NCBI RefSeq assembly: GCF_014192645.1
Contig: NZ_JACHYE010000001.1
Coordinates: 564,350 to 628,349, forward strand
Length of the DNA stretch: 64,000 nt
Direction: 5' to 3'
DNA from: Herbaspirillum sp. Sphag64
GTDB lineage: Bacteria > Pseudomonadota > Gammaproteobacteria > Burkholderiales > Burkholderiaceae_D
Of the stretch, positions 1-64,000 are shown piece by piece (position 1 is the first letter of the stretch; each line of letters starts with the position of its first letter). Both the position numbers and the translations under genes were made by a program. Below the pieces are notes generated by a model, which searched no databases, was not told where the DNA came from, and saw only the letters and a program-made list of their open reading frames with translations.

Positions 1-74
1 ACACAACCGCCAAGGGCGAGCGATGCAACGAGTACCGCTACTGTCGCGTTTGTCTTGTTCATTACGTTCACCAT
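1..74 (-). CDS. Putative lipoprotein, N-terminal fragment (cut by window edge)
   Basis: Only the first 24 codons are inside the window. They read as a short positively charged start (MVNVMNKTN), a hydrophobic stretch and a lipobox LALGGC, so the product is probably lipid-modified at that Cys and anchored in a membrane. The ATG at 74 is preceded by AAAGGA at a sensible distance; a second in-frame ATG at 62 lacks one. Function cannot be told from the fragment. Confidence 0.6.
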   Translation of the reverse strand, partial: MVNVMNKTNATVAVLVASLALGGC

Positions 75-119
75 TTATCCTTTACTCGAATCTATTTTCT
101 CTCGCATGTCGTCACGACG

Positions 120-458
120 TTACTGCGGTGGAGGCTGGCCGCTACCCGGACTGTTCGGCACAACCTTCATCCAATTGCTTGGGCAGCTCTGTGCATAGGG
201 GTAGTACGCCTTTGATTCTTTGCAGTAATACCAGTAATTATTGGACTCCGCGTTTTGCTGCACGTACACCGGAGGTGCACTTTCAACGTAAACCGGCGGT
301 GGATTGTAATAAACCGGCGGCGGATAATAAGCTGGTGGCCCGTAATACCCGGGGCCCCACAATGGCACACCAACGAACACACCAACACGCGCCGCATTGG
401 CGCTACTCGCCAGCAGGCAGCCGACCGCCAGCATTGCCAGTATTGATAGCTTTCTCAT
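120..458 (-). CDS. Small exported Pro/Tyr-rich protein, function unknown
   Basis: A 112-residue protein with a clear Sec signal peptide (cleavage likely after SANA, about residue 22). A Pro/Tyr/Gly-rich middle with repeated YYxPPPVY-like units follows, and then a conserved-looking C-terminal block with two Cys (YYC...YYPYAQSCPSNW). Similar small envelope proteins with a YYC-x-YYPY-x-CP block are common in beta-proteobacteria, but no function is established that I know of. I use the ATG at 458 because GAGG lies 7 bases upstream; an in-frame ATG five codons earlier has no ribosome site. The two Cys may form a disulfide after export (inference). Confidence 0.75.
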   Translation of the reverse strand: MRKLSILAMLAVGCLLASSANAARVGVFVGVPLWGPGYYGPPAYYPPPVYYNPPPVYVESAPPVYVQQNAESNNYWYYCKESKAYYPYAQSCPSNWMKVVPNSPGSGQPPPQ

Positions 459-777
459 TTTCGCCTCTACCATTTGAAAACGACATCAGTTAATTGGCAC
501 CACCATTGCCAAATCAACAATATTCGAACAGAACATCAAATACATTCTGTTTAGTGATTTAAATATACGCAATAGACTGTTGAATTGACGTACTTGTTTC
601 AATTCGTAACCCAATTTAATAACGCCGTACATGGCGCTACAACTGGGACATCATGAAGTTTTGATGCGATCCCCAACGCGGTGAGGATGCCTCGATATTT
701 GCGTGCAGGAAACTGCCAACAGCATATTTAAAAGCAACCCGTCCCCTCTCCACGGGTTGCTTTATTTTATCGTTCTA
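459..777. other. Intergenic region between fumC and the small exported gene
   Basis: AT-rich, no credible coding frame on either strand. It must hold the promoter of the leftward small exported gene. It also holds a bidirectional-looking hairpin terminator at 731-763, just after the fumC stop. Nothing else was recognised. Confidence 0.6.
731..763. terminator. Intrinsic terminator after fumC
   Basis: An 11-bp perfect stem, AAAGCAACCCG (731-741) pairing with CGGGTTGCTTT (753-763), with an 11-base loop. It has T-rich sequence on both flanks, so it could stop transcription in either direction. It lies 15 bases beyond the fumC stop. Confidence 0.8.
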
Positions 778-2166
778 TTATTTTGGTGCAGTCATTTCGT
801 GCGGCTTGATCCAATCAGCAAACTGTTGCTCAGTGACATAACCCAGGACTAAAGCTGCCTGTTTGAGCGTTGTGCCATCGTGATGCGCCTGCTTGGCGAT
901 CTTGGCCGCCTTGTCGTAGCCGATATGCGGCGCTAACGCCGTTACCAGCATCAATGAACGCTCCATCAGTTCGGCAATACGGTCCTGACGTGCAGCAATC
1001 CCCTGTGCGCAGTGGTCATCAAAGCTATCCATACCATCTGCCAGCAAACGCACACTCTGCAGGAAATTATGGATCAATAACGGCTTGAATACATTGAGTT
1101 CAAAATTACCGGATGCACCACCAATATTAATCGCAACATCATTACCGAACACTTGCGCGCACAACATGGTCAGCGCCTCGCACTGTGTAGGATTAACCTT
1201 GCCCGGCATGATGGAGCTACCAGGTTCGTTTTCCGGAATGGAAATTTCACCGAGTCCTGAGCGCGGGCCAGATGCCAGCCATCGCACATCATTGGCAATC
1301 TTCATCAATGCTGCTGCAAGGGTCTTGAGTGCTCCGTGCGCAAAGAGAAGCGCCTCATGGCCGGCCAGTGCAGCAAATTTATTCTGTGCAGTCTTGAACG
1401 GGAAACCATAATGTTTTTCCAGCGCCGCAGCTACACGCTCACCGAATTCTGGGTGCGCGTTCAGACCGGTACCCACCGCGGTGCCGCCAGCTGCCAGCTC
1501 GCTCAGTGCTCCGAGCGTTGAAATGATGGCCATCTCGGCATGCATCAATTGTGCTACATACCCGGAGAACTCCTGCCCCAATGTCAACGGTGTTGCATCT
1601 TGCAGGTGGGTACGACCAATTTTGACGATATCCTTGAATTCTTCTGCCTTGGCTTCCAGTGTTGCGCGCAACTTGTGTAAGCGTGGAATCAGGTGTGCCG
1701 CAATCGCCATGCATGCCGCAACATGCATCGCCGTCGGGAAGATATCATTGGAGGATTGCCCCTGATTGACATCGTCATTGGGATGCACCTTGCGCTCTTC
1801 CCCGCGCACACCGCCCAGTAATTCCGAAGCGCGATTAGCCAGCACTTCGTTCATGTTCATGTTGCTTTGGGTGCCCGAACCGGTTTGCCAGACAGAGAGC
1901 GGGAACTCCAGAGGATGCTTGCCCGCAATGACTTCATCTGCGGCCGCGATAATCGCCGTAGCTTTATTGTCGTCAAGCTTTCCCAGGTCACGGTTGACAC
2001 TGGCACAAGCCCGTTTGACTGCCGCCAGCGCAACAATCAGCTCGGCCGGCATGCGTTCGGTGGAAATATGAAAATGCTCAAGTGAGCGCTGTGTTTGTGC
2101 GCCCCATAAGCGCTCACCAGGGACTTCAATCAAACCGAAGGTATCCCGCTCCATGCGATGTGTCAT
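778..2166 (-). CDS. fumC: Fumarate hydratase, class II
   Basis: A 462-residue class II fumarase that interconverts fumarate and malate in the TCA cycle; cytosolic homotetramer without an iron-sulfur cluster. The family signature [11 protein letters not shown] is present at about residue 318 and carries the catalytic serine loop. Other active-site blocks are also present ([34 protein letters not shown]). A GTG at 2181 could add five residues, but the GGAG that would be its ribosome site overlaps it and is instead correctly spaced for the ATG at 2166. The gene stands alone, with a terminator on each side (731-763 and 2261-2306). Confidence 0.97.
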
Positions 2167-2260
2167 GTTGCTATTCTCCACAAGTCATTGGCCATCATGG
2201 CCGAAGCATCTCGTAAAGCTCTGGCAACAGAGAGGCTTGAGCGATAGGAGACAACCAGAA

Positions 2261-2306
2261 AGTATTGGGGCTGCCATCCCTGCTCAGGAAAGGCAGCCCT
2301 AATACT
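2261..2306 (-). terminator. Intrinsic terminator after the DUF3579 gene
   Basis: A 15-bp stem (2261-2275 with 2292-2306) with one G-U wobble, closed by a 16-base loop. On the minus strand it is followed by TTTCTGGTT. It begins 3 bases beyond the stop at 2309 and separates this gene from fumC. Confidence 0.7.
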
Positions 2307-2308
2307 TT

Positions 2309-2683
2309 CTATTGTGGCCGTGCAGCCGGATCTGGCAACAAACAGGCGTCGATGACTTGCAAGTTATTGTCTTTGGCGAAATTCAACACAAAGTGATAGG
2401 CCAAAGGGTCAAGTCCGCGCAGAGCTTCGTTGACCACAACGGAGCGGACACCGTTAATCAGGATCGGAAGTACATAGGGAGAATACTGCAAGTGGGCGTT
2501 ACGTCCGCCGGTACCCTCGGGACGGAAACAGGACATGACACCGCAGAGTCGCTCAGCCCAGTCACTTGGGCGGAACTGCTTCCCATCCTGGGTCAGACCC
2601 ATGATGATGAATTCCTTGGATGGCGCGTTGGTGGGTTTGATGGGATCAGCCATGCGTGCAATTCGTTTTCTAGCGCTTGCCAC
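2309..2683 (-). CDS. DUF3579 family protein
   Basis: A 124-residue soluble protein that I recognise as the DUF3579 family, found in beta-proteobacteria. The diagnostic block is FRPSDWAERLCGVM, followed by a middle with YSPYVLPILINGVRSVVV. No catalytic motif, membrane segment or signal peptide is visible, and the function is unknown. The start is GTG at 2683, which has GGGAG eight bases upstream; an internal ATG at 2653 has no ribosome site, so the longer form is preferred. It is monocistronic, with a terminator directly downstream. Confidence 0.85.
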   Translation of the reverse strand: MASARKRIARMADPIKPTNAPSKEFIIMGLTQDGKQFRPSDWAERLCGVMSCFRPEGTGGRNAHLQYSPYVLPILINGVRSVVVNEALRGLDPLAYHFVLNFAKDNNLQVIDACLLPDPAARPQ

Positions 2684-2794
2684 ATAAATGACTCCCTACC
2701 TGTTGGGTAGAGAGCCTACTTAACCTCAGTATTATATCTTATAGAAGACTTAAGACCTATTTATATCTGGTCTGCACACCATGCGTCTTGAAAC

Positions 2795-3751
2795 TCAGCC
2801 CAGCCAGACCGCCACCGACAGCAACAACAACAAGAACATCCACAACAACAAGGCACGCCAGACCAGGCCAACTGCGCTTTGCAACGTCCGCGGCGTTGGT
2901 TGCTCACCAGGGAAAACATCGACCGACTCCATTGTGGAATCAACTGTGGCAGCATCGGAAGGCAAAATACCGGCTGCCGTTTCTGCCGGAGTACCAAAAC
3001 GCACTCCCATTGCCCCACCACCGGCCGACAAAATAATCCCAACTGCCTCGTCGACCCAGCGATTGGCAAAATTACGCCAGGCATAGATGGCATCTTCGAA
3101 ATTGCCAACCACGGCAAATGCTGAGGCAGTGAATCGCGCCGGTATCCAGTCTATCCAGTAAAACGCCTGCTGGGCAAACCGCCCAAAGACTTCCTGGCGC
3201 ATATGATCCGGTTCATTCCAGGCACGCGCTAGATATTCGGCAACCCGATACATCACGGCACAGGCTGGACCAACCGGCATCAAGAACCAGAAAAATACAC
3301 CGAAGACGTGGCGATGCGTAGTGACGAGTGCCTTTTCGGAGGCAATACGGGAAATTTCGCTGACATCCATATCGGAAGTATCTTGCTTGATCCATTCCGC
3401 CAGAAGCGCCCTGGCGGTAATCTCATCACCGCTGTTGAGTGCAAGCTGAATCGAGGTGAAGTAGTGACTGTAATGGCGAAAACCCAGCGTCAGATACACA
3501 ATCAGGATGTTCCATGCCAGCGCTGCCAGCGGACTTATACGCAGGCAAACCCAATAAATCAAGGCTGTTGGAATGGTCAGCGCCAGCACGGTCGCGATCC
3601 AGCCCAGACGGCCATGTTGCGGATGACCTGCATTGAACCAGGTTTCAACCCGGGCTGCGAAGGCCTTGATCCCACTGTAGATGGGATTGTCCGCCCGCAG
3701 CGGCTTCATTTGTTCGATCAGGAGCGCAAAGAGTATGGAGAGAAATGTCAT
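2795..3751 (-). CDS. CobD/CbiB-family membrane protein
   Basis: A 318-residue polytopic membrane protein resembling adenosylcobinamide-phosphate synthase (CobD/CbiB), which attaches the aminopropanol arm in cobalamin synthesis. Visible signs are the N-terminal MTFLSILFALLIEQ helix, the LGFRHYSHYF region, a conserved middle with GVFFWFLMPVGPACAVMYRV, and a last hydrophobic helix at about residues 293-316. Related copies with no other cob genes nearby are common in Burkholderiales and may do something else; no cobalamin gene is seen in this window. AAAGG precedes the ATG at 3751. Confidence 0.8.
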   Translation of the reverse strand: MTFLSILFALLIEQMKPLRADNPIYSGIKAFAARVETWFNAGHPQHGRLGWIATVLALTIPTALIYWVCLRISPLAALAWNILIVYLTLGFRHYSHYFTSIQLALNSGDEITARALLAEWIKQDTSDMDVSEISRIASEKALVTTHRHVFGVFFWFLMPVGPACAVMYRVAEYLARAWNEPDHMRQEVFGRFAQQAFYWIDWIPARFTASAFAVVGNFEDAIYAWRNFANRWVDEAVGIILSAGGGAMGVRFGTPAETAAGILPSDAATVDSTMESVDVFPGEQPTPRTLQSAVGLVWRALLLWMFLLLLLSVAVWLG

Positions 3752-3911
3752 TAAGCGGCCTTTTTAATCACCGTGCACATGCCATCCTCTGCAGCGCGCA
3801 CGACATTTTTTACAATCAAACAAATGATACAACGGCATCAACATTTGCTGATATTTTATGTTGTCGTCAGGCGATATTACCGATTTGCAAGCAAGCATCG
3901 GTTGACGATAT

Positions 3912-4577
3912 TCAAGTCCGAAGAAAATGAAAAAGATTGCGCAACATGCCCGCAGTAGCGCCCCAAATGAAATAGCGGTCATAAGGCATCGTATAAAAGG
4001 TCCGTTGACCGACACCTCCGGGCAATTCAACGGTACGTCGCTGATGATGCTGACCATCCATCAAGAAATTCAGCGGCACCTCAAAAATCTCGGCCACCTC
4101 CCCAGGGTCAGGCACGACTTGAAAAGGTGGCGTGACGAGACCAGCAACCGGTGTGACGCGATATCCCGTACCCGTCAGATACTGCGGCAATGATCCGATC
4201 ACCTCTACATGATGGCGCGCCAATCCGATTTCTTCCTCGGTCTCACGCAAGGCGGTATCGACCGGCGAAAGGTCATGTAACTCCATGCGACCGCCAGGAA
4301 AACTGATCTGCCCCGGGTGATCTCTCAGATCAGTATTGCGCTTGGTCAGCAAAAGTGTTGGACCAGATTCGTGCAGAACAATGGGAATCAGCACGGCAGC
4401 AGGACGCAAAGCGCTATCAGTTTGTCGAAGCAGTTGTTCCTGATTGATTTCGGGCATCCATGACGGGGGCGCAGCAAAGCGCGCACGCAACCAATCCGGC
4501 TGCAGACGCTCTGGCGCAAGACGCGCCTCGCCGGCAATCGAGTCTATCGGAAGTTCCTGTGGATCAAACGCAGCCAA
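3912..4577 (-). CDS. Nudix hydrolase, CoA pyrophosphatase type
   Basis: A 221-residue Nudix protein. The Nudix box is clear (FPGGR...TALRETEEEIGL). As in NudL-type CoA pyrophosphatases, it has one extra residue between the acidic position and the RE pair. The preceding LLLTKRNTDLRDHPGQISFPGG block is also typical of that subgroup, which splits CoA into phosphopantetheine and 3',5'-ADP. The drawn start is TTG at 4577, with AAGG about eight bases upstream; no ATG occurs before the conserved core except at residue 38, so TTG is plausible but not certain. It follows the rplS terminator, so it probably has its own promoter. Confidence 0.85.
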   Translation of the reverse strand: MAAFDPQELPIDSIAGEARLAPERLQPDWLRARFAAPPSWMPEINQEQLLRQTDSALRPAAVLIPIVLHESGPTLLLTKRNTDLRDHPGQISFPGGRMELHDLSPVDTALRETEEEIGLARHHVEVIGSLPQYLTGTGYRVTPVAGLVTPPFQVVPDPGEVAEIFEVPLNFLMDGQHHQRRTVELPGGVGQRTFYTMPYDRYFIWGATAGMLRNLFHFLRT

Positions 4578-4604
4578 AACAACACCTTGGAAAGTAAAAA
4601 CGAA

Positions 4605-4630
4605 AAAGGGACGTCAGCAGACGTCCCTTT
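4605..4630 (-). terminator. Terminator of the rpsP-rimM-trmD-rplS operon
   Basis: An 11-bp perfect stem, AAAGGGACGTC (4605-4615) with GACGTCCCTTT (4620-4630), and a 4-base loop. On the minus strand it is followed by TTCGTTTTTACTTT. It lies 40 bases past the rplS stop. Confidence 0.85.
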
Positions 4631-4670
4631 CACATGCACTTGCGTGCCTGCATCTAGCGCAGCAAGAAGA

Positions 4671-5054
4671 TTACGCTTCAGCCTTGGCAGTGCCACGACG
4701 GTTAGGCAGCTTCTCCTTGATACGTGCCGACTTACCGGAACGTTCACGCAGATAATACAGCTTGGCACGACGAACATCACCGCGACGCTTGACTTCGATC
4801 GAAGCGATCAATGGCGAGTACAACTGGAATGTACGCTCAACGCCTTCGCCAGAAGAAATCTTGCGGACGATGAAGTTGGAGTTCAAACCACGATTGCGAC
4901 GGGAAATCACGACGCCTTCGTAAGCCTGAGCACGCTTACGCGTACCCTCAACTACATTGACGCTGACGATGACGGTATCGCCTGGCGCAAAGTCAGGGAT
5001 GTTCTTCGCCAGACGGGCGATTTCTTCTTGCTCTAATTGTTGGATCAGATCCAT
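4671..5054 (-). CDS. rplS: 50S ribosomal protein L19
   Basis: 127 residues, normal length for L19, which sits at the interface between the ribosomal subunits. Recognisable blocks are [52 protein letters not shown] and [17 protein letters not shown]. It is the last gene of the classic operon rpsP-rimM-trmD-rplS. GGAG lies six to seven bases before the ATG. A strong terminator follows at 4605-4630. There are 135 bases between trmD and this gene with no recognisable feature. Confidence 0.97.
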
Positions 5055-5189
5055 TTTTTACTCCAGAAACCATCTTGCCGGCGCTCCTTGAAAACAATAC
5101 GAAACCGCACTGTCAACATCTATGCCCGGTAGAGGATGGGGATTTATCAACAGGCCTCGCCTTCATGGCTCAGCCTGCACTCACTACGA

Positions 5190-5936
5190 CTACAAACTAC
5201 TTAAAAACTGCTCATCGGCACGTGACAACAGCTTGTCCTGACGCGCTCTGAGAATCAGATCAGGGCGCTTCTTCGCCGTTGCCTCAAGGGCACGCTGGCG
5301 CCGCCATTTTTCGATCTCGGCGTGGTGACCACCCAGCAACACCGGCGGTACTACCGCACCTTCATATTCTTCAGGTCGGGTGTAATGCGGGCAATCAAGC
5401 AAACCGTTGACGAAACTATCTTCAACCGCCGACGCACCGTCATTGAGCACACCAGGCAGTTGCCGAATCACGGCATCCATCAAGGCCATAGCAGGTAATT
5501 CCCCACCCGAGAGCACAAAATCACCGAGACTGATCTCTTCGTCTACCTGACTATCAAGCAAACGCTGGTCAATCGCCTCGTAACGACCGCATAACAACAC
5601 CACACCCGGCTCTTGCACAAATTGCATGACACGACGATGGCTCAAAGCCTTGCCCTGCGGCGAAAGGTAAACCACTTTCGGCACAGGGAAACCCAGATCA
5701 ACCTGACGCTGACGTGCGGCATCAAGGCCAAGGTGAAGCGGCTTGGCCAACATCACCATACCGGGCCCACCGCCATAAGGGCGATCATCGACTGTGCGGT
5801 GATTGTCAGTCGTGAAATCACGCGGATTCCACAAGGACAAACCCCATTTCTTTTGCTCAAACGCACGTCGCGTTACGCCTGACTGCGTTAAAGCAGAAAA
5901 CATTTCAGGAAAGAGCGTGATGACATCAAATTGCAT
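5190..5936 (-). CDS. trmD: tRNA (guanine37-N1)-methyltransferase
   Basis: A 248-residue SPOUT methyltransferase that methylates G37 next to the anticodon using S-adenosylmethionine, which prevents frameshifting. It begins [13 protein letters not shown] as the family does. It carries the [13 protein letters not shown] loop, the knotted SAM site LSPQGK...[12 protein letters not shown], and [17 protein letters not shown]. The usual CGRYEGID appears here as CGRYEAID, a small Gly-to-Ala change. It lies 35 bases after rimM, with GAGG before the ATG. Confidence 0.97.
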
Positions 5937-5971
5937 ACAACACCTCTTACCCTCTTGGATGGCTAGAAGAC

Positions 5972-6559
5972 TTAATAGTCTAGCCCCCAGTCAACCAGAA
6001 TCTTTTTCTCGGTTAGGGCAACCGTTTTGACAAACTGATCAACAAAAGGAATCAACGTTTCAGCAACAGTTTTGCTGCCGGCGGCGGACTGCGACGCATC
6101 TGCACCGGTATCTGAAACGACATCTCGCACAACCCTAAGAATCGGATGCGCGCCGTTGTCCATCAAATCAGCAACCACGCCCAGAGACTCGCCCTGTATA
6201 TTTTCAACCGCCAGGCCGATCAGATCGACCCAGTAAAATTCACCGTCTGACAAAGCAGGAAAGTGGCTGCGCGATATCTGCACCACAGCACCTTTCAGTG
6301 CTTCTGCAGCATCACGACCAGCCACTCCCATCAACCTAGCGACCACATCACCGCTGTGGTCCTTGGCCTGCATCATCTCGACGTCGCGCAATTCCGGCTT
6401 ATCCAGCCACCAGGTTTTTGCACCCAGCAATGCATCTGCATCTGCCGAATAAGGTTTGACCCGCACCCAACCCTGAATACCATAGGCACCAGAAATATAA
6501 CCGACCGTGACCAGATCCGAAGGAACTGAAACACCAGCCGCAGATTGTGTAGATTGCAT
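5972..6559 (-). CDS. rimM: Ribosome maturation factor RimM
   Basis: A 195-residue 30S assembly factor that binds S19/head-domain intermediates. The N-terminal RimM barrel ([20 protein letters not shown]) is followed by a PRC-barrel domain with [12 protein letters not shown] and the usual end ILVDWGLDY. The start is the ATG at 6559; a TTG one codon upstream would give a spurious extra residue. Between the two domains is an unusually Ala/Ser-rich insertion ([16 protein letters not shown]) before the final IPFVDQFV block, which probably forms a flexible loop. It lies 51 bases after rpsP. Confidence 0.96.
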
Positions 6560-6610
6560 CAAACCTGACTAACTAATTCACTTGCAGCACGAAACGATAC
6601 GATCTTGCAA

Positions 6611-6871
6611 TTAGGCAGCTGGAGCTGCTTTTTTGCCAGATTCGCTGACCAGACGTGCAACTGTTGGCGACAGTTGTGCGCCAACTCCTTGCCAGTGCGC
6701 CAGACGGTCCTGAGCGATACGGAACGATTCTTCCTTGCCGGAAGCGACTGGGTTGTAAAAACCCAGACGTTCGATAAAGCGACCATCGCGACGATTGCGC
6801 GAATCAGTTGCAACGATGTTGAAAAATGGGCGCTTCTTGGCGCCTCCACGAGCTAAACGAATAACGACCAT
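6611..6871 (-). CDS. rpsP: 30S ribosomal protein S16
   Basis: 86 residues, standard length. It begins [20 protein letters not shown] and contains [19 protein letters not shown], both diagnostic. The frame stays open upstream for 23 more codons, but the ATG at 6871 has GGAACC eight bases away and matches the family start. First gene of the rpsP operon. A near-consensus promoter is visible just upstream (6911-6940). Confidence 0.97.
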
Positions 6872-6910
6872 AATGGTTCCAAAAAGTGTTCGAACACGGA
6901 AAAGCTGGCG

Positions 6911-6940
6911 ATTATAGCGCAAAAACACGCCAAAACGCAA
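6911..6940 (-). promoter_or_regulatory. Sigma-70 promoter of the rpsP operon
   Basis: On the minus strand TTGCGT (6940-6935) is followed after 18 bases by a perfect TATAAT (6916-6911). The start codon of rpsP lies about 40 bases downstream of the -10 box. This fits the high expression expected for a ribosomal-protein operon. Confidence 0.7.
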
Positions 6941-7137
6941 GCACGATAAGGGTTGCGCCAGCTTCGGCGATCATACCTTGCATGATGACACCATACTGCT
7001 GCCCGCTTATCCTCGACATACCATGCCTAGCCGGAACTTGCGGCCTATGTAGTAAATCGGCGCAACGCAGTTTTTTTACAACATCAGTCGAGTTGAATGC
7101 TAAATTGCCTACACTCTTGCAACCAATAAAGTGCCCA

Positions 7138-7554
7138 ATGACAACTTCGCACCGCAACAAGACGCTAGCCACCCTTCTCGCTGCCGTCCTTGGAGGGATC
7201 GGCCTGCATCGCTTCTATCTATATGGAAAAAACGACTGGCTAGCCTGGCTGCGTGCTGCGAGCCTCCCAGTCTCAGGATTAGCGATCTTAATACTAAGCA
7301 ATGCGCAACCACTGTTCGCAGGGCTATTATTTGTTCTGTCGATCTTGGTTGGCTTCGCAGAAGCGCTCAAAATTGGCCTGACTCCGGATGAACAATGGGA
7401 TGCCAAACACAATCCAAGCTCTGAAAAAAAATCAGAGTCGCACTGGATACTGGCACTGATCCTGGTATTGACAGTGGCCATCGGTGCCACCGCCATCATC
7501 GCATTCATGGCGCGTAGCTTCGACCTGCTCTATACAGGCGGCGCCTACGGTTGA
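7138..7554 (+). CDS. TM2-domain-like membrane protein
   Basis: A 138-residue protein whose start (KTLATLLAAVLGGIGLHRFYLYG) matches the TM2 family pattern of a helix, a Gly-rich turn and HRFYLG. Four hydrophobic segments are seen, at about residues 9-28, 34-53, 58-76 and 103-124. A short charged cytosolic loop (NPSSEKKSESH) separates the third and fourth. The function of bacterial TM2 proteins is poorly known. I chose the ATG at 7138 because it begins the conserved helix; the ribosome site there is weak. It is divergent from rpsP and monocistronic. Confidence 0.75.
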   Translation: MTTSHRNKTLATLLAAVLGGIGLHRFYLYGKNDWLAWLRAASLPVSGLAILILSNAQPLFAGLLFVLSILVGFAEALKIGLTPDEQWDAKHNPSSEKKSESHWILALILVLTVAIGATAIIAFMARSFDLLYTGGAYG

Positions 7555-7631
7555 ACCCGAGGCGCAATAGATTTCACACTTACAACATTAACAGGGCGAG
7601 TTGCACACTCGCCCTGCAAAACCGACCAAGA

Positions 7632-9434
7632 TCAGAATTGATCTTCCGTCAACGCCAGCACGCCAGCACTTCCCTCAACAATAGCTGCCTGCAGTGAAAC
7701 TGCCTGTGTCAGGATGTGGTCAGCGTAAAACCGCGCGGTGACAATTTTCGCCTTGTAGAATGATGCATCACCATCGCCTGCTTGCAACTTACCGGCAGCC
7801 ACCAACGCTGCGCGCGCCATTTGCCAGCCACCCAGCACCACGCCAGAGAGTTTCAGATAAGGTACGCTACCAGCGAAAACACCTTTGATGTCAGCCTTGA
7901 AGTTGGCAACAACATAAGCGACCACAGCCTCAAACGAGGAAGCCGCATCTGCCAGGCGCTTGCGAATGACCTCCAGATCCTGAGCGTAGGAACCTGAATC
8001 GATTGCAGCGAGCTGGGCTTCCGTCGCACGCATCTGCTCGATCAGGTCACGCGCAACAGCACCTCCATCACGTACCGTCTTGCGACCAACCAGGTCATTG
8101 GCCTGAATTGCCGTGGTGCCTTCATAAATCGGCAAAATACGCGCATCACGGTAGTACTGCGCGGCACCTGTTTCCTCGATGAAGCCCATACCACCATGGA
8201 CCTGAACACCGGTTGAGGTGACATCCACCGAGACTTCGGTCGACCAGCCTTTGACGATGGGGACCAGGAATTCATAGCAAGCCTGATTCGCCTTGCGGGT
8301 TGCCTCATCAGCGTGGTGATGACCAGCATCGGAAGCCGCTGCAGCAACATAGGCCAAGGCACGGGCAGCCTCAACCTGGGCACGCATCGACATCAACATG
8401 CGACGCACATCGGGCTGATGAATGATAGTGACAGCACCGGCCGAACCAGCCAGATCGCGCGACTGGAGGCGGTCCTTGGCATACGCCACTGCTTTTTGGT
8501 AAGCACGCTCAGCAACAGCGATACCCTGCATGCCAACAGCAAAGCGCGCAGCGTTCATCATGATGAACATATATTCGAGGCCGCGGTTTTCCTCCCCGAC
8601 CAGCATACCGGTGGCGCCGCCATGGTCTCCAAACTGCAACACGGCTGTCGGGCTCGCCTTGATACCCAGTTTGTGCTCGATCGACACGCAATGAACATCA
8701 TTGCGCGCCCCCAACGATCCATCAGCATTCACCAGGAACTTGGGCACAATAAACAGGGAGATACCCTTGACTCCCTCAGGAGCATCAGGCGTACGAGCCA
8801 AGACCAGATGGACAATATTCTCGGCCATATCATGCTCACCAAAGGTGATGAAAATCTTGGTTCCGGAAATCTTGTAGGTACCATCACCCTGCGGCACCGC
8901 CCGTGTTCGTACCAGCGCCAGATCAGAGCCGGCCTGTGGCTCGGTCAGATTCATTGTGCCAGTCCATTTGCCGGAGATGAAATTCTCCAGATAGGTCTTT
9001 TTTTGCTCATCACTACCTGCGGTCATCAAGGCTTCGATGGTGCCGTCCGTCAGCAACGGGCACAACGCAAACGAGAGATTGGCAGAATTGAGCATTTCGA
9101 TACAGGGAGTTGCCACCAACTTGGGCAAGCCCTGGCCACCGAATTCGACTGGATGTTGCACGCCTTGCCAGCCAGCGTCGGCAAACTGCCTGAACGCCTC
9201 CTTAAAGCCTTTACTGGTCGTGACTTTGCCGTCGTGCCAAAAACTGGGCTCCTTGTCCGCAGAGTGATTCAGTGGCGCAATCACTTCACCACAAAACTTG
9301 GCGTTTTCTTCCAGAATTGCCTCGACCGTTTCCGGCGTCGCATCCTCGCAGTTTGGCAATGCATTGACTGCCGACAAACCAGCCAGTTCGTTCATGACGA
9401 ACAACATGTCTTTCAATGGTGCAACGTAGCTCAT
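7632..9434 (-). CDS. Acyl-CoA dehydrogenase, large (DmdC-like) type
   Basis: A 600-residue FAD enzyme of the long acyl-CoA dehydrogenase subfamily that includes 3-methylthiopropanoyl-CoA dehydrogenase (DmdC). It introduces a trans-2 double bond into an acyl-CoA and passes electrons to ETF. Visible are the N-terminal MSYVAPLKDMLFVMNEL block, the FAD/substrate region GTMNLTEPQAGSDLALVRT, and YEGTTAIQANDLVGRK near residue 440 with the catalytic-base Glu. The extra C-terminal domain of this subfamily is present. AGGAG precedes the ATG. It lies directly downstream of etfBA on the same strand, with a hairpin between them. Whether it acts on fatty acyl-CoA or methylthiopropanoyl-CoA cannot be decided from sequence alone. 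Confidence 0.93.
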   Translation of the reverse strand: MSYVAPLKDMLFVMNELAGLSAVNALPNCEDATPETVEAILEENAKFCGEVIAPLNHSADKEPSFWHDGKVTTSKGFKEAFRQFADAGWQGVQHPVEFGGQGLPKLVATPCIEMLNSANLSFALCPLLTDGTIEALMTAGSDEQKKTYLENFISGKWTGTMNLTEPQAGSDLALVRTRAVPQGDGTYKISGTKIFITFGEHDMAENIVHLVLARTPDAPEGVKGISLFIVPKFLVNADGSLGARNDVHCVSIEHKLGIKASPTAVLQFGDHGGATGMLVGEENRGLEYMFIMMNAARFAVGMQGIAVAERAYQKAVAYAKDRLQSRDLAGSAGAVTIIHQPDVRRMLMSMRAQVEAARALAYVAAAASDAGHHHADEATRKANQACYEFLVPIVKGWSTEVSVDVTSTGVQVHGGMGFIEETGAAQYYRDARILPIYEGTTAIQANDLVGRKTVRDGGAVARDLIEQMRATEAQLAAIDSGSYAQDLEVIRKRLADAASSFEAVVAYVVANFKADIKGVFAGSVPYLKLSGVVLGGWQMARAALVAAGKLQAGDGDASFYKAKIVTARFYADHILTQAVSLQAAIVEGSAGVLALTEDQF

Positions 9435-9546
9435 CTCAACTCCTGATCCTCAAAACGAAATTTTTTTGCGCCGTCCAGCACGCAGATATCGTGCAGTCTT
9501 TCGCTGCACTATGCCAAATCATTCAGCATTGATATTCGAAACAATT

Positions 9547-9570
9547 CGGCCCTGTCAGAAGACAGGGCCG
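9547..9570 (-). terminator. Hairpin between etfA and the acyl-CoA dehydrogenase gene
   Basis: A perfect 10-bp GC-rich stem CGGCCCTGTC/GACAGGGCCG with a 4-base loop, 15 bases past the etfA stop. On the minus strand only a weak T-rich tail (GAATTGTTTC) follows, so it may attenuate or stabilise the transcript rather than end it fully. Confidence 0.55.
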
Positions 9571-9585
9571 TTGCTGAGAGAGTGA

Positions 9586-10515
9586 TCAACCCAACTGCTT
9601 AACCAATTCCGGCACAATCTCAAACAAGTCACCGACGATGCCGTAATCGGCCACCGAGAAAATCGGTGCTTCTTCATCCTTGTTGATGGCGACGATGACC
9701 TTCGAATCCTTCATCCCCGCCAGATGCTGAATCGCACCCGAAATACCGATAGCGATATACAGTTGTGGCGCAACGATCTTGCCGGTCTGACCGACCTGCC
9801 AATCATTGGGAACATAGCCGGCATCAACCGCAGCACGGGAAGCACCCATTGCAGCGTTGAGCTTGTCGGCCAGCGGCTCCAGAATCTTGAAGCTGTCAGC
9901 CGAACCCATGCCACGACCACCAGAAACGATGATCTTCGCTGCGGTCAGTTCAGGACGATCCGATTTGGCCACTTCACGCGCCACAAAACGTGATTTGCCG
10001 GAATCTGCTACCGCAGGAATCGCCTCGACTGGCGCACTACCACCGCCAGCGGCGGCATCGAATCCGGTTGTACGTACCGTGATCACCTTGACGCTGTCGG
10101 TCGACTGTACGGTCGCAATCGCATTGCCGGCATAGATGGGACGCTCAAATGTGTCCGCGCTATCCACCTTGGTGATTTCGGAGATTTGCGCAACATCCAG
10201 CTTCGCCGCAACGCGCGGCAGAATATTCTTGCCGTAGGCCGTTGCAGGTGCCAGCACATGGCTGTAATCCTTGGCGATAGCCAATGCCTGCTCGGCGACG
10301 TTTTCTGCCAGACCATCGGCAAATTGTGGCGCATCCGCCAACAGGACCTTGGTCACGCCTGCGATCTGCGCAGCAGCATCTGCCGCTGCTTTCGCGTTGT
10401 GGCCTGCGATGAGGATATGAACGTCACCGCCAGCTTGCGCTGCGGCGGTAACGGTATTGAGAGTGCTGCCCTTGAGGCTCAGATTGTCGTGTTCTGCAAT
10501 GACGAGTGCTGTCAT
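9586..10515 (-). CDS. etfA: Electron transfer flavoprotein, alpha subunit
   Basis: 309 residues, normal length. EtfA binds FAD and, with EtfB, carries electrons from acyl-CoA dehydrogenases to ETF-quinone oxidoreductase. The FAD-binding C-terminal half is clear (VSGGRGMGS, ASRAAVDAGYVPNDWQVGQTGK, LYIAIGISGAIQHLAGMKDSKVIVAINKDEEAPIF, ending in ADYGIVGDLFEIVPEL). It lies 31 bases after etfB and is surely co-transcribed with it. AAGGA sits before the ATG. Confidence 0.97.
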   Translation of the reverse strand: MTALVIAEHDNLSLKGSTLNTVTAAAQAGGDVHILIAGHNAKAAADAAAQIAGVTKVLLADAPQFADGLAENVAEQALAIAKDYSHVLAPATAYGKNILPRVAAKLDVAQISEITKVDSADTFERPIYAGNAIATVQSTDSVKVITVRTTGFDAAAGGGSAPVEAIPAVADSGKSRFVAREVAKSDRPELTAAKIIVSGGRGMGSADSFKILEPLADKLNAAMGASRAAVDAGYVPNDWQVGQTGKIVAPQLYIAIGISGAIQHLAGMKDSKVIVAINKDEEAPIFSVADYGIVGDLFEIVPELVKQLG

Positions 10516-10546
10516 GATCTTTTCCTTGATGTCGCTACGATGGCGC

Positions 10547-11302
10547 TTAGATGACTTTGGCTTCGGTCTTCAGCTTGGCAACCAGGGTTGCCACGTCGGG
10601 CACCTTGACGCCAGCGCTACGCTTGGCTGGCTCAGCCACCTTCAGTGTTTTCACGCGCGGAGTGACATCAACACCGATATCTTCAGGCTTGATGATATCG
10701 AGCGTCTTTTTCTTGGCCTTCATGATGTTGGGCAACGTCACATAGCGTGGCTCATTGAGACGCAAGTCGGTGGTCACAATGGCAGGCAAAGTCAACGATA
10801 GTGTTTCCAGACCTCCATCGACTTCGCGGGTGACGCTGACCTGACCATCTTCCACCACAACTTTCGAGGCAAAGGTGGCTTGCGGCCAACCCAGCAGCGC
10901 TGCCAGCATCTGACCGGTCTGATTGCTGTCATCATCGATGGCCTGCTTGCCGAGAATGATCAGCTGTGGCTGCTCCTTATCGGCCAGCGCCTTCAACAGC
11001 TTGGCCACAGCCAGTGGCTGCAGGTCCAGTTCCGCAGGTGTTTCCACCAGAATGCCGCGATCTGCACCAATGGCCATCGCAGTGCGCAGGGTTTCCTGGC
11101 ATTGTGTGACACCGCAGGAAACGGCGATGACTTCAGTCACCTTACCAGCCTCTTTCAGGCGGGTTGCTTCTTCCACTGCAATTTCATCGAACGGGTTCAT
11201 CGACATCTTGACGTTAGCGATGTCAACACCGCTGCCATCGGATTTGACGCGTACTTTGACGTTGTAATCCACTACCCGCTTCACGGGAACTAATACTTTC
11301 AT
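10547..11302 (-). CDS. etfB: Electron transfer flavoprotein, beta subunit
   Basis: 251 residues; EtfB holds AMP and forms the heterodimer with EtfA. Recognisable are [20 protein letters not shown] at the start, [18 protein letters not shown], the GADRGILVE loop and the [16 protein letters not shown] block. The recognition-loop region near residues 190-200 ([18 protein letters not shown]) is where ETF docks with its dehydrogenases. AAGGA lies before the ATG. A near-perfect palindrome at 11327-11342 just upstream is a likely operator. Confidence 0.97.
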
Positions 11303-11326
11303 CGCCTGGTCCTTGGAAAAATCGAA

Positions 11327-11358
11327 TTGACGTATACGTAAACTGAGTCGTGATTATA
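11327..11358 (-). promoter_or_regulatory. Promoter -10 box and palindromic operator of etfB
   Basis: On the minus strand a perfect TATAAT (11358-11353) has no good -35 partner. Directly after the expected start point is the 16-base near-palindrome 11327-11342, reading TTGACGTATACGTAAA on the plus strand, with only one mismatched pair. Its ACGT..ACGT core and TT/AA flanks resemble, from memory, the sites reported for LiuR, a MerR-family repressor of branched-chain and fatty-acid degradation genes. A repressor sitting just downstream of the -10 box is the simplest reading (inference). Confidence 0.5.
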
Positions 11359-11566
11359 AAAGCAAATCAGACCGACCACTGAAATTTAGCACGATCGTTC
11401 TTTTTAATGACTGAAGCATACACACTAAATCGCCACAGCGAAAGACCCTTGAGGGGATTTTTGAGCGATTTTTCAGCATTGCAAATAAGCAATGACGAGA
11501 ATGCAGCCTTAACCTCGGAAGGCTCGCAATTTTATAGGCTAAGCAGAGCCCGGCAAGTTATGCCGA

Positions 11567-12325
11567 CTATGCCGACTTCAGGATGCCAACGTAATGGCGA
11601 GTCAACGCTTCGAGGTCGTGCCCTGCCAGTGGAAACGCAATTGCGCGCTGCACACCTCGCGGAAAATACGCCAACAATCGCTGCCATGACGAATCATCCT
11701 CATCAACAGCAACCGTCTCCAATGTCTCCCCATTTTTCTTCACGGATGAGCAGTGCACATACATCACATGCCTGGCCAGAATACGTGCAGCCAACTCTGG
11801 ATCCACACCACGCCAATGCCAGTCACCCATGTTAAAACTCATCCCCACTGCGACACCAGTTCCGGAGCAGACTGCCAGAAAATTGGCGATGGCATCAAGC
11901 TTGCCACCGTGGCTGCTACGGTCATTCTCAATTAACAATGGCACTGGTGCCTGCGCGACAAAGCGGGAACATTCCAGCATATCGCTGAGCGGAGAAAAAT
12001 CACCCAGAGATAGCTTGACGTAGCGACACCCAAGTTGCTGCGCCTCCAGCATGAGCTCATCAAGCTGGTCACGCGCAACAGAACCATTCGGCTGAAACAG
12101 AACAAGTGGCGCAGCATAAACCGAAAACAAACGATGTTCATCGAGCAAGCTGCGCAATTGAACCAAATCCGGCGACGGCGGAAGCAGTTGCCGATCAATC
12201 TCAACACCGGAAGCTCCTGCAGCGGCGATGATGGAGATCAGATGATCATGTCCCACTTCGCGCACAAACTCTGCACCATAGGAGGAAGAAGTAACGACAA
12301 TCGGCGCTGTCAGCGACGCTTTCAT
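11567..12325 (-). CDS. Sugar phosphate isomerase/epimerase-like TIM-barrel protein
   Basis: 252 residues with the pattern of the xylose-isomerase-like TIM-barrel (AP endonuclease 2) superfamily: GVEIDRQLL, YAAPLVLF, YVKLSLGDF, LLIENDRSSHGGK, VGMSFNMGDWHWRGV and MYVHCSSV. Metal-binding positions are suggested by the Glu in VEID, the Glu in IEND and the His in YVHC. The substrate is unknown. The frame extends to a TTG at 12358, but the ATG at 12325 gives a better N-terminus; neither has a strong ribosome site. The gene is 264 bases upstream of etfB and on the same strand. Confidence 0.75.
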   Translation of the reverse strand: MKASLTAPIVVTSSSYGAEFVREVGHDHLISIIAAAGASGVEIDRQLLPPSPDLVQLRSLLDEHRLFSVYAAPLVLFQPNGSVARDQLDELMLEAQQLGCRYVKLSLGDFSPLSDMLECSRFVAQAPVPLLIENDRSSHGGKLDAIANFLAVCSGTGVAVGMSFNMGDWHWRGVDPELAARILARHVMYVHCSSVKKNGETLETVAVDEDDSSWQRLLAYFPRGVQRAIAFPLAGHDLEALTRHYVGILKSA

Positions 12326-12758
12326 TGCACTGCAAAAAGCAAGAAGGGGGAAACGCAACCGGGATCGGCCAGGTCAATGGATGTGAACAAGCAGGTCAAG
12401 ACAAACATCTTCTCTCCTCCCGTCAATTCGCGACGTCACAGCAAGCAGTTGGCAAGCCTTCCGGGAGCGAGCAATAAACGAATCAAGGAGCACCTTTATC
12501 AGGTCGCTATACACGGCTGTGATCTGCTGTTGTCCCACTCCAATGCATTCGGCTTTGCGAATGCATTTTTATTATTTATTCGTTATTGATTTTAATCTGC
12601 TGTTGCCAGACTCAGGGCATAAGATAAAAGCCGCATGCCATTCTCAAAAGTACGACAACCCTTACCTCTTTCCCGGCAACAGATTGCAAGATAACAGTAC
12701 GTAAAAAATTTGGCAAAAAAACTGTTGAAAACTCTAAAAAACAACAAAATACAAAATC
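12326..12758. other. Non-coding gap with an orphan plus-strand terminator
   Basis: 433 bases between the epimerase-like gene and fdsD, with no convincing coding frame. The notable element is the plus-strand terminator at 12542-12575, although no plus-strand gene ends there. The stretch next to fdsD (12690-12758) is T-rich on the minus strand but has no stem. Confidence 0.5.
12542..12575 (+). terminator. Orphan intrinsic terminator, possible sRNA end
   Basis: A perfect 10-bp stem AATGCATTCG (12542-12551) with CGAATGCATT (12558-12567), a 6-base loop and then TTTATTATTT. All features of a plus-strand intrinsic terminator are present, yet both neighbouring genes run leftward. A short RNA starting near 12480 would fit; TTGGCA at 12449 is a possible -35 box with a poor -10. 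Confidence 0.6.
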
Positions 12759-12995
12759 TCACGCGTCGCAAACCTGCAACTCTACGCCATGCGTTCTGAC
12801 GGCCTCAAGCACGATCTCACTGAGTTGTGCACCGCCATCTTGTTCAACGTATTGAAGCAATGCACGCCGCATGCGCGGCTCCCAGAAACGTTTGATATGC
12901 ATAGCCAGATCCTTGGTCGCTTCCTGGCGATCCGGCATGGTCGAAAAGAAGGCGCCGATTTGGTTCGCCATCTTGATCAAATGCGCTATGTTCAT
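12759..12995 (-). CDS. fdsD: NAD-dependent formate dehydrogenase, delta subunit
   Basis: A 78-residue small protein matching FdsD: MNIAHLIKMANQIGAFF at the start and HIKRFWEPRMRRALLQYV in the middle, the block that identifies the family. FdsD is a small component of the soluble FdsABGD formate dehydrogenase and is reported to aid assembly or stability of the complex. It is the last gene of the fds operon, with AAAGGA before the ATG. Confidence 0.92.
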   Translation of the reverse strand: MNIAHLIKMANQIGAFFSTMPDRQEATKDLAMHIKRFWEPRMRRALLQYVEQDGGAQLSEIVLEAVRTHGVELQVCDA

Positions 12996-13047
12996 GATCT
13001 TTCCTTTGCAGCTCTGACTACGTTAACTTTTCCCAAGCGCAACCATC

Positions 13048-13887
13048 TCACTCCAACCGTTGTGCCCCTGCATAAACAACGTGCCCCTGGCGCCGTACAA
13101 AGCCGACCAGCGTGACGCCCGTCTCTTGCGCCAGCCGGATGGCAAGTGCAGTCGGCGCCGAAATAGCAGCAATGAAGCCGATCCCGACGGTCGCAGCCTT
13201 TTGCACCATTTCATAACTGGCGCGACTGGTGATGATGGCAGCACCTGCGCCGAGATCATGCTTTGCTTGGGTTAGTGCACCGATCAACTTGTCGAGTGCG
13301 TTGTGACGACCAACATCTTCCCGCACCATGATGAGGGTACCATCGGCGGCAAGCCATGCCGCAGCATGTGTGGCTCCGGTTGCCTGCTGCAATTGCTGCT
13401 GCGCCTGCATCGCGTCGAGCGCTGCATGCAGAGTACTTGCTGAAAACCGCAAGTTTTCACTACCAACTGGAGGTGGATGTCGCACCGCCTGCGCAAGTGT
13501 TTCTGCGCCGCACAAGCCGCATCCGGTGCGACCAGTCAAATTACGACGCTGCTCCTTGAGCGCAACAAAACGCTCGGTCGCGATGCGCATCTGCACCTGA
13601 ATTCCCTCTGCGCCAGGAACGATCTCGCATTCGTAAAGCTCGCTCGGATCACGCAAAATGCCCTCGGTGAGCGAAAAACCAAGTGCAAAATCTTCCAGAT
13701 CGGCAGGTGTTGCCATCATGACGGCATGAGAAATCCCGTTGTACTCAAGAGCAATCGGCACCTCTTCCGCAACGACATCCTGTCGTGGCTCACATAGGCC
13801 ATCACGCCACTTCTCGACCGCTACAGCGGTCGAGGTAGGAAAGTCAGCCGCCTCTGCGCTGATCGGAGCCATTGTGCATGCACTCAT
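13048..13887 (-). CDS. fdhD: Formate dehydrogenase accessory sulfurtransferase FdhD (FdsC)
   Basis: 279 residues. FdhD transfers sulfur from the IscS desulfurase to the molybdenum cofactor before it is inserted into formate dehydrogenase. The catalytic Cys pair lies in GRTGCGLCGAETL, the CxxC loop of the family. The SRASYEMVQKAA and VREDVGRHNALDKLIG blocks are also typical. It sits between fdsA and fdsD, the position of fdsC in Cupriavidus. The frame runs to the ATG at 13887, which has AAGGTG before it. The first ~25 residues look unstructured. Confidence 0.95.
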   Translation of the reverse strand: MSACTMAPISAEAADFPTSTAVAVEKWRDGLCEPRQDVVAEEVPIALEYNGISHAVMMATPADLEDFALGFSLTEGILRDPSELYECEIVPGAEGIQVQMRIATERFVALKEQRRNLTGRTGCGLCGAETLAQAVRHPPPVGSENLRFSASTLHAALDAMQAQQQLQQATGATHAAAWLAADGTLIMVREDVGRHNALDKLIGALTQAKHDLGAGAAIITSRASYEMVQKAATVGIGFIAAISAPTALAIRLAQETGVTLVGFVRRQGHVVYAGAQRLE

Positions 13888-13959
13888 TGATTCACCTTCA
13901 AAATACTATTGCGAGTAGCGCACTGCACGACAAGGACCCAGATACGATCAACACCCGGA

Positions 13960-16839
13960 TTACTTGGTGACCAGCACATCCGGCGCGACCGCATCGCCTT
14001 GCAGCAGATCCAGTTGCTGCTTGTGAAACCGTTGATATTCCTGCTGCCACTCTGATGGCTGCGACACCGGCATCACCTGGACCGCTGTTACCTTGTACTC
14101 AGGGCAATTGGTCGCCCAATCCGAATTGTCGGTCGTAATCACATTGGCACCCGACTCCGGAAAGTGGAAGGTGGTGTACACCACGCCCGGCTGCACCCGC
14201 TCCGTGACAGTGGCCCGCAGCACTGTCTGTCCGGCACGTGATTCAATGCCAACCCAGTCATCTTGCCGAATGCCTCGATCTTCGGCGTCATGGGGATGGA
14301 TCTCCAGCCGGTCTTCACTGTGCCATTGCGAGTTTTCAGTACGCCTTGTCTGCGCACCCACATTATATTGCGACAGAATGCGACCGGTCGTCAGGATCAG
14401 CGGATAGCGCTGGGTCACTTTTTCTTCAGAGGCAAAGTACTGGGTATTGATGAACTTGCCCTTGCCGCGTACGAAAGCACCAATATGCATGATCGGCGTT
14501 CCTTCCGGTGCCGCTTCGTTGCATGGCCACTGCAGGCTGCCCATACGCTCAAGCTTGTCGTAACTGACACCGTGAAAACTAGGCGTCAGTGCGGCAATTT
14601 CATCCATGATTTCAGATGGATGCTGATATGACATTGGATAGCCTAATGCTGCCGCCAATGCAACAGTGACTTCCCAGTCAGACTTACCTGACTTCGCAGG
14701 CATGACTTTACGCACACGAGAAATACGCCGCTCCGCATTGGTGAATGTGCCATCCTTTTCGAGGAAAGACGAACCCGGCAAAAATACGTGTGCATATTTC
14801 GCGGTCTCGTTGAGGAACAAGTCCTGCACCACAATACACTCCATCGATTCCAATGCCGCTGCCACATGCTGCGTGTTGGGATCAGACTGGACAATATCTT
14901 CACCTTCGCAATACAGGCCCTTGAAGCTGCCATCAAGCGCCGCTTCGAACATATTGGGAATACGCAAACCAGGCTCCGGATTCAGCGTGACACCCCAAGC
15001 CTGCTCAAACAGGGAGCGCGTAGTCGAATCAGAAATATGCCGGTAACCCGGCAGCTCATGCGGGAATGAGCCCATATCGCAGGAACCCTGCACGTTGTTC
15101 TGACCTCGCAACGGATTCACGCCAACACCCTCGCGCCCGACATTGCCAGTGGCCATCGCCAGGTTGGCAATACCCATCACCATGGTTGATCCCTGCGCAT
15201 GTTCAGTCACGCCCAGACCGTAGTAAATGGCACCGTTGCCACCAGTGGCAAACAAGCGCGCAGCACCGCGAATCTCGGCTGCAGGAACGCCACTGATGGC
15301 TTCCATTGCTTCCGGCGAATTGTCTGGCCGTAATACAAATTCTTTCCACGCTGTATAAGACTGCACATCACAACGTTCGAGAATATAGTCTTCCTTTTGC
15401 AAGCCTTCTGACAATATCGCATGTGCCAGCGCCGTGATCACAGCAACGTTGGTGCCTGGGCGCAGCTTGAGATGAAAATCAGCCTCAATATGTGGTGACT
15501 TGACCATTTCGGTAGTACGCGGGTCGATCACGATCAACTTCGCACCTTGGCGCAGCCGACGTTTCATCTGCGACGCAAATACAGGATGCGCTGCAGCCGG
15601 ATTGGCACCAATGATCATCACCACATCCGATTTCATGACGGAATCAAACGTCTGCGTACCAGCAGACTCACCCAAGGTTTGCTTCAGACCATAACCGGTC
15701 GGTGAATGACAGACGCGCGCGCAGGTGTCGACATTGTTGTTGCCGAAGGCAGCACGCACGAGCTTCTGGACCAGATAGGTTTCTTCATTGGTACAACGCG
15801 ATGAGGTGATGCCGCCAATCGAATCCTTGCCATGCTTTTGCTGAATCCGGCGGAATTCGCTGGCGGCATAGGAGAGTGCTTCTTCCCATGACACTTCTCG
15901 CCAGGGATCGGTGATCTTGCTGCGGATCATCGGTGTGGTAATACGGTCTTTGTGGGTTGCATAGCCCCAGGCAAATCTTCCCTTGACGCAGGAATGCCCA
16001 TGATTGGCCTGGCCATCCTTGGCAGGCACCATACGCACCACCTGATTACCTTTCATCTCGGCCTTGAACGAGCAGCCAACCCCACAGTAGGCGCAGGTTG
16101 TGGTCACGCTATGTTCAGCCTGCCCCAGCATGATCACAGTCTTCTCGGTCAGAGTCGCAGTCGGACAAGCCTGCACACAAGCGCCACAAGAGACGCACTC
16201 CGATTCCATAAAGCTTTCCATCTGACCAGCTGAGACGCGGGACTCGAAACCGCGGCCGTTGATCGTCAGTGCAAACGTACCTTGGGTTTCTTCACAAGCA
16301 CGCACACAGCGATTACAGACAATGCATTTGGACGGATCATAGGTAAAGTAGGGATTAGATTCATCTTTCTTCATCGCCAGATGATTCTCGCCCTCATCAC
16401 CATAGCGCACCTCACGCAAGCCAACCGTACCAGCCATATCCTGCAACTCGCAGTTGCCATTGGTAGGGCAAGTCAGACAATCCAGAGGATGGTCCGAGAT
16501 GTAAAGCTCCATCACGCCACGCCGGATATCAGCCAGTTTCGGCGTTTGAGTCTGTACTTTCATACCGGATTCGCAAGGCGTGGTGCAAGAGGCCGGATAG
16601 CCTTTCATGCGACGCCCATCCTTGCCCTCAATCTCCACCAGACAGAGCCGGCACGAGCCAAATGGCTCCAGACTATCGGTTGCACACAGCTTGGGCACGT
16701 TGATCCCAGCCTCCACAGCAGCACGCATCACAGATGTACCTGCTGGCACGGTGACACTGACGCCATCTATTTCCAACGTAACTTGCTGCTCCGAGACACG
16801 TGCAGGCGTGCCGTAATCGATTCCATTGAGCTGATTCAT
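13960..16839 (-). CDS. fdsA: NAD-dependent formate dehydrogenase, alpha (catalytic) subunit
   Basis: 959 residues. The molybdenum subunit oxidises formate to CO2 in the cytosol. Domains in order: a [2Fe-2S] ferredoxin-like domain (Cys in CRLCLVEI), a NuoG-like His-Cys region (DCLTCPTNGNCELQ), two [4Fe-4S] motifs (CIVCNRCVRACEE and CVSCGACVQACP), the cofactor-domain cluster CAYCGVGC...CVKGRFAW, and the bis-MGD catalytic domain. The molybdenum ligand is Cys at about residue 376 in ARVCHSPT, so this is a non-selenium enzyme. The C-terminal MGD-binding domain ends near residue 930. AGGAG precedes the ATG. It follows fdsB by 37 bases. Confidence 0.97.
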   Translation of the reverse strand: MNQLNGIDYGTPARVSEQQVTLEIDGVSVTVPAGTSVMRAAVEAGINVPKLCATDSLEPFGSCRLCLVEIEGKDGRRMKGYPASCTTPCESGMKVQTQTPKLADIRRGVMELYISDHPLDCLTCPTNGNCELQDMAGTVGLREVRYGDEGENHLAMKKDESNPYFTYDPSKCIVCNRCVRACEETQGTFALTINGRGFESRVSAGQMESFMESECVSCGACVQACPTATLTEKTVIMLGQAEHSVTTTCAYCGVGCSFKAEMKGNQVVRMVPAKDGQANHGHSCVKGRFAWGYATHKDRITTPMIRSKITDPWREVSWEEALSYAASEFRRIQQKHGKDSIGGITSSRCTNEETYLVQKLVRAAFGNNNVDTCARVCHSPTGYGLKQTLGESAGTQTFDSVMKSDVVMIIGANPAAAHPVFASQMKRRLRQGAKLIVIDPRTTEMVKSPHIEADFHLKLRPGTNVAVITALAHAILSEGLQKEDYILERCDVQSYTAWKEFVLRPDNSPEAMEAISGVPAAEIRGAARLFATGGNGAIYYGLGVTEHAQGSTMVMGIANLAMATGNVGREGVGVNPLRGQNNVQGSCDMGSFPHELPGYRHISDSTTRSLFEQAWGVTLNPEPGLRIPNMFEAALDGSFKGLYCEGEDIVQSDPNTQHVAAALESMECIVVQDLFLNETAKYAHVFLPGSSFLEKDGTFTNAERRISRVRKVMPAKSGKSDWEVTVALAAALGYPMSYQHPSEIMDEIAALTPSFHGVSYDKLERMGSLQWPCNEAAPEGTPIMHIGAFVRGKGKFINTQYFASEEKVTQRYPLILTTGRILSQYNVGAQTRRTENSQWHSEDRLEIHPHDAEDRGIRQDDWVGIESRAGQTVLRATVTERVQPGVVYTTFHFPESGANVITTDNSDWATNCPEYKVTAVQVMPVSQPSEWQQEYQRFHKQQLDLLQGDAVAPDVLVTK

Positions 16840-16876
16840 GACAACAACTCCTAACTATGACAGGGAATGGCTAGCC

Positions 16877-18439
16877 TCAGGCAGCGTGTTGGGCAGGTGG
16901 GGCCACACCGAAATCTTCGGGGAAATGGTTCAAGGCAGACAGCACCGGATAAGGCGTCATGCCTCCCATGGCACACAGTGAACCATTGAGCATGGTGTCA
17001 CACAGATCGCGCAGAAGATGCACTTGCTGCGGGCGGTTCTCGTTGGCGACGATGCGATCGATCACCTCCACACCGCGCGTTGACCCAATCCGGCAAGGGG
17101 TGCATTTGCCACAGGACTCAATCGCGCAAAACTGCATCGCGTAACGCGCTTGCTGTGCCATGTCGACCCCCTCATCAAACACAACCAGCCCACCGTGGCC
17201 TACCATGGCACCAATTGCGGCGAAGGCCTCATAGTCCAGTGGCGTATCAAACTGTTGCTGTGGCATATAGGCACCTAGCGGCCCGCCGACCTGCACTGCC
17301 CTGATTGGTCTGCCACTGGCACTGCCACCACCGAAATCCTCAAGAAGTTGACGCAGGGTCAGCCCGAACGCCTTCTCGACCAATCCGCCATAGCGAATAT
17401 TGCCCGCCAGTTGAAACGGCAAGGTGCCGTGTGACCGGCCAACGCCATAGTTCTTGTAGAAAGTCGCACCACGTGCCATCACGATCGGGACCGTGGCCAA
17501 TGTAATGACATTGTTGATGACGGTCGGTTTGTCGAACAATCCCTGTAATGCTGGCAGCGGTGGCTTTGCCCGCACCATGCCACGACGACCCTCGATACTT
17601 TCCAGCAAGGCGGTTTCTTCGCCGCAGATGTAGGCGCCGGCACCAACTCGCACCTCAAGCAGAAAAGCCTTGCCACTGCCAAGAATATTGTTCCCTAGAT
17701 AGCCCGCTGCTGCTGCCACAGCAATTGCTTCGTTGAGTGCTGCAATGGCATAAGGATATTCTGAGCGAACATAGATATAACCCCTCGTTGCCCCAACCGC
17801 GATACCGGCAATGGTCATGCCTTCAATCAGAACAAATGGATCATCCTCCATCACCATGCGGTCAGAGAAGGTACCGGAGTCGCCTTCATCGGCATTGCAG
17901 ACGATGTACTTCTGGCTGGACTGGGCACCAGCGACAGTCTTCCATTTGATACCTGTTGGAAAGGCTGCACCTCCCCGACCCCGCAACCCTGAATCGAGCA
18001 CTTCCTGGATAATGCCGTCGCCGCTCATGCCCAGCGCACGCCTGAGACCTGCATACCCCTCATGCGCAACATAGTCCTCCAGCGATATCGGGTCAGTAAT
18101 GCCGACACGCGCAAAGGTCAAGCGCTCTTGATTTTTCAGGTAGCCGATTTCCTCAGTCAGGCCACATCCAAGGGCATGCGAATGTCCTTGCAACATGCCA
18201 GCATCGAACAAGCCTGGCACATCGGACGGCGTTACCGGCCCATATGCCACGCGCCCTTGTGGCGTTACCACTTCGACCAGCGGTTCGAGCCAGAACATGC
18301 CGCGCGAACCATTGCGCACCAGATGCATATCAACGCCCCGTCGCTCGGCTTCCTGCATGATAGCTGCCGCAACAGCATCTGCTCCCAAAGCAATCGCTGC
18401 GGAGTCGCGCGGTACATAGACAGTCACGGGGAGACTCAT
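16877..18439 (-). CDS. fdsB: NAD-dependent formate dehydrogenase, beta subunit (NuoF-like)
   Basis: 520 residues. This subunit holds FMN and the NAD+ site and passes electrons from the iron-sulfur chain to NAD+. The FMN loop GLRGRGGAAFPTGIKW, the NAD/FMN block GAYICGEETALLESIEGRRG and the [4Fe-4S] motif ESCGKCTPCRIG are all present. An N-terminal thioredoxin-fold extension of about 120 residues is normal for FdsB. The start overlaps the fdsG stop by four bases (ATGA), indicating translational coupling. Confidence 0.97.
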   Translation of the reverse strand: MSLPVTVYVPRDSAAIALGADAVAAAIMQEAERRGVDMHLVRNGSRGMFWLEPLVEVVTPQGRVAYGPVTPSDVPGLFDAGMLQGHSHALGCGLTEEIGYLKNQERLTFARVGITDPISLEDYVAHEGYAGLRRALGMSGDGIIQEVLDSGLRGRGGAAFPTGIKWKTVAGAQSSQKYIVCNADEGDSGTFSDRMVMEDDPFVLIEGMTIAGIAVGATRGYIYVRSEYPYAIAALNEAIAVAAAAGYLGNNILGSGKAFLLEVRVGAGAYICGEETALLESIEGRRGMVRAKPPLPALQGLFDKPTVINNVITLATVPIVMARGATFYKNYGVGRSHGTLPFQLAGNIRYGGLVEKAFGLTLRQLLEDFGGGSASGRPIRAVQVGGPLGAYMPQQQFDTPLDYEAFAAIGAMVGHGGLVVFDEGVDMAQQARYAMQFCAIESCGKCTPCRIGSTRGVEVIDRIVANENRPQQVHLLRDLCDTMLNGSLCAMGGMTPYPVLSALNHFPEDFGVAPPAQHAA

Positions 18440-18915
18440 GATGTACCTCGCTTTGCTTGCAGAAGCTGCTCGAATTTGCTCGTACTGACGCGAGCATGCA
18501 ACTCACCGTCGAAGGTCAGGTTCGGACCACAGGCGCACAGCCCGAGGCAATACACCGGCTCCAGCGTGAATTGACCATCTTTCGTTGTTTCATGAAATTG
18601 GCAACCGAGCAAACTCTCGGCATGTTTTGCGAGCGCCTCGGAGCCGACTGACTGACAAGCCTCGGCCCGACATATCTGGACGACATGGCGCCCGGGTGGC
18701 TGCTGTCGAAAATGGTGATAAAAGGAAATAACGCCATGCACTTCCGCGCGTGAGACGTTGAGTGCATCGGCAATCATCGGCACGGCATCGGCGGGAACAA
18801 AACCGACTGCCTCTTGAATTCCGTGCAAAATCGGCAACATTGCGCCCTGCAAGCCACTGCGCTCGGCTATGACTTGTTGTACCGCGCCAATATCGAAAGG
18901 CTGCTGTCTGTTCAT
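18436..18915 (-). CDS. fdsG: NAD-dependent formate dehydrogenase, gamma subunit (NuoE-like)
   Basis: 159 residues. It carries one [2Fe-2S] cluster on a thioredoxin-like fold; the four ligands are in CRAEACQSVG and CLGLCACGP. The N-terminal helical bundle (LPILHGIQEAVGFVPADAVPMIADALNVSRAEVHGVISFYHHFR) is typical of NuoE/FdsG. First gene of the dehydrogenase operon, with GGGAG before the ATG. It follows the oxalate/formate-type carrier on the same strand. Confidence 0.96.
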   Translation of the reverse strand: MNRQQPFDIGAVQQVIAERSGLQGAMLPILHGIQEAVGFVPADAVPMIADALNVSRAEVHGVISFYHHFRQQPPGRHVVQICRAEACQSVGSEALAKHAESLLGCQFHETTKDGQFTLEPVYCLGLCACGPNLTFDGELHARVSTSKFEQLLQAKRGTS

Positions 18916-19233
18916 CGTCTGGTCTCCCGCTACACTACTGACTCAAGCCGGCGATGCTTTGTTTTTTTGCCGGCACTCAAACAGTCTTTGTAGTGCTCAG
19001 ATCCTTGATGAATCAAACCGGACTTCAATGGCGCAGCAGGCACCACCTATTCCAGGTACAGACAAGAGAGATAAAACAGACTTCATGTTCTCCCTGCCTA
19101 CAAATACTCATCGGGTCGGACCAGAACACTACTTATTCATCCCGGGGGGCCAAATAGGCGTACCACCCCGGCTTGCTACTTGTTTCTGCCATGCATCAGT
19201 ACGATGAATGGCAGAACAAACCAACGCTGGGCA
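18916..19233. other. Gap between the OFA carrier and fdsG
   Basis: 318 bases without a credible gene. If the fds operon has its own promoter it must lie here, but I see no clear -35/-10 pair and no terminator for the carrier gene, so read-through from the carrier into fdsG is possible. GCCGGC is repeated at about 18949 and 18970 around a T-rich stretch, without obvious meaning. Confidence 0.4.
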
Positions 19234-20877
19234 TTACTTAAACAATACTGCGGCTTTTTCCAACGTCAATGTAATACCCCATACCAGTGGAATACCAACG
19301 GCCAGCCATGCGGCACCAATGACGATCGGACTGCCCCCGCGGCCAACCTGATCCATTTCTGCAGCAGTCAATGCAACACCCTTGTCCGAGGAAGATTTCT
19401 CATGGGCCAGTTGCTTCTCAACAGCCAATTCTTCTGGTGTCATGAAGTGCTTGGCAGCAATCGGACGAATCAGCAGGTTGCAGATCAAGCCCAGCACCAG
19501 CATGCCCGCCAGGATATACATAGTCGTGTTGTACACCGACTCTCGCGGCATCCCCAGCGACAGTTGATACTCACGCATGTAGTTGACCACCACAGGTCCG
19601 AGAATCCCGGCGGTTGACCAGGCAGTCAGCAGACGACCATGAATGGCACCGACCATCTGAGTCCCGAACAGATCGGCCAGATAAGCCGGTGCCGTTGCAA
19701 AGCCACCACCGTACATCGACAAGATGATGCATACACCGGCGACGAACAAGGCAATGGAACCCGACTTCGCAGACCATGGCAAGCTCACGTACAGCACGAC
19801 ACCGAGCACGAAGAAAATCGCATATGTCATCTTGCGGCCAAAGAAGTCGGAGCAGGAAGCCCAGACAAAGCGACCGCCAATGTTGAACAGACTGATCAAC
19901 CCGGTGAAGCCTGCAGCGATTGCCGCAATGCCGGCTTTTTGCTCAGTTGACAGGTCATTGAAGCCAACATTCAATCCCAGCAGATGACCGCCAAACACTT
20001 CCTGCAACATCGGCGATGAAATACCGATGACGCCAATGCCTGCGGATACATTCAGGCACAACACTGCCCAGACCAGCCAGAATTGCGGAATACCCCAGAT
20101 TTTCTTCACGTGAACGTGATTCTGCGTGATCATCGTATTGTTGGTAGTCACCGGTGGCGTCCAGCCCGCTGGTTTCCAACCGCTTGGTGGCACACGGTAA
20201 CCCAGCGCACCTCCCATCATGAAAACAAAATAAATCACGGCCATCACAGCAAAGGTCTGCCACACCCCGACCGATGTCGGCGAAGCAAAATGCTTCATCA
20301 GCCCTACCGCCAACGGAGAGCCAACCAGCGCACCACCACCAAAGCCCATGATCGCAAGGCCAGTCGCCATCCCGCGACGGTCCGGGAACCATTTGATCAG
20401 GGTCGATACCGGCGAAATATAACCCAGACCGAGACCGACACCGCCGATCACCCCGGAGCCGATCCACATGATCCAGATCTGATGGTGATACACACCAAAT
20501 GCGGAGATCAGCAAGCCACCGCACCAGCACAATGCAGCAACTACGCCAGCCTTGCGTGGACCGGCGCGTTCCAGCCAGCCGCCCCAGATCGCTGCGGAAA
20601 CACCCAGCAACACAAAGAACATCGTGTACATCCAACCCAACATGGAAATCTTCCAGTCGCAGGATGTCGAAAATATCTGTTCAAAAAAACCCGTATCAGC
20701 GCTACAGGCAATTGGATCCTTGATCCCTAGCGCCTTGGATAAAGGTAGCCAGAATACTGAGAAGCCATAAGCCATCCCAATACAAAGGTGAATTGCCAGC
20801 GCAGCCGGCGGAACAAGCCAGCGATTGAAGCCTGGCTTGGCGATAGTGTGTTCTTTCTCTAGGAAATTGAAGGCCAT
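19234..20877 (-). CDS. OFA-family MFS transporter (oxalate/formate antiporter type)
   Basis: 547 residues with about 12 membrane helices, placed in the cytoplasmic membrane. The start GFNRWLVPPAALAIHLCIGMAYGFSVFWLPLS and the motif WGGWLERAGPRKAG (MFS motif A position) are those of the OFA family, whose best-known member exchanges oxalate for formate. FGGGALVGSPLAVGLM and GGRFVWASCSDFFGRK are also seen. A long loop follows the first helix (residues 45-75), and a charged C-terminal extension precedes a last helix. AAGGAGGG before the ATG is the strongest ribosome site in the region. Its place upstream of fdsGBA suggests formate or oxalate as substrate (inference); OFA members also carry other acids. 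Confidence 0.9.
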   Translation of the reverse strand: MAFNFLEKEHTIAKPGFNRWLVPPAALAIHLCIGMAYGFSVFWLPLSKALGIKDPIACSADTGFFEQIFSTSCDWKISMLGWMYTMFFVLLGVSAAIWGGWLERAGPRKAGVVAALCWCGGLLISAFGVYHHQIWIMWIGSGVIGGVGLGLGYISPVSTLIKWFPDRRGMATGLAIMGFGGGALVGSPLAVGLMKHFASPTSVGVWQTFAVMAVIYFVFMMGGALGYRVPPSGWKPAGWTPPVTTNNTMITQNHVHVKKIWGIPQFWLVWAVLCLNVSAGIGVIGISSPMLQEVFGGHLLGLNVGFNDLSTEQKAGIAAIAAGFTGLISLFNIGGRFVWASCSDFFGRKMTYAIFFVLGVVLYVSLPWSAKSGSIALFVAGVCIILSMYGGGFATAPAYLADLFGTQMVGAIHGRLLTAWSTAGILGPVVVNYMREYQLSLGMPRESVYNTTMYILAGMLVLGLICNLLIRPIAAKHFMTPEELAVEKQLAHEKSSSDKGVALTAAEMDQVGRGGSPIVIGAAWLAVGIPLVWGITLTLEKAAVLFK

Positions 20878-20936
20878 TTATCCCTCCTTAGAATGGTGTC
20901 TCTTAGCAATGAAAGGCGTGTCGCAATAAATCAGCC

Positions 20937-20978
20937 TTTATGCAAAATATTACTTATATGAAGTAGTTATTTATGCAA
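20937..20978. promoter_or_regulatory. Direct repeats in the carrier/regulator divergent region
   Basis: TTTATGCAA occurs at 20937-20945 and again at 20970-20978, starts 33 bases apart (about three helix turns), with very AT-rich sequence between and after. The placement between the divergently read carrier and ModE-like regulator makes a shared regulator-binding region plausible. No proof. Confidence 0.35.
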
Positions 20979-21068
20979 CAGATTGCCGATATTTTTATTT
21001 ACTGCACGTACTGGTGCGAAGGTATCATTGATGTTACCGGCATTCAATATGATAAAAATTACATATAT

Positions 21069-22136
21069 ATGATTAAGGTTAGCATCAAACCACACTGGGA
21101 AATAGGTCATGGCGAGAATAAACCTCTCGACACGACGGACCTGCTGAGACTACTGGTCGCCATCCAAAGCAGTGGCTCAATTGCGAAGGCTGCCGAACAA
21201 ATGCAACATTCTTACCGGCACGCCTGGGGCCTGCTGCGCGCCTCCGAACAAGCGTTCGGACACGCATTAATTGCCAGCGGACGTGGTCGTGGAACAACAC
21301 TGACTCCTTTTGCCAGCAAACTATTGTGGGCCGACCGCATGGTGAGCGCACGTCTTTCACCAACTCTTGATAGTTTGGCATCAGAACTGGAAATCGAGCT
21401 GGGCAAGACTGTCGAGGGCAAGTCAAAGGCAGTTCGACTCAATGCCAGCCATGGGTTTGCCGTGGCTGCTTTATTGAATATGTTCAATCATGCCGGTTTG
21501 CCGGTCGAGGTGCGCTACCGACACAGTACCGATGCAGTCGCCGCCTTATCCCGCCAGGAATGCGACCTGGCCGGCTTTCACGTGCCACTCGGAGAATTCG
21601 AAAGGCCAGCGATGGCACGCTACGCTAAATGGCTAAACAAGAGCAGCGACTGCCTGATTCATCTCGCCGTGCGCAGCCAGGGGCTCTTCGTTGCACAGGG
21701 CAATCCCAAGGAGATACGCGAACTAAACGACCTGCAACGCAGTGATTTGCGCTTCGTCAATCGAGAAGCCGGCTCCGGAACAAGGATGCTGCTGGAGTTG
21801 ATGCTGGCCGAGCGAAGCATCTCCCACAAGAAAATCCATGGTTTTGAAAACACCGAATTTACCCATTCGGCGGTCGCGGCATTTATCGCCAGCGGGATGG
21901 CCGATGTTGGTTTCGGTGTGCAAACAGCTGCCCAACGCTTTGGCCTGGATTTTATTCCTCTGGTCAGAGAAAGATATTTCTTCGCACTGCCCAGCGCGTC
22001 ATTGTCAGATCCGTTGGTGCAGTCCGTGGTCGAGATAATGCAATCTCCGGCATTGCAAAACGCCGTGAACCAGTTAGCCGGATACGATGCCACCGATACC
22101 GGAAGAATTCTGAGCTTGCAGGAAGCATTCGGGTAA
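21069..22136 (+). CDS. ModE-like transcriptional regulator with PBP-like C-terminal domain
   Basis: 355 residues. The N-terminal part is a ModE/LysR-type winged helix (LLRLLVAIQSSGSIAKAAEQMQHSYRHAWGLLRASEQAFG, then GRGRGTTLTPFASKLL). The rest resembles a periplasmic-binding-protein-like sensor (FVNREAGSGTRMLLELML, TEFTHSAVAAFIASGMADVGFGVQTAA). It probably senses a small anion and controls the divergent carrier/fds genes, in a position comparable to fdsR next to other fds operons (inference). The frame opens at 20973, but the family N-terminus fits the ATG at 21069; neither has a good ribosome site. It could instead act on molybdate or on unlinked genes. Confidence 0.8.
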   Translation: MIKVSIKPHWEIGHGENKPLDTTDLLRLLVAIQSSGSIAKAAEQMQHSYRHAWGLLRASEQAFGHALIASGRGRGTTLTPFASKLLWADRMVSARLSPTLDSLASELEIELGKTVEGKSKAVRLNASHGFAVAALLNMFNHAGLPVEVRYRHSTDAVAALSRQECDLAGFHVPLGEFERPAMARYAKWLNKSSDCLIHLAVRSQGLFVAQGNPKEIRELNDLQRSDLRFVNREAGSGTRMLLELMLAERSISHKKIHGFENTEFTHSAVAAFIASGMADVGFGVQTAAQRFGLDFIPLVRERYFFALPSASLSDPLVQSVVEIMQSPALQNAVNQLAGYDATDTGRILSLQEAFG

Positions 22137-22219
22137 GCCTCTCGATGCAGCCGATACAGTGAAGATACAGACGGGACAGGTCGTGGTAGCATTTGGCGCT
22201 TAAAATACGCAGCACGACT

Positions 22220-22339
22220 ATGAACCCCCGATTCGCCCGACTTTTCTTCATCACAACGGCTTACACGATGCTTTGGTCGGTAACGCTGCTGATCTTGCTG
22301 GAAGATGATGCAGCGATGCTGGCATTCATGTTTTCCTGA
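22220..22339 (+). CDS. Possible 39-residue single-helix membrane peptide
   Basis: A short frame MNPRFARLFFITT... with a positively charged start, one hydrophobic helix (about residues 9-27) and a short acidic turn. It lies between the regulator and the adhesin-E-like gene. Composition suits a small membrane protein, but there is no ribosome site and no family is recognised, so it may be chance. Confidence 0.25.
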   Translation: MNPRFARLFFITTAYTMLWSVTLLILLEDDAAMLAFMFS

Positions 22340-22368
22340 GCACAACTTTCTTGATCGAACGGAACATA

Positions 22369-22764
22369 ATGAGATTTGTAGTACTGGCCTTGCTACTCGC
22401 ATCGAACCAGGCATTTGCCGCGCAATGGTCCCTGATTGGCAACAACGATTTCGGCAGCTTTTACGTAGATAAGACCAGCGTTTCTACCAGTAGCGGAATT
22501 TTGCAGGCCAACGTTTTGCTCAACTGGGCTGAACCACAACCCCTGCAAGGCCATGACAGATACTATTCTTCTGAAGTCTCGGTTGCCTATCTGGATTGCG
22601 ACGGCAAGCGCATCGGCTTCGGCAGTCGCACCATGTACCCCAAGAGCGATGCACAGGGCGGCGCACTGTTCTCACCTTATCTCGCCTTCAGAGATGTCAA
22701 GTTGCAAGACACTGTCCCTGGCTCAACCGGCGCCCAGATGATCAAGGCGATTTGCGGCAAGTAA
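22369..22764 (+). CDS. Surface-adhesin protein E-like exported protein
   Basis: 131 residues with a signal peptide (cleavage after AFAA, about residue 18). The mature part has the pattern WSLIGNNDFGSFYVDKTSV...LNWAEPQ...YYSSEVSVAYLDCDGKRIGF...MIKAICGK, which matches small secreted proteins of the surface-adhesin E type. Two Cys (DCDG and ICGK) probably pair. The ATG at 22369 has GGAAC close upstream; a TTG six codons earlier would spoil the signal peptide. Its role here is unknown. Confidence 0.7.
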   Translation: MRFVVLALLLASNQAFAAQWSLIGNNDFGSFYVDKTSVSTSSGILQANVLLNWAEPQPLQGHDRYYSSEVSVAYLDCDGKRIGFGSRTMYPKSDAQGGALFSPYLAFRDVKLQDTVPGSTGAQMIKAICGK

Positions 22765-22780
22765 GCGCAAGCGAACCCGC

Positions 22781-24736
22781 TCAGAGCTTCATCGGCAGGA
22801 TCAACATCTGCAGACCATTGGTGTGTAAGCGACGCTGAATAGCCAGTGCTGCCTGATTATGCAGCAAGCGAATGAACCAGTTATCCTGATCAAAAATGAG
22901 CTTGCTGGCAAAGAAAATGGATTGCGGATAATCCTTGCTCACTTCCTGACAGAGCTTGCTCACCTCCTCCACCGCATCGCTACCAAAACCGAGATAAGCA
23001 GCCGAAGCAAGTTCATGGCTGCGACAGAACTCCACAAAAAATTGCAAGGTCGCATTCGCCTCGACGCGAATATGCGTCAAGGTATCAGCACCAGCATCCG
23101 CCACGATGGCAGCAGTGCGCGCATTGACGAAAATAAAATTCCTGAAATGTCCGGGAAACATTCTCTGCACCCAGAGCAGCGCATGCAGGCCACTGCCGCG
23201 TGAAGTCCCTACAATGAAGACCGCTGTCGGCGCCTCAGGCTGCACCGGAACGGACGATAGATTCATGCCGAAGGGTTGGCTTGCAAACACTTGATCCAGC
23301 GCGCGAATGGCGCGCTTTGTCTGGCGATAGTTTGCGCGAATATAAAAACATAGCAAGGACAGTACCAGGAGCAAAATGATCGCCATTCCCGTGCTATTGA
23401 AAGGCTTTATCAGTAACATTTGCGCCAGCACCAGTACCGATATCGCCAACGCTATCACCGAGAGGCTCAACTGCCAATGCCAGGAGTTTACAAGTCGTCG
23501 CCGTAACCACCAGTAACGGCACAATGCCGACAATGAGATGGTCATCGCCAGCAAGCCCCACAACGAATAAACAATCATCAAGGTGTCTAGTTCGCCACCA
23601 GCCCATGCCAAGGTGACCAATGCGACGAACGCCATCAGGAAAACACCGTTTTGCGACACCAAAGGCGTTGAGAGATAACGAAACTGATGCGGCACCCATG
23701 AATCAGCCGCCATGTGCGACAGCATGGCTCTACCACCGGCAAAGCCCAGATTGGCAACCAGCAGCAATAACAAGACCTGCAAGCCAAGAACCCAGATCAG
23801 CAACAACTGATGCAACCACGGCGGCGTCACACCAAGACTGTCGATGAGTACCGCAAAGATGGTAGCCACGATTGTCTGCCCTGCTGCTGGATGCACATCC
23901 CACAACAGATACAACAAGCACAACCCGGCCGCCATGACGGCGAGTATCAATACCACCACCAACAGCGACAGCTTACCGATTGCCAAACGCAATCTACGAC
24001 GGTAATGCACACTGCCAGACAGCGCCTCCACAGCGGCATAACTAACGCCGCCCAGGGCATACGCAGGCACCAGCACACTAATCAAACCTGACCAGCCCAA
24101 TTGGTCGATCAACGCAGCAACATGAACAGGTGCAGCAGAAATCAGGTCAGAAAAGGAATTCGCATGGGCCATAACACCATAAAAAATCAGAATCAGATGC
24201 GTGGCTGCAAATGCCAAAGAAAAGAGAGTCAGTGTCAGGGGTGACACACGTACACCGCGCAAATTGAAGGTCACCAGAACAGCAAGAAAGATCGCGCCCA
24301 GCCACAGCTTGTTGGGCTGCCAGTCCAACCGCAACAAGGAACTAAGCGTCTCCACTGCAGCCATGATGACAACATCGATCATCACGACGTAGTTAAGGAA
24401 CAGAGCGGCACCCGCAATCAGAGCAGCACGCCCTCCCAGTAACTTGCCAGCAATCCGATAACCACTGCCACCGGCAGGAAACAATGCGGTGACCTGACCA
24501 TAGGCAAGCGCAATGAGAAAAACTGTCCCTCCTGCAGCAAGCGCAAGGAAGAAACCGATCTGCACGCGCATCACTGAGTTCGAAAAAATCTGATCCGGTG
24601 CAATCGTCGCCGTCGACAGTGCCGCAGCCATCAAACTAAGGCATGCGGCCAGCGCCACGCGCGCAAGCGAGTGAGGGCCCTGAAAATGCGGCAGCCCAGA
24701 TGATGATCCAGAAATTATTTCGCGGATTTTCGACAT
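22781..24736 (-). CDS. APC-family permease with C-terminal cytosolic domain
   Basis: 651 residues. The first ~470 form an amino acid/polyamine/cation (APC) permease with about 12 helices: GPHSLARVALAACLSLMAAALSTA at the start, PAGGSGYRIAGKLLGGRAALIAGAALFLNYV, and AYALGGVSYAAVEALSG in helix 6. The last ~170 residues are soluble (VFIVGTSRGSGLHALLWVQRMFPGHFRNFIFVNARTAAIVADAGADTL...) and look like a USP-type alpha/beta domain, as in some large APC permeases. The substrate is unknown. It is convergent with the adhesin-like gene, 16 bases away. Confidence 0.82.
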   Translation of the reverse strand: MSKIREIISGSSSGLPHFQGPHSLARVALAACLSLMAAALSTATIAPDQIFSNSVMRVQIGFFLALAAGGTVFLIALAYGQVTALFPAGGSGYRIAGKLLGGRAALIAGAALFLNYVVMIDVVIMAAVETLSSLLRLDWQPNKLWLGAIFLAVLVTFNLRGVRVSPLTLTLFSLAFAATHLILIFYGVMAHANSFSDLISAAPVHVAALIDQLGWSGLISVLVPAYALGGVSYAAVEALSGSVHYRRRLRLAIGKLSLLVVVLILAVMAAGLCLLYLLWDVHPAAGQTIVATIFAVLIDSLGVTPPWLHQLLLIWVLGLQVLLLLLVANLGFAGGRAMLSHMAADSWVPHQFRYLSTPLVSQNGVFLMAFVALVTLAWAGGELDTLMIVYSLWGLLAMTISLSALCRYWWLRRRLVNSWHWQLSLSVIALAISVLVLAQMLLIKPFNSTGMAIILLLVLSLLCFYIRANYRQTKRAIRALDQVFASQPFGMNLSSVPVQPEAPTAVFIVGTSRGSGLHALLWVQRMFPGHFRNFIFVNARTAAIVADAGADTLTHIRVEANATLQFFVEFCRSHELASAAYLGFGSDAVEEVSKLCQEVSKDYPQSIFFASKLIFDQDNWFIRLLHNQAALAIQRRLHTNGLQMLILPMKL

Positions 24737-24847
24737 GCGGTGATGGTTCAGAAGATGGCCCGACTATTCAATTCGGTGCGGCTGAGGCGCCGATGATACC
24801 TGTTTGTGCTGCATCGCGGCAGCGGCAAAATTATTGAATCCAGGGGC

Positions 24848-24876
24848 TTGCTCTCGAATTCAAAATCATTCATAAT
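24848..24876 (+). promoter_or_regulatory. Promoter of tRNA-Leu
   Basis: TTGCTC (24848-24853) and CATAAT (24871-24876) are separated by exactly 17 bases, followed by a GC-rich discriminator (CGCGGTC). The mature tRNA begins 15 bases after the -10 box. Confidence 0.65.
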
Positions 24877-24890
24877 CGCGGTCTTGCGTT

Positions 24891-24977
24891 GCCGGGATGG
24901 CGGAATAGGTAGACGCACGGGACTCAAAATCCCGCGGTGGTGACACCGTGCCGGTTCGATTCCGGCTCCCGGCACCA
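24891..24977 (+). tRNA. tRNA-Leu(CAA)
   Basis: 87 bases with a perfect 7-bp acceptor stem (GCCGGGA/TCCCGGC), the A and B box sequences, and a long variable arm typical of class II tRNAs. The T arm is GCCGG-TTCGATT-CCGGC and the anticodon arm CGGGA-CTCAAAA-TCCCG gives anticodon CAA. The 3' CCA is encoded. It reads UUG codons. A promoter (24848-24876) and a terminator (25009-25044) frame it as a single-gene unit. No integrase or repeated 3' end is nearby, so it is not an obvious integration site here. Confidence 0.97.
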
Positions 24978-25008
24978 GATGAATGACTAGCAACACCAAA
25001 GCACTACC

Positions 25009-25044
25009 AAAACCCTTCGAGTCTCATAGAGCGGAGGGTTTTTT
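25009..25044 (+). terminator. Terminator of tRNA-Leu
   Basis: An 11-bp stem AAAACCCTTCG (25009-25019) with CGGAGGGTTTT (25032-25042), with one G-U pair, followed by more T. It ends the tRNA unit. Confidence 0.75.
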
Positions 25045-25168
25045 ATTGCCTGCCCTCCTCCCGTCCACAAACATAACACGCATCAAGCCCCTCACAGGAG
25101 ACTCTTGCACTCGCACGCGTCAACAGAATTGATATCATCAGCACAACGATGAAATTGGGAGCCACGTC

Positions 25169-26071
25169 ATGGAGCAGCATCTCATCTACGGCAGGACATG
25201 CAATACCATAAGCCGAAGAAATTTTTCCTTAGCGCTCATTACTTCACTGGCGAGTCTCTACGTGCCATCAGTGATGGCCAAAAACAACGATGTCGAGGTT
25301 GATTTAAACGAAGAAACCATCAGCCTTCCGGCCCTCATCAGAGGCAAAGTCTATCAGCTCGAAACCACCCTCTTTCGGCCCGATACAACGAACCGGCATC
25401 CATTGGTCGTCATTAACCATGGCACCAGCGAGAACACCGACAAAAACAGGGAACGCGCCAGATTTATATCGGCTAGCCGCGCATTGGTCGGGCAAGGATT
25501 CGCCGTCGCAGTGCCGATGCGGCGTGGCTATGGAAATTCCGAGGGTGGCCAGGTCAGGCTGGAAGGTGCCGATTTAACAGACTACGGACTGGAGAACGCT
25601 CTCGATATTCATGGCGCCATTTCCTATCTGAAGAGTCAGGACTATGTCGATCCACAGCGCATGGTGGTGATTGGTCAATCCACTGGCGGACTTTCCACCA
25701 TGGCCTATCTGAGCATGGCAGATCAGGGCGTGCTGGGTGGACTCAATTTTCACGGCGGGGTGAGGCCGCATAATCTGAACAGCGACCCCAAGCTCGATGC
25801 ACGGATTACTGCCTTCACCACCTACGCAAAATCTACGCGTATACCTTCGATGTGGTTTTACACAGAGAATGATCACTCCAGTCACCCCGAGTTTATCGTA
25901 CGCCTGCACGATGCCTATCAACAAGCTGGCGGCAACGCCACTCTGGTGCAGCTTCCGGCATTTGGCGAAGATGGGCATTACCTGTTCAGTCGCGAAGAAG
26001 GCCTGGGTATATGGTGGCCGAAGGCATCGACATTTTTATCCGCACTGATAGGTACACCAAACCAGGTTTGA
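25169..26071 (+). CDS. Tat-exported alpha/beta hydrolase
   Basis: 300 residues. The N-terminus has a twin-arginine motif SRRNFSLA (Arg16-Arg17), a hydrophobic stretch and a likely cleavage site after VMA at residue 37, so export in folded form is expected. The body is an alpha/beta hydrolase: the HGTS oxyanion region, RRGYGNSEGG, the nucleophile elbow GQSTGG with Ser171, and a final His in GEDGHYLFSRE. The DLTDYGLENALDIHGAISYL block resembles dienelactone-hydrolase or dipeptidyl-peptidase-type lids. The substrate is unknown. GGGAG precedes the ATG. Confidence 0.85.
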   Translation: MEQHLIYGRTCNTISRRNFSLALITSLASLYVPSVMAKNNDVEVDLNEETISLPALIRGKVYQLETTLFRPDTTNRHPLVVINHGTSENTDKNRERARFISASRALVGQGFAVAVPMRRGYGNSEGGQVRLEGADLTDYGLENALDIHGAISYLKSQDYVDPQRMVVIGQSTGGLSTMAYLSMADQGVLGGLNFHGGVRPHNLNSDPKLDARITAFTTYAKSTRIPSMWFYTENDHSSHPEFIVRLHDAYQQAGGNATLVQLPAFGEDGHYLFSREEGLGIWWPKASTFLSALIGTPNQV

Positions 26072-26095
26072 GCAACCTGAGCTTCAACGTGGTTT

Positions 26096-26476
26096 TTATA
26101 CCAGCACAGAAATGACCGCACCCACCGTCACTGCGGTGGCGATCCAGCGACCGTAATCGTAGCCATCTGTTGGCTTGCTTTGGCTATCTGGTTGAGGACG
26201 ATCCAGACGAAAACATCCGTAGACAAACGATTTTGCAAGAGAGGGCTGATCATTGTCATCCACGCTGTCGTCAGAATGATCCTCAGTCGCTGAGCCTACA
26301 TCATTTTGCTGCGCACGCAAGGCGGCTGAGCTAATCGTCACCCGGTCCGAAGCAGACTCGGGCTTCTGGGACGATTGTGCCAGTTGAGTAGAATCAACAT
26401 CTGATCTGACACTGATGGCACCTCCACGACTAGCCAGTCCGGCAGATGTTGATTGAGTTGCATCACCAATTTGCAT
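26096..26476 (-). CDS. Unknown protein with C-terminal membrane anchor
   Basis: 126 residues, not recognised. The first ~85 residues are polar and low in complexity, with many Ser, Gln and Asp (SDRVTISSAALRAQQ, then an acidic run EDHSDDSVDDNDQ). The end is one hydrophobic segment (WIATAVTVGAVISVLV), suggesting a tail anchor. The DRVTISSAA piece recalls short motifs in flagellar and secretion-linked proteins, which is not enough for a call. The ATG at 26476 has GGGGAA five bases upstream; upstream ATGs do not. It is convergent with the hydrolase. Confidence 0.6.
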   Translation of the reverse strand: MQIGDATQSTSAGLASRGGAISVRSDVDSTQLAQSSQKPESASDRVTISSAALRAQQNDVGSATEDHSDDSVDDNDQPSLAKSFVYGCFRLDRPQPDSQSKPTDGYDYGRWIATAVTVGAVISVLV

Positions 26477-26818
26477 TCGTTCCCCGCGTTGTTCAACATG
26501 CATACGCATACTTGGTATTTATCGACAGAGTTGAGCGACTCTTTAAGAAGGCAACAGCATGTACGTCCTCTCAACACTTGTTCAAGTAACAATGAAGGAG
26601 TATTGATCGGAGGTATCAAAGAGCTGTAAAACCTCCTCCACACTGGAATGGCGGCGAACGATCAATATCCCCGCCACAATCGAGTCAAAAGCGTTGATGA
26701 AAAAATTGATCCAGTTTTACAATGCCGGTAACGCAGAAAACAGGATTGGCCGCGCCGCCTTTTCGATCGGCAATATGACGGCGAACAGCTGCCATTTACA
26801 CTTCCAAAAAACAGAAAA
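26477..26818. other. Divergent gap before the alginate-lyase-like gene
   Basis: 342 bases holding the divergent promoters of the unknown minus-strand gene and the plus-strand lyase-like gene. A 41-codon frame (26697-26822) overlaps the lyase start. No clear promoter boxes were found. Confidence 0.4.
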
Positions 26819-26822
26819 ATGA
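26697..26822 (+). CDS. Possible short upstream reading frame
   Basis: A 41-residue frame beginning MKKLIQFYNAG whose TGA overlaps the start of the following gene as ATGA. The downstream gene has a poor ribosome site of its own, so translational coupling is conceivable. No ribosome site is seen for this frame and the peptide matches nothing I know; it may be chance. Confidence 0.2.
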   Translation: MKKLIQFYNAGNAENRIGRAAFSIGNMTANSCHLHFQKTEK

Positions 26823-27853
26823 AGTCAATTGCCATCCACACCGTGATGACTCTACTGTCCCTGAGCTACAGCGCCACCAGCTCGGCAGGCATTTCCTGGT
26901 GCGAATCAGGGGCCAGCAACAATCTAAGCGCACTGCGCAATGAGGTCAGACAAAAATTGCTACCTGAATCGCGCGCTATCGAGCGCGTGCATACGGAAGG
27001 CACCTTGCCACATCAGGGCATCTGGGATCAGAGTGTGGAAGCAGAAAAAGACTGGCCTGTCATGCGCGACCTGGCGTTGCTGTGGCGACAACAGCATCAG
27101 AGTGAAGATCTGAATACTCTTTCGCGCCTACTCTCGGACTGGGGAACGCGCTATCAACCAAGTTTCAATCCGATCGACGAAACCAATCTGGATGCCTACA
27201 TTGATGCGTATGCGATCAGTCGCGATGATTTGAGCCCCACCGTACGCAAGACGGCAGAACAATTCATCCGCGCGCTTGGCGAAGGCTATCTTACGCGCAT
27301 GGAGCGGGACTTCAGGCTCAGTGATGGACGCTGGATCAATAACTGGAATTCACATCGTGTGAAACTGGCGACCCTGGCAGCGGCAGCATTGAGCGATGAC
27401 AGCATGTGGAGGCGTGCACGAACGCAATATCAAGCTCACCTCAATCGCAATCTGTACGCCGATGGTACGACCGTCGACTTTGAAGAGCGCGACGCATTGC
27501 ACTATGTGGTGTATGACCTTGAGCCTTTGGCAAGAGCCGCGTTAGCGGCGCGCCTGCGCAACGAAGATTGGCTTGATATGAAAAACGGACAACGAGCAAG
27601 TCTGGAGGATGCACTCGATTGGCTGGCTCCTTACGCAAGCGGTGAAAAAATACACGAAGAGTTCGTCCATTCGCGCGTCAGATTTGATTACCAGCGACGC
27701 GATGCCGGCCTGCCAGGTTACGCAGGAATCTGGGATAAACAGCTCGCATCTAATCTTTACGCCATGGCAGCACGACTCAATCCAAAATACCTCCAGCTTT
27801 CCAGTCAATTACAGCCGCTTAGAGGCTGGATGGCAGCTTGCTGGAGCAAGTAG
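26819..27853 (+). CDS. Exported alginate lyase family protein
   Basis: 344 residues with a Sec signal peptide (about residues 1-23, ending SSA). The all-helical body matches the alginate-lyase fold: LSDWGTRYQPSFNPIDETNLDAYIDAYAISRDDL, NNWNSH at residues 174-179 in the place of the catalytic Asn/His motif, and DFEERDALHYVVYDLEPLARAALAA. Such proteins cleave uronic-acid polymers by beta-elimination in the periplasm. No alginate synthesis genes are near, so the true substrate is open. Several homologues in this family have no shown lyase activity. Confidence 0.75.
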   Translation: MKSIAIHTVMTLLSLSYSATSSAGISWCESGASNNLSALRNEVRQKLLPESRAIERVHTEGTLPHQGIWDQSVEAEKDWPVMRDLALLWRQQHQSEDLNTLSRLLSDWGTRYQPSFNPIDETNLDAYIDAYAISRDDLSPTVRKTAEQFIRALGEGYLTRMERDFRLSDGRWINNWNSHRVKLATLAAAALSDDSMWRRARTQYQAHLNRNLYADGTTVDFEERDALHYVVYDLEPLARAALAARLRNEDWLDMKNGQRASLEDALDWLAPYASGEKIHEEFVHSRVRFDYQRRDAGLPGYAGIWDKQLASNLYAMAARLNPKYLQLSSQLQPLRGWMAACWSK

Positions 27854-28170
27854 CCCCCTCTATCCACACGCACCTGTGCAACATCACCGGAGGGCAATCA
27901 CACAGCTCTCGCCTTTACATTTACCTCCTACCGATCCTACGAGAAATTGATAAAAGCTTGCAAAAACAGGCAATCATCACAAAAAATATACCGAGAAGTA
28001 TGCAAAATAATATTAAAGAGTTTTAAGCTCCTTCGAAATCTCAAGTTACAATTGCCAGCCAAAAATTTACAAATACCACTGAGCAACAGGTTCTGCGTGA
28101 CTAACAGATACAGCCGAAATATCAGTGACCAGCGCCAGATATCCCATTCATCGCACATCAAGAGGTCTGC
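27854..28170. other. AT-rich gap before the lipoprotein operon
   Basis: 317 bases, strongly AT-rich in the middle (27940-28060), without a credible gene. It should hold the promoter of the CsgG-like operon; several TATAAT-like strings make a single choice unsafe. No terminator for the lyase gene was recognised. Confidence 0.4.
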
Positions 28171-28854
28171 ATGTTAAAGAAAGTAGCATCCACTGCGGTC
28201 ATCATTGCCGCTATTACCGTTCTCACTGCGTGCGTAACGGAAGAACAATCACGTGTCATTCCTGCCACACAAACTGCGGCAAGCATGAGTGCCAGTACCT
28301 ATCAGGGTCCGCGCAGCGCGATCGCCGTCGGTAAGTTTGACAATCGCTCCAGCTTCATGCGCGGCTTGTTCAGTGACGGCGTTGATCGTCTCGGTAGCCA
28401 GGCCAAGACCATTTTGCTGACCCACTTGCAGCAAACCGGTCGCTTTGATGTACTTGACCGCGACAACATGGCTGAAATCAGTCAGGAAGCAAAAATCAAC
28501 AACCAGGCCCAAACCCTCAAAGGTGCCAACTTTGTGATTACCGGTGATGTCACCGAATTTGGTCGCAAGGAAGTCGGCGATCAGCAACTGTTTGGTCTGT
28601 TGGGTCGCGGTAAATCGCAAGTCGCCTATGCCAAGGTCAATCTCAATATTGTCAATGTCGCCACCTCACAGGTTGTCTATTCGGTGCAAGGTGCCGGTGA
28701 ATACAGTCTTTCCAATCGCGAAATCATTGGCTTTGGCAGCACCGCCAGCTATGACTCGACACTCAATGGCAAGGTTCTGGATCTGGCGATTCGTGAGGCG
28801 GTCAACAATCTGGCCATGGGTATTGATTCTGGCGCATGGCGTCCGACCAAGTAA
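28171..28854 (+). CDS. CsgG/HfaB-like lipoprotein
   Basis: 227 residues. The lipobox LTAC puts the lipidated Cys at residue 21. The body follows the CsgG pattern: RSAIAVGKFDNRSS, LGSQAKTILLTHLQQTGRFDVLDRDNMAEISQEAKIN, then GANFVITGDVTEFGRK and ATSQVVYSVQGAGEYSLSNRE. CsgG itself is an outer-membrane curli export pore. No curli genes are present, and this shorter form in an operon with DUF4810 and DUF799 proteins is a known separate arrangement. First gene of that operon; the stop is 17 bases before the next start. Confidence 0.88.
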   Translation: MLKKVASTAVIIAAITVLTACVTEEQSRVIPATQTAASMSASTYQGPRSAIAVGKFDNRSSFMRGLFSDGVDRLGSQAKTILLTHLQQTGRFDVLDRDNMAEISQEAKINNQAQTLKGANFVITGDVTEFGRKEVGDQQLFGLLGRGKSQVAYAKVNLNIVNVATSQVVYSVQGAGEYSLSNREIIGFGSTASYDSTLNGKVLDLAIREAVNNLAMGIDSGAWRPTK

Positions 28855-28871
28855 GAACAGGATCATTGACC

Positions 28872-29237
28872 ATGACATTTTTTTTACGCAGCCGCGCTGC
28901 ATTAGTGACGGCGCTCCCGCTGCTGGCCTTGACAGCTTGCGCCAATCACCAGCCCACGCTGTATGGCTGGGGTAATTACCAGCAAGAGGTATATCAATAC
29001 TTCAAATCGGACGCCAGCAAAAGCCCGGAAGAACAGATTCTGGCAATGCAGGAATCTGCGCAAAAAGTCAGTGCCGCTGGGCAGAAACTACCCCCAGGAT
29101 TTCACGCACATCTTGGCCTGTTGTATGCCTCCACTGGTAAGGAAGATCTGGCCGTTGCTGAACTCGAAAATGAAAAAACGCTGTTCCCCGAGTCGGCTGG
29201 GTATATGGATTTCCTGCTACGTAAATACAAGAAATAA
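28872..29237 (+). CDS. DUF4810 lipoprotein
   Basis: 121 residues, lipobox LTAC with Cys23. The family signature LYGWGNYQQEVYQYFK lies just after the anchor, and the rest looks helical with one TPR-like unit (HAHLGLLYASTGKEDLAVAELENEKTLFPESAGYMDFLL). AGGA lies upstream of the ATG at 28872. It is the middle gene of the three-lipoprotein operon. No biochemical role is known to me; membership of one complex with its neighbours is the natural inference. Confidence 0.9.
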   Translation: MTFFLRSRAALVTALPLLALTACANHQPTLYGWGNYQQEVYQYFKSDASKSPEEQILAMQESAQKVSAAGQKLPPGFHAHLGLLYASTGKEDLAVAELENEKTLFPESAGYMDFLLRKYKK

Positions 29238-29246
29238 AGGCATCAC

Positions 29247-29909
29247 ATGACAATTTCGATTTTCCGTTCAAGCGCTATCGCGTTGCTGCTGGCACTATTG
29301 GCCACAGGCTGCGCCACACAAAAAGCGTATGACTACTCGGCATTCAAGGCCAGCAAACCACGTTCCATTCTGGTCCTGCCACCAGTGAACAGCTCACCAG
29401 ATGTCGCTGCCACTTATGGGATGTTCTCGCAAGTCAGCTACCCGCTGGCTGAGTCAGGTTATTACGTTCTGCCTGTCACACTGGTGGATGAAACCTTCAA
29501 GCAGAATGGCCTGACAACCCCGGCAGATATCCAGAATGTGCCACCAGCCAAGCTGCGTGAAATCTTCAATGCCGATGCTGGCTTGTATATCGATGTCAAG
29601 AAATATGGTTCGGTCTATCAGGTTGTCGACAGCGTGACAACCGTCACTGCCGAAGCCAAGCTGATTGACCTGAAGACGGGCACTCTGTTGTGGCAAGGCT
29701 CTGCAACCGCATCCAGTAACGAGCAGAACAACAGCAATTCGGGCGGCCTGGTTGGTCTTCTGGTGACTGCGATTGTCAAACAGATTGTGGCGAGTACCAC
29801 TGAGTCCGGCTACAAAATGGCAGGTGTTACGAGTAACCGACTGCTGACAGCGGGGCGACCAAATGGCCTGCTGTATGGCCCGCACTCTCCGAAGTACGGC
29901 AGCGATTGA
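29247..29909 (+). CDS. DUF799 lipoprotein (GNA1162-like)
   Basis: 220 residues, lipobox ATGC with Cys22. It matches the DUF799 family, which includes the Neisseria antigen GNA1162: YDYSAFKASKPRSILVLPPVN, GMFSQVSYPLAESGYYVLPVTLVDETFKQNGLTTP, and DAGLYIDVKKYGSVYQV. The fold is related to TolB/CsgG N-domains. Last gene of the operon, 9 bases after the DUF4810 stop, followed by a strong terminator at 29968-30006. An envelope transport or assembly role is inferred from the family and partners. Confidence 0.9.
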   Translation: MTISIFRSSAIALLLALLATGCATQKAYDYSAFKASKPRSILVLPPVNSSPDVAATYGMFSQVSYPLAESGYYVLPVTLVDETFKQNGLTTPADIQNVPPAKLREIFNADAGLYIDVKKYGSVYQVVDSVTTVTAEAKLIDLKTGTLLWQGSATASSNEQNNSNSGGLVGLLVTAIVKQIVASTTESGYKMAGVTSNRLLTAGRPNGLLYGPHSPKYGSD

Positions 29910-29967
29910 AGCCTGTTGAGTAGCATGCCTTTGATCAGGTCAAAGGCTGATCGGCTTGATGAGTCAC

Positions 29968-30006
29968 AAAAAAGGGACAAGGATGATGATCCTTGCCCCT
30001 TTTTTA
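29968..30006. terminator. Bidirectional terminator between the lipoprotein operon and ppx
   Basis: A long stem of about 16 bp (AAAAAGGG.CAAGGAT pairing with ATCCTTG.CCCTTTTT) with A-rich and T-rich ends, placed between two convergent genes. It can serve both. Confidence 0.88.
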
Positions 30007-30039
30007 TTGTTAGCTCAGTGAGCGACAACTACCAAAATC

Positions 30040-31497
30040 TCAGGCATTGACACGAATCGAGAAATCTACGCCGACACCGCTCCACCACTCCTGCTCTTTT
30101 TGCATCCAGTAAGATACCGTCGGATAGTCACGCAACCAGTCGCGCTTGATTTCCAGCTCAATACGATTTTTCATTTTCAGGCGAATGTCGGTCAGGTCGA
30201 GCGTAATGTGAGAATGCATGAATACGACCGCCAGCCGCAAAGCGAGTACCGCCTTGGCGAAGTCCACATCAGACAATACTTCACCTATTTTGCGCAGGTT
30301 CCCCTTCTGACCCAGAATCAGAGTGCTCATCACACGTTGCTCACGCGTCGTAAAACCGGGCAGGTCTGCATTCGCAATCAGATAGGCCGAATGTTTGTGG
30401 TAGCCACTATGCGATACCACCAGACCGGCCTCATGCAGCAGTGCACTCCAGTTGAGGTACTTGGCGTACAACTCGTTGATCGGCTTGAGCATGCCAAAAA
30501 ACGCCAGTGCGGTATCTGCCACCTGACGTGCACGCAAGGTATCAATGTGAAAGCGACGACTGAAATCCTCTACCGATTGCTCGCGACGGTCTCGTTGTGT
30601 CGCACGCAACTGCAAATCCCACATCACGCCCATGCGCAAACCGGCTTCGACCGGGATAACGGTGGTGATGCTGAACTCCTGCATCAACCCGATCAGCACG
30701 GCAAGGCCTCCCATGATGACGGCAGTACGCTCCGGCTTCAAGCCAGCCAAGGTAATCTGGCTAACATGGCCAAACGCAATCAGGCGTTGCTTGAGTGCTT
30801 CCACGCTGACCGCAGTGACTCGGCCATCACCAAGACCATTCTTGGCGATCACATCGGCAATCGCCCTGACTGTGCCGGATGAACCGTACACCCGGGTGCG
30901 CTGACGGCCACCAAACTGCTCCACCGCATCTTCCACATGGGAGCGGGCGGACAAAATGGCACGCTCGAACGCAGCCGCATCGATCATGCCATCCGAAAAA
31001 AACGCCAGACTCTGATTGACATTACCGATACTGAATGACTCGACGAACTTGATCTCACCACCGCGCCCCAGGATCACTTCCGTCGAACCACCGCCGATAT
31101 CGATCACCAGACGCTCTTCGTCGGGCAAGGCAAGTGAACCGGCGACCCCCATGTAAATCAGACGCCCTTCTTCCTCACCGGAAATGATTTCGATCGGGTA
31201 GCCAATCGCTCTTTCAGCAAGCGGTAGTAATTCCTGTGCATTCTTGGCCACGCGCAAGGTATTGGTCGCGACAACTCTGACGGCATCGAGCTGGTAATCG
31301 CGCAATACCGTCCGAAACCGTGCCAGCGAGTCAACCGCGCTAGTGATTGCCTGTGGCGTCAGATTGCCGTCACGATCCAGTCCGGCAGCCAGACGAATCG
31401 GATCACGCGCGCTCTTGACGATACGGATGGCCTCGCCATCGTACCTGCCAATATGCAATCGAAAACTATTGGATCCGAGATCTACAGCAGCAAACAT
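30040..31497 (-). CDS. ppx: Exopolyphosphatase (Ppx/GppA family)
   Basis: 485 residues. Ppx removes phosphate from the ends of inorganic polyphosphate; GppA relatives also hydrolyse pppGpp. The actin-like ATPase-fold motifs are clear: AVDLGSNSFRLHIG at the start, TNTLRVAKN, SGEEEGRLIYMGV and LVIDIGGGSTEVILG. The C-terminal half is the HD-like helical domain (LLHEAGLVVSHSGYHKHSAYLI). A Pho box with a matching -10 lies 70-103 bases upstream, so expression under phosphate starvation is expected. It ends at a shared terminator. Confidence 0.95.
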   Translation of the reverse strand: MFAAVDLGSNSFRLHIGRYDGEAIRIVKSARDPIRLAAGLDRDGNLTPQAITSAVDSLARFRTVLRDYQLDAVRVVATNTLRVAKNAQELLPLAERAIGYPIEIISGEEEGRLIYMGVAGSLALPDEERLVIDIGGGSTEVILGRGGEIKFVESFSIGNVNQSLAFFSDGMIDAAAFERAILSARSHVEDAVEQFGGRQRTRVYGSSGTVRAIADVIAKNGLGDGRVTAVSVEALKQRLIAFGHVSQITLAGLKPERTAVIMGGLAVLIGLMQEFSITTVIPVEAGLRMGVMWDLQLRATQRDRREQSVEDFSRRFHIDTLRARQVADTALAFFGMLKPINELYAKYLNWSALLHEAGLVVSHSGYHKHSAYLIANADLPGFTTREQRVMSTLILGQKGNLRKIGEVLSDVDFAKAVLALRLAVVFMHSHITLDLTDIRLKMKNRIELEIKRDWLRDYPTVSYWMQKEQEWWSGVGVDFSIRVNA

Positions 31498-31566
31498 GCA
31501 TTGCCTTTCAAGCAGGGAAGAAACGAGCGGAAATTATTTATCAATTTTACGGATGAACTCAGCCAC

Positions 31567-31600
31567 ACAATAGTGGCTTAGCATGACAGTTTGATGACAC
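31567..31600 (-). promoter_or_regulatory. Pho box and -10 element of ppx
   Basis: On the minus strand 31600-31583 reads GTGTCATCAAACTGTCAT, two TGTCAT repeats spaced by five bases, which differs from the classic CTGTCAT-N4-CTGTCAT Pho box by one base outside the linker. Ten bases further on is TATTGT (31572-31567), a -10 box at the spacing used by PhoB-activated promoters, where the box replaces the -35. The predicted start leaves a leader of about 60 bases before ppx. Confidence 0.75.
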
Positions 31601-31739
31601 CTGCGCTAGCGCTGTACGATCTGCACATCAGCCAGTATCGATTCAGCATCGGTGTCATGGCTTGAAGCCAACATTCATGCTCGCAGTCGGCCATGAAATC
31701 AGGTCTAATATCACCAGCCTCTATTTTAACGATTTCAAC

Positions 31740-32492
31740 ATGCCAGGTATTCTTTATCTCGTTCCCAACACGCTCGGCTCTGCCGATACAGTCACCGCTG
31801 CCAGCCTGGCGTCCATATTGCCAGAGGAAGTACAGGCATTGACTGCACGGCTAGGTTACTTCATCGCGGAAAATGCGAAGACGACGCGCGCCTTTCTCAA
31901 GCTGATCAATGCCAACCATACATTGAGTTCGCCACTGCAAGGCATCAACATTGCCGAACTCAACGTCAATACCCCAGCGACGGCATTGCCGGCCTTGCTG
32001 GCACCAATACAGGAAGGACAGGATGCCGGATTGATCTCCGAGGCGGGTGTTCCGGCGGTGGCCGATCCCGGCGCCAACCTAGTACGTCTGGCGCATGAGC
32101 GAGGCATTCAGGTGCGCCCGCTGGTAGGACCGTCTTCATTGCTGCTGGCCGTCATGAGTAGCGGCCTCAATGGCCAAAGCTTTGCCTTCAACGGTTATCT
32201 CCCCACTGATCCAGGTCAGCGCAGCAAACGCATCAAGCAACTGGAGGAGCGCTCACGTCAGGAAAAACAAACCCAGTTACTGATAGAAACACCGTATCGC
32301 AATGCCGCCATGCTGGAAGCATTGGCAAATCATTGTCATGGCAACACCTTGATCAGCGTGGCAACCGATCTGACACTGGCTAGCGAATTGATCACCACAC
32401 AAACGGCCGGACGATGGAAAACGCACATCGCAGCCGGCAAGGTGCCTGAGTTTCACAAGAAGCCAACGGTGTTCTTGCTACTGGCGGAATAA
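31740..32492 (+). CDS. SAM-dependent methyltransferase, RsmI-like (tetrapyrrole methylase fold)
   Basis: 250 residues. It belongs to the tetrapyrrole-methylase fold family with RsmI, which 2'-O-methylates C1402 of 16S rRNA. Typical blocks are ILYLVPNTLGS, ENAKTTRAFLK, GLISEAGVPAVADPGANLVRLAHERGI, VGPSSLLLAVMSSGLNGQSFAFNGYLP, and LIETPYRNAAML. It is shorter than true RsmI and starts differently (MPGILYLVPNTLG), as in the paralogue group common in beta-proteobacteria, so the target may differ. Start by homology at 31740; no ribosome site is visible. Confidence 0.87.
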   Translation: MPGILYLVPNTLGSADTVTAASLASILPEEVQALTARLGYFIAENAKTTRAFLKLINANHTLSSPLQGINIAELNVNTPATALPALLAPIQEGQDAGLISEAGVPAVADPGANLVRLAHERGIQVRPLVGPSSLLLAVMSSGLNGQSFAFNGYLPTDPGQRSKRIKQLEERSRQEKQTQLLIETPYRNAAMLEALANHCHGNTLISVATDLTLASELITTQTAGRWKTHIAAGKVPEFHKKPTVFLLLAE

Positions 32493-32506
32493 GACTGTCC
32501 CAATTA

Positions 32507-32545
32507 AAAGCCGCGGTATCAGGAGACTCCTGATACCGCGGCTTT
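32507..32545. terminator. Strong bidirectional terminator between RsmI-like gene and sppA
   Basis: A 19-bp perfect inverted repeat (32507-32525 with 32527-32545) flanked by AAAA on the left and CTTTT on the right. It ends both convergent units. Confidence 0.9.
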
Positions 32546-32617
32546 CTTTTACGCAAGAGATAGTCATGTACGATTGTTTTACGCACAAAAACACTCGCCT
32601 CAACAATGCCTTCTGAT

Positions 32618-33670
32618 TTAGCGCAAGGAGACAATCCCACTGTTGAGCAGGGATTGCGTTACGCCAGTGCCCATCGCGACGCCGAATTTTTTCAACACAC
32701 GCTCAGGCAAACCCTCTGTCTGAGTGTAATCCACCAGATCTTCTGCCTTGAGCACGTCACGTGCGACGCTATCGACCGTGCCGTAGTCATCGGCCAGCCC
32801 CATCTCAATTGCCTTGGAACCAGTCCAGAACAGCCCCGAGAAGGTATCAGGCGTTTCCTTCAGACGCTGCCCGCGGCCGCGGCGCACAACATCAATGAAC
32901 TGTTGATGAATTTCGTTGAGCATCTGTTGTGCATATTCTTTCTGTTTGGGGTTCTGGGCGCTAAACGGATCGAGGAAACCCTTGTTCTCGCCAGCGGTCA
33001 GCAAACGACGCTCAACCCCTACTTTTTCCATCAATCCGGTGAACCCAAAACCATCCATGAGCACGCCGATTGAGCCCACAATACTGGCCTTGTTGACATA
33101 AATCTTGTCCGCAGCAGCGGCGATGTAATAACCACCGGACGCGCACATTTCCTCGACCACGACATACAGTGGCTTTTTCGGATACGCCTTGCGCAAACGC
33201 ACGATCTCGTCATTGATCATGCCGGCCTGTACCGGGCTGCCACCAGGGCTGTTGATCTTGAGAATCACACCGACCGAATCATCAGCCGCAAATGCCTTAT
33301 CCAGTGCCGGAATAACGGCAGCAGCCGAGCCACGACCTTCTGCTTCGATGGTTCCACTGATTTCAACCAGCGCAGTATGCGTACCAACAGGGTCACTGTC
33401 AGACCAGTTGTAATTGAACGCAGTCCAGATGACGAACACGAACACCGCTAATCCCGCGATCTTGAAAAAATTGCTCCAGCGACGCCGCGCACGTTGCTCC
33501 CTGACCGCAAACAAGGCCAACTTCTCGAGCACATCGCGCTCCCAACCACCTTTATTATCGGCGCCACTGGCTGCACCACCATTGGTTGAGCCAGCCGCAG
33601 CAGTCGAGGATGACGATGCAGCCGGATTCACGGGTTGCGATTCCGAATTTTCAATGTCGTTGTTACTCAT
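32618..33670 (-). CDS. sppA: Signal peptide peptidase SppA, short form (S49 family)
   Basis: 350 residues. A membrane-bound serine protease that degrades cleaved signal peptides. After a low-complexity Ser/Ala/Gly start there is one membrane helix (about residues 69-87), then the S49 protease domain. The nucleophile is Ser in EMCASGGYY (about 177) and the general-base Lys is in GENKGFLDPF (about 230), the Ser/Lys dyad of the short-form enzyme. The frame is open to a GTG at 33712, but the ATG at 33670 is preferred. Last gene of the rluC-HAD-Rieske-sppA operon. Confidence 0.93.
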   Translation of the reverse strand: MSNNDIENSESQPVNPAASSSSTAAAGSTNGGAASGADNKGGWERDVLEKLALFAVREQRARRRWSNFFKIAGLAVFVFVIWTAFNYNWSDSDPVGTHTALVEISGTIEAEGRGSAAAVIPALDKAFAADDSVGVILKINSPGGSPVQAGMINDEIVRLRKAYPKKPLYVVVEEMCASGGYYIAAAADKIYVNKASIVGSIGVLMDGFGFTGLMEKVGVERRLLTAGENKGFLDPFSAQNPKQKEYAQQMLNEIHQQFIDVVRRGRGQRLKETPDTFSGLFWTGSKAIEMGLADDYGTVDSVARDVLKAEDLVDYTQTEGLPERVLKKFGVAMGTGVTQSLLNSGIVSLR

Positions 33671-33737
33671 ATTGTCACTCAGGTCTGCAGCATCCACAGT
33701 GCGCACCCGCACTGCTGCTACCGGGTTCCCGCATGGC

Positions 33738-34109
33738 TTATGCCAAAGCAGGCCTTACATAATCGTCAGGTGACCAATAAATCTGGCCATCCTGCTCACA
33801 TACCGAAATCTTGCGCAAACGAGCACCGGTACAGGGCCCACCCTCGCATTTGCCTGTGGTCGGCGCATACACTGCGCCATGTGTGGCACACATCAGATAC
33901 AGTCCGCTGGATTCGAAGAACTGCCCTTCTTCCCAGTCCAGCGCGATTGGCACATGGGCACAGCGGTTGAGATAGCCATACACAATACCTGCATAGCGCA
34001 CCACAAAGCCACTTGCGTCGCTGCCATGTACCGAGACCGGAAAACGCCGACCCTTGCCGCTGTCAACGATTTCAACCGAGGAGCAAACAGGAATGAGAAG
34101 CTCATCCAT
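33738..34109 (-). CDS. Rieske [2Fe-2S] protein
   Basis: 123 residues, a stand-alone soluble Rieske ferredoxin. The cluster ligands are CAH (in NRCAHVPIALDW) and CATHG (in LMCATHGAVYAPTTG), followed by the usual GPCTGARLRKI turn. Such single-domain proteins donate electrons to oxygenases or act alone; here it sits between a HAD phosphatase and sppA, a conserved beta-proteobacterial order with no known logic. AGGAAA precedes the ATG; the HAD gene ends 11 bases upstream. Confidence 0.92.
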   Translation of the reverse strand: MDELLIPVCSSVEIVDSGKGRRFPVSVHGSDASGFVVRYAGIVYGYLNRCAHVPIALDWEEGQFFESSGLYLMCATHGAVYAPTTGKCEGGPCTGARLRKISVCEQDGQIYWSPDDYVRPALA

Positions 34110-34120
34110 GAACTGATTTC

Positions 34121-34780
34121 CTATGCGTTGTCATTGATCCATTGATGCAATACCCCGATTGAGCTGGCGCAAAACAAGGGGTTGAGCGCGCGCAACTGCT
34201 CCACCGGGTGCGCGCCGAATTCTACCGCAACTCCACTGGCACCCGCGTTGATTGCCATTTGCAGATCATGCGTCGTGTCACCAATCATCAAGGTGCGTTG
34301 CATCTCTTGCCCAAGTTCACGTGTGAGCTCCTGTAGCATGGCTGGATGCGGCTTGGAAAATGTTTCATCTGCGCAACGCGTCGCATCGAAGACCGACAGT
34401 AACTTGGTGGTGTTGAGGGCCCGATTGAGTCCTACGCGACTTTTACCAGTCGCAACAGCCAAAAAATAGCCCTGCTGCGACAGGTCATCAAGCATTTCAC
34501 GGACACCGTCGAACAGGCTCAGATCCTGATCCTGACCTAAATAATGATGGCGATAACGCTCAACAATACGCGGATAGTATTTGGGATCGACATCCGGAAT
34601 GGCTGCCTGCATGGCGTCTTGCAAACCTAGTCCGATTACATAGGATGCAGCACTTTTATCGGGAATCGGTAAGCCAAGATCCCGTGCGGCCGCCTGTATA
34701 CAACGAACGATTGTCGACGTACTGTCCATCAAGGTGCCGTCCCAATCGAAAACGATCAAATCAAATTGTTTTCTTGCCAT
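34121..34780 (-). CDS. HAD-family phosphatase (Gph-like)
   Basis: 219 residues, subfamily IA. Motif I is DWDGTLMDS (nucleophile Asp in VFDWDGT), motif II AVATGKSR, motif III the Lys in FSKPHP and motif IV MIGDTTHDLQMA. A helical cap lies between motifs I and II. The fold and length are those of phosphoglycolate phosphatase, but substrate cannot be fixed; in this operon it may serve as a general nucleotide or sugar phosphatase. There are 74 bases between it and rluC. Confidence 0.9.
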   Translation of the reverse strand: MARKQFDLIVFDWDGTLMDSTSTIVRCIQAAARDLGLPIPDKSAASYVIGLGLQDAMQAAIPDVDPKYYPRIVERYRHHYLGQDQDLSLFDGVREMLDDLSQQGYFLAVATGKSRVGLNRALNTTKLLSVFDATRCADETFSKPHPAMLQELTRELGQEMQRTLMIGDTTHDLQMAINAGASGVAVEFGAHPVEQLRALNPLFCASSIGVLHQWINDNA

Positions 34781-34854
34781 ATTAAGTTGTCGATGCGGTG
34801 GTATTGATGCGGTTCACAAAATGCCTGTTTAACAAAATACAGTGGCGCCAGATA

Positions 34855-35880
34855 TTAACCCGCCGCAACGTTCCCAGCCAGACTATCAAGAAAACGCTGA
34901 CAATCGGATGGCAAGTCTGCTTTGAGCGTGACGTGCTTGCCGCTGTCAGGATGCGCAAAAGTGATCTGATACGCATGCAAAAACATCCGTTTGAACGCGA
35001 TACGCTGACCATCTGCCTTTTGCAAGGCTTTGTTGAGTCCGAAGTCGCCGTACTTGTCGTCACCGACAATCGGAAATCCACTGGCGGACAAGTGGACACG
35101 AATTTGATGGGTACGTCCGGTCTTGAGCTCTGCTTCAAGTAACGCAAATTCGCCATACCGCCGGATCAGTGAGAATATGGTGTGCGCCGACTGGCCATCT
35201 TCCTGCACTCTGACGCGCCGCTCGCCATCGGCGGTACTATATTTGTGCAGCGGCAACTTGATATGCTGCCGGGCATTTTTCCAGTCACCCTGTACCAGGG
35301 TCAGGTAGCGCTTGTCGGTATCGCCATCACGCATCTGTTCGTGAAGATTGGTCAGCGCAGAACGTTTCTTTGCGAGCAACAAAATCCCGGAAGTATCACG
35401 ATCAAGCCGATGCACCAGTTCCAGAAACTTGGCATCAGGACGCGATGCCCGTAACTGCTCGATCACACCATAACTCACGCCGGATCCACCATGCACTGCG
35501 ACGCCCGCAGGCTTGTCAATGACCAGCAAATGATTGTCTTCGAGCAAGATCCTGAATTCGGCACCAGGAACGATCGCCGTGCTTGTCTTTTCAGCAATGC
35601 GAATCGGCGGCACACGCACGATATCGCCATCCTCCAGACGATAGGTCTGATCAATACGGCCTTTGTTGACCCGCACTTCACCGGACCGCAAGACCCGGTA
35701 AATATGGCTTTTGGGAACGCCCTTGCAGACGCGCAAGAGGAAATTATCGATACGCTGACCCGCTTCTTCTTCCGAAATCGTGAGCAGCTGGACTTGGGGG
35801 GAAGCCGCTGCCGATCCGGATGACGCTGGTGTCTCGGGCTTTTGAGGCGTGTTCCCAGAAAATCTCGCTAAGTCCTTCAT
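34855..35880 (-). CDS. rluC: 23S rRNA pseudouridine synthase RluC
   Basis: 341 residues. It converts uridines 955, 2504 and 2580 (E. coli numbering) of 23S rRNA. An S4 RNA-binding domain (about residues 38-95, GQRIDNFLLRVCKGVPKSHIYRVLRSGEVRVN) is followed by the catalytic domain with HRLDRDTSG, where Asp160 is the nucleophile, and GRTHQIRVHLSASG. The first 30 residues are a loose Ser/Ala/Pro tail. No ribosome site precedes the ATG; a TATATT box lies only 4 bases away, so the message may be nearly leaderless. It is divergent from rne, as in many proteobacteria. Confidence 0.95.
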   Translation of the reverse strand: MKDLARFSGNTPQKPETPASSGSAAASPQVQLLTISEEEAGQRIDNFLLRVCKGVPKSHIYRVLRSGEVRVNKGRIDQTYRLEDGDIVRVPPIRIAEKTSTAIVPGAEFRILLEDNHLLVIDKPAGVAVHGGSGVSYGVIEQLRASRPDAKFLELVHRLDRDTSGILLLAKKRSALTNLHEQMRDGDTDKRYLTLVQGDWKNARQHIKLPLHKYSTADGERRVRVQEDGQSAHTIFSLIRRYGEFALLEAELKTGRTHQIRVHLSASGFPIVGDDKYGDFGLNKALQKADGQRIAFKRMFLHAYQITFAHPDSGKHVTLKADLPSDCQRFLDSLAGNVAAG

Positions 35881-36569
35881 TTTGAATATATAATCGCTCG
35901 ACGCTGGTCATAAAACCGGTGTCAGTGTAAGAATTAAAAAGACCATTCTACACAGAGGTGTCCGCGTCAGCCTCGCTAATTTGCAAATATGACAGGAGGG
36001 AACCACGAAAAATCGCAGCATGCGGCGCCAAGTTTTGGGCGGCGAGCTTCGCACATTCTGCGAAAGCCAGTCGACATGACAATGCGCAGCGCGGATTTGA
36101 CGGTTCCTTGAAACGTGTACGCAGCTCCCCTGCGCGAGTCCAGTTTGCACCGCAGTTGCAATCGGATAACGCACTTGGAGGTTGAACGAATAGTTTGGAT
36201 TATTAAGGATAAAGTCTGGCCAGACCTGTCATTGCAGTTTTGCAGAAGACAGTGCTTGCCGGTTGATGTTTTGAACCCGATTTGCCGATTTGCCAACCCT
36301 TAGAAGAATGCTCAGTTTGGCTAACATTGATGGCTTACCGTCCACAGCCGCCGAGACCGCACCATGCGGAACGGCACGCGTGGATACGGAGCTGCTCGGC
36401 AGTCCGGTGCACCACATCCGCGCCCCGTTGTGCTTGAGCGCTATCAGTACGCGCTCCACACATTAAGGCAATTCCCTCCCCCAATCGCTTCGTTCTCGCG
36501 TACATCCCTGTACTTTTGATGCCGCTCTCACGGCATCATCAAAGCGGCCTTAGTGCCACGGAGTGAAAC
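35881..36569. other. rluC/rne divergent region with long rne leader
   Basis: 689 bases without a credible gene. It holds both promoters and an rne leader that may be several hundred bases long, as is known for rne in E. coli, where the leader mediates autoregulation. A clear hairpin (36517-36538) is near the 3' end. A palindrome ATTTGCAAAT lies at about 35980. Promoter boxes could not be fixed. Confidence 0.55.
36517..36538 (+). promoter_or_regulatory. Hairpin in the rne leader
   Basis: TGATGCCG (36517-36524) and CGGCATCA (36531-36538) form an 8-bp perfect stem with a 6-base loop, 31 bases before the rne start codon. There is no T tract, so it is not a terminator. In E. coli, leader hairpins of rne bind RNase E itself; a similar role here is inference. 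Confidence 0.5.
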
Positions 36570-39500
36570 ATGAAACGTATGTTATTCAATGCTACGCAGC
36601 AGGAAGAATTGCGCGTAGCCATCGTTGACGGTCAAAAACTGATCGATATCGATATTGAAGCCACCGGACGCGAACAGCGTAAATCCAATATTTACAAAGG
36701 CGTCATTACCCGCATCGAACCCTCGCTGGAAGCCTGCTTCGTCAATTACGGCGAAGAGCGTCATGGCTTCCTGCCGTTCAAGGAAGTAGCACGTACCTAC
36801 TTCAAGGAAGGCATCGATGTCCGCAACGCCTCGATCAAGGAAGCGCTGCGCGAAGGCCAGGAAATCATCGTCCAGGTCGAAAAGGAAGAACGCGGCAACA
36901 AGGGCGCTGCCCTGACCTCGTTCATCTCGCTGGCTGGTCGTTATCTGGTATTGATGCCGAATAACCCTCGCGGTGGCGGCGTATCGCGTCGCGTCGAAGG
37001 TGAAGACCGTCAGGAACTGCGCGAAACCATGGATAAGCTGGACCTGCCAACCGGCATGTCCGTCATTGCCCGCACCGCCGGTATCGGTCGCAACGTCGAC
37101 GAACTGCAATGGGACTTGAACTACCTGATGCAACTGTGGCGCGCCATTGATGGTGCCGGTCAGTCTGGCTCAGGCGCCTTCCTGATTTATCAGGAATCCT
37201 CGCTGGTGATCCGCGCCATTCGCGATTACTTCCAGCCCGATATCGGCGAAATCCTGATCGATACCGACGACATTCACGAGCAAGCCCAGCAGTTCATGGC
37301 GCATGTCATGCCGGACATGGTTCACCGCGTCAAGCGCTACCGCGACGATGTCCCCCTGTTTTCGCGCTTCCAGATCGAACACCAGATCGAAACAGCCTAT
37401 TCGCGTACCGTGCCCCTGCCTTCCGGCGGCGCTATCGTGATTGACCATACCGAAGCGCTGGTTTCGGTCGACGTCAACTCGGCACGGGCAACCCGTGGTA
37501 GCGATATCGAAACCACAGCGTTCTACACCAATCTCGAAGCCGCCGATGAAGTCGCCCGCCAATTGCGCCTGCGCGATCTGGGTGGTCTGATCGTGATCGA
37601 CTTCATCGACATGGAAAACGCCAAGAACCAGCGTGAAGTCGAATCGCGTCTCAAGGATGCGCTGCACCATGACCGTGCCCGTGTACAAATGGGCAAGATT
37701 TCGCGCTTTGGCCTGATGGAACTGTCACGTCAACGTCTGCGTCCATCGCTGTCCGAAGGCAGCCATGTGACTTGCCCACGTTGCAATGGCACAGGTCACA
37801 TCCGCGATACCGAATCGTCAGCATTGCAAGTCCTGCGCATCATCCAGGAAGAGGCAATGAAGGAAAACTCGGCCGCCATCCACGTGCAGGCACCGGTCGA
37901 TGTGGCCGCCTTCCTGCTCAACGAAAAGCGCGGCGAAATCCTGAAGATCGAAACGCGTCATCGCGTCACGATCATCATGATCCCGAACAAGCACCTGGAA
38001 ACACCGCACTACAAGCTCGAGCGCATCAAGCATGATGATCCGCGCCTGGATGATACTCAGGCCAGCTACACCATGGCAGAGCAGGCAGAAACTGACATCA
38101 GCTACAGCAAGCGCCACAAGGAAGAAGTCAAGCCACGTCAGGAAGCGGTCGTCAAGGGTATTACCCCTGACCAGCCAGCGCCTATCGTGGAACGCAAAGT
38201 CGCTGCAGAGCCGGTACCAACACTGGCACCAGAAGCTGGTCTGCTGGGCAAGATCTGGAGTTTCTTCCGCAAAAAACCGGTGGAACCCGTCGTGGTTGCT
38301 GCTCCGGTAGAAGCCAAGGGTCCACAAAAACGTGACCCGGCAGATCGCAACAACCGTAATCGCAATGGCCGCAACCGCAATGGCGGTGGCAATGGTCGCG
38401 GCCGCAATGAGCGTGAAGAACGCGATGGCACGGCGCAACAGGCAAACGGTGGCCGTGAAGACGGTAACAAGCAGGAAGTCGAAGCCAAACAGCCACGTCA
38501 GCCACGCCAACCGCGTGAAGCACGTGAGCCACGCGAAGATCGTAATGAAGCACGTGAGCCACGCGAGGCCAAGGAAGTGCGCGAGCCACGCCCACCGCGT
38601 GAACCACGCGAGCCACGTCAGCCACGCCCTCCACGTGAAGAGCGCAAGGAGCAAGTCAAAGCTGAAGAGCAATTGCCTCTGGACGCAGTAGCAGTGCCAC
38701 TCAATATCGAAGGCACTGAGGCCGCACAAGTAACAGGCAATCAGGTAGACGGTGCGGAAGACGGTGCAGAACCACGTCGTCGTCGTCGCCGCGGTGGTCG
38801 TAATCGTAATCGCCGTGATCGTGACGGCGCCGAAAACCCGAACGCACAATCAGCGGATGCGGCCGAAGGCGAAGTCAGTGGCAGCGAGGCACCTGCCGAG
38901 CACAATGAAGCGACAGAGTCTATTGCCGCAGCAGCAACAGTTGTTGCCGTTACTACTGAAGTACAGGCAGCAGCGGTCACTGCCCCCGTGGTAGCTGCAG
39001 TAGCAACCGCAGTGGAAGCGCCTGTTGTAGCCGCACCTGAAGTTGCAGTTACGCCGGTTGCATCCGTTGCTGTGAGTGCTCCGGCAGCGCCAGTAGCTCC
39101 AGTAGCGCCGGCTCAAGAGCAAATCAGCCTGTTGCCAGAAGCAGCGCCTGTTGCAGAGGCTGCCATCCCGGTGCCAGCCCCTGTTGCTGCGCCAGCAGTG
39201 GTAGCTGAGGCCCCATTAGCACAGCCAGCTGTTGAAGCTGTAGTGCCAGTGACGGCAACTGAAACCCCAGCCGTCGCTGCCGCAGCAGTAGCAACACCTA
39301 TGGAAGCACCAGCAGTACCGGTGGCGGCTCCAGTCGCGGCGCAAGCAGGAACACCAGCAGCAGCGCCTGCAGATGTACCAAAAGCTGCCAGCAAGATGGC
39401 GGCAGATCTTGATGCGGTATTGGCGGCGGCCGGCCTGGTTCTGGCCAACACCGATCCTAGCAAGCTGCGTGCTGCGCAGGAAGCCGCTGCTCAGATCGTC

Positions 39501-39584
39501 GTGCCAGCACGCGTGCCACGTGAACGCAAGCCATTGCCGCCACAATCGAACGAGCCGCTGGTACAGGTCGAGACACGGCGCTAA
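36570..39584 (+). CDS. rne: Ribonuclease E
   Basis: 1004 residues. The endonuclease that starts mRNA decay and processes rRNA and tRNA, and scaffold of the degradosome. The S1 domain is at about residues 38-120 (GVITRIEPSLEACFVNYGEERHGF). The DNase I-like catalytic domain carries the metal-binding Asp in VSVDVNSARATRG and in LIVIDFIDMENAKNQ. The Zn-link CPRC is near residue 402. After residue 585 the protein is low-complexity: an Asn/Arg-rich segment, a run of PRE/PRQ repeats (about 640-690), six consecutive Arg near 734, and an Ala/Val/Pro tail (about 787-943). It ends in a conserved LVQVETRR. GGAG precedes the ATG. Confidence 0.96.
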   Translation: MKRMLFNATQQEELRVAIVDGQKLIDIDIEATGREQRKSNIYKGVITRIEPSLEACFVNYGEERHGFLPFKEVARTYFKEGIDVRNASIKEALREGQEIIVQVEKEERGNKGAALTSFISLAGRYLVLMPNNPRGGGVSRRVEGEDRQELRETMDKLDLPTGMSVIARTAGIGRNVDELQWDLNYLMQLWRAIDGAGQSGSGAFLIYQESSLVIRAIRDYFQPDIGEILIDTDDIHEQAQQFMAHVMPDMVHRVKRYRDDVPLFSRFQIEHQIETAYSRTVPLPSGGAIVIDHTEALVSVDVNSARATRGSDIETTAFYTNLEAADEVARQLRLRDLGGLIVIDFIDMENAKNQREVESRLKDALHHDRARVQMGKISRFGLMELSRQRLRPSLSEGSHVTCPRCNGTGHIRDTESSALQVLRIIQEEAMKENSAAIHVQAPVDVAAFLLNEKRGEILKIETRHRVTIIMIPNKHLETPHYKLERIKHDDPRLDDTQASYTMAEQAETDISYSKRHKEEVKPRQEAVVKGITPDQPAPIVERKVAAEPVPTLAPEAGLLGKIWSFFRKKPVEPVVVAAPVEAKGPQKRDPADRNNRNRNGRNRNGGGNGRGRNEREERDGTAQQANGGREDGNKQEVEAKQPRQPRQPREAREPREDRNEAREPREAKEVREPRPPREPREPRQPRPPREERKEQVKAEEQLPLDAVAVPLNIEGTEAAQVTGNQVDGAEDGAEPRRRRRRGGRNRNRRDRDGAENPNAQSADAAEGEVSGSEAPAEHNEATESIAAAATVVAVTTEVQAAAVTAPVVAAVATAVEAPVVAAPEVAVTPVASVAVSAPAAPVAPVAPAQEQISLLPEAAPVAEAAIPVPAPVAAPAVVAEAPLAQPAVEAVVPVTATETPAVAAAAVATPMEAPAVPVAAPVAAQAGTPAAAPADVPKAASKMAADLDAVLAAAGLVLANTDPSKLRAAQEAAAQIVVPARVPRERKPLPPQSNEPLVQVETRR

Positions 39585-39622
39585 AACTTGAACTGGTAGC
39601 AAGTACCTTGCTGTACTGACAT

Positions 39623-39650
39623 AAAAAAGGGAGTGAAAACTCCCTTTTTT
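39623..39650 (+). terminator. Terminator of rne
   Basis: A perfect 12-bp stem AAAAAAGGGAGT/ACTCCCTTTTTT with a GAAA tetraloop (39635-39638), 38 bases after the rne stop. Confidence 0.93.
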
Positions 39651-39815
39651 ATCGTCTGAGCACTAGCAAGCAATGACAACAATTCCACGCGCTCGAATGT
39701 GCAGATGCAGCATGAGCACAGACCAGATTGATGCCGTTGTCAGCTTGCTGTATCCGGCTCGCACAAAGCACTCTGTGCTCTGCCCAATAGCCTGCATCAT
39801 GCTATCTTTACGTGT

Positions 39816-40928
39816 ATGAACCAGCGCATTATTCCGATCGTCGATATCCGCCCGCAAATCAGCATGGTGAATATTCCCTCTGATCTGCAGGCACCTAGTG
39901 GCTTGCTGACCGACGCGTTGGCGCGTCCGCTACAGGATTTGCGTATCTCAGTGACAGATCGCTGCAATTTTCGCTGTGTCTACTGCATGCCCAAGGAGGT
40001 GTTCGACAAGGATTACCAGTTCCTGCCGCATTCCTCGCTACTCTCCTTCGAAGAAATCACACGGCTTGCCAAGTTGTTTGTGGCACACGGCGTACGCAAG
40101 ATACGCCTGACTGGCGGAGAACCGCTGTTACGCAAGCATCTGGAAAGACTGGTCCGCATGCTCAGTGAAATTCGTACCGTCGATGGCAACGAGATCGATC
40201 TGACGCTCACCACCAATGGCACGCTGCTGGCGCAAAAGGCGCAGATGCTCAAGGATGCCGGACTCAAGCGGGTTACCGTCTCGCTGGATGCGCTTGACGA
40301 AGCCAATTTCAAACGCATGAATGATGTTGATGTCAGCGTGGCGCAAGTACTGCGCGGGCTGGAGGTCGCGGATAAGGTTGGCCTCGGTCCAATCAAGATC
40401 AACATGGTGGTCAAAAAAGGCGTCAATGATCAGGAAATCCTGCCCATGGCACGCTATTTCAAAAATTCGCCGTTTATCCTGCGCTTCATTGAATACATGG
40501 ATGTCGGGAGTTCCAACGGCTGGAGCATGGATGAAGTCCTGCCGTCGAGCGATGTGATCAGCCGCATCAACGCAGAAATGCCCCTGGCACCGATCGATGC
40601 CAACTATGCCGGTGAAACGGCACAGCGCTGGCGCTATCTGGATGGCGGCGGTGAAGTTGGTGTCATTTCCAGTGTGACACAGGCATTCTGTCAGGACTGT
40701 ACGCGTGCACGCCTGTCGACTGAAGGGAAAATCTATTCCTGCCTCTTTGCCTCAACTGGCCATGATTTGCGTGCGCTGTTGCGCAGCGATAGCACCGATG
40801 CACACATCGCCAGCGCCATTGCCGCAATCTGGGGTCAACGCGGTGACCGCTACTCGGAACTGCGCAGTCAGTTTCAGGCGCCAGCTACTGTGCCGCGCAA
40901 GGTAGAAATGTCATATATCGGCGGCTGA
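39816..40928 (+). CDS. moaA: GTP 3',8-cyclase (molybdenum cofactor synthesis)
   Basis: 370 residues. The radical-SAM enzyme that begins molybdopterin synthesis from GTP. The SAM cluster motif is CNFRCVYC in [27 protein letters not shown] follows. The C-terminal second [4Fe-4S] site shows as [21 protein letters not shown]. The N-terminal extension of about 40 residues is normal in Burkholderiales. It begins a tight moaA-mobA-moeA run (one base, then none between the genes). The product supports the formate dehydrogenase encoded 20 kb away. No clear ribosome site precedes the ATG at 39816. Confidence 0.95.
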
Positions 40929-40929
40929 T

Positions 40930-41544
40930 ATGAGTATTGCCAGAGAACAGATCACGGGACTGATACTGGCTGGTGGTCAGGGTAGTCGTATGGGACATGT
41001 GGACAAAGGTCTGCAGCTCTTTCGTGGTCAGGCAATGGTCGCCCACGTGATTACCCGCCTACTACCTCAGGTACATGCCGTGGCAATCAATGCCAATCGC
41101 AACGATCAACTGTACGCAGCGTATGGCTTGCCGATCTGGCCCGACCGCACGACCGAGTTTGCGGGGCCACTGGCCGGTCTGCAAAGCGGGCTCGAACATT
41201 GCCTAACCGACTATCTGCTGGCGGTACCATGCGACTCACCGTGGCTGCCGACAGATTTGGTCAGCCGCCTGGCGACAGCACTGATGCAGCAGGAAAAAGA
41301 TGCTGCCTTTGCCATCACGCCGCAACATCGGCATCCCGTATTTTGCTTACTGAAAAAAACTGTCCTGCCAGCACTGAACCATTTCCTGCAACAGGATGGC
41401 CGCAAAATGGAGCGCTGGTTTGCCAGCATCGCTAGTGCGGCGGTGTCATTTGAGAATGAGCGTGCCTTCAGCAATATCAACACTTTGCAAGAGCTGCACA
41501 CGTTGGAAAGCAGCGACTATCTTGCGCAACCGGATTGTGAATAA
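40930..41544 (+). CDS. mobA: Molybdenum cofactor guanylyltransferase
   Basis: 204 residues. It joins GMP to molybdopterin to form the MGD used by formate dehydrogenase. The nucleotide-binding start GLILAGGQGSRMGHVDKGLQ is diagnostic, then LPIWPDRTTEFAGPLAGLQSGLEH and LLAVPCDSPWLPTDL with the metal-binding Asp, and the end FSNINTLQEL. It starts one base after the moaA stop and ends directly before the moeA ATG. Confidence 0.95.
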   Translation: MSIAREQITGLILAGGQGSRMGHVDKGLQLFRGQAMVAHVITRLLPQVHAVAINANRNDQLYAAYGLPIWPDRTTEFAGPLAGLQSGLEHCLTDYLLAVPCDSPWLPTDLVSRLATALMQQEKDAAFAITPQHRHPVFCLLKKTVLPALNHFLQQDGRKMERWFASIASAAVSFENERAFSNINTLQELHTLESSDYLAQPDCE

Positions 41545-42837
41545 ATGACGCCCGATTCTCTCTCCGCCATTATCAGCTGCATCTCCGGCTATGACCCGGA
41601 TGCCATGACTGTGCCCCAGGCACAGCAAATCATTCAAGACTTCATCACGCCACTGCACGCGGTTGAGCAAGTGGCCATCCGTAGTGCCCTGGACCGGGTT
41701 CTGGCACGCGACGTTATCTCTGCCATCGACGTACCCGCCAACGATAATTCAGCCATGGACGGCTACGCACTGCGCGGCGACGATCTGGATCAGCCATTTC
41801 CACTGCAGTTGGGCATTGTCGGCAGCGTGCATGCTGGGCAACGCTTTACCGGTAAGGTCGGCCCGGGAGAATGTGTTCGCATCATGACTGGTGCTGCGAT
41901 GCCGGCCGATTGCGATACGGTGATTCCACAAGAATTCACACACCAGCAATCGCCACAAGACGATCACGTGACGATTCCGGCGGCGTCTGTGCGGCGCGGC
42001 GACAATCGACGCTTGCGTGGTGAAGACCTGCGACTCGGCCAGGTAGCGCTGCGTGGCGGCAAGCTGCTAAGACCGGCCGATATTGGCTTGCTCGCTTCGC
42101 TGGGCGTGCCCGAGATTGCTGTGCAACGGCGGCTACGGGTAGCCTTCTTTTCTACCGGTGACGAATTGCGCTCAGTGGGAGAAACACTGGACGCTGGCTG
42201 CGTCTACGACTCGAATCGCTATACGCTGTATGGCATGCTGGCACGACTGGGGTGCGACATGATTGACATGGGCGTGGTCAAGGATGATCCGATTGCCATG
42301 GAAGCGGCATTTCGCAGTGCCTGCGAACAGGCCGATGCCGTCATCACCTCAGGTGGCGTCTCCGTCGGCGCGGCAGATTACACCAAACAAACCATGAGCA
42401 AGCTGGGCGAGATGCTGTTCTGGAAAATCGGCATGCGGCCCGGCCGCCCAATGGCGTTCGGGCGCATCAGTTCGCAAGGGCGCAGCGCCTATCTGTTTGG
42501 TCTGCCGGGCAATCCGGTGGCGGTCATGGTGAGCTTCTACTTTTTCGTGCGAGATGCTTTGCTACGCATGATGGGGGCTGACGCCGCACCGCTGCCACGC
42601 TTGTCGGTTCCCTCGCTTTCGGCGATTCGCAAAAAGCCCGGGCGCACTGAATATCAACGCGGAATTCTCGCTCTGGATGCCAGCGGGCACTGGCAGGTGC
42701 GCCTGACCGGTGCGCAAGGCTCGGGCATCTTGCGCTCGATGTCCGACGCCAACTGCATCATTGTTCTCAACGATGCACAAGGCGACGTCGTCGCCGGTGA
42801 TCCGGTACAGGTTGTGTTGTTTGACGGTCTGACCTGA
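41545..42837 (+). CDS. moeA: Molybdopterin molybdenumtransferase
   Basis: 430 residues. MoeA inserts molybdate into adenylated molybdopterin. Typical parts are the NDNSAMDGYALRGDDL active-site block, GECVRIMTGAAMPADCDTVIPQE, FSTGDELRSVGETLDAGCVYDSN, VITSGGVSVGAADYTK and GRPMAFG...FGLPGNPVAVMVSFYFFV. The first ~25 residues before the family core are extra but usual in relatives. The ATG abuts the mobA stop (TAAATG). Confidence 0.95.
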   Translation: MTPDSLSAIISCISGYDPDAMTVPQAQQIIQDFITPLHAVEQVAIRSALDRVLARDVISAIDVPANDNSAMDGYALRGDDLDQPFPLQLGIVGSVHAGQRFTGKVGPGECVRIMTGAAMPADCDTVIPQEFTHQQSPQDDHVTIPAASVRRGDNRRLRGEDLRLGQVALRGGKLLRPADIGLLASLGVPEIAVQRRLRVAFFSTGDELRSVGETLDAGCVYDSNRYTLYGMLARLGCDMIDMGVVKDDPIAMEAAFRSACEQADAVITSGGVSVGAADYTKQTMSKLGEMLFWKIGMRPGRPMAFGRISSQGRSAYLFGLPGNPVAVMVSFYFFVRDALLRMMGADAAPLPRLSVPSLSAIRKKPGRTEYQRGILALDASGHWQVRLTGAQGSGILRSMSDANCIIVLNDAQGDVVAGDPVQVVLFDGLT

Positions 42838-42844
42838 ACCAGCC

Positions 42845-44248
42845 ATGAGCTTGTTGACGCATTTTCAGCAACTCCATCAACGTACCCGCACCGCACTTGA
42901 GGTACCTTGGGCACAGCGTCGGGATCGTCTGCTGCGACTGCGTCATTTACTGTTGCATCATCAGGATCAGTTGGCGGCAGCGATCAGTACCGATTTCGGC
43001 AATCGGTCCCGACACGAAACGCAATTTCTGGAAGTTTTTACCAGCCTGCAGGCGATTGATCACGCCTTGCGCCATGGACAGCGCTGGATGCGTGCGCAAA
43101 GGCGTCCGACTGCACTCTGGTACCTGCCTGCCGGGAATCGACTATTGCCACAGCCACTGGGCGTGATCGGCATTGTGACGCCATGGAATTATCCGCTGTT
43201 GCTCACCATCGGTCCCTTGGTTTGTGCGCTGGCAGCAGGCAATCTGGCAATGATCAAGCTCTCTGAAGCCAGCCCAGCGTTTGGCAAGCTGTTTGCGCAT
43301 CTGATGTATCAAGTATTTGGTGAGGATGAAATTGTCGTCATCAATGGTGACGTCGAGATCGCCCGGGAATTCTGCGCCCTGCCCTTTGACCATCTCCTGT
43401 TCACCGGCTCTACCGCTGTCGGGCGCGAGGTAATGCGCATGGCCAGTGCCAACCTGACCCCGGTGACGCTGGAACTGGGTGGCAAATCCCCCGCCATCAT
43501 TGGCCCCTACGCCGACTTCCGACATGCGGTGACACGTACCCTGAGCGGTAAATTACGCAATGCCGGACAAACCTGCATTGCCCCTGATTATGTCCTTTTA
43601 CCCAAGGGACAGGAGCAGGCCTTCATCGACTGTGCGCGCGAGGTTGTCGCCAGCCACTACCCGGCACTGAACGACGAGCGGCTTGAGACCAATGATTACA
43701 GCAGCATCATCAACGACCATCACTATGCCCGCTTGCAGGCTTTATGCAGCGACGCCCAAGCACATGGTGCGCAACTCACGCCACTTAGCGCACGACCAGC
43801 GCATGACTCACAACGCTTGTTACCACCATTGATCGTGACCGGGATCAGCGCTGGTGCGCGCATTCTGGATGAAGAAATTTTTGGGCCGCTGCTGCCCTTG
43901 ATTACCTATGACGATATCGATACAGCGATCCGCTATGTCAATGCCCGTCCGCGGCCATTGGCTCTGTATGTCTTCGATACACAAAAGACTGTGATTGATA
44001 AGGTGCTACAACAGACCATCAGCGGCGGCGTCACCGTCAACGACACGCTGCTCCACATCGCCCAGGAAGATCTCCCCTTTGGTGGCGTTGGTGCTTCCGG
44101 CATGGGTGCTTATCACGGTGAAGACGGCTTCCAGCGCTTGTCGCACATGAAGCCGGTGTTCCGGCAAAGCCGCCTCAATCTGATACGCTGGTTCAACCCG
44201 CCCTATGGCCGGTTATTTTCGCTGCTGATGAAATTGTTGCTCCGTTGA
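42845..44248 (+). CDS. Aldehyde dehydrogenase, coniferyl aldehyde dehydrogenase type
   Basis: 467 residues. NAD(P)+-dependent oxidation of an aldehyde to its acid. The sequence fits the coniferyl-aldehyde dehydrogenase (CalB) branch: short N-terminus, GIVTPWNYPLLLTIGPLVCALAAGN, TGSTAVGREVM, catalytic Glu in LELGGKSP, and Cys in NAGQTCIAPDYVLLP. The end (GMGAYHGEDGFQRLSHMKPV) is typical of class 3-like ALDHs. Starting 7 bases after moeA, it may ride on the same transcript. The real substrate could be a fatty or aromatic aldehyde. Confidence 0.9.
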   Translation: MSLLTHFQQLHQRTRTALEVPWAQRRDRLLRLRHLLLHHQDQLAAAISTDFGNRSRHETQFLEVFTSLQAIDHALRHGQRWMRAQRRPTALWYLPAGNRLLPQPLGVIGIVTPWNYPLLLTIGPLVCALAAGNLAMIKLSEASPAFGKLFAHLMYQVFGEDEIVVINGDVEIAREFCALPFDHLLFTGSTAVGREVMRMASANLTPVTLELGGKSPAIIGPYADFRHAVTRTLSGKLRNAGQTCIAPDYVLLPKGQEQAFIDCAREVVASHYPALNDERLETNDYSSIINDHHYARLQALCSDAQAHGAQLTPLSARPAHDSQRLLPPLIVTGISAGARILDEEIFGPLLPLITYDDIDTAIRYVNARPRPLALYVFDTQKTVIDKVLQQTISGGVTVNDTLLHIAQEDLPFGGVGASGMGAYHGEDGFQRLSHMKPVFRQSRLNLIRWFNPPYGRLFSLLMKLLLR

Positions 44249-44271
44249 TCTTCCGGTTCAGGCAGACAATG

Positions 44272-45759
44272 TCACAGCAGTTCAGTTTGCCCATCACCGT
44301 CCATGCTGACGTCAGCATCGCTGGTCCCCAGCAGTTTCTGCGCTGTCTCACTGGGCAAAGCCTCGACTGACTTGAGCTTGCGCGACATCTGACGCGTCCG
44401 TGTTTCTGCTTGCTCAATGTTTTTAGCGGCACGCTCCAGCGTACTTTTGGTAGCCGCCAATACATCGCCGAACTTGCCAAATTCGGTTTTGACGGCACCC
44501 AGTACTTGCCACACTTCTGACGAACGTTTCTCCAGTGCCAGCGTACGGAATCCCATCTGCAAACTATTGAGCAAGGCCGACAAGGTCGATGGACCGGCAA
44601 TGCTGACCCGCAAATTGCGCTGCAGCTCGTCCGATAAACCCGGGCGACGCATCACTTCCGCATACAACCCCTCGGTCGGCAGGAACAGGATCGCGAAATC
44701 GGTCGTCAACGGCGGCGACAGATATTTCTCAGCGATGGTCTTGGCTTCATTGCGCACGGCGCGTTCCAGCTCGCGACCGGCAGTGGCGACGCCATCAGCA
44801 TCGGCGCGATCAGCAGCATCCGCCAGTCGTTCGTACTGCTCCTTGGGGAATTTGGCATCAATCGGCATCCAGACAGGCGTACCACCATCATCGTTACCTG
44901 GGAGCTTGATCGCAAACTCGACCCGCTCGCCACTGTTAGGGACGGTCTCGACGTTCTTGGCATATTGATCGGGCGTGAGCACCTGTTCCAGCAGCATTTC
45001 CAGTTGGACTTCGCCCCAGGTACCACGTGTCTTGACATTGGTCAGCACCCGCTTGAGGTCGCCAACACCAATGGCCAGCTGCTGCATTTCGCCGAGTCCC
45101 TGATGAACCTTCTCCAGACGATCAGAGACCAGCTTGAAGGATTCGCCTAACCGCTGTTCCAGTGTGGCGTGCAGTTTCTCGTCAACGGTCTTGCGCATCT
45201 CTTCAAGGCGATTGCCGTTGTCCAGTTGCAGATCCTTGATCTTGGCTTCCAGTGTGGCGCGCACTTCTGCCATGCGCTGCGCATTCGATTCGGTCAGCGT
45301 CGACAACGTCTGATTGAGCGTATCGCCAAACCGTTGCAATGAAGCGGCCTGCTCCTCGCGATTGACCTGCGCCTGCAGATTCATGGTCTGGCGCATGCCA
45401 TCGAGTTGCTGGGCGTTGGTTTGATTGAGCTTGAACAGCTGCTGGGCAAAACCATCAATCTGCTGATTCTGCAGCGTGGCTACACTGGTCAGTTGCGTTG
45501 CCAGGGTCTGCTGCAGTTGGCTGAAATTACCCCCAAGCTCCTGACGTGTAGCTTGTGCATTGTTCTGCAGCTGGTTACGCAACTCGCGCTCGCTGCGTTC
45601 AGCCAGATCCTGCTGGTGGCGTTGGAGCTGCTCCTGCAATCCTTGTAGGGCAGCATCCATGTCCGCGCCCTGATCACTGCGACTGCGGAGCAGTATCAAT
45701 AGCTGCAGGACCAGCCCGAGGGTAACCAAGGCGATAAGTGTCAATTCAATAGGATTCAT
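44272..45759 (-). CDS. rmuC: DNA recombination protein RmuC
   Basis: 495 residues. It has one N-terminal membrane helix (residues 5-24), a long Gln-rich coiled coil (about 35-190) and then the RmuC nuclease-like domain with GTWGEVQLEMLLEQVLTPDQYAKNV, PIDAKFPKEQYERL and FLPTEGLYAEVMRRPGL. The family limits inversion at short inverted repeats. It is convergent with the aldehyde dehydrogenase, 23 bases apart, and monocistronic. Confidence 0.94.
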   Translation of the reverse strand: MNPIELTLIALVTLGLVLQLLILLRSRSDQGADMDAALQGLQEQLQRHQQDLAERSERELRNQLQNNAQATRQELGGNFSQLQQTLATQLTSVATLQNQQIDGFAQQLFKLNQTNAQQLDGMRQTMNLQAQVNREEQAASLQRFGDTLNQTLSTLTESNAQRMAEVRATLEAKIKDLQLDNGNRLEEMRKTVDEKLHATLEQRLGESFKLVSDRLEKVHQGLGEMQQLAIGVGDLKRVLTNVKTRGTWGEVQLEMLLEQVLTPDQYAKNVETVPNSGERVEFAIKLPGNDDGGTPVWMPIDAKFPKEQYERLADAADRADADGVATAGRELERAVRNEAKTIAEKYLSPPLTTDFAILFLPTEGLYAEVMRRPGLSDELQRNLRVSIAGPSTLSALLNSLQMGFRTLALEKRSSEVWQVLGAVKTEFGKFGDVLAATKSTLERAAKNIEQAETRTRQMSRKLKSVEALPSETAQKLLGTSDADVSMDGDGQTELL

Positions 45760-45952
45760 GTCAATGCCGGGATGGAGAAATCAGGTCAGTGGTACAGCCG
45801 TGCTTTCGAGACATCGGCTGACGGGCGCCTATTATTAGCCAATTGCCAGCCGATTTCATCAAATTTTACGCGCCATCTCAACACTATGTTCCCAGCACAC
45901 GACCTAAGGTCAACGCTTTTATGCGCAGGCCCTATGCCTCCCCCACAATGCA

Positions 45953-47485
45953 TCATTGACCGAGTTTAAACGTTTCTACCAACTGTTCCAGCGCCGCCGC
46001 CTGCTGTTTCAATGATTCAGCCGCAGCCGCTGCCTGCTCAACCAAGGCGGCGTTCTGTTGCGTCACGTTGTCCATTTGCGTAATCCCGGTATTGATCTGC
46101 TCAATACCAGCACTTTGCTCACGGCTGGCTACGGCAATCTCAGCGATGATGTGCGTCACCTGCTTGACGCTGGTGACGACTTCCTTCATGGTCTCGCCAG
46201 CCTCTTCGACCAGCTGACTGCCAACATCAACTTTCTCGACCGAGTCGGCGATCAAGGTCTTGATTTCCTTGGCCGCACTGGCGCTCCGTTGCGCCAGACT
46301 TCTCACTTCGCTGGCAACAACGGCGAAACCACGTCCCTGTTCACCGGCACGCGCCGCCTCAACTGCGGCATTGAGTGCCAGGATATTCGTCTGAAAGGCG
46401 ATCCCGTCAATCACACCGATGATATCGACAATGCGGTTGGAGGACTGATTGATCGAGGCCATGGTATCAATCACGCGCGACACTACTGCACCGCCCTGCT
46501 CAGCCACGATCGAGGCCTTCTCCGCAAGGGCATTGGCCTCACGACCATTTTCGGCATTTTGTCTGACGGCGCTGGTAAGTTGCTCCATCGAAGAAGCAAT
46601 TTCCTCCAGTGACCCAGCCTGCTCTTCGGTGCGCGCCGACAAATCCTGATTGCCGAGTGCAATCTCGCTCGAAGCACTGGTAATGTTGGTGGCACCTGAT
46701 CGTATGCCGGAGATGATGGCAACCAGTCCGGTTTGCATGCCAGAGATGGCGTGCAGCAAACTTCTGCTATCCCCTTTGTGCAAGGGAACTATCGCAGACA
46801 GATCACCACTGGCTATTTTTCTGGTGACCTCAGTCGCCAACAGCGGTTCACCACCGAGCGACTTGGTGACACTACGGATGAGTTGCCAGCCCAGCAACAC
46901 CAGAATGCCGATTGCCAGAACAAAAATCCCCATCAGTTTGGTCGCATTGCGCCAGAAAATTTCATTGATATCGTCGATATAAAACCCGGTCCCGAGCCAC
47001 CATCCCCAGGGTTTGAATTCGACGATACCGTTCAATTTGGGCACTGCACCACCGTTGCCACGGGGAATTTTGATCAGCACCAGACCATAGGTATCCTTGT
47101 CCATCGCTTCCCGATAGGCCACGGCGTCAACCCGGCCATCCATGGTTTCGCCCTGAGTGATGGTATTAACTATTTTGGGATTAGGATGGATAAAGGTGAG
47201 CCCATTGGGCAAACGCGCCCAGTAGTAGCTGATACCGTCGTTATTGAGTTGACTCAAGGCGGTCTTGGCAGCACTCTGGGCTTGCTCACGGGTCAGTGAG
47301 CCACGCGCCTCAAGCGATTGGTAGTAGCTCAGCAGGTTCATGCCCATTTTGAGCATGTTGACGATTTCGGCACGCCGATCGTTCATCATGGACTGGTTGA
47401 GCGCATATAAACTGGTGGCGGCAAGCGTCGAAAGTGCAACAATCGCAACGCTGAGCAGCAGTATCAGTCGTGTCGCCAGCTTCAT
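45953..47485 (-). CDS. Methyl-accepting chemotaxis protein with single Cache domain
   Basis: 510 residues. A membrane receptor: helix 1 at about residues 5-27, a periplasmic sCache_2-type sensor ([49 protein letters not shown]), helix 2 at about 187-207, a HAMP segment, and the signalling domain with the hairpin tip [13 protein letters not shown] / [23 protein letters not shown]. No C-terminal CheR/CheB pentapeptide is seen. The ligand is unknown; sCache_2 receptors often sense small organic acids. AGGAGG stands five bases before the ATG at 47485. No other chemotaxis gene is nearby. Confidence 0.94.
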
Positions 47486-47533
47486 AGAGCCTCCTCTGAA
47501 ATACATCAGTTTGAAAACCTGCTTTTGACTGAC

Positions 47534-48961
47534 TCAGACCCGGGACGACTTGACCAATGGGGTCTGCGAGACATGAACCGACTTCGCAGCGATCACCGTT
47601 GAAGGCTCTGTACCTGCCATTTTCATGCGGACCGAGACAACCACCGATACCAAGCAACCTCCAGCCAGATAAGCCGCTACCGCATGCCAGCTGCCATCGA
47701 TACCCAACAGGGCGGTTGCGATAAAGGGCGTGAAGCCTCCGCACACAACGCTGGCAAACTGGTAACCGACACCTGCCCCACTGTAACGATATTCAGCACC
47801 GAAGAGCTCAGTAAACAAAGGCTGCTGGACGCTAACGACCATGTCGTGGGCTATATTGGCGAGCAGCACCGAAAAGACCACAATCCACAGTACCGATCGC
47901 GCTTCCATGGCGAGGAAGAACGGTATGGCTGACGCCAGACCAATCAACGCACCGGTAACGTAGACGCGCTTCTGACCGATGCGGTCTGCGGCCAGCGCAA
48001 ACAGCGGAATTGTGAAGCAACTGACTGCGCCGACCAACAAACCGATATTCAGGAACAGGTCGCGTGACATGCCTAGATTCTTGGTTGAATACGATAACGC
48101 AAATGCGGTCACGATGTACATCGTAAACATTTCAGCCATGCGCAACGCGATGATCAACAAGAAGCTCTTGGGATTGTTGCGCAAAGCAGTGAGCACTGGG
48201 AGCCTTTCCTTTGACTTTTTCTGGTTGGCAACACTGCGAATAAATTCCTGCGACTCTTCCATCGTCGTGCGAATCCACAAAGCCACGAGCACCAATACAA
48301 TGCTCAACAGAAACGGAATCCGCCAGCCCCATGACAGAAAAGCCTGATTATCGAGTGTATGGGTGAGTATAGAAACAATGCCAGTGGCCAGCACCAACCC
48401 AACGCCGTAGCCAACCTGCACGCCGCTGCTGTAGAACGCCTTCCGGCCCTTGGGAGCCGACTCCACTGCCATGAGCGCCGCACCGCCCCATTCGCCGCCG
48501 ACGGCAAAGCCCTGCAATGCGCGTAAGCTTACCAAGGCCAATGGTGCATACCAGCCAATGCTGGCATAGCCCGGCAACAGTCCGATCAGTGCGGTGGAAA
48601 CCCCCATCATGACCACGGTAATGACGAGCATACGCTTGCGCCCCAGTCGATCTCCAAAATGGCCAAATACGATACCGCCCAGTGGACGGAACAAGAAACC
48701 GACACCGAAGGTGCCAAAGGCAGCCAGTGTTCCCAGCATCGGATTGTCGCCGGGAAAGAACTGGCTATTGAATACCAGCGCCGCAGTAATCCCGTACAGC
48801 AGGAAATCATACCAGTCGACTACCGCACCGACGAAACTGCCCAGTGCCGCCTTGCGTGCCTGCTTTTGAGTCTGAGTCTGAGTCTGAGTCTGAGTTTGAA
48901 TTTGAGTCTGGTCCAGACCTGGGGATGGGCGTGCTTGCCCATTTGATTTACGCGTGTTCAT
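47534..48961 (-). CDS. MHS-family MFS transporter (shikimate/proline-betaine type)
   Basis: 475 residues with 12 helices. A proton symporter of the metabolite:H+ symporter family: AALGSFVGAVVDWYDFLLYG at helix 1, FGHFGDRLGRKRMLV, LRALQGFAVGGEWGGAALMAVE, and RIPFLLSIVLVLVALWIR. The substrate is likely an organic acid or betaine. The cytosolic N-terminus contains an uncommon Gln-Thr repeat encoded by a hexanucleotide tandem array (48867-48908). The ATG at 48961 has GGAG nine bases upstream; an in-frame start at 49009 lacks one. Confidence 0.9.
   Translation of the reverse strand: MNTRKSNGQARPSPGLDQTQIQTQTQTQTQTQKQARKAALGSFVGAVVDWYDFLLYGITAALVFNSQFFPGDNPMLGTLAAFGTFGVGFLFRPLGGIVFGHFGDRLGRKRMLVITVVMMGVSTALIGLLPGYASIGWYAPLALVSLRALQGFAVGGEWGGAALMAVESAPKGRKAFYSSGVQVGYGVGLVLATGIVSILTHTLDNQAFLSWGWRIPFLLSIVLVLVALWIRTTMEESQEFIRSVANQKKSKERLPVLTALRNNPKSFLLIIALRMAEMFTMYIVTAFALSYSTKNLGMSRDLFLNIGLLVGAVSCFTIPLFALAADRIGQKRVYVTGALIGLASAIPFFLAMEARSVLWIVVFSVLLANIAHDMVVSVQQPLFTELFGAEYRYSGAGVGYQFASVVCGGFTPFIATALLGIDGSWHAVAAYLAGGCLVSVVVSVRMKMAGTEPSTVIAAKSVHVSQTPLVKSSRV
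48867..48908 (+). repeat. Hexanucleotide tandem repeat within the MHS transporter gene
   Basis: Seven TGAGTC-like units: four perfect, then TGAGTT, TGAATT and TGAGTC. In the minus-strand gene each unit encodes Gln-Thr (one Gln-Ile), giving a QTQTQ run before the first membrane helix. Unit length is a multiple of three, so copy changes alter length but not frame. Confidence 0.9.
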
Positions 48962-49166
48962 GTTGTTGTCTCCGTTATCTTGTTCTCTATCTTGTTCTGT
49001 ACTCTGCATTGCCTGCAGTGCCGACTTTTTTATGACAAAAGTCTAGCGAGAACTCGCTGAAACGACCAAGATTGCATTCCAAGAAACGTACGATAATCGC
49101 GCATTAAGTTCGATTGATGAGCATATTAAGAAAAAAGCTTTAGAGCACGATTACACAATTAACCGA

Positions 49167-49586
49167 TCAGGTGGGTGTTGCGCCGGAGGTATCCTTGTTC
49201 ATCATCCAGTTTGCCGTCTGAAAGAATGCCTGCATCAGCCTGGTGCGCAATGCTTCTTCCAGACCGACATCTTCCATTGCCCAGGCCATGCAGCGCAGCC
49301 ACTGATCTCGTTCTGAAGTGCCGATAGGAAATGGCAGATGGCGCGCACGCAGGTAGGGATGTCCAAACTTTTCAACGTAGAGATTGGGGCCACCGCTCCA
49401 GCCTGAGAGAAACCAGTAAGTTTTATCCCTTGATCCCTCCAGCGAGGATGGATGGAGCGCACGGATGCCAGCAAACTCAGGTTCGAGGTCCATCAGATCG
49501 TAAAAACGATCCACCATTGCGCGCAGCTTGTCTGCGCCGCCGATCAGCTCGTAGGCAGTCGGTTGTTTGGGGTCTTCGATTTGCAT
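49167..49586 (-). CDS. Group II truncated haemoglobin
   Basis: 139 residues. A 2-over-2 globin of group II, which binds oxygen or nitric oxide. Proximal His lies in HPYLRARHLPFPIG, Tyr B10 in VDRFYDLM, and Trp G8 in RDQWLRCM; the YWFLSGWSGGPNLYVEKFG block is a group II hallmark. The frame is open ten codons further, but ATG 49586 begins the family sequence (MQIEDPK). No ribosome site is strong. Stands between the MHS transporter and the FtsX-type permease; no functional link is visible. Confidence 0.92.
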   Translation of the reverse strand: MQIEDPKQPTAYELIGGADKLRAMVDRFYDLMDLEPEFAGIRALHPSSLEGSRDKTYWFLSGWSGGPNLYVEKFGHPYLRARHLPFPIGTSERDQWLRCMAWAMEDVGLEEALRTRLMQAFFQTANWMMNKDTSGATPT

Positions 49587-49658
49587 AGAGCGAGATGATA
49601 ACGCAGCCGCACGCACCTGACAGCTGCGCCACAGACTCGCTGCCCATGGGCAACGGTT

Positions 49659-52169
49659 TTAGCCTTCGCGCAAGGTTTGCAGCGGCGGCTGGGAAAGCAC
49701 CTTGCGCAAGCCTAACCAGCCACCGGCAAGTGTGCATCCCATACCTACCAAGGCGCCTGCCAGCCATAACCAGGCACTGACATGCCAATCAAAATCAAAG
49801 ATATTGCGGGCCAGCACCCAACCTGCCAGACCAGCACCACTGGCTGCCAGCAAACCCGCCAGACCGCCGACCAGCATCACTTCAATGCGCTGCGCTTGCG
49901 CCAGCTGACGGCGGGTGGCTCCCAATGCGCGCAACAGACCCGCTTCCCGGATTCGGATATCGTGCGTACCGACCAGCGCTGCGTATAACACTAAGGCACC
50001 CGCCAGCAGTGCAAACAGAAACAGGAACTGTACTGCCGCCACCACTTGATCAACGATGCTCTGAATCTGTTGCAGCACGCTGCCGATATCCACCACGGTC
50101 AGATTCGGAAAATCTCGGGTCAGCAGATTGGCCAGACTAGCTTGCTCAGGCGGTAAATGAAAAGCGGTGATCCAGGTCTGCGGCATGTCCTGGAGCGCAG
50201 TCGGATTGATAATCACAAAGAAGTTGACCCGCAGGGAGCCCCATTCCAGTTTGCGGATACTGGTGATTGGCACCGACAGCAACTGTCCTGCAATGTCGAA
50301 TTGCAGGTGATCCCCAAGCTGTAATCCCAAGGTCTTGGCCGCGCCCTCTTCCACCGACGCCTCTGGCCGCGTGTCGTCGAACCAATGGCCAGCGACGATT
50401 GTGTTTTGCGCCGGCAAGTCACGCATGGTGGACAGATTGAATTCGCGATCCACCAATCGTCGGGCACGATCGTCGTGGTAGCTGTCGTTGGTCACTGGCT
50501 TATCATTGATTTGCACCAGTCGACCACGGATCATTGGATACAACGGGGCCTGGGCAATGTTCGCCTGCTGCAGCCGCTGCGCAACCGCCTCCTTCTGGTC
50601 GGGCTGGATATTGATGACAAACCGGTTCGGAGCATCAAGCGGTGTCGACTGCCGCCACGCAGCGATCAGATCACCCCGGATCACTGTCAGCAGGAGCAGC
50701 GCCATCAAGCCCAAACTCAGCGCCACGATCTGCACAATGCTTGCCCCCGGACGTCGTTGCAGGCCCTGAATGGCAAAACGCCAGCCCTGATTACCAAACC
50801 AGCCACGCGCGCTGCCTAGTGCGCGCAGACAAACCCAGGCCAGCAAGGCAAACAGTCCGCAGGCCCCAAGGAAGCCCAGCGCCGTCAGTAGACCCAACTT
50901 GATGTCACCGGCCTGCCACAGCAACAAACCGATAAAGACCAGACTGCCCAGCACATAGGTGGCAATACTGCTGACCTTGGGTGCGGAGGCATCTCGCCGT
51001 AACACCCGGTTGTGGGGCACATTGCGTAGCTGCAGCAAAGGCGGTAAAGCAAACCCCACCAGCAGCAACACGCCCACCGCCAACCCTTGCACGGCGGGCC
51101 ACCAACTGGCTGGCGGCAAGGAAGTCGCTACCAGGCCGGCGAGCCAGCTCAGCAAGGCAAAATGCGCGACAAATCCCATTAGTACCCCAAGTGCACTACC
51201 GACCAGGCCAATGAGTAAAAACTCTTGCATATAGAGCCAGGTCACCTGCGTCTGGGTCATACCAAAGCAGCGCAGCATGGCACAGGCATCCAGATGTCGC
51301 AGCATGAAGCGACGCGCCGCCAATGCGACGGCAACGGCAGCCAGAAACGACGACAACAAACCAACCAGCGAGAGAAATTGCTGTGCGCGATCGAGTGTCG
51401 CGCGGATTTCCGGACGCCCTGAATCAATCGATTCGATCCGTACACCCTTGAGATTGTCGGTATCAATATGCGTTTGTAACCAGCGCTGATAAGACTTGAT
51501 ACGTTCCGTTGTACCGGCCAGCAACAGCCGATAGGTAAGTCGAGAGCCAAACTGCACCAGTCCCGTAGCAGTCAAATCGTCAAGCGCGAGCATGACACGG
51601 GGCGCAAAATTGACGAATGCACTGCCGCGATCCGGTTCATTGGCAATCAATCCTGCGATACGAAATTGTTGACTCCCGAGTTTGAGGTGATCACCGACAT
51701 GCAGCTGCAAAGCAACCAGAATGGCCTGATCAACCCAGACCGTGCCACGCTCAGGGATGCCAGATGCAGCATGCGGCTTGCCATCCTGCGTGTGATTGTC
51801 GGACGCCAGACTGAGTCGCCCGCGCAAAGGATAGTCAGACGATACCGCTTTGATGGACGACAATACGGAACGCACACCGTCGCCCTGCCCGGCAACCGCC
51901 ATGCTGGGGAACACGATGGTCTGGGCCGTCTGCAGATGTTCCAGCTGTGCCTGTTGCAGCCATTGCGGTAGCAAAGGCTGGTCCGTTGCCACCAGCAGAT
52001 CGGCTGCCAGCAATTGATGTGCATCGCGTTCAAGACCTGCACGCAGACGATCGATGAAGAAGCCAACCGAGGATAGCGCAGCAACAGCCACAATCAGGGC
52101 CACCAGCAAAAAGCGCAACTCACCGGCTCGCCAGTCGCGACGTGTCATGCGCAATGATTGTATAAACAT
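49659..52169 (-). CDS. FtsX-type ABC transporter permease
   Basis: 836 residues. An inner-membrane permease of the FtsX/MacB group in the YbbP-like form with two FtsX halves. The first helix follows RAGELRFLLVALIVAVAALSSVGFF, then a long periplasmic domain, three helices (about 265-400), a central pair, a second periplasmic domain and a final FtsX unit (FLFLFALLAGALVLYAALVGTHDIRIREAGLLRALGATRRQL). The two AxLRxxGxT-type coupling helices (MLRCFGMTQTQV and LLRALGATRRQL) would contact the ATPase. No ATP-binding partner gene is adjacent in this window. The ATG at 52169 has GGGA upstream. Confidence 0.9.
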   Translation of the reverse strand: MFIQSLRMTRRDWRAGELRFLLVALIVAVAALSSVGFFIDRLRAGLERDAHQLLAADLLVATDQPLLPQWLQQAQLEHLQTAQTIVFPSMAVAGQGDGVRSVLSSIKAVSSDYPLRGRLSLASDNHTQDGKPHAASGIPERGTVWVDQAILVALQLHVGDHLKLGSQQFRIAGLIANEPDRGSAFVNFAPRVMLALDDLTATGLVQFGSRLTYRLLLAGTTERIKSYQRWLQTHIDTDNLKGVRIESIDSGRPEIRATLDRAQQFLSLVGLLSSFLAAVAVALAARRFMLRHLDACAMLRCFGMTQTQVTWLYMQEFLLIGLVGSALGVLMGFVAHFALLSWLAGLVATSLPPASWWPAVQGLAVGVLLLVGFALPPLLQLRNVPHNRVLRRDASAPKVSSIATYVLGSLVFIGLLLWQAGDIKLGLLTALGFLGACGLFALLAWVCLRALGSARGWFGNQGWRFAIQGLQRRPGASIVQIVALSLGLMALLLLTVIRGDLIAAWRQSTPLDAPNRFVINIQPDQKEAVAQRLQQANIAQAPLYPMIRGRLVQINDKPVTNDSYHDDRARRLVDREFNLSTMRDLPAQNTIVAGHWFDDTRPEASVEEGAAKTLGLQLGDHLQFDIAGQLLSVPITSIRKLEWGSLRVNFFVIINPTALQDMPQTWITAFHLPPEQASLANLLTRDFPNLTVVDIGSVLQQIQSIVDQVVAAVQFLFLFALLAGALVLYAALVGTHDIRIREAGLLRALGATRRQLAQAQRIEVMLVGGLAGLLAASGAGLAGWVLARNIFDFDWHVSAWLWLAGALVGMGCTLAGGWLGLRKVLSQPPLQTLREG

Positions 52170-52281
52170 GCAGTGTCCCAGGTGGCAAATAAACTTCGCC
52201 GGCATGGTCGCGTACATAATGCGAGCGCGACCATGCCGGCGAGGAAGGTCATGACGACAGTGTATCTCTGTTACTTGGCGA

Positions 52282-53334
52282 TTATGCCGGCAACGAAGAC
52301 ATGTCGATCACAAACCGATATTTCACATCGCTTTTGAGCATGCGCTCATAGGCCTGATTGATCTCGTCAATCTTGATCAGTTCGATATCAGAGGTAATTC
52401 CATGCTCGGCACAGAAATCCAGCATTTCCTGGGTTTCCTTGATACCACCGATCAACGACCCCGCCAGCTTGCGTCGTTGCAAAATCAGATTGAATACGGT
52501 TGGTGAAGGATGTGGTGTATCAGGTGCTCCGACCAGGGTCATGGTGCCATCGCGCTTGAGCAGCGACAGGAACGCATCCAGATTATGCGGTGCAGCAACG
52601 GTGTTGAGGATGAAATCAAAACTATTGGCATGCTGCGCCATTTGCGCTTCATCCTTGGAAATCACCACTTCATCCGCACCCAGCTTCAGCGCATCAGCGA
52701 CCTTGCCCGGCGACGTCGTGAACAAGACCACGTAAGCACCCATCGCATGCGCCAGTTTGACGCCCATATGTCCCAGACCGCCGAGGCCGACGATACCGAC
52801 CTTATGCCCCTTGCCGACTTTCCAGTGACGCAATGGCGAATACGTGGTGATCCCTGCGCATAGCAGCGGCGCTGCTGCGGCTGGATCAAGTTTGTCGGAG
52901 ATGCGCAGTACAAATTTTTCATGCACCACGATATTGTTGGCATAGCCGCCATAGGTGACGCCGCCGGTTTGTTTTTCTGGCCCATTGTAGGTACCGACAA
53001 AACCATTTTCGCAATATTGCTCCAGACCTTCTGCGCAACTGGCACAGGTTTGACAGGAGTCGACCATGCAACCCACACCGACTAACTGACCGAGCTTGAA
53101 TTGCTGCACCTGGGAACCGACCTTGCTGACCCGGCCGACAATTTCGTGACCTGGTACCGTCGGGTAAATCGTATTGCCCCATTCATTGCGGGCGGTGTGC
53201 AAATCGGAGTGGCAAACACCGCAATACAGGATATCGATCTGCACATCGTGTGCACCTGGCTCACGTCGATCAAAACGATAGGGAGCCAATGGCGCCTTCG
53301 GGCTGACTGCTGCATAGCCATAGGAAGCTGACAT
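52282..53334 (-). CDS. Zinc-dependent alcohol dehydrogenase, YahK/cinnamyl type
   Basis: 350 residues. NAD(P)-linked reduction of aldehydes or oxidation of alcohols. Catalytic zinc ligands are in YCGVCHSDLH and PGHEIVGRV; the four structural-zinc Cys are in DSCQTCASCAEGLEQYC. The nucleotide-binding turn is VGIVGLGGLGHMGVKLAHAMGA. Length and layout match broad aldehyde reductases such as YahK. The frame stays open to 53796, but AAAGGA sits correctly before the ATG at 53334 and the extra frame is antisense to the LprI-like gene. Confidence 0.94.
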   Translation of the reverse strand: MSASYGYAAVSPKAPLAPYRFDRREPGAHDVQIDILYCGVCHSDLHTARNEWGNTIYPTVPGHEIVGRVSKVGSQVQQFKLGQLVGVGCMVDSCQTCASCAEGLEQYCENGFVGTYNGPEKQTGGVTYGGYANNIVVHEKFVLRISDKLDPAAAAPLLCAGITTYSPLRHWKVGKGHKVGIVGLGGLGHMGVKLAHAMGAYVVLFTTSPGKVADALKLGADEVVISKDEAQMAQHANSFDFILNTVAAPHNLDAFLSLLKRDGTMTLVGAPDTPHPSPTVFNLILQRRKLAGSLIGGIKETQEMLDFCAEHGITSDIELIKIDEINQAYERMLKSDVKYRFVIDMSSLPA

Positions 53335-53605
53335 AATTGATCCTTTCATGATCGGTAAAGTGGGATAGCGCTTGTTACCTGCTGCACAACCGCAAGATGC
53401 CGCTGTGCACAGAAAATCGTGAAAGCAATGCGGAGCACATGGTAATACTTCAGCAAACTCCTTGCAGAGCACTGCCCGATTTAGCATTACTCCCAATTGA
53501 AAAGCTGGGCAGTACAACAAATTGTTACCAATTTCCTGCTGCAAACCATTTGCAATCAGCAACGTACCGATGGAAACTGCTGACCAGAACATGTTGAGGA
53601 AATCT

Positions 53606-54058
53606 ATGAAATCATCTTTGCGCCGAATAGCTGCCTTGCTCGCCTTTTCAGTGTTGAGTGTGACTGCAGCAGGCAGCCATGCTGCCGATACTGGCAGTAC
53701 CGAAAAGAATGGCAACACAAACAACAGCGATGCCCTCAGTTGCAACAATGCGGGGACCCAGGCCCAGATGGAGCAATGTGCTGCACAGGCACTCAATCAG
53801 GCCGATACCGAGCTGAACCAGACCTATGTTGACTATCGCAACCGGCTCGATCAGCGACAGCAGGATCAAATCCGCGATGTGCAGCTGGCCTGGATAAAAT
53901 ATCGAGATCTATCGTGCAAATATGCCAGTAACGACGTCGGCGGCTCTGCCCACGCGCTCGCATTGCAAACCTGCCTGACCGAAAAAACACAAGAGCGGAC
54001 CCGCGAAATCAAGGCATTGGCGGCCTGTCCTGAAGGTGACCTGACCTGCCCCCGCTGA
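53606..54058 (+). CDS. LprI-like (DUF1311) exported protein
   Basis: 150 residues with a signal peptide (cleavage after SHAA, about residue 27). The mature part holds the DUF1311/LprI pattern: CNNAGTQAQMEQCAAQALNQADTELNQTYVDYRNRL, then QIRDVQLAWIKYRDLSCKY and a late Cys pair. Members include a mycobacterial lysozyme inhibitor, though most are uncharacterised. Start at 53606 because GAGGA lies seven bases before it; an ATG five codons earlier has none. A strong terminator follows. Confidence 0.85.
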   Translation: MKSSLRRIAALLAFSVLSVTAAGSHAADTGSTEKNGNTNNSDALSCNNAGTQAQMEQCAAQALNQADTELNQTYVDYRNRLDQRQQDQIRDVQLAWIKYRDLSCKYASNDVGGSAHALALQTCLTEKTQERTREIKALAACPEGDLTCPR

Positions 54059-54063
54059 ACCAT

Positions 54064-54107
54064 AAAAAAGAGCCAGTCTGCATGATCCTGCAGCTGGCTC
54101 ATTTTTT
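54064..54107. terminator. Terminator between LprI-like and LysE genes
   Basis: GAGCCAG (54070-54076) pairs with CTGGCTC (54094-54100) and CTGCA with TGCAG inside it after a one-base bulge. AAAAAA precedes it and TTTTTT follows, so it works for both convergent genes. Confidence 0.88.
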
Positions 54108-54154
54108 CTCATCACCGTGATCACCTTACCGATACGGCAAAGCTTATTTCAACC

Positions 54155-54790
54155 TCAGGCCTGGCTGCGCTTGAAAAAGAACAGCCCGGTTCCCACCAGC
54201 ATCAAAATGCCACCGAAGAAGCGATTCTGGATCTTCAAGGCACGCGCATCGCGGAAATAGCGCTGCATGCGACTGGCGGCAAATGCATAGCCATGCATCA
54301 CCACCAGATCAACCGACACCATGGTGACTGCCATGACTAGCAATTGCAGCCACAGCGGCTGTTGATGGTCGATGAATTGCGGCAATACAGCCACCATAAA
54401 GACGATCCCCTTGGGATTGGTGGCATTAGTCAGGAAACCGGTCAACACCCTTTGCCAGCGTGATGCAGTTGCAGCTGGACGAACCTGCTGCTGGGAGTCA
54501 ACGTGTACCGGAGCGCGCCATTGCGACCAGCCCAGGTAGATGAGATAAGCAGCGCCCAGAATCTTGATGGTATTGAAAGCTGCCTCCGAAGCAACCAGCA
54601 ATGAGCCAACGCCAGCGCCCGCAATCAGCAACACCAGTACCAGCGCAATTTCCAGACCGAGAATCGTCACCGAGGTACGACGCACACCGTAGCTCAGGCC
54701 GTGGCTCATCGACAGTACTGCGCCAGAACCTGGCGAAATCGCGATCAGACAGGCTGCAATAAAAAAGGCAAACCAAGTGTGCAAAGCCAT
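54155..54790 (-). CDS. LysE-family exporter
   Basis: 211 residues with six membrane helices. The family exports amino acids such as lysine, homoserine or threonine. Clear marks are the start WFAFFIAACLIAISPGSGAVLSMSHGLSYGVRRT, KILGAAYLIYLGW, and FLTNATNPKGIVFMVAVLPQF. The ATG at 54790 has AAAGGA upstream; the long frame before it has no start signal. The substrate cannot be read from sequence. Confidence 0.92.
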   Translation of the reverse strand: MALHTWFAFFIAACLIAISPGSGAVLSMSHGLSYGVRRTSVTILGLEIALVLVLLIAGAGVGSLLVASEAAFNTIKILGAAYLIYLGWSQWRAPVHVDSQQQVRPAATASRWQRVLTGFLTNATNPKGIVFMVAVLPQFIDHQQPLWLQLLVMAVTMVSVDLVVMHGYAFAASRMQRYFRDARALKIQNRFFGGILMLVGTGLFFFKRSQA

Positions 54791-55059
54791 ACCAATTTTC
54801 CTTTCCGCAAAAGTAAAACAAACATTATAGAGAGAAGCGCCACTGTGTGCGGTGGCGCGTCGCACGCAACTGCTTGAAGTGACATTCCACGCTATCCAGA
54901 GCAATTGCAACAGCCGCTTACAACTATCGCATGATTTGCAACACTTTGACGTCGTCGCTTTGATTGGCGGCTCGTTAATGGAAGTAAGGCGCAGCAATCA
55001 AGTGAAACAAACTGGATCAAGCGCCGAGACAGAAGAACTTCTCTTTAAGGAAAATTGCC

Positions 55060-55353
55060 ATGAAATCGACTTCCCTCATCGCTGCTGCACTGCTGTCCGC
55101 ACTGACTCTGCCAGTGTTCGCCCAAACCGGGGCACCAGTCGCCAAGCCAGCTGCCGTATCAGCCACTACATCAGCAGCAACGACTGCAGCAGCTCCGGCC
55201 AGCGTTGCGAAGAAGGCAGTACCGGCAACTAGGATCAAGTCGGTGAAGCACAGCGCCACAAGTCATTCCAGTGTGAAGAAACTCGACACCAAGGCCACCG
55301 CAAAGCCGGTTAGTTCGCCAGTCAGTGCCAGCACTAACGCCGTGATCAAGTAA
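55060..55353 (+). CDS. Asr-like small basic exported protein, copy 1
   Basis: 97 residues. A Sec signal peptide ends VFA-Q at residue 21/22. The mature part is almost all Ala, Thr, Ser, Pro, Val and Lys, with a cluster of Lys/His/Arg near the middle (TRIKSVKHSATSHSSVKKL). It has no Cys or Trp and no domain. Composition and layout recall the periplasmic acid-shock protein Asr of enterobacteria. The first of three tandem paralogues with nearly identical signal peptides (ALLSALTLPVFAQTGA). AAGGA before the ATG. Function not known; acid or ion stress is the working guess. Confidence 0.75.
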   Translation: MKSTSLIAAALLSALTLPVFAQTGAPVAKPAAVSATTSAATTAAAPASVAKKAVPATRIKSVKHSATSHSSVKKLDTKATAKPVSSPVSASTNAVIK

Positions 55354-55409
55354 TTTCAGACGAAATCAGTCACCAGCGCATACCACCGAAACCTTAAAGG
55401 AAAAACATC

Positions 55410-55670
55410 ATGAAAACATCTACCGTTATCGTCGCCGCCCTGCTCTCAGCACTGACCCTGCCAGTATTCGCACAAACTGGTGCGACAACAGCGAGCCCAA
55501 CGACACCGGCAACGACAGCAACAGCAACAGCCAAAACTGCGACTGCGCCAGCCGCAAAGACCTCCCACGAGGTAAAGCACAAAAAGGTGAAGACAGAAAA
55601 AACTGCAAAGGACACTGCGTCCAAGCCAGCGACCGCAGCACCTACAGGCACGCCAGCAGCAGCGAAATAA
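55410..55670 (+). CDS. Asr-like small basic exported protein, copy 2
   Basis: 86 residues; the same signal peptide (ALLSALTLPVFAQTGA, cleavage after residue 21), then an Ala/Thr/Pro linker and a Lys-rich block (HEVKHKKVKTEKTAKD) and an Ala/Pro end. AAAGGA stands before the ATG. It follows copy 1 after 56 bases. Amino-acid divergence is greatest in the mature part while the signal peptide and ribosome site are conserved, the mark of duplication with relaxed sequence constraint. Confidence 0.75.
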   Translation: MKTSTVIVAALLSALTLPVFAQTGATTASPTTPATTATATAKTATAPAAKTSHEVKHKKVKTEKTAKDTASKPATAAPTGTPAAAK

Positions 55671-55754
55671 GGCAACTCGCGTCACATTGACCACCAGACT
55701 CCGGCGCGGCGCGGCTGCGCCAGCAACAACACCATTGACACTAAAGGAACCATC

Positions 55755-56054
55755 ATGAAGACTTCTTCCCTGCTCGTCGCTACTCTGTTTTCCGCACTGA
55801 CTCTGCCAGTATTTGCCCAGACCGGCGCTGCTGCGCCAGCGACGACACCAGCTACAACCGCGACAGCGCCTGCTGCAAAGACGGCTGCGCCAAAAGCCGA
55901 ACAGGCGACCAAGCAAAAGACCGTAAAACACGCAGTCAAGAAGGACAAGACTGCAAAAAAAGAAGCAACCGAAAAGACGGACAAGAGCAAGGCTGACGCA
56001 ACCTCAACCAGCAAGCCAGCCGCTGGCGACAGCAAGAGCTCTGCCAGCAAGTAA
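55755..56054 (+). CDS. Asr-like small basic exported protein, copy 3
   Basis: 99 residues; signal peptide as in the other two (SALTLPVFAQTGA), then Ala/Thr/Pro repeats and the richest Lys region of the three (KQKTVKHAVKKDKTAKKEA...KTDKSKAD). AAAGGA before the ATG, 84 bases after copy 2. A perfect terminator follows at 56089-56126, so all three copies probably form one transcript. Basic, disordered and periplasmic by prediction. Confidence 0.75.
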   Translation: MKTSSLLVATLFSALTLPVFAQTGAAAPATTPATTATAPAAKTAAPKAEQATKQKTVKHAVKKDKTAKKEATEKTDKSKADATSTSKPAAGDSKSSASK

Positions 56055-56088
56055 GGTCGACAAGGCATCGTCGATATAAAAAGACGTT

Positions 56089-56126
56089 AAAAAGCGGTTT
56101 GTCAGGACACGGACAAACCGCTTTTT
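56089..56126. terminator. Terminator after the three-copy array, shared with tilS
   Basis: A perfect 15-bp stem AAAAAGCGGTTTGTC (56089-56103) with GACAAACCGCTTTTT (56112-56126) and an 8-base loop. A and T runs on the outer sides make it bidirectional; tilS ends 15 bases away on the other strand. Confidence 0.92.
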
Positions 56127-56140
56127 ACATCGATTTTTCT

Positions 56141-57574
56141 TTAGCCCAGATCAGCTTGCCAGCGCAAGACGATATGCTGTGTTGACGCGTCGACAGCTGC
56201 GCTTTGCGCATGGCAATCCATACCAATTCCGGCAGCGTAGAGCAACTGTTCACCGGCAAAGATGATCGGTAAATAGGGGCGCTCCCAGGCGGGAATATCG
56301 AGCGATTGATAATGGTATTTCAAACTCTTGGCCGGACGATTGGCTGCCAATTTGAGACGCTCGCCACCGCTGCGCAATGTCAACGTCAGGCGCTGTTCAC
56401 GCAGCCATTGCGGAGGCAATCCAAGCTCCGCTGTGTCAAACACTAAGCTGCCCGCAAAGCGCGGAAAATGCAGACTACGCTCGCCCTTCCAGATAAACGA
56501 CTGAGGTGCGGAATCAGCGTCAAACGCAGGGTGCCGTGGCGTCAGAAATACCCGCTCACGATAACGCCGGATATGACAGTCAGGATGGGTCACGCACAAT
56601 TGTGCATCTTCCTTGGCTTCCAGCAGTTGGGTACGTAATTCAGCCAGCCAGGCAGCGGATGGCATACGCAGGCCGCGTAAGGCAAACCAGTATCGCAACA
56701 GATTATCGAGCCGGTCCTGATCAAGACGACGCAATGCCGGCAAGCTCAAATATTCGCCATCCAGACATCCCGCCAGATCCTGCGCGGCCAGACCGGTGAG
56801 CAAACGCTGCGCGGCCTGGGCATGACTGGCAGCACGTGCAAAACGCTGTTGAAATCCGGGGAAGAACTCGCTCAGCGCCGGCATCACATGGCGCCGCAAA
56901 GCGTTGCGCGCATAACGGGTGTCGTGGTTGGACTCGTCTTCCACGAAGCGGATTTCACAGTCACGCGCATGCGCTTCCAACGCCGTACGCGAAACATCGA
57001 GCAGAGGTCGCGCCAGTAACAGATTGGCATTATCCAGCAGGCTCGCTGCCGCATTGGCGCTATCCATTCCCGACATCCCAGCCACACCGGAGCCGCGCAG
57101 TAATTGCAGCAACACCGTCTCCGCCTGATCGTCCAGATGATGCGCGGTCAGCAGCAAGCGTACATCGTGCTGCTGACACAGTTGCCCGAGTGCACGGTAA
57201 CGTCCGATACGGGCCGCTTCCTCCACGCCACTTTTGTTGCTGGAATCAAGCGCGATATTGCATGTGTCGAATACCACTTCAAGCTGCGCGCACTGATCGC
57301 GACAATGCGCTTGCCATTGATCGGCATTGGCACTCAAACCATGGTGAATGTGGAAGGCCAACAAGGCGACACCATGGTCGCGGGCAAACTGATGCGCAAG
57401 GTGCAGCAGCACTGCCGAATCGAGACCGCCGCTGTAGGCAATCGCTATCCGCGGAAAGCGTGCTGCGAAATCAACGCCTGTAGTTGCATCAAAATCTGCC
57501 TGCAATGGCTTCAAAGCCTGCAATACCTGGCTTAATTGTGCTGGAAGAGAGTCGGAAGGCTTGGACGAGGACAT
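56141..57574 (-). CDS. tilS: tRNA(Ile)-lysidine synthase
   Basis: 477 residues. It attaches lysine to C34 of the tRNA that reads AUA. The ATP-pyrophosphatase loop is SGGLDSAV in RIAIAYSGGLDSAVLLHL, followed by FHIHHGLSANADQW, LLTAHHLDDQAETVLLQLLRGSGVAGMSGM and the C-terminal TilS domains (SGGERLKLAANRPAKSLKYHYQSLDIPAWER). ATG 57574 has GGGA upstream; the frame continues 25 codons further without signal. It lies downstream of accA on the same strand, 120 bases apart. Confidence 0.95.
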   Translation of the reverse strand: MSSSKPSDSLPAQLSQVLQALKPLQADFDATTGVDFAARFPRIAIAYSGGLDSAVLLHLAHQFARDHGVALLAFHIHHGLSANADQWQAHCRDQCAQLEVVFDTCNIALDSSNKSGVEEAARIGRYRALGQLCQQHDVRLLLTAHHLDDQAETVLLQLLRGSGVAGMSGMDSANAAASLLDNANLLLARPLLDVSRTALEAHARDCEIRFVEDESNHDTRYARNALRRHVMPALSEFFPGFQQRFARAASHAQAAQRLLTGLAAQDLAGCLDGEYLSLPALRRLDQDRLDNLLRYWFALRGLRMPSAAWLAELRTQLLEAKEDAQLCVTHPDCHIRRYRERVFLTPRHPAFDADSAPQSFIWKGERSLHFPRFAGSLVFDTAELGLPPQWLREQRLTLTLRSGGERLKLAANRPAKSLKYHYQSLDIPAWERPYLPIIFAGEQLLYAAGIGMDCHAQSAAVDASTQHIVLRWQADLG

Positions 57575-57694
57575 GCTTGTTTCCCAGCAGGCGAACGCTG
57601 ACTGGTCAGTTCTACCTGCAGCTGAATATGACAACGGCGCCGTCGTCACTTGCGTTATCGAACGGCGCCGCCAATGCTTGTTGCAAGCGAGGGT

Positions 57695-58675
57695 TTACTC
57701 TTGCGGACTGATTTCCTTGAACTTGCCGTAGCTCATCAACTTCTCGTGACGTGCGGCCAGCAGATCCTTGGTCTTCACACCCTGGAACTGACGCAACGTA
57801 TCGGCCAGCGCGCGCTTGAGCAATGATGCCATTTGCTTCGGATCACGATGCGCGCCACCGAGTGGTTCGCTGACGATTTTGTCGATCAAGCCCATGGCCT
57901 TGAGACGATGTGCCGTCAAGCCGAGCGCTTCAGCCGCATCGGAAGCACGATCTGCAGTCTTCCACAGAATCGATGCGCAGCCCTCTGGCGAAATCACGGA
58001 ATAAGTCGCATATTGCAACATCAGCACCGAATCACCGACGGCAATCGCCAGCGCGCCGCCGGAGCCACCTTCACCGATGATGGTAGCGATCAGAGGCACT
58101 TTCAGTTCGGCCATCACATACAGGTTGTGACCAATGGCTTCGGACTGGCCGCGCTCTTCCGCATCAATCCCTGGGAATGCACCCGGTGTATCGACGAAAG
58201 TGAAGATTGGCAGATTGAATTTTTCTGCAACCTTCATCAGGCGCATCGCCTTGCGATAGCCTTCTGGCTTTGGCATACCAAAGTTGCGCATGGCACGCTC
58301 CTTGGTGTCACGGCCCTTTTGATGACCGATGACCATGCAGGCCTGGCCATTGAAACGTGCCAGACCGCCGACGATCGACAGATCATCTGCGTAGGTGCGG
58401 TCACCATGCAGCTCATGGAAGTCAGTGAAGATTTCATTGACATAGTCCATCGTGTAAGGACGCTGCGGATGACGGGCGATCTGTGAGACTTGCCACGGCG
58501 TCAGCTTGGCGTAGATATCCTTGGTCAGCTGCTGGCTTTTCTTTACCAGGCGCTCGATCTCTTCCGAGATGTCGACGGCCGAATCGTCTTGCACAAAGCG
58601 CAACTCTTCGATTTTGGCGTCGAGCTCGGCGATGGCCTGCTCAAAACCCAGAAATGTAGTTGTCGACTTGCTCAT
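57695..58675 (-). CDS. accA: Acetyl-CoA carboxylase carboxyltransferase, alpha subunit
   Basis: 326 residues, normal length. With AccD it transfers carboxyl from biotin to acetyl-CoA, the first step of fatty-acid synthesis. Typical parts are [71 protein letters not shown] and [47 protein letters not shown] before the ATG. It belongs to the cysS-alkA-accA-tilS run, an order common in beta-proteobacteria. Confidence 0.97.
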
Positions 58676-58766
58676 CGTATTCCTTTTCTAGAACTCATTT
58701 TCATACACAGGCGGCAGTATAACAGCCCCGTGTGCCCGCGCTAAGCCTGTCGCCTGATAACCGATA

Positions 58767-59408
58767 TCAAGACTGGGCATCCAGACTACGCCACAAATAC
58801 CAGGTGGCAACAGTACGCCACGGCTCCCAATTGGCGGCGACTTCACGCACGTCGCTGCGCGATACCGGCTCGCCTGAAAAATAGCTGTTACTGATGCCCT
58901 CGAGTAATCCCGGATCATCCAGTGGCAGGATATTGGGTCGGAGCAGATTAAATATCAAAAACATCTCCGCTGTCCAGCGACCGATTCCGCGGATCTGCAA
59001 CATCTCGGCAATGACGTCTTCGTCGTTCATTTCCGCCCATTTATCGGGATGTACCGTCTTTGCCTTGAAATGTTTGGCCAGATCCAGCAAATATTCCGCC
59101 TTACGCTTGGACAAGCCACATGCGCTCAGCTGCTCTGGTCCCACCTTGAGCACTTGAGCAGGCGTGCACTTGGTACAGACTTCAAGGAAGCGTTGCCATT
59201 GCGCCTGCGCCGACTTCACCGAAATTTGCTGACCAATGATCGAGCGTGCCAGGGTCGTGAAAGCGTCACCGCGACCGGTCAATTGCAGATCACCGAATTG
59301 AGGAATCAGCTTGCGCATGATGCGATCACGTTTCATCAGCTCGACTTTGGCCTGTTCCCAGTAAGCAGGTACGCTGATGGGCGTCTCAGCTTGAGTATCT
59401 TTGATCAT
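58767..59408 (-). CDS. DNA-3-methyladenine glycosylase II-like protein
   Basis: 213 residues. An HhH-GPD base-excision glycosylase in the AlkA branch, removing alkylated purines. The helix-hairpin-helix is LQIRGIGRWTAEMFLIF and the catalytic Asp follows in ILPLDDPGL. SIIGQQISVKSAQAQW marks the helical core. It lacks the N-terminal beta domain of E. coli AlkA, as usual in short forms. Two starts are possible: ATG 59429 would overlap cysS by 16 bases but has no ribosome site; ATG 59408 has GAGG nine bases upstream and is chosen. Confidence 0.9.
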   Translation of the reverse strand: MIKDTQAETPISVPAYWEQAKVELMKRDRIMRKLIPQFGDLQLTGRGDAFTTLARSIIGQQISVKSAQAQWQRFLEVCTKCTPAQVLKVGPEQLSACGLSKRKAEYLLDLAKHFKAKTVHPDKWAEMNDEDVIAEMLQIRGIGRWTAEMFLIFNLLRPNILPLDDPGLLEGISNSYFSGEPVSRSDVREVAANWEPWRTVATWYLWRSLDAQS

Positions 59409-59413
59409 GCCTG

Positions 59414-60814
59414 TCAGCCTCGCCGCCATTCGGTCAAGCCACCGGGTTTATCTTCAAGAATCACGCCAGCAGCAGCAAGTTGCGCACGAATTTGATCCGC
59501 TTCTGCAAAATTTCTTGCCTGTTTAGCCGCCACACGTGCCGCAATGCGGGCTGTGATTTCCGCCTCATCCAGAACCTGCTCACCAGCACCAACTGCCGTC
59601 TTGAGGAAGCTCTCTGCTGGCCGTTCCAACAGACCCAGCACCGCGCCCAACGCCTTCAGCTGGCGTGCCTGCTGCGGCGACTTGCTCTTGTTGAGTTCAT
59701 TGGCCAGATCAAACAATACCGACAAGGCAACTGGCGTATTGAAGTCATCATTCATTGCCTCAACAAACCGCTGCGCATGTACTTCGTCCTGATCTACGAC
59801 AAACTCGGTTTCATCAAGCACCACATCCTTGAGCGCCGTGTACAGACGGGTCAGCGCCTGACGTGCATCATCGAGGTGGGCATCAGAGTAATTGAGCGGG
59901 CTGCGATAGTGAGCGCGCAGGATGAAAAAACGCACCACTTCCGCATCGTATTTTTTCAGGACATCACGAATGGTGAAAAAATTACCGAGCGACTTCGACA
60001 TCTTTTCATTGTCGACACGCACAAAGCCATTGTGCATCCAGTAATTCACGAAGCCATGCTGATGCGCTCCCTCTGACTGCGCGATCTCGTTTTCGTGGTG
60101 CGGAAACTGCAGGTCTTGACCACCGCCGTGAATGTCGAAATGTTCGCCCAGCAAGTCACAGGACATCGCCGAGCATTCGATATGCCAGCCCGGGCGTCCC
60201 TTGCCCCAGGGAGAATCCCATTTGACTTCGGCAGGCTCGGTTTCCTTGGCCGCCTTCCACAAAACAAAGTCCAGCGGATCACGCTTGCCGGTGTTGACAT
60301 CAACACGCTCTCCGGCACGCAAGTCGTCGAGTGTTTTACCCGACAACTTGCCGTAACCGGCAAAATCCCGGACCGAATAATTCACGTCACCATCGCTGCC
60401 CTGATAGGCCAGACCGTTGTGCTGCAACTTCTGAATCAGATTCAGCATCTGCGGCACGTAGGCAGTCGCACGCGGTTCATGATCAGGACGTTGCACGCCA
60501 AGCGCTGCCGCATCTTCGTTCATGGCATCGATAAAGCGCTGTGTGAGCTGACCGATGGTTTCCCCGTTCTCCAGTGCGCGACGAATGATTTTGTCATCGA
60601 TATCGGTGATATTACGGACATAAGTCACGTCCAGTCCGCTGGCACGCAGCCAGCGTTGCACCATGTCGAATACCACCATCACGCGGGCGTGGCCCAGATG
60701 GCAATAGTCATAAACGGTCATGCCGCATACGTAGAGACGGACCTTGCCTGCCTCGATAGGGGTAAAGGTCTGCTTATCACGCGCCAGCGTGTTGTAGATT
60801 TTGAGATTGCTCAT
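59414..60814 (-). CDS. cysS: Cysteinyl-tRNA synthetase
   Basis: 466 residues, class Ia synthetase charging tRNA-Cys. The HIGH-type motif is [13 protein letters not shown], the KMSKS loop is [13 protein letters not shown], and the zinc ligands include [18 protein letters not shown] and HHENE. The C-terminal anticodon part contains [15 protein letters not shown] and [23 protein letters not shown]. First gene of the run toward alkA, accA and tilS; the promoter should be in the 246 bases shared with the divergent TPR gene. Confidence 0.97.
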
Positions 60815-61060
60815 GGACGGGAAATTGGTTCAGGCAAAAATTGGGTGAATTGTTCGAGTTGTTTCAACGGTGAATACGCGATATCGGCCAGCCTGCACAG
60901 TGATCAGACACCGTTGCGAATAAACGCTTCACGGTGCGCAGAGCCAATGTTCAGCCGACTTTTTCTCTAGCGACGACAACATGAATACAACACGATTGCC
61001 AAAACCCTTTTTATAGTGCTTTTTTGATAAAATGCGTCTTTTCGTTCGAGTATAGCATTG

Positions 61061-62311
61061 ATGAAAACCATGCCTCTTGCCTCTCCGCACACTTATCGCA
61101 ATGCTTTGCGTGGCATTTTAGGCAAGACCGTTATTCTAGCTGGCTTGATCGCAGCAATCTACCCGGCACAAGCCAGCGAGATGTCTGAAATCAACAAGCT
61201 GATGCGTAATGGACAATATGCAGACGCCTTGGTGAAGACCGATGCCGTACTGGCAAAACATCCGCGCGACGCCCAACTGCGTTTCTACAAGGGGCTGATC
61301 CTGGCAGAGCAGAACAAGTCTGCGGAAGCGATTGCCGTGTTCAGCAAATTGACTGAAGACTTCCCTGATCTGCCCGAACCGTATAACAACCTGGCGGTGC
61401 TGTATGCAGCCAATGGTCAATATGACAAGGCACGTGCTGCCCTGGATATGGCCATGCGCACCAATCCAACCTATGCCACGGCGCTGGAAAACCTGGGCGA
61501 TGTCTATGCCAAGCTGGCCAGCCAGGCGTACGACAAGGCGCTGCAGATTGATCCCGCCAACAACGTACCCGCACCCAAGCTGACGCTGGTGCGCACACTC
61601 AATGGCAATTTGACGGGTGGCACCATTCCGAAACTGGCGAGCGCCAACACCAGCGTCAAGGCAACATCTGCCCCAGCCGATACGCCAGTCACGCCGACGA
61701 CTCCCCCTGCCCCACCTGTGATCGCACAGCCTGAGGCAAAACCGGAGCCGAAGGTCGATGCCAGGACGGCTGAAAAGGCTGCACAAGCGGCCGCGCAACT
61801 GGCTGCAAAGCAAGCTGCTGACAAGGCAGCAGAAAAAGCGGCTCAGCTCGCTGCGGAAAAGCAGGCCAAGGCTGACAAGGCTGCTGAAAAAGCTGCCCGT
61901 GCTGCAGAGAAGGAAGCCAAAGACGCCAAACTGGCCGCTGAAAAGCAAGCCGACAGTGCACGTACAGACAAGGACAAGACTGCCGTACTTAATACTGTCT
62001 ACAGCTGGGCCAAGGCATGGAGCGACATGGATGTCAAAAATTACCTGGCATCCTATGGCAACGACTTCACCCCTCCCAAGGGACAAACCCGCAAGCAATG
62101 GTCTGACGAACGTCGCGATCGCATCGAGGAAAAAGGCCACATCAACGTCAAGGTGGAATCACCTCAGGTCACGTTCAAGAACGACACCGCGACTGTACGC
62201 TTCCGTCAGATATATAATTCGAACCGCCTGACGGTTGACAGTCGCAAGACACTCATCCTGACCAAACAAGGCAATAAATGGTTGATCAAACAGGAGCGCT
62301 CGGGAGGGTAA
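61061..62311 (+). CDS. TPR protein with C-terminal Cds6-type domain
   Basis: 416 residues. A signal peptide or anchor at about residues 20-39 (TVILAGLIAAIYPAQA) leads to three to four TPR units (about 42-175). Next is a long Lys/Ala coiled coil (EKAAQAAAQLAAKQAADKAA..., about 225-300), then a small NTF2-like end domain (VYSWAKAWSDMDVKNYLASYGNDFTPPKGQTRKQWSDER...KWLIKQERS). The last domain recurs in the next gene, the L,D-transpeptidase. Envelope role expected. The stop overlaps the next start (TAATG). ATG 61061 is used; 61070 is an alternative. Confidence 0.85.
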   Translation: MKTMPLASPHTYRNALRGILGKTVILAGLIAAIYPAQASEMSEINKLMRNGQYADALVKTDAVLAKHPRDAQLRFYKGLILAEQNKSAEAIAVFSKLTEDFPDLPEPYNNLAVLYAANGQYDKARAALDMAMRTNPTYATALENLGDVYAKLASQAYDKALQIDPANNVPAPKLTLVRTLNGNLTGGTIPKLASANTSVKATSAPADTPVTPTTPPAPPVIAQPEAKPEPKVDARTAEKAAQAAAQLAAKQAADKAAEKAAQLAAEKQAKADKAAEKAARAAEKEAKDAKLAAEKQADSARTDKDKTAVLNTVYSWAKAWSDMDVKNYLASYGNDFTPPKGQTRKQWSDERRDRIEEKGHINVKVESPQVTFKNDTATVRFRQIYNSNRLTVDSRKTLILTKQGNKWLIKQERSGG

Positions 62312-63564
62312 TGGTTCGTTTCGCCGCATATCAAGGCAAGTTCGCGTCCTTGCCGCTCGTTTTTGCCCGACTGCTTTTGAGCACAGCCATGGCTGTGCCA
62401 GCAGCGCTGGCATTAGCTTCGTCGTCATCGATTCCACCGCAGTCAACTCCCGCGGAACTGCGCAAGCCGGACCCGGAAGCCCTGCTGATCGAAATCTACA
62501 AGGATCTGGGCAGCAATCGCCTGCAGGAGGCGCAATCCAAGGCTGATGCGCTGGTTGCAGCTTACCCGAACTTCCGTCTGGGGCAACTGGTACGAGGCGA
62601 TCTGCTGCTCATGCACGCGCGCCCTGTAACCAGCTTCGGACAAATCAATGATGCGCCAGCCGCCAAACTCAAGGATTTGCGTGCTGAAGCGATGGTGCGT
62701 CTGCATTCACTGCAAGAGCGCCCCAACCCTGATCTGATCCCGCAGCCTGTGCTGCAGGTGAGCGAAGATCAAAAAAATGTTCTGGTCGTCGATACCACCC
62801 GTGCCCGCATGTATGTCTACGAAAATCAGGGTGGGCAGCTCAAGCTGATGACGGATTACTATATTTCGCACGGTCGCTTCGGTGTCAACAAGTCACGCGA
62901 AGGCGATCAGCGCACACCGATTGGCGTGTATTACGTCAACGCTCGTATTCCCGGCCCCAAGTTGCCTGACTTCTACGGCACTGGCGCATTGCCATTAAAC
63001 TATCCGAATGAATGGGATAAGCGCAATGGTCGCAGCGGTTCTGGCATCTGGCTGCACGGTACGCCGTCGGACAACTTCAGCCGGCCGCCTTTATCCTCTG
63101 ACGGTTGCGTGGTGCTGGCCAATCCCGATCTGCAGACACTGTATTCAACAGCTGAAGTCGGCAAAACGGTAGTCGTGATCAGCGAAAACATCAAGTTCAT
63201 CGACAAGGATCAATGGAGCAAGGAACGCGACGCAGGCAATCAGTTGATGCAACAATGGCAACAGGATATGGAAGCCCCCGATGCCGACAAGGTACTGACC
63301 AACTACTCCTCGAACTTCCGCTCGGCAGTCGGTGAAAGCCTGAGTACCTGGTTCAATCGTCAGCAAAAAGGACTCAATGGCGCCCGACCAAGTATCAAGT
63401 TACGCGACCTGAGTCTGTTTCGCTATCCCGGTGCGGAAGACACGATTGTGAGTACCTTTGTGCAGGAAACCTCAATCGGCAAGAACAAGAATGTGGTACG
63501 CAAGCGCCAATACTGGCAGCGAGAAGGTGCGCAATGGAAAATCGTCTACGAAGGCAATGCCTGA
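62311..63564 (+). CDS. L,D-transpeptidase with Cds6-type C-terminal domain
   Basis: 417 residues. A YkuD-fold periplasmic enzyme that links or trims peptidoglycan peptides. A signal peptide (about residues 12-36) is followed by a helical part, then the catalytic domain: VLVVDTTRARMYVYENQGG, DQRTPIGVYYV, and the active site HGTPSDNFSRPPLSSDGCVVL. The catalytic Cys lies in SDGC rather than the common SHGC, as in the DpaA/YafK-like branch. The end repeats the NTF2-like domain of the preceding protein (MQQWQQDMEAPDADKVLTNYSSNF...WKIVYEG). GGGAGGG overlaps the previous stop, so the two genes are translationally coupled. Confidence 0.9.
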   Translation: MVRFAAYQGKFASLPLVFARLLLSTAMAVPAALALASSSSIPPQSTPAELRKPDPEALLIEIYKDLGSNRLQEAQSKADALVAAYPNFRLGQLVRGDLLLMHARPVTSFGQINDAPAAKLKDLRAEAMVRLHSLQERPNPDLIPQPVLQVSEDQKNVLVVDTTRARMYVYENQGGQLKLMTDYYISHGRFGVNKSREGDQRTPIGVYYVNARIPGPKLPDFYGTGALPLNYPNEWDKRNGRSGSGIWLHGTPSDNFSRPPLSSDGCVVLANPDLQTLYSTAEVGKTVVVISENIKFIDKDQWSKERDAGNQLMQQWQQDMEAPDADKVLTNYSSNFRSAVGESLSTWFNRQQKGLNGARPSIKLRDLSLFRYPGAEDTIVSTFVQETSIGKNKNVVRKRQYWQREGAQWKIVYEGNA

Positions 63565-63676
63565 GGGGCCGATTTCAGCTTCGCGTCTCCGTGCCGCCTT
63601 CTTAGTACCGTTTTTATAGTTACGACCAGCCTATTTAAAGGCATTACTCACCCCGTCCGTTCAGCAAGGAAAAATC

Positions 63677-64000
63677 ATGCTTGATGCATTCTTCTCTCGT
63701 CGTACATTACTCCGGTGCATCGCGGCCCTGTCGCTCTCAGGGGCAGCATTGCTGGCTCATGCGCAGTCGGCACCGCGTGTGCTGCTCAAGACCACCGCTG
63801 GTGATATCGTGCTGGAACTCAATGCTGACAAGGCACCGATTTCCGTTGCCAACTTCCTGGACTACGTCAAAAGCGGTCAATACAACGGTACCATCTTCCA
63901 TCGCGTCATCAATGGCTTCATGATTCAGGGTGGCGGCTTTGACAAGGATATGCACGAGAAGGCGACGCGCGCGCCAATTCGTAACGAGGCCAGCAACGGT
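63677..64000 (+). CDS. Periplasmic cyclophilin-type peptidyl-prolyl isomerase (cut by window edge)
   Basis: The first 108 residues are present. A signal peptide ([24 protein letters not shown], possibly recognised by Tat because of the Arg pair) leads into a cyclophilin domain: [59 protein letters not shown] and MIQGGG are diagnostic. It speeds proline isomerisation during protein folding outside the membrane, as PpiA does. AAGGA lies seven bases before the ATG. The sequence ends at the window border in NEASNG, where the family core continues. Confidence 0.93.

Follow-up and report, generated by a model that had tools for sequence, protein, structure and literature searches.

What do three short tandem genes, each apparently encoding a small, basic and secreted protein, do for a Herbaspirillum cell, and do they belong to a family that is already described? 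The genes lie on the forward strand at 55060..55353 (copy 1, 97 aa), 55410..55670 (copy 2, 86 aa) and 55755..56054 (copy 3, 99 aa) of the window, by which we mean the whole stretch of 64,000 nucleotides analysed, taken from an assembly of 4.58 Mb. All three begin with ATG, and their products are secretion-type proteins rich in Ala, Thr and Lys. Upstream, on the reverse strand and divergent from the array, lies the gene of a LysE-type (homoserine-efflux) exporter (54155 to ~54793); downstream, also on the reverse strand and convergent with the array, is tilS (56141 to ~57571). A first-pass annotation of this DNA had reported three tandem genes with exactly these coordinates, which we confirm, and its description of them as secretion-type, basic, low-complexity paralogues of a multi-copy family is supported. 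It had also labelled them Asr-like and explained them as a local expansion, and these two claims fare less well.

The copies resemble each other most in their signal peptides, which were read by eye from the sequence and are closely similar; an unbroken SALTLPVFAQTGA around the signal-peptide end is common to all three, and cleavage of copy 1 would fall between VFA and QTG. The ribosome sites are also similar but not "almost identical", as had been stated: they read TTTAAGGAAAATTGCC-ATG, TTAAAGGAAAAACATC-ATG and CTAAAGGAACCATC-ATG, with AAGGAAAA at 55047..55054 (forward strand) serving copy 1. The mature parts are Ala/Thr/Lys-rich and divergent, in agreement with the annotation, and their alignment is loose. 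Invariant columns make up 34 of the 104 in the three-copy alignment, and copies 2 and 3 are 48% and 50% identical to copy 1, respectively. Copy 1 is the most divergent, with an end branch of 0.97 in a gene tree of low resolution, with 25 of its 59 inner branches open.

A search for homologues and copy number across the Oxalobacteraceae recovers a genus-wide array of one to three copies, and not single-copy orthologues only. Array matches occur in 30 of the 34 Herbaspirillum genomes, beside tilS and/or the LysE-type gene, and the gene neighbourhood is constant across the loci read. Complete arrays stand between the LysE-type gene and tilS in 28 genomes, and in genome G032 three copies adjoin tilS; in G008 a contig end truncates the array next to the LysE-type gene, and this array is outside the 29 complete ones. 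Among these 29, six have one copy, 13 have two and 10 have three, where the homologue pattern requires a motif of the P-x-F-A/G-Q type, so that strongly changed copies would escape it. Three of the four genomes in which no array was found (G018, G029 and G030) have tilS with a PsiF-like gene in its neighbourhood; the fourth, G022, is 63% complete, and no tilS was recovered from it.

Outside the genus, the surroundings of tilS in 22 genomes from other Oxalobacteraceae showed no array, under a filter on composition by which divergent genes might go unnoticed. A family-wide search matched 26 of 195 genomes, 14 of them outside Herbaspirillum. None of these 14 loci has tilS or a LysE-type gene as a neighbour, and 11 encode other small proteins of the secretion type that are rich in Ala/Lys(/His). 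In a named collection, 25 loci were returned, of which 21 have the array (that of H. lusitanum is cut by a contig end) and the remaining four are either unrelated or similar in no more than part of the signal peptide. Twenty of the 21 are titled Herbaspirillum; one metagenome-assembled genome (MAG; L067) is titled Duganella sp., which is probably a misnaming. Small secreted Ala/Lys-rich proteins are thus common in the family, and this array is, as far as sampled, a feature of Herbaspirillum. The annotation knew of no described family of this kind, and we likewise found no published description of it in open-licence papers (without supplements).

Long antisense ORFs run across the same stretch as the three genes, as might be expected if the genes were low-complexity reading frames that arose by chance in GC-rich DNA. 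Such an explanation is scarcely credible given the matches found in 30 of the 34 genomes of the genus, the ribosome sites, promoter-like block and terminal hairpin at the loci read, and nonsynonymous differences (pN) that are well below synonymous ones (pS). The latter rates were compared between signal and mature parts, as the annotation had proposed, in 17 copies over eight pairs of close species. The signal part has pN 0.007 and pS 0.072 (pN/pS ~0.10), and the mature part pN 0.043 and pS 0.261 (pN/pS ~0.16); in the same pairs, tilS has pS 0.333 and pN 0.069, and the LysE-type gene pS 0.299 and pN 0.040. By this measure, both parts of the protein are under purifying selection.

The window paralogues have diverged much further. 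In the signal part their pS is 0.49 and pN 0.077, such that about half of the synonymous sites differ, and in the mature part pS is 0.718 and pN 0.392. Because the copies have diverged at synonymous sites, they are not recent, and this divergence, together with the genus-wide distribution, rules out a local expansion in this strain. We also considered recent gene conversion as a source of the signal identity, but the paralogue signal pS (0.288 over 43 pairs, and 0.49 in the window) does not favour it. The low synonymous rate of the signal-coding DNA among close species is here treated as largely a 5'-end effect, since the 5' part of psiF also has a low pS, although less strongly so (0.127 vs 0.289 for the remainder of psiF, with six of eight pairs usable). 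The LysE-type gene, whose product presumably lacks a cleaved signal peptide, shows no such drop (0.300 vs 0.296, six of eight pairs); lprI was left out of this comparison, as two of its eight pairs were usable.

We determined the composition of the mature proteins in 62 homologues from 29 genomes. Ala (34.9%), Lys (20.1%), Thr (13.4%) and Pro (8.1%) dominate; Arg is rare (3 residues, compared with 858 Lys), Cys, Phe, Trp and Tyr are absent, and Ile, Leu, Met and Val account for 81 of 4261 residues. AQTG is present at the signal/cleavage region of 57 of the 62 proteins, and FAQ in all 62, but the search pattern all but demands FAQ, which therefore counts as no evidence. Could these be structural or antimicrobial cationic peptides that are released outside the cell, e.g., for competition or for binding to plant surfaces? 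They are secretion-type, cationic and multi-copy, and Herbaspirillum species are often plant-associated. However, the lack of aromatic residues and the scarcity of hydrophobic ones argue against a membrane-active amphipathic design, and none of the neighbouring genes identified (tilS and the LysE-type exporter, LprI-type and PsiF-repeat genes) is known to export peptides or confer immunity. We regard released peptides as quite improbable.

A different possibility is that the signal alone is constrained and that the mature tail is a near-neutral, low-complexity passenger. The mature parts do vary in length (56-91 residues) and are hard to align, while the signal is far better conserved. On the other hand, the mature pN/pS ratio is low and the mature pS is near those of tilS and the LysE-type gene; moreover, the C-terminal residue is Lys in 62 of 62 homologues, and the net charge of the mature part is held at +6 to +10 despite 9-25 basic and 1-17 acidic residues. 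These observations make a mere passenger unlikely.

The constancy of the net charge is a lead, and not proof, that charge itself matters. Its standard deviation is 0.99, as against a mean of 4.37 when acidic residues are shuffled among the proteins (r 0.95), in statistics where relatedness is not handled by a full tree method; charge constancy is also present in 31 disjoint nearest pairs and in 43 paralogue pairs. The argument is weakened because a control set of 33 PsiF-like proteins shows the same effect, if less strongly (1.26 vs 2.31 shuffled, r 0.75). An AlphaFold2 model of copy 3, built from a 15-sequence alignment, has a helix at residues 4-15 only, a mean pLDDT of 54.6 and no residue at pLDDT >=70, which is in line with predicted disorder of the mature proteins.

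We now turn to the DNA around the array. A conserved element, CTTACAA-N13-TG(A/C)AACA, lies upstream at 54917..54943 on the forward strand and was recognized by cross-genome conservation; its two boxes are ~20 bp apart. Allowing up to two mismatches, it is found in 29 of the 34 genus genomes, i.e., in 29 of the 30 with the array and none of the four without; the one miss, G020, has a one-base gap. G032 retains the element, although a LysE-type orthologue was looked for in that genome and not found. A longer form of the element matches 25 of 294 family genomes, all 25 Herbaspirillum, versus two matches of a reversed control pattern. The element is followed on the same strand by GTCGTC at the -35 position (54951..54956; GTCAGC in G032), a poor match to TTGACA, and by GTTAAT, a -10-like box (54974..54979; GTTAWW in relatives). 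The spacer between these two boxes measures 17 bp in each of the 29 genomes compared (30 rows, since one genome occurs twice), under a search pattern that permitted a range of spacings. The distance from the -10-like box to the ATG is 60-93 nt across the genus. A sigma-70 scan of 54700-56300 returned no sites. Because of the box spacing and the poor -35 box, we infer that the upstream block may be a promoter with an activator site, perhaps for a regulator of the OmpR/PhoB type.

If there is such a regulator, it may have other targets. Separate searches gave extra near-matches of the element in 3 of 34 genomes (one each), in 3 of 4 and in 3 of 3. Three near-matches recur in two relatives each (G006/G019, G031/G033 and G016/G019) and are mostly intergenic; these recurring near-matches could be additional targets of that regulator, which would then control a small regulon. 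At the corresponding loci (L232/L236, L240/L241 and L183), the near-matches recur at the same sequence in pairs of related genomes. A regulon search found no second element site common to several clades.

Between the -10-like box and the first gene, the 5' leader (54988..55025, forward strand) contains complementary GGCGC (54988-54992) and GCGCC (55021-55025) and could form a 5' stem-loop; for 19 of 29 leaders, the minimum-energy fold includes at least three of the four GGCG/CGCC pairs. No match to Rfam was obtained at gathering thresholds for 50000-62000.

At the other end, an intrinsic-terminator-like hairpin of 16 pairs (56088..56127, forward strand) closes the array and separates it from tilS; it is readable from both strands and so also faces the convergent tilS. 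A terminator scan of the region returned five sites where 3.5 were expected, of which this hairpin is the longest. Across genomes, 28 of 29 arrays have a terminator-like hairpin 3' of the last copy, and none of 33 internal gaps contains one, with the qualification that 130 bases were scanned after the last copy, while the internal gaps measure 56-137 bp, are often shorter and thus offer less room. With one promoter-like region, no internal terminator and one terminator at the end, all recognized by sequence only, the array looks like a single transcription unit.

The neighbourhood also contains psiF in some genomes. At 54058-54155 of the window, an LprI-type gene directly adjoins the LysE-type gene; the psiF that intervenes in G012 (L221) is absent there, and psiF seems to have been lost or moved in the window genome. 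PsiF-repeat proteins (PF07769) resemble the array proteins in being small, secretion-type and basic, and in sharing their neighbourhood in several genomes, but their repeat contains Cys and their sequence is unrelated. In G012, which we take to be H. seropedicae, two 54-nt stretches 111 bp apart (L221, from base 3212) are identical at 53 of 54 positions; they lie inside the gene at L221:3206-3505, which has two PsiF repeats. The psiF/rhtB neighbourhood of H. seropedicae is touched on in PMC6337395, which reports a 164-nt CRISPR (54-nt repeats, 57-nt spacer) by rhtB and psiF of strain SmR1. Because 54 + 57 = 111, the reported CRISPR is, judging by these repeats, probably the internal 111-bp repeat of psiF and not a CRISPR.

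Asr proteins are small and consist of a signal peptide followed by a basic mature part of low complexity. The array proteins share this size and layout, with the signal in the window copies being read from sequence, so it is natural to ask whether they are true Asr orthologues, i.e., proteins of the periplasm that are induced by acid and controlled by a regulator of the RstA type. PMC11135836 describes Asr as supporting the growth of E. coli in acid, with RstA as an activator of asr. The Asr model (acid resistance repetitive basic protein, NF033636; cut-off 50 bits) gives sub-threshold matches (E up to 0.01) in 17 of the 34 genus genomes, some of them on the array, and weak matches in 4 of the 14 array-family members scanned (best E 0.018). 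However, none of the 34 genomes exceeds the cut-off, which rejects membership in Asr and with it the label given by the annotation. The best weak score is 25.3 bits anywhere in the genus and 24.8 on an array; in the window, copy 3 reaches 14.0 bits, and copies 1 and 2 are not among the matches. The same search does detect Asr in its E. coli control (two of 14 control genomes gave matches, E. coli and Deinobacterium chartae, one of them above the cut-off), and the weak matches in Herbaspirillum also fall on a His/Lys-rich gene and other loci. In addition, the array has one to three copies and another upstream element: its boxes, TTACA and GAAACA, are 20 bp apart, in contrast to the tandem TACA of the RstA box described in PMC4117788, although that source also states that the classic box is missing from K. 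pneumoniae asr, so that the box is not a strict requirement. True orthology to Asr is accordingly improbable.

No Pfam-A or NCBIfam model scores above its curated cut-off for the window copies, and 14 array-family members gave only weak Pfam matches (best E 0.01). The best NCBIfam match among these members is TIGR04420 (E 9.6e-5; 7 of 14 members), whose cut-off is 90 bits; window copies 2 and 3 reach 15.7 and 18.1. Solved structures yielded four weak matches (best E 0.23).

The His/Lys-rich gene encodes a small secretion-type protein with a His/Lys tail at L121:2720-2935 (G000 C12, the genome of the window copies), adjoining a glycerophosphodiester phosphodiesterase gene, and it also occurs at L035, L122, L125, L126 and L127; similar proteins exist in other Oxalobacteraceae. 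It resembles the array proteins in size, layout and signal (MKLNKLLAAVLVAAFAMPVLAQ), with an Ala/Pro-rich linker followed by a basic cluster, and differs in its His/Lys tail with 0-3 acidic residues (seven sequences) and in its gene neighbourhood. Six aligned loci have another conserved upstream motif, TGTCAACGC...GCGTT. Another Lys/Ala-rich protein of the secretion type, 168-183 aa long and with the core KYTDD.IVRDLKAGKLTVREAQILQ, adjoins the His/Lys protein (L122:2337-2864, L125:2022-2528 and L127:1139-1690). The His/Lys-rich protein of G000 scores 25.1 bits (E 2.5e-5; cut-off 50) against the Asr model and is, by model score, a nearer Asr candidate than the window copies. Because this score exceeds the 14.0 bits of the window copies, an Asr-like role may belong to the His/Lys-rich protein instead, which lowers our confidence in what follows.

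Our preferred but tentative reading, with a probability of about 0.42, is that the array is a Herbaspirillum operon of one to three copies encoding a secreted, disordered polycation that acts on the cell envelope through its charge, in an Asr-like mode. An activator, perhaps an OmpR/PhoB-type response regulator, would bind the TTACA/GAAACA boxes and drive the promoter with its poor -35 box. All copies would be made from one transcript, and the proteins would be exported by Sec into the periplasm or envelope. There they would bind, by charge, to anionic polymers such as LPS, peptidoglycan, polyphosphate or exopolysaccharide or, alternatively, to unfolded proteins under envelope stress. Their mode of action would then resemble that of enterobacterial Asr, although they are not Asr themselves, and the dose of polycation would depend on copy number. 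A more specific proposal, which we consider rather unlikely, is a dosage-tuned operon with a dedicated activator-dependent promoter, in which the selected property is net charge (~+8 per molecule), and not sequence or length, and in which copy number shifts by recombination between conserved signal-peptide segments.

It is important to emphasize that the anatomy of the array is far surer than the action of its proteins. Small disordered secreted proteins often stay "hypothetical" because profile models cannot hold them. Gene order, the promoter-like block, the terminal hairpin and charge are testable marks despite the low complexity of the proteins. If the charge-held reading is true, the 62 proteins would form a compact natural series with which to test function against net charge alone.
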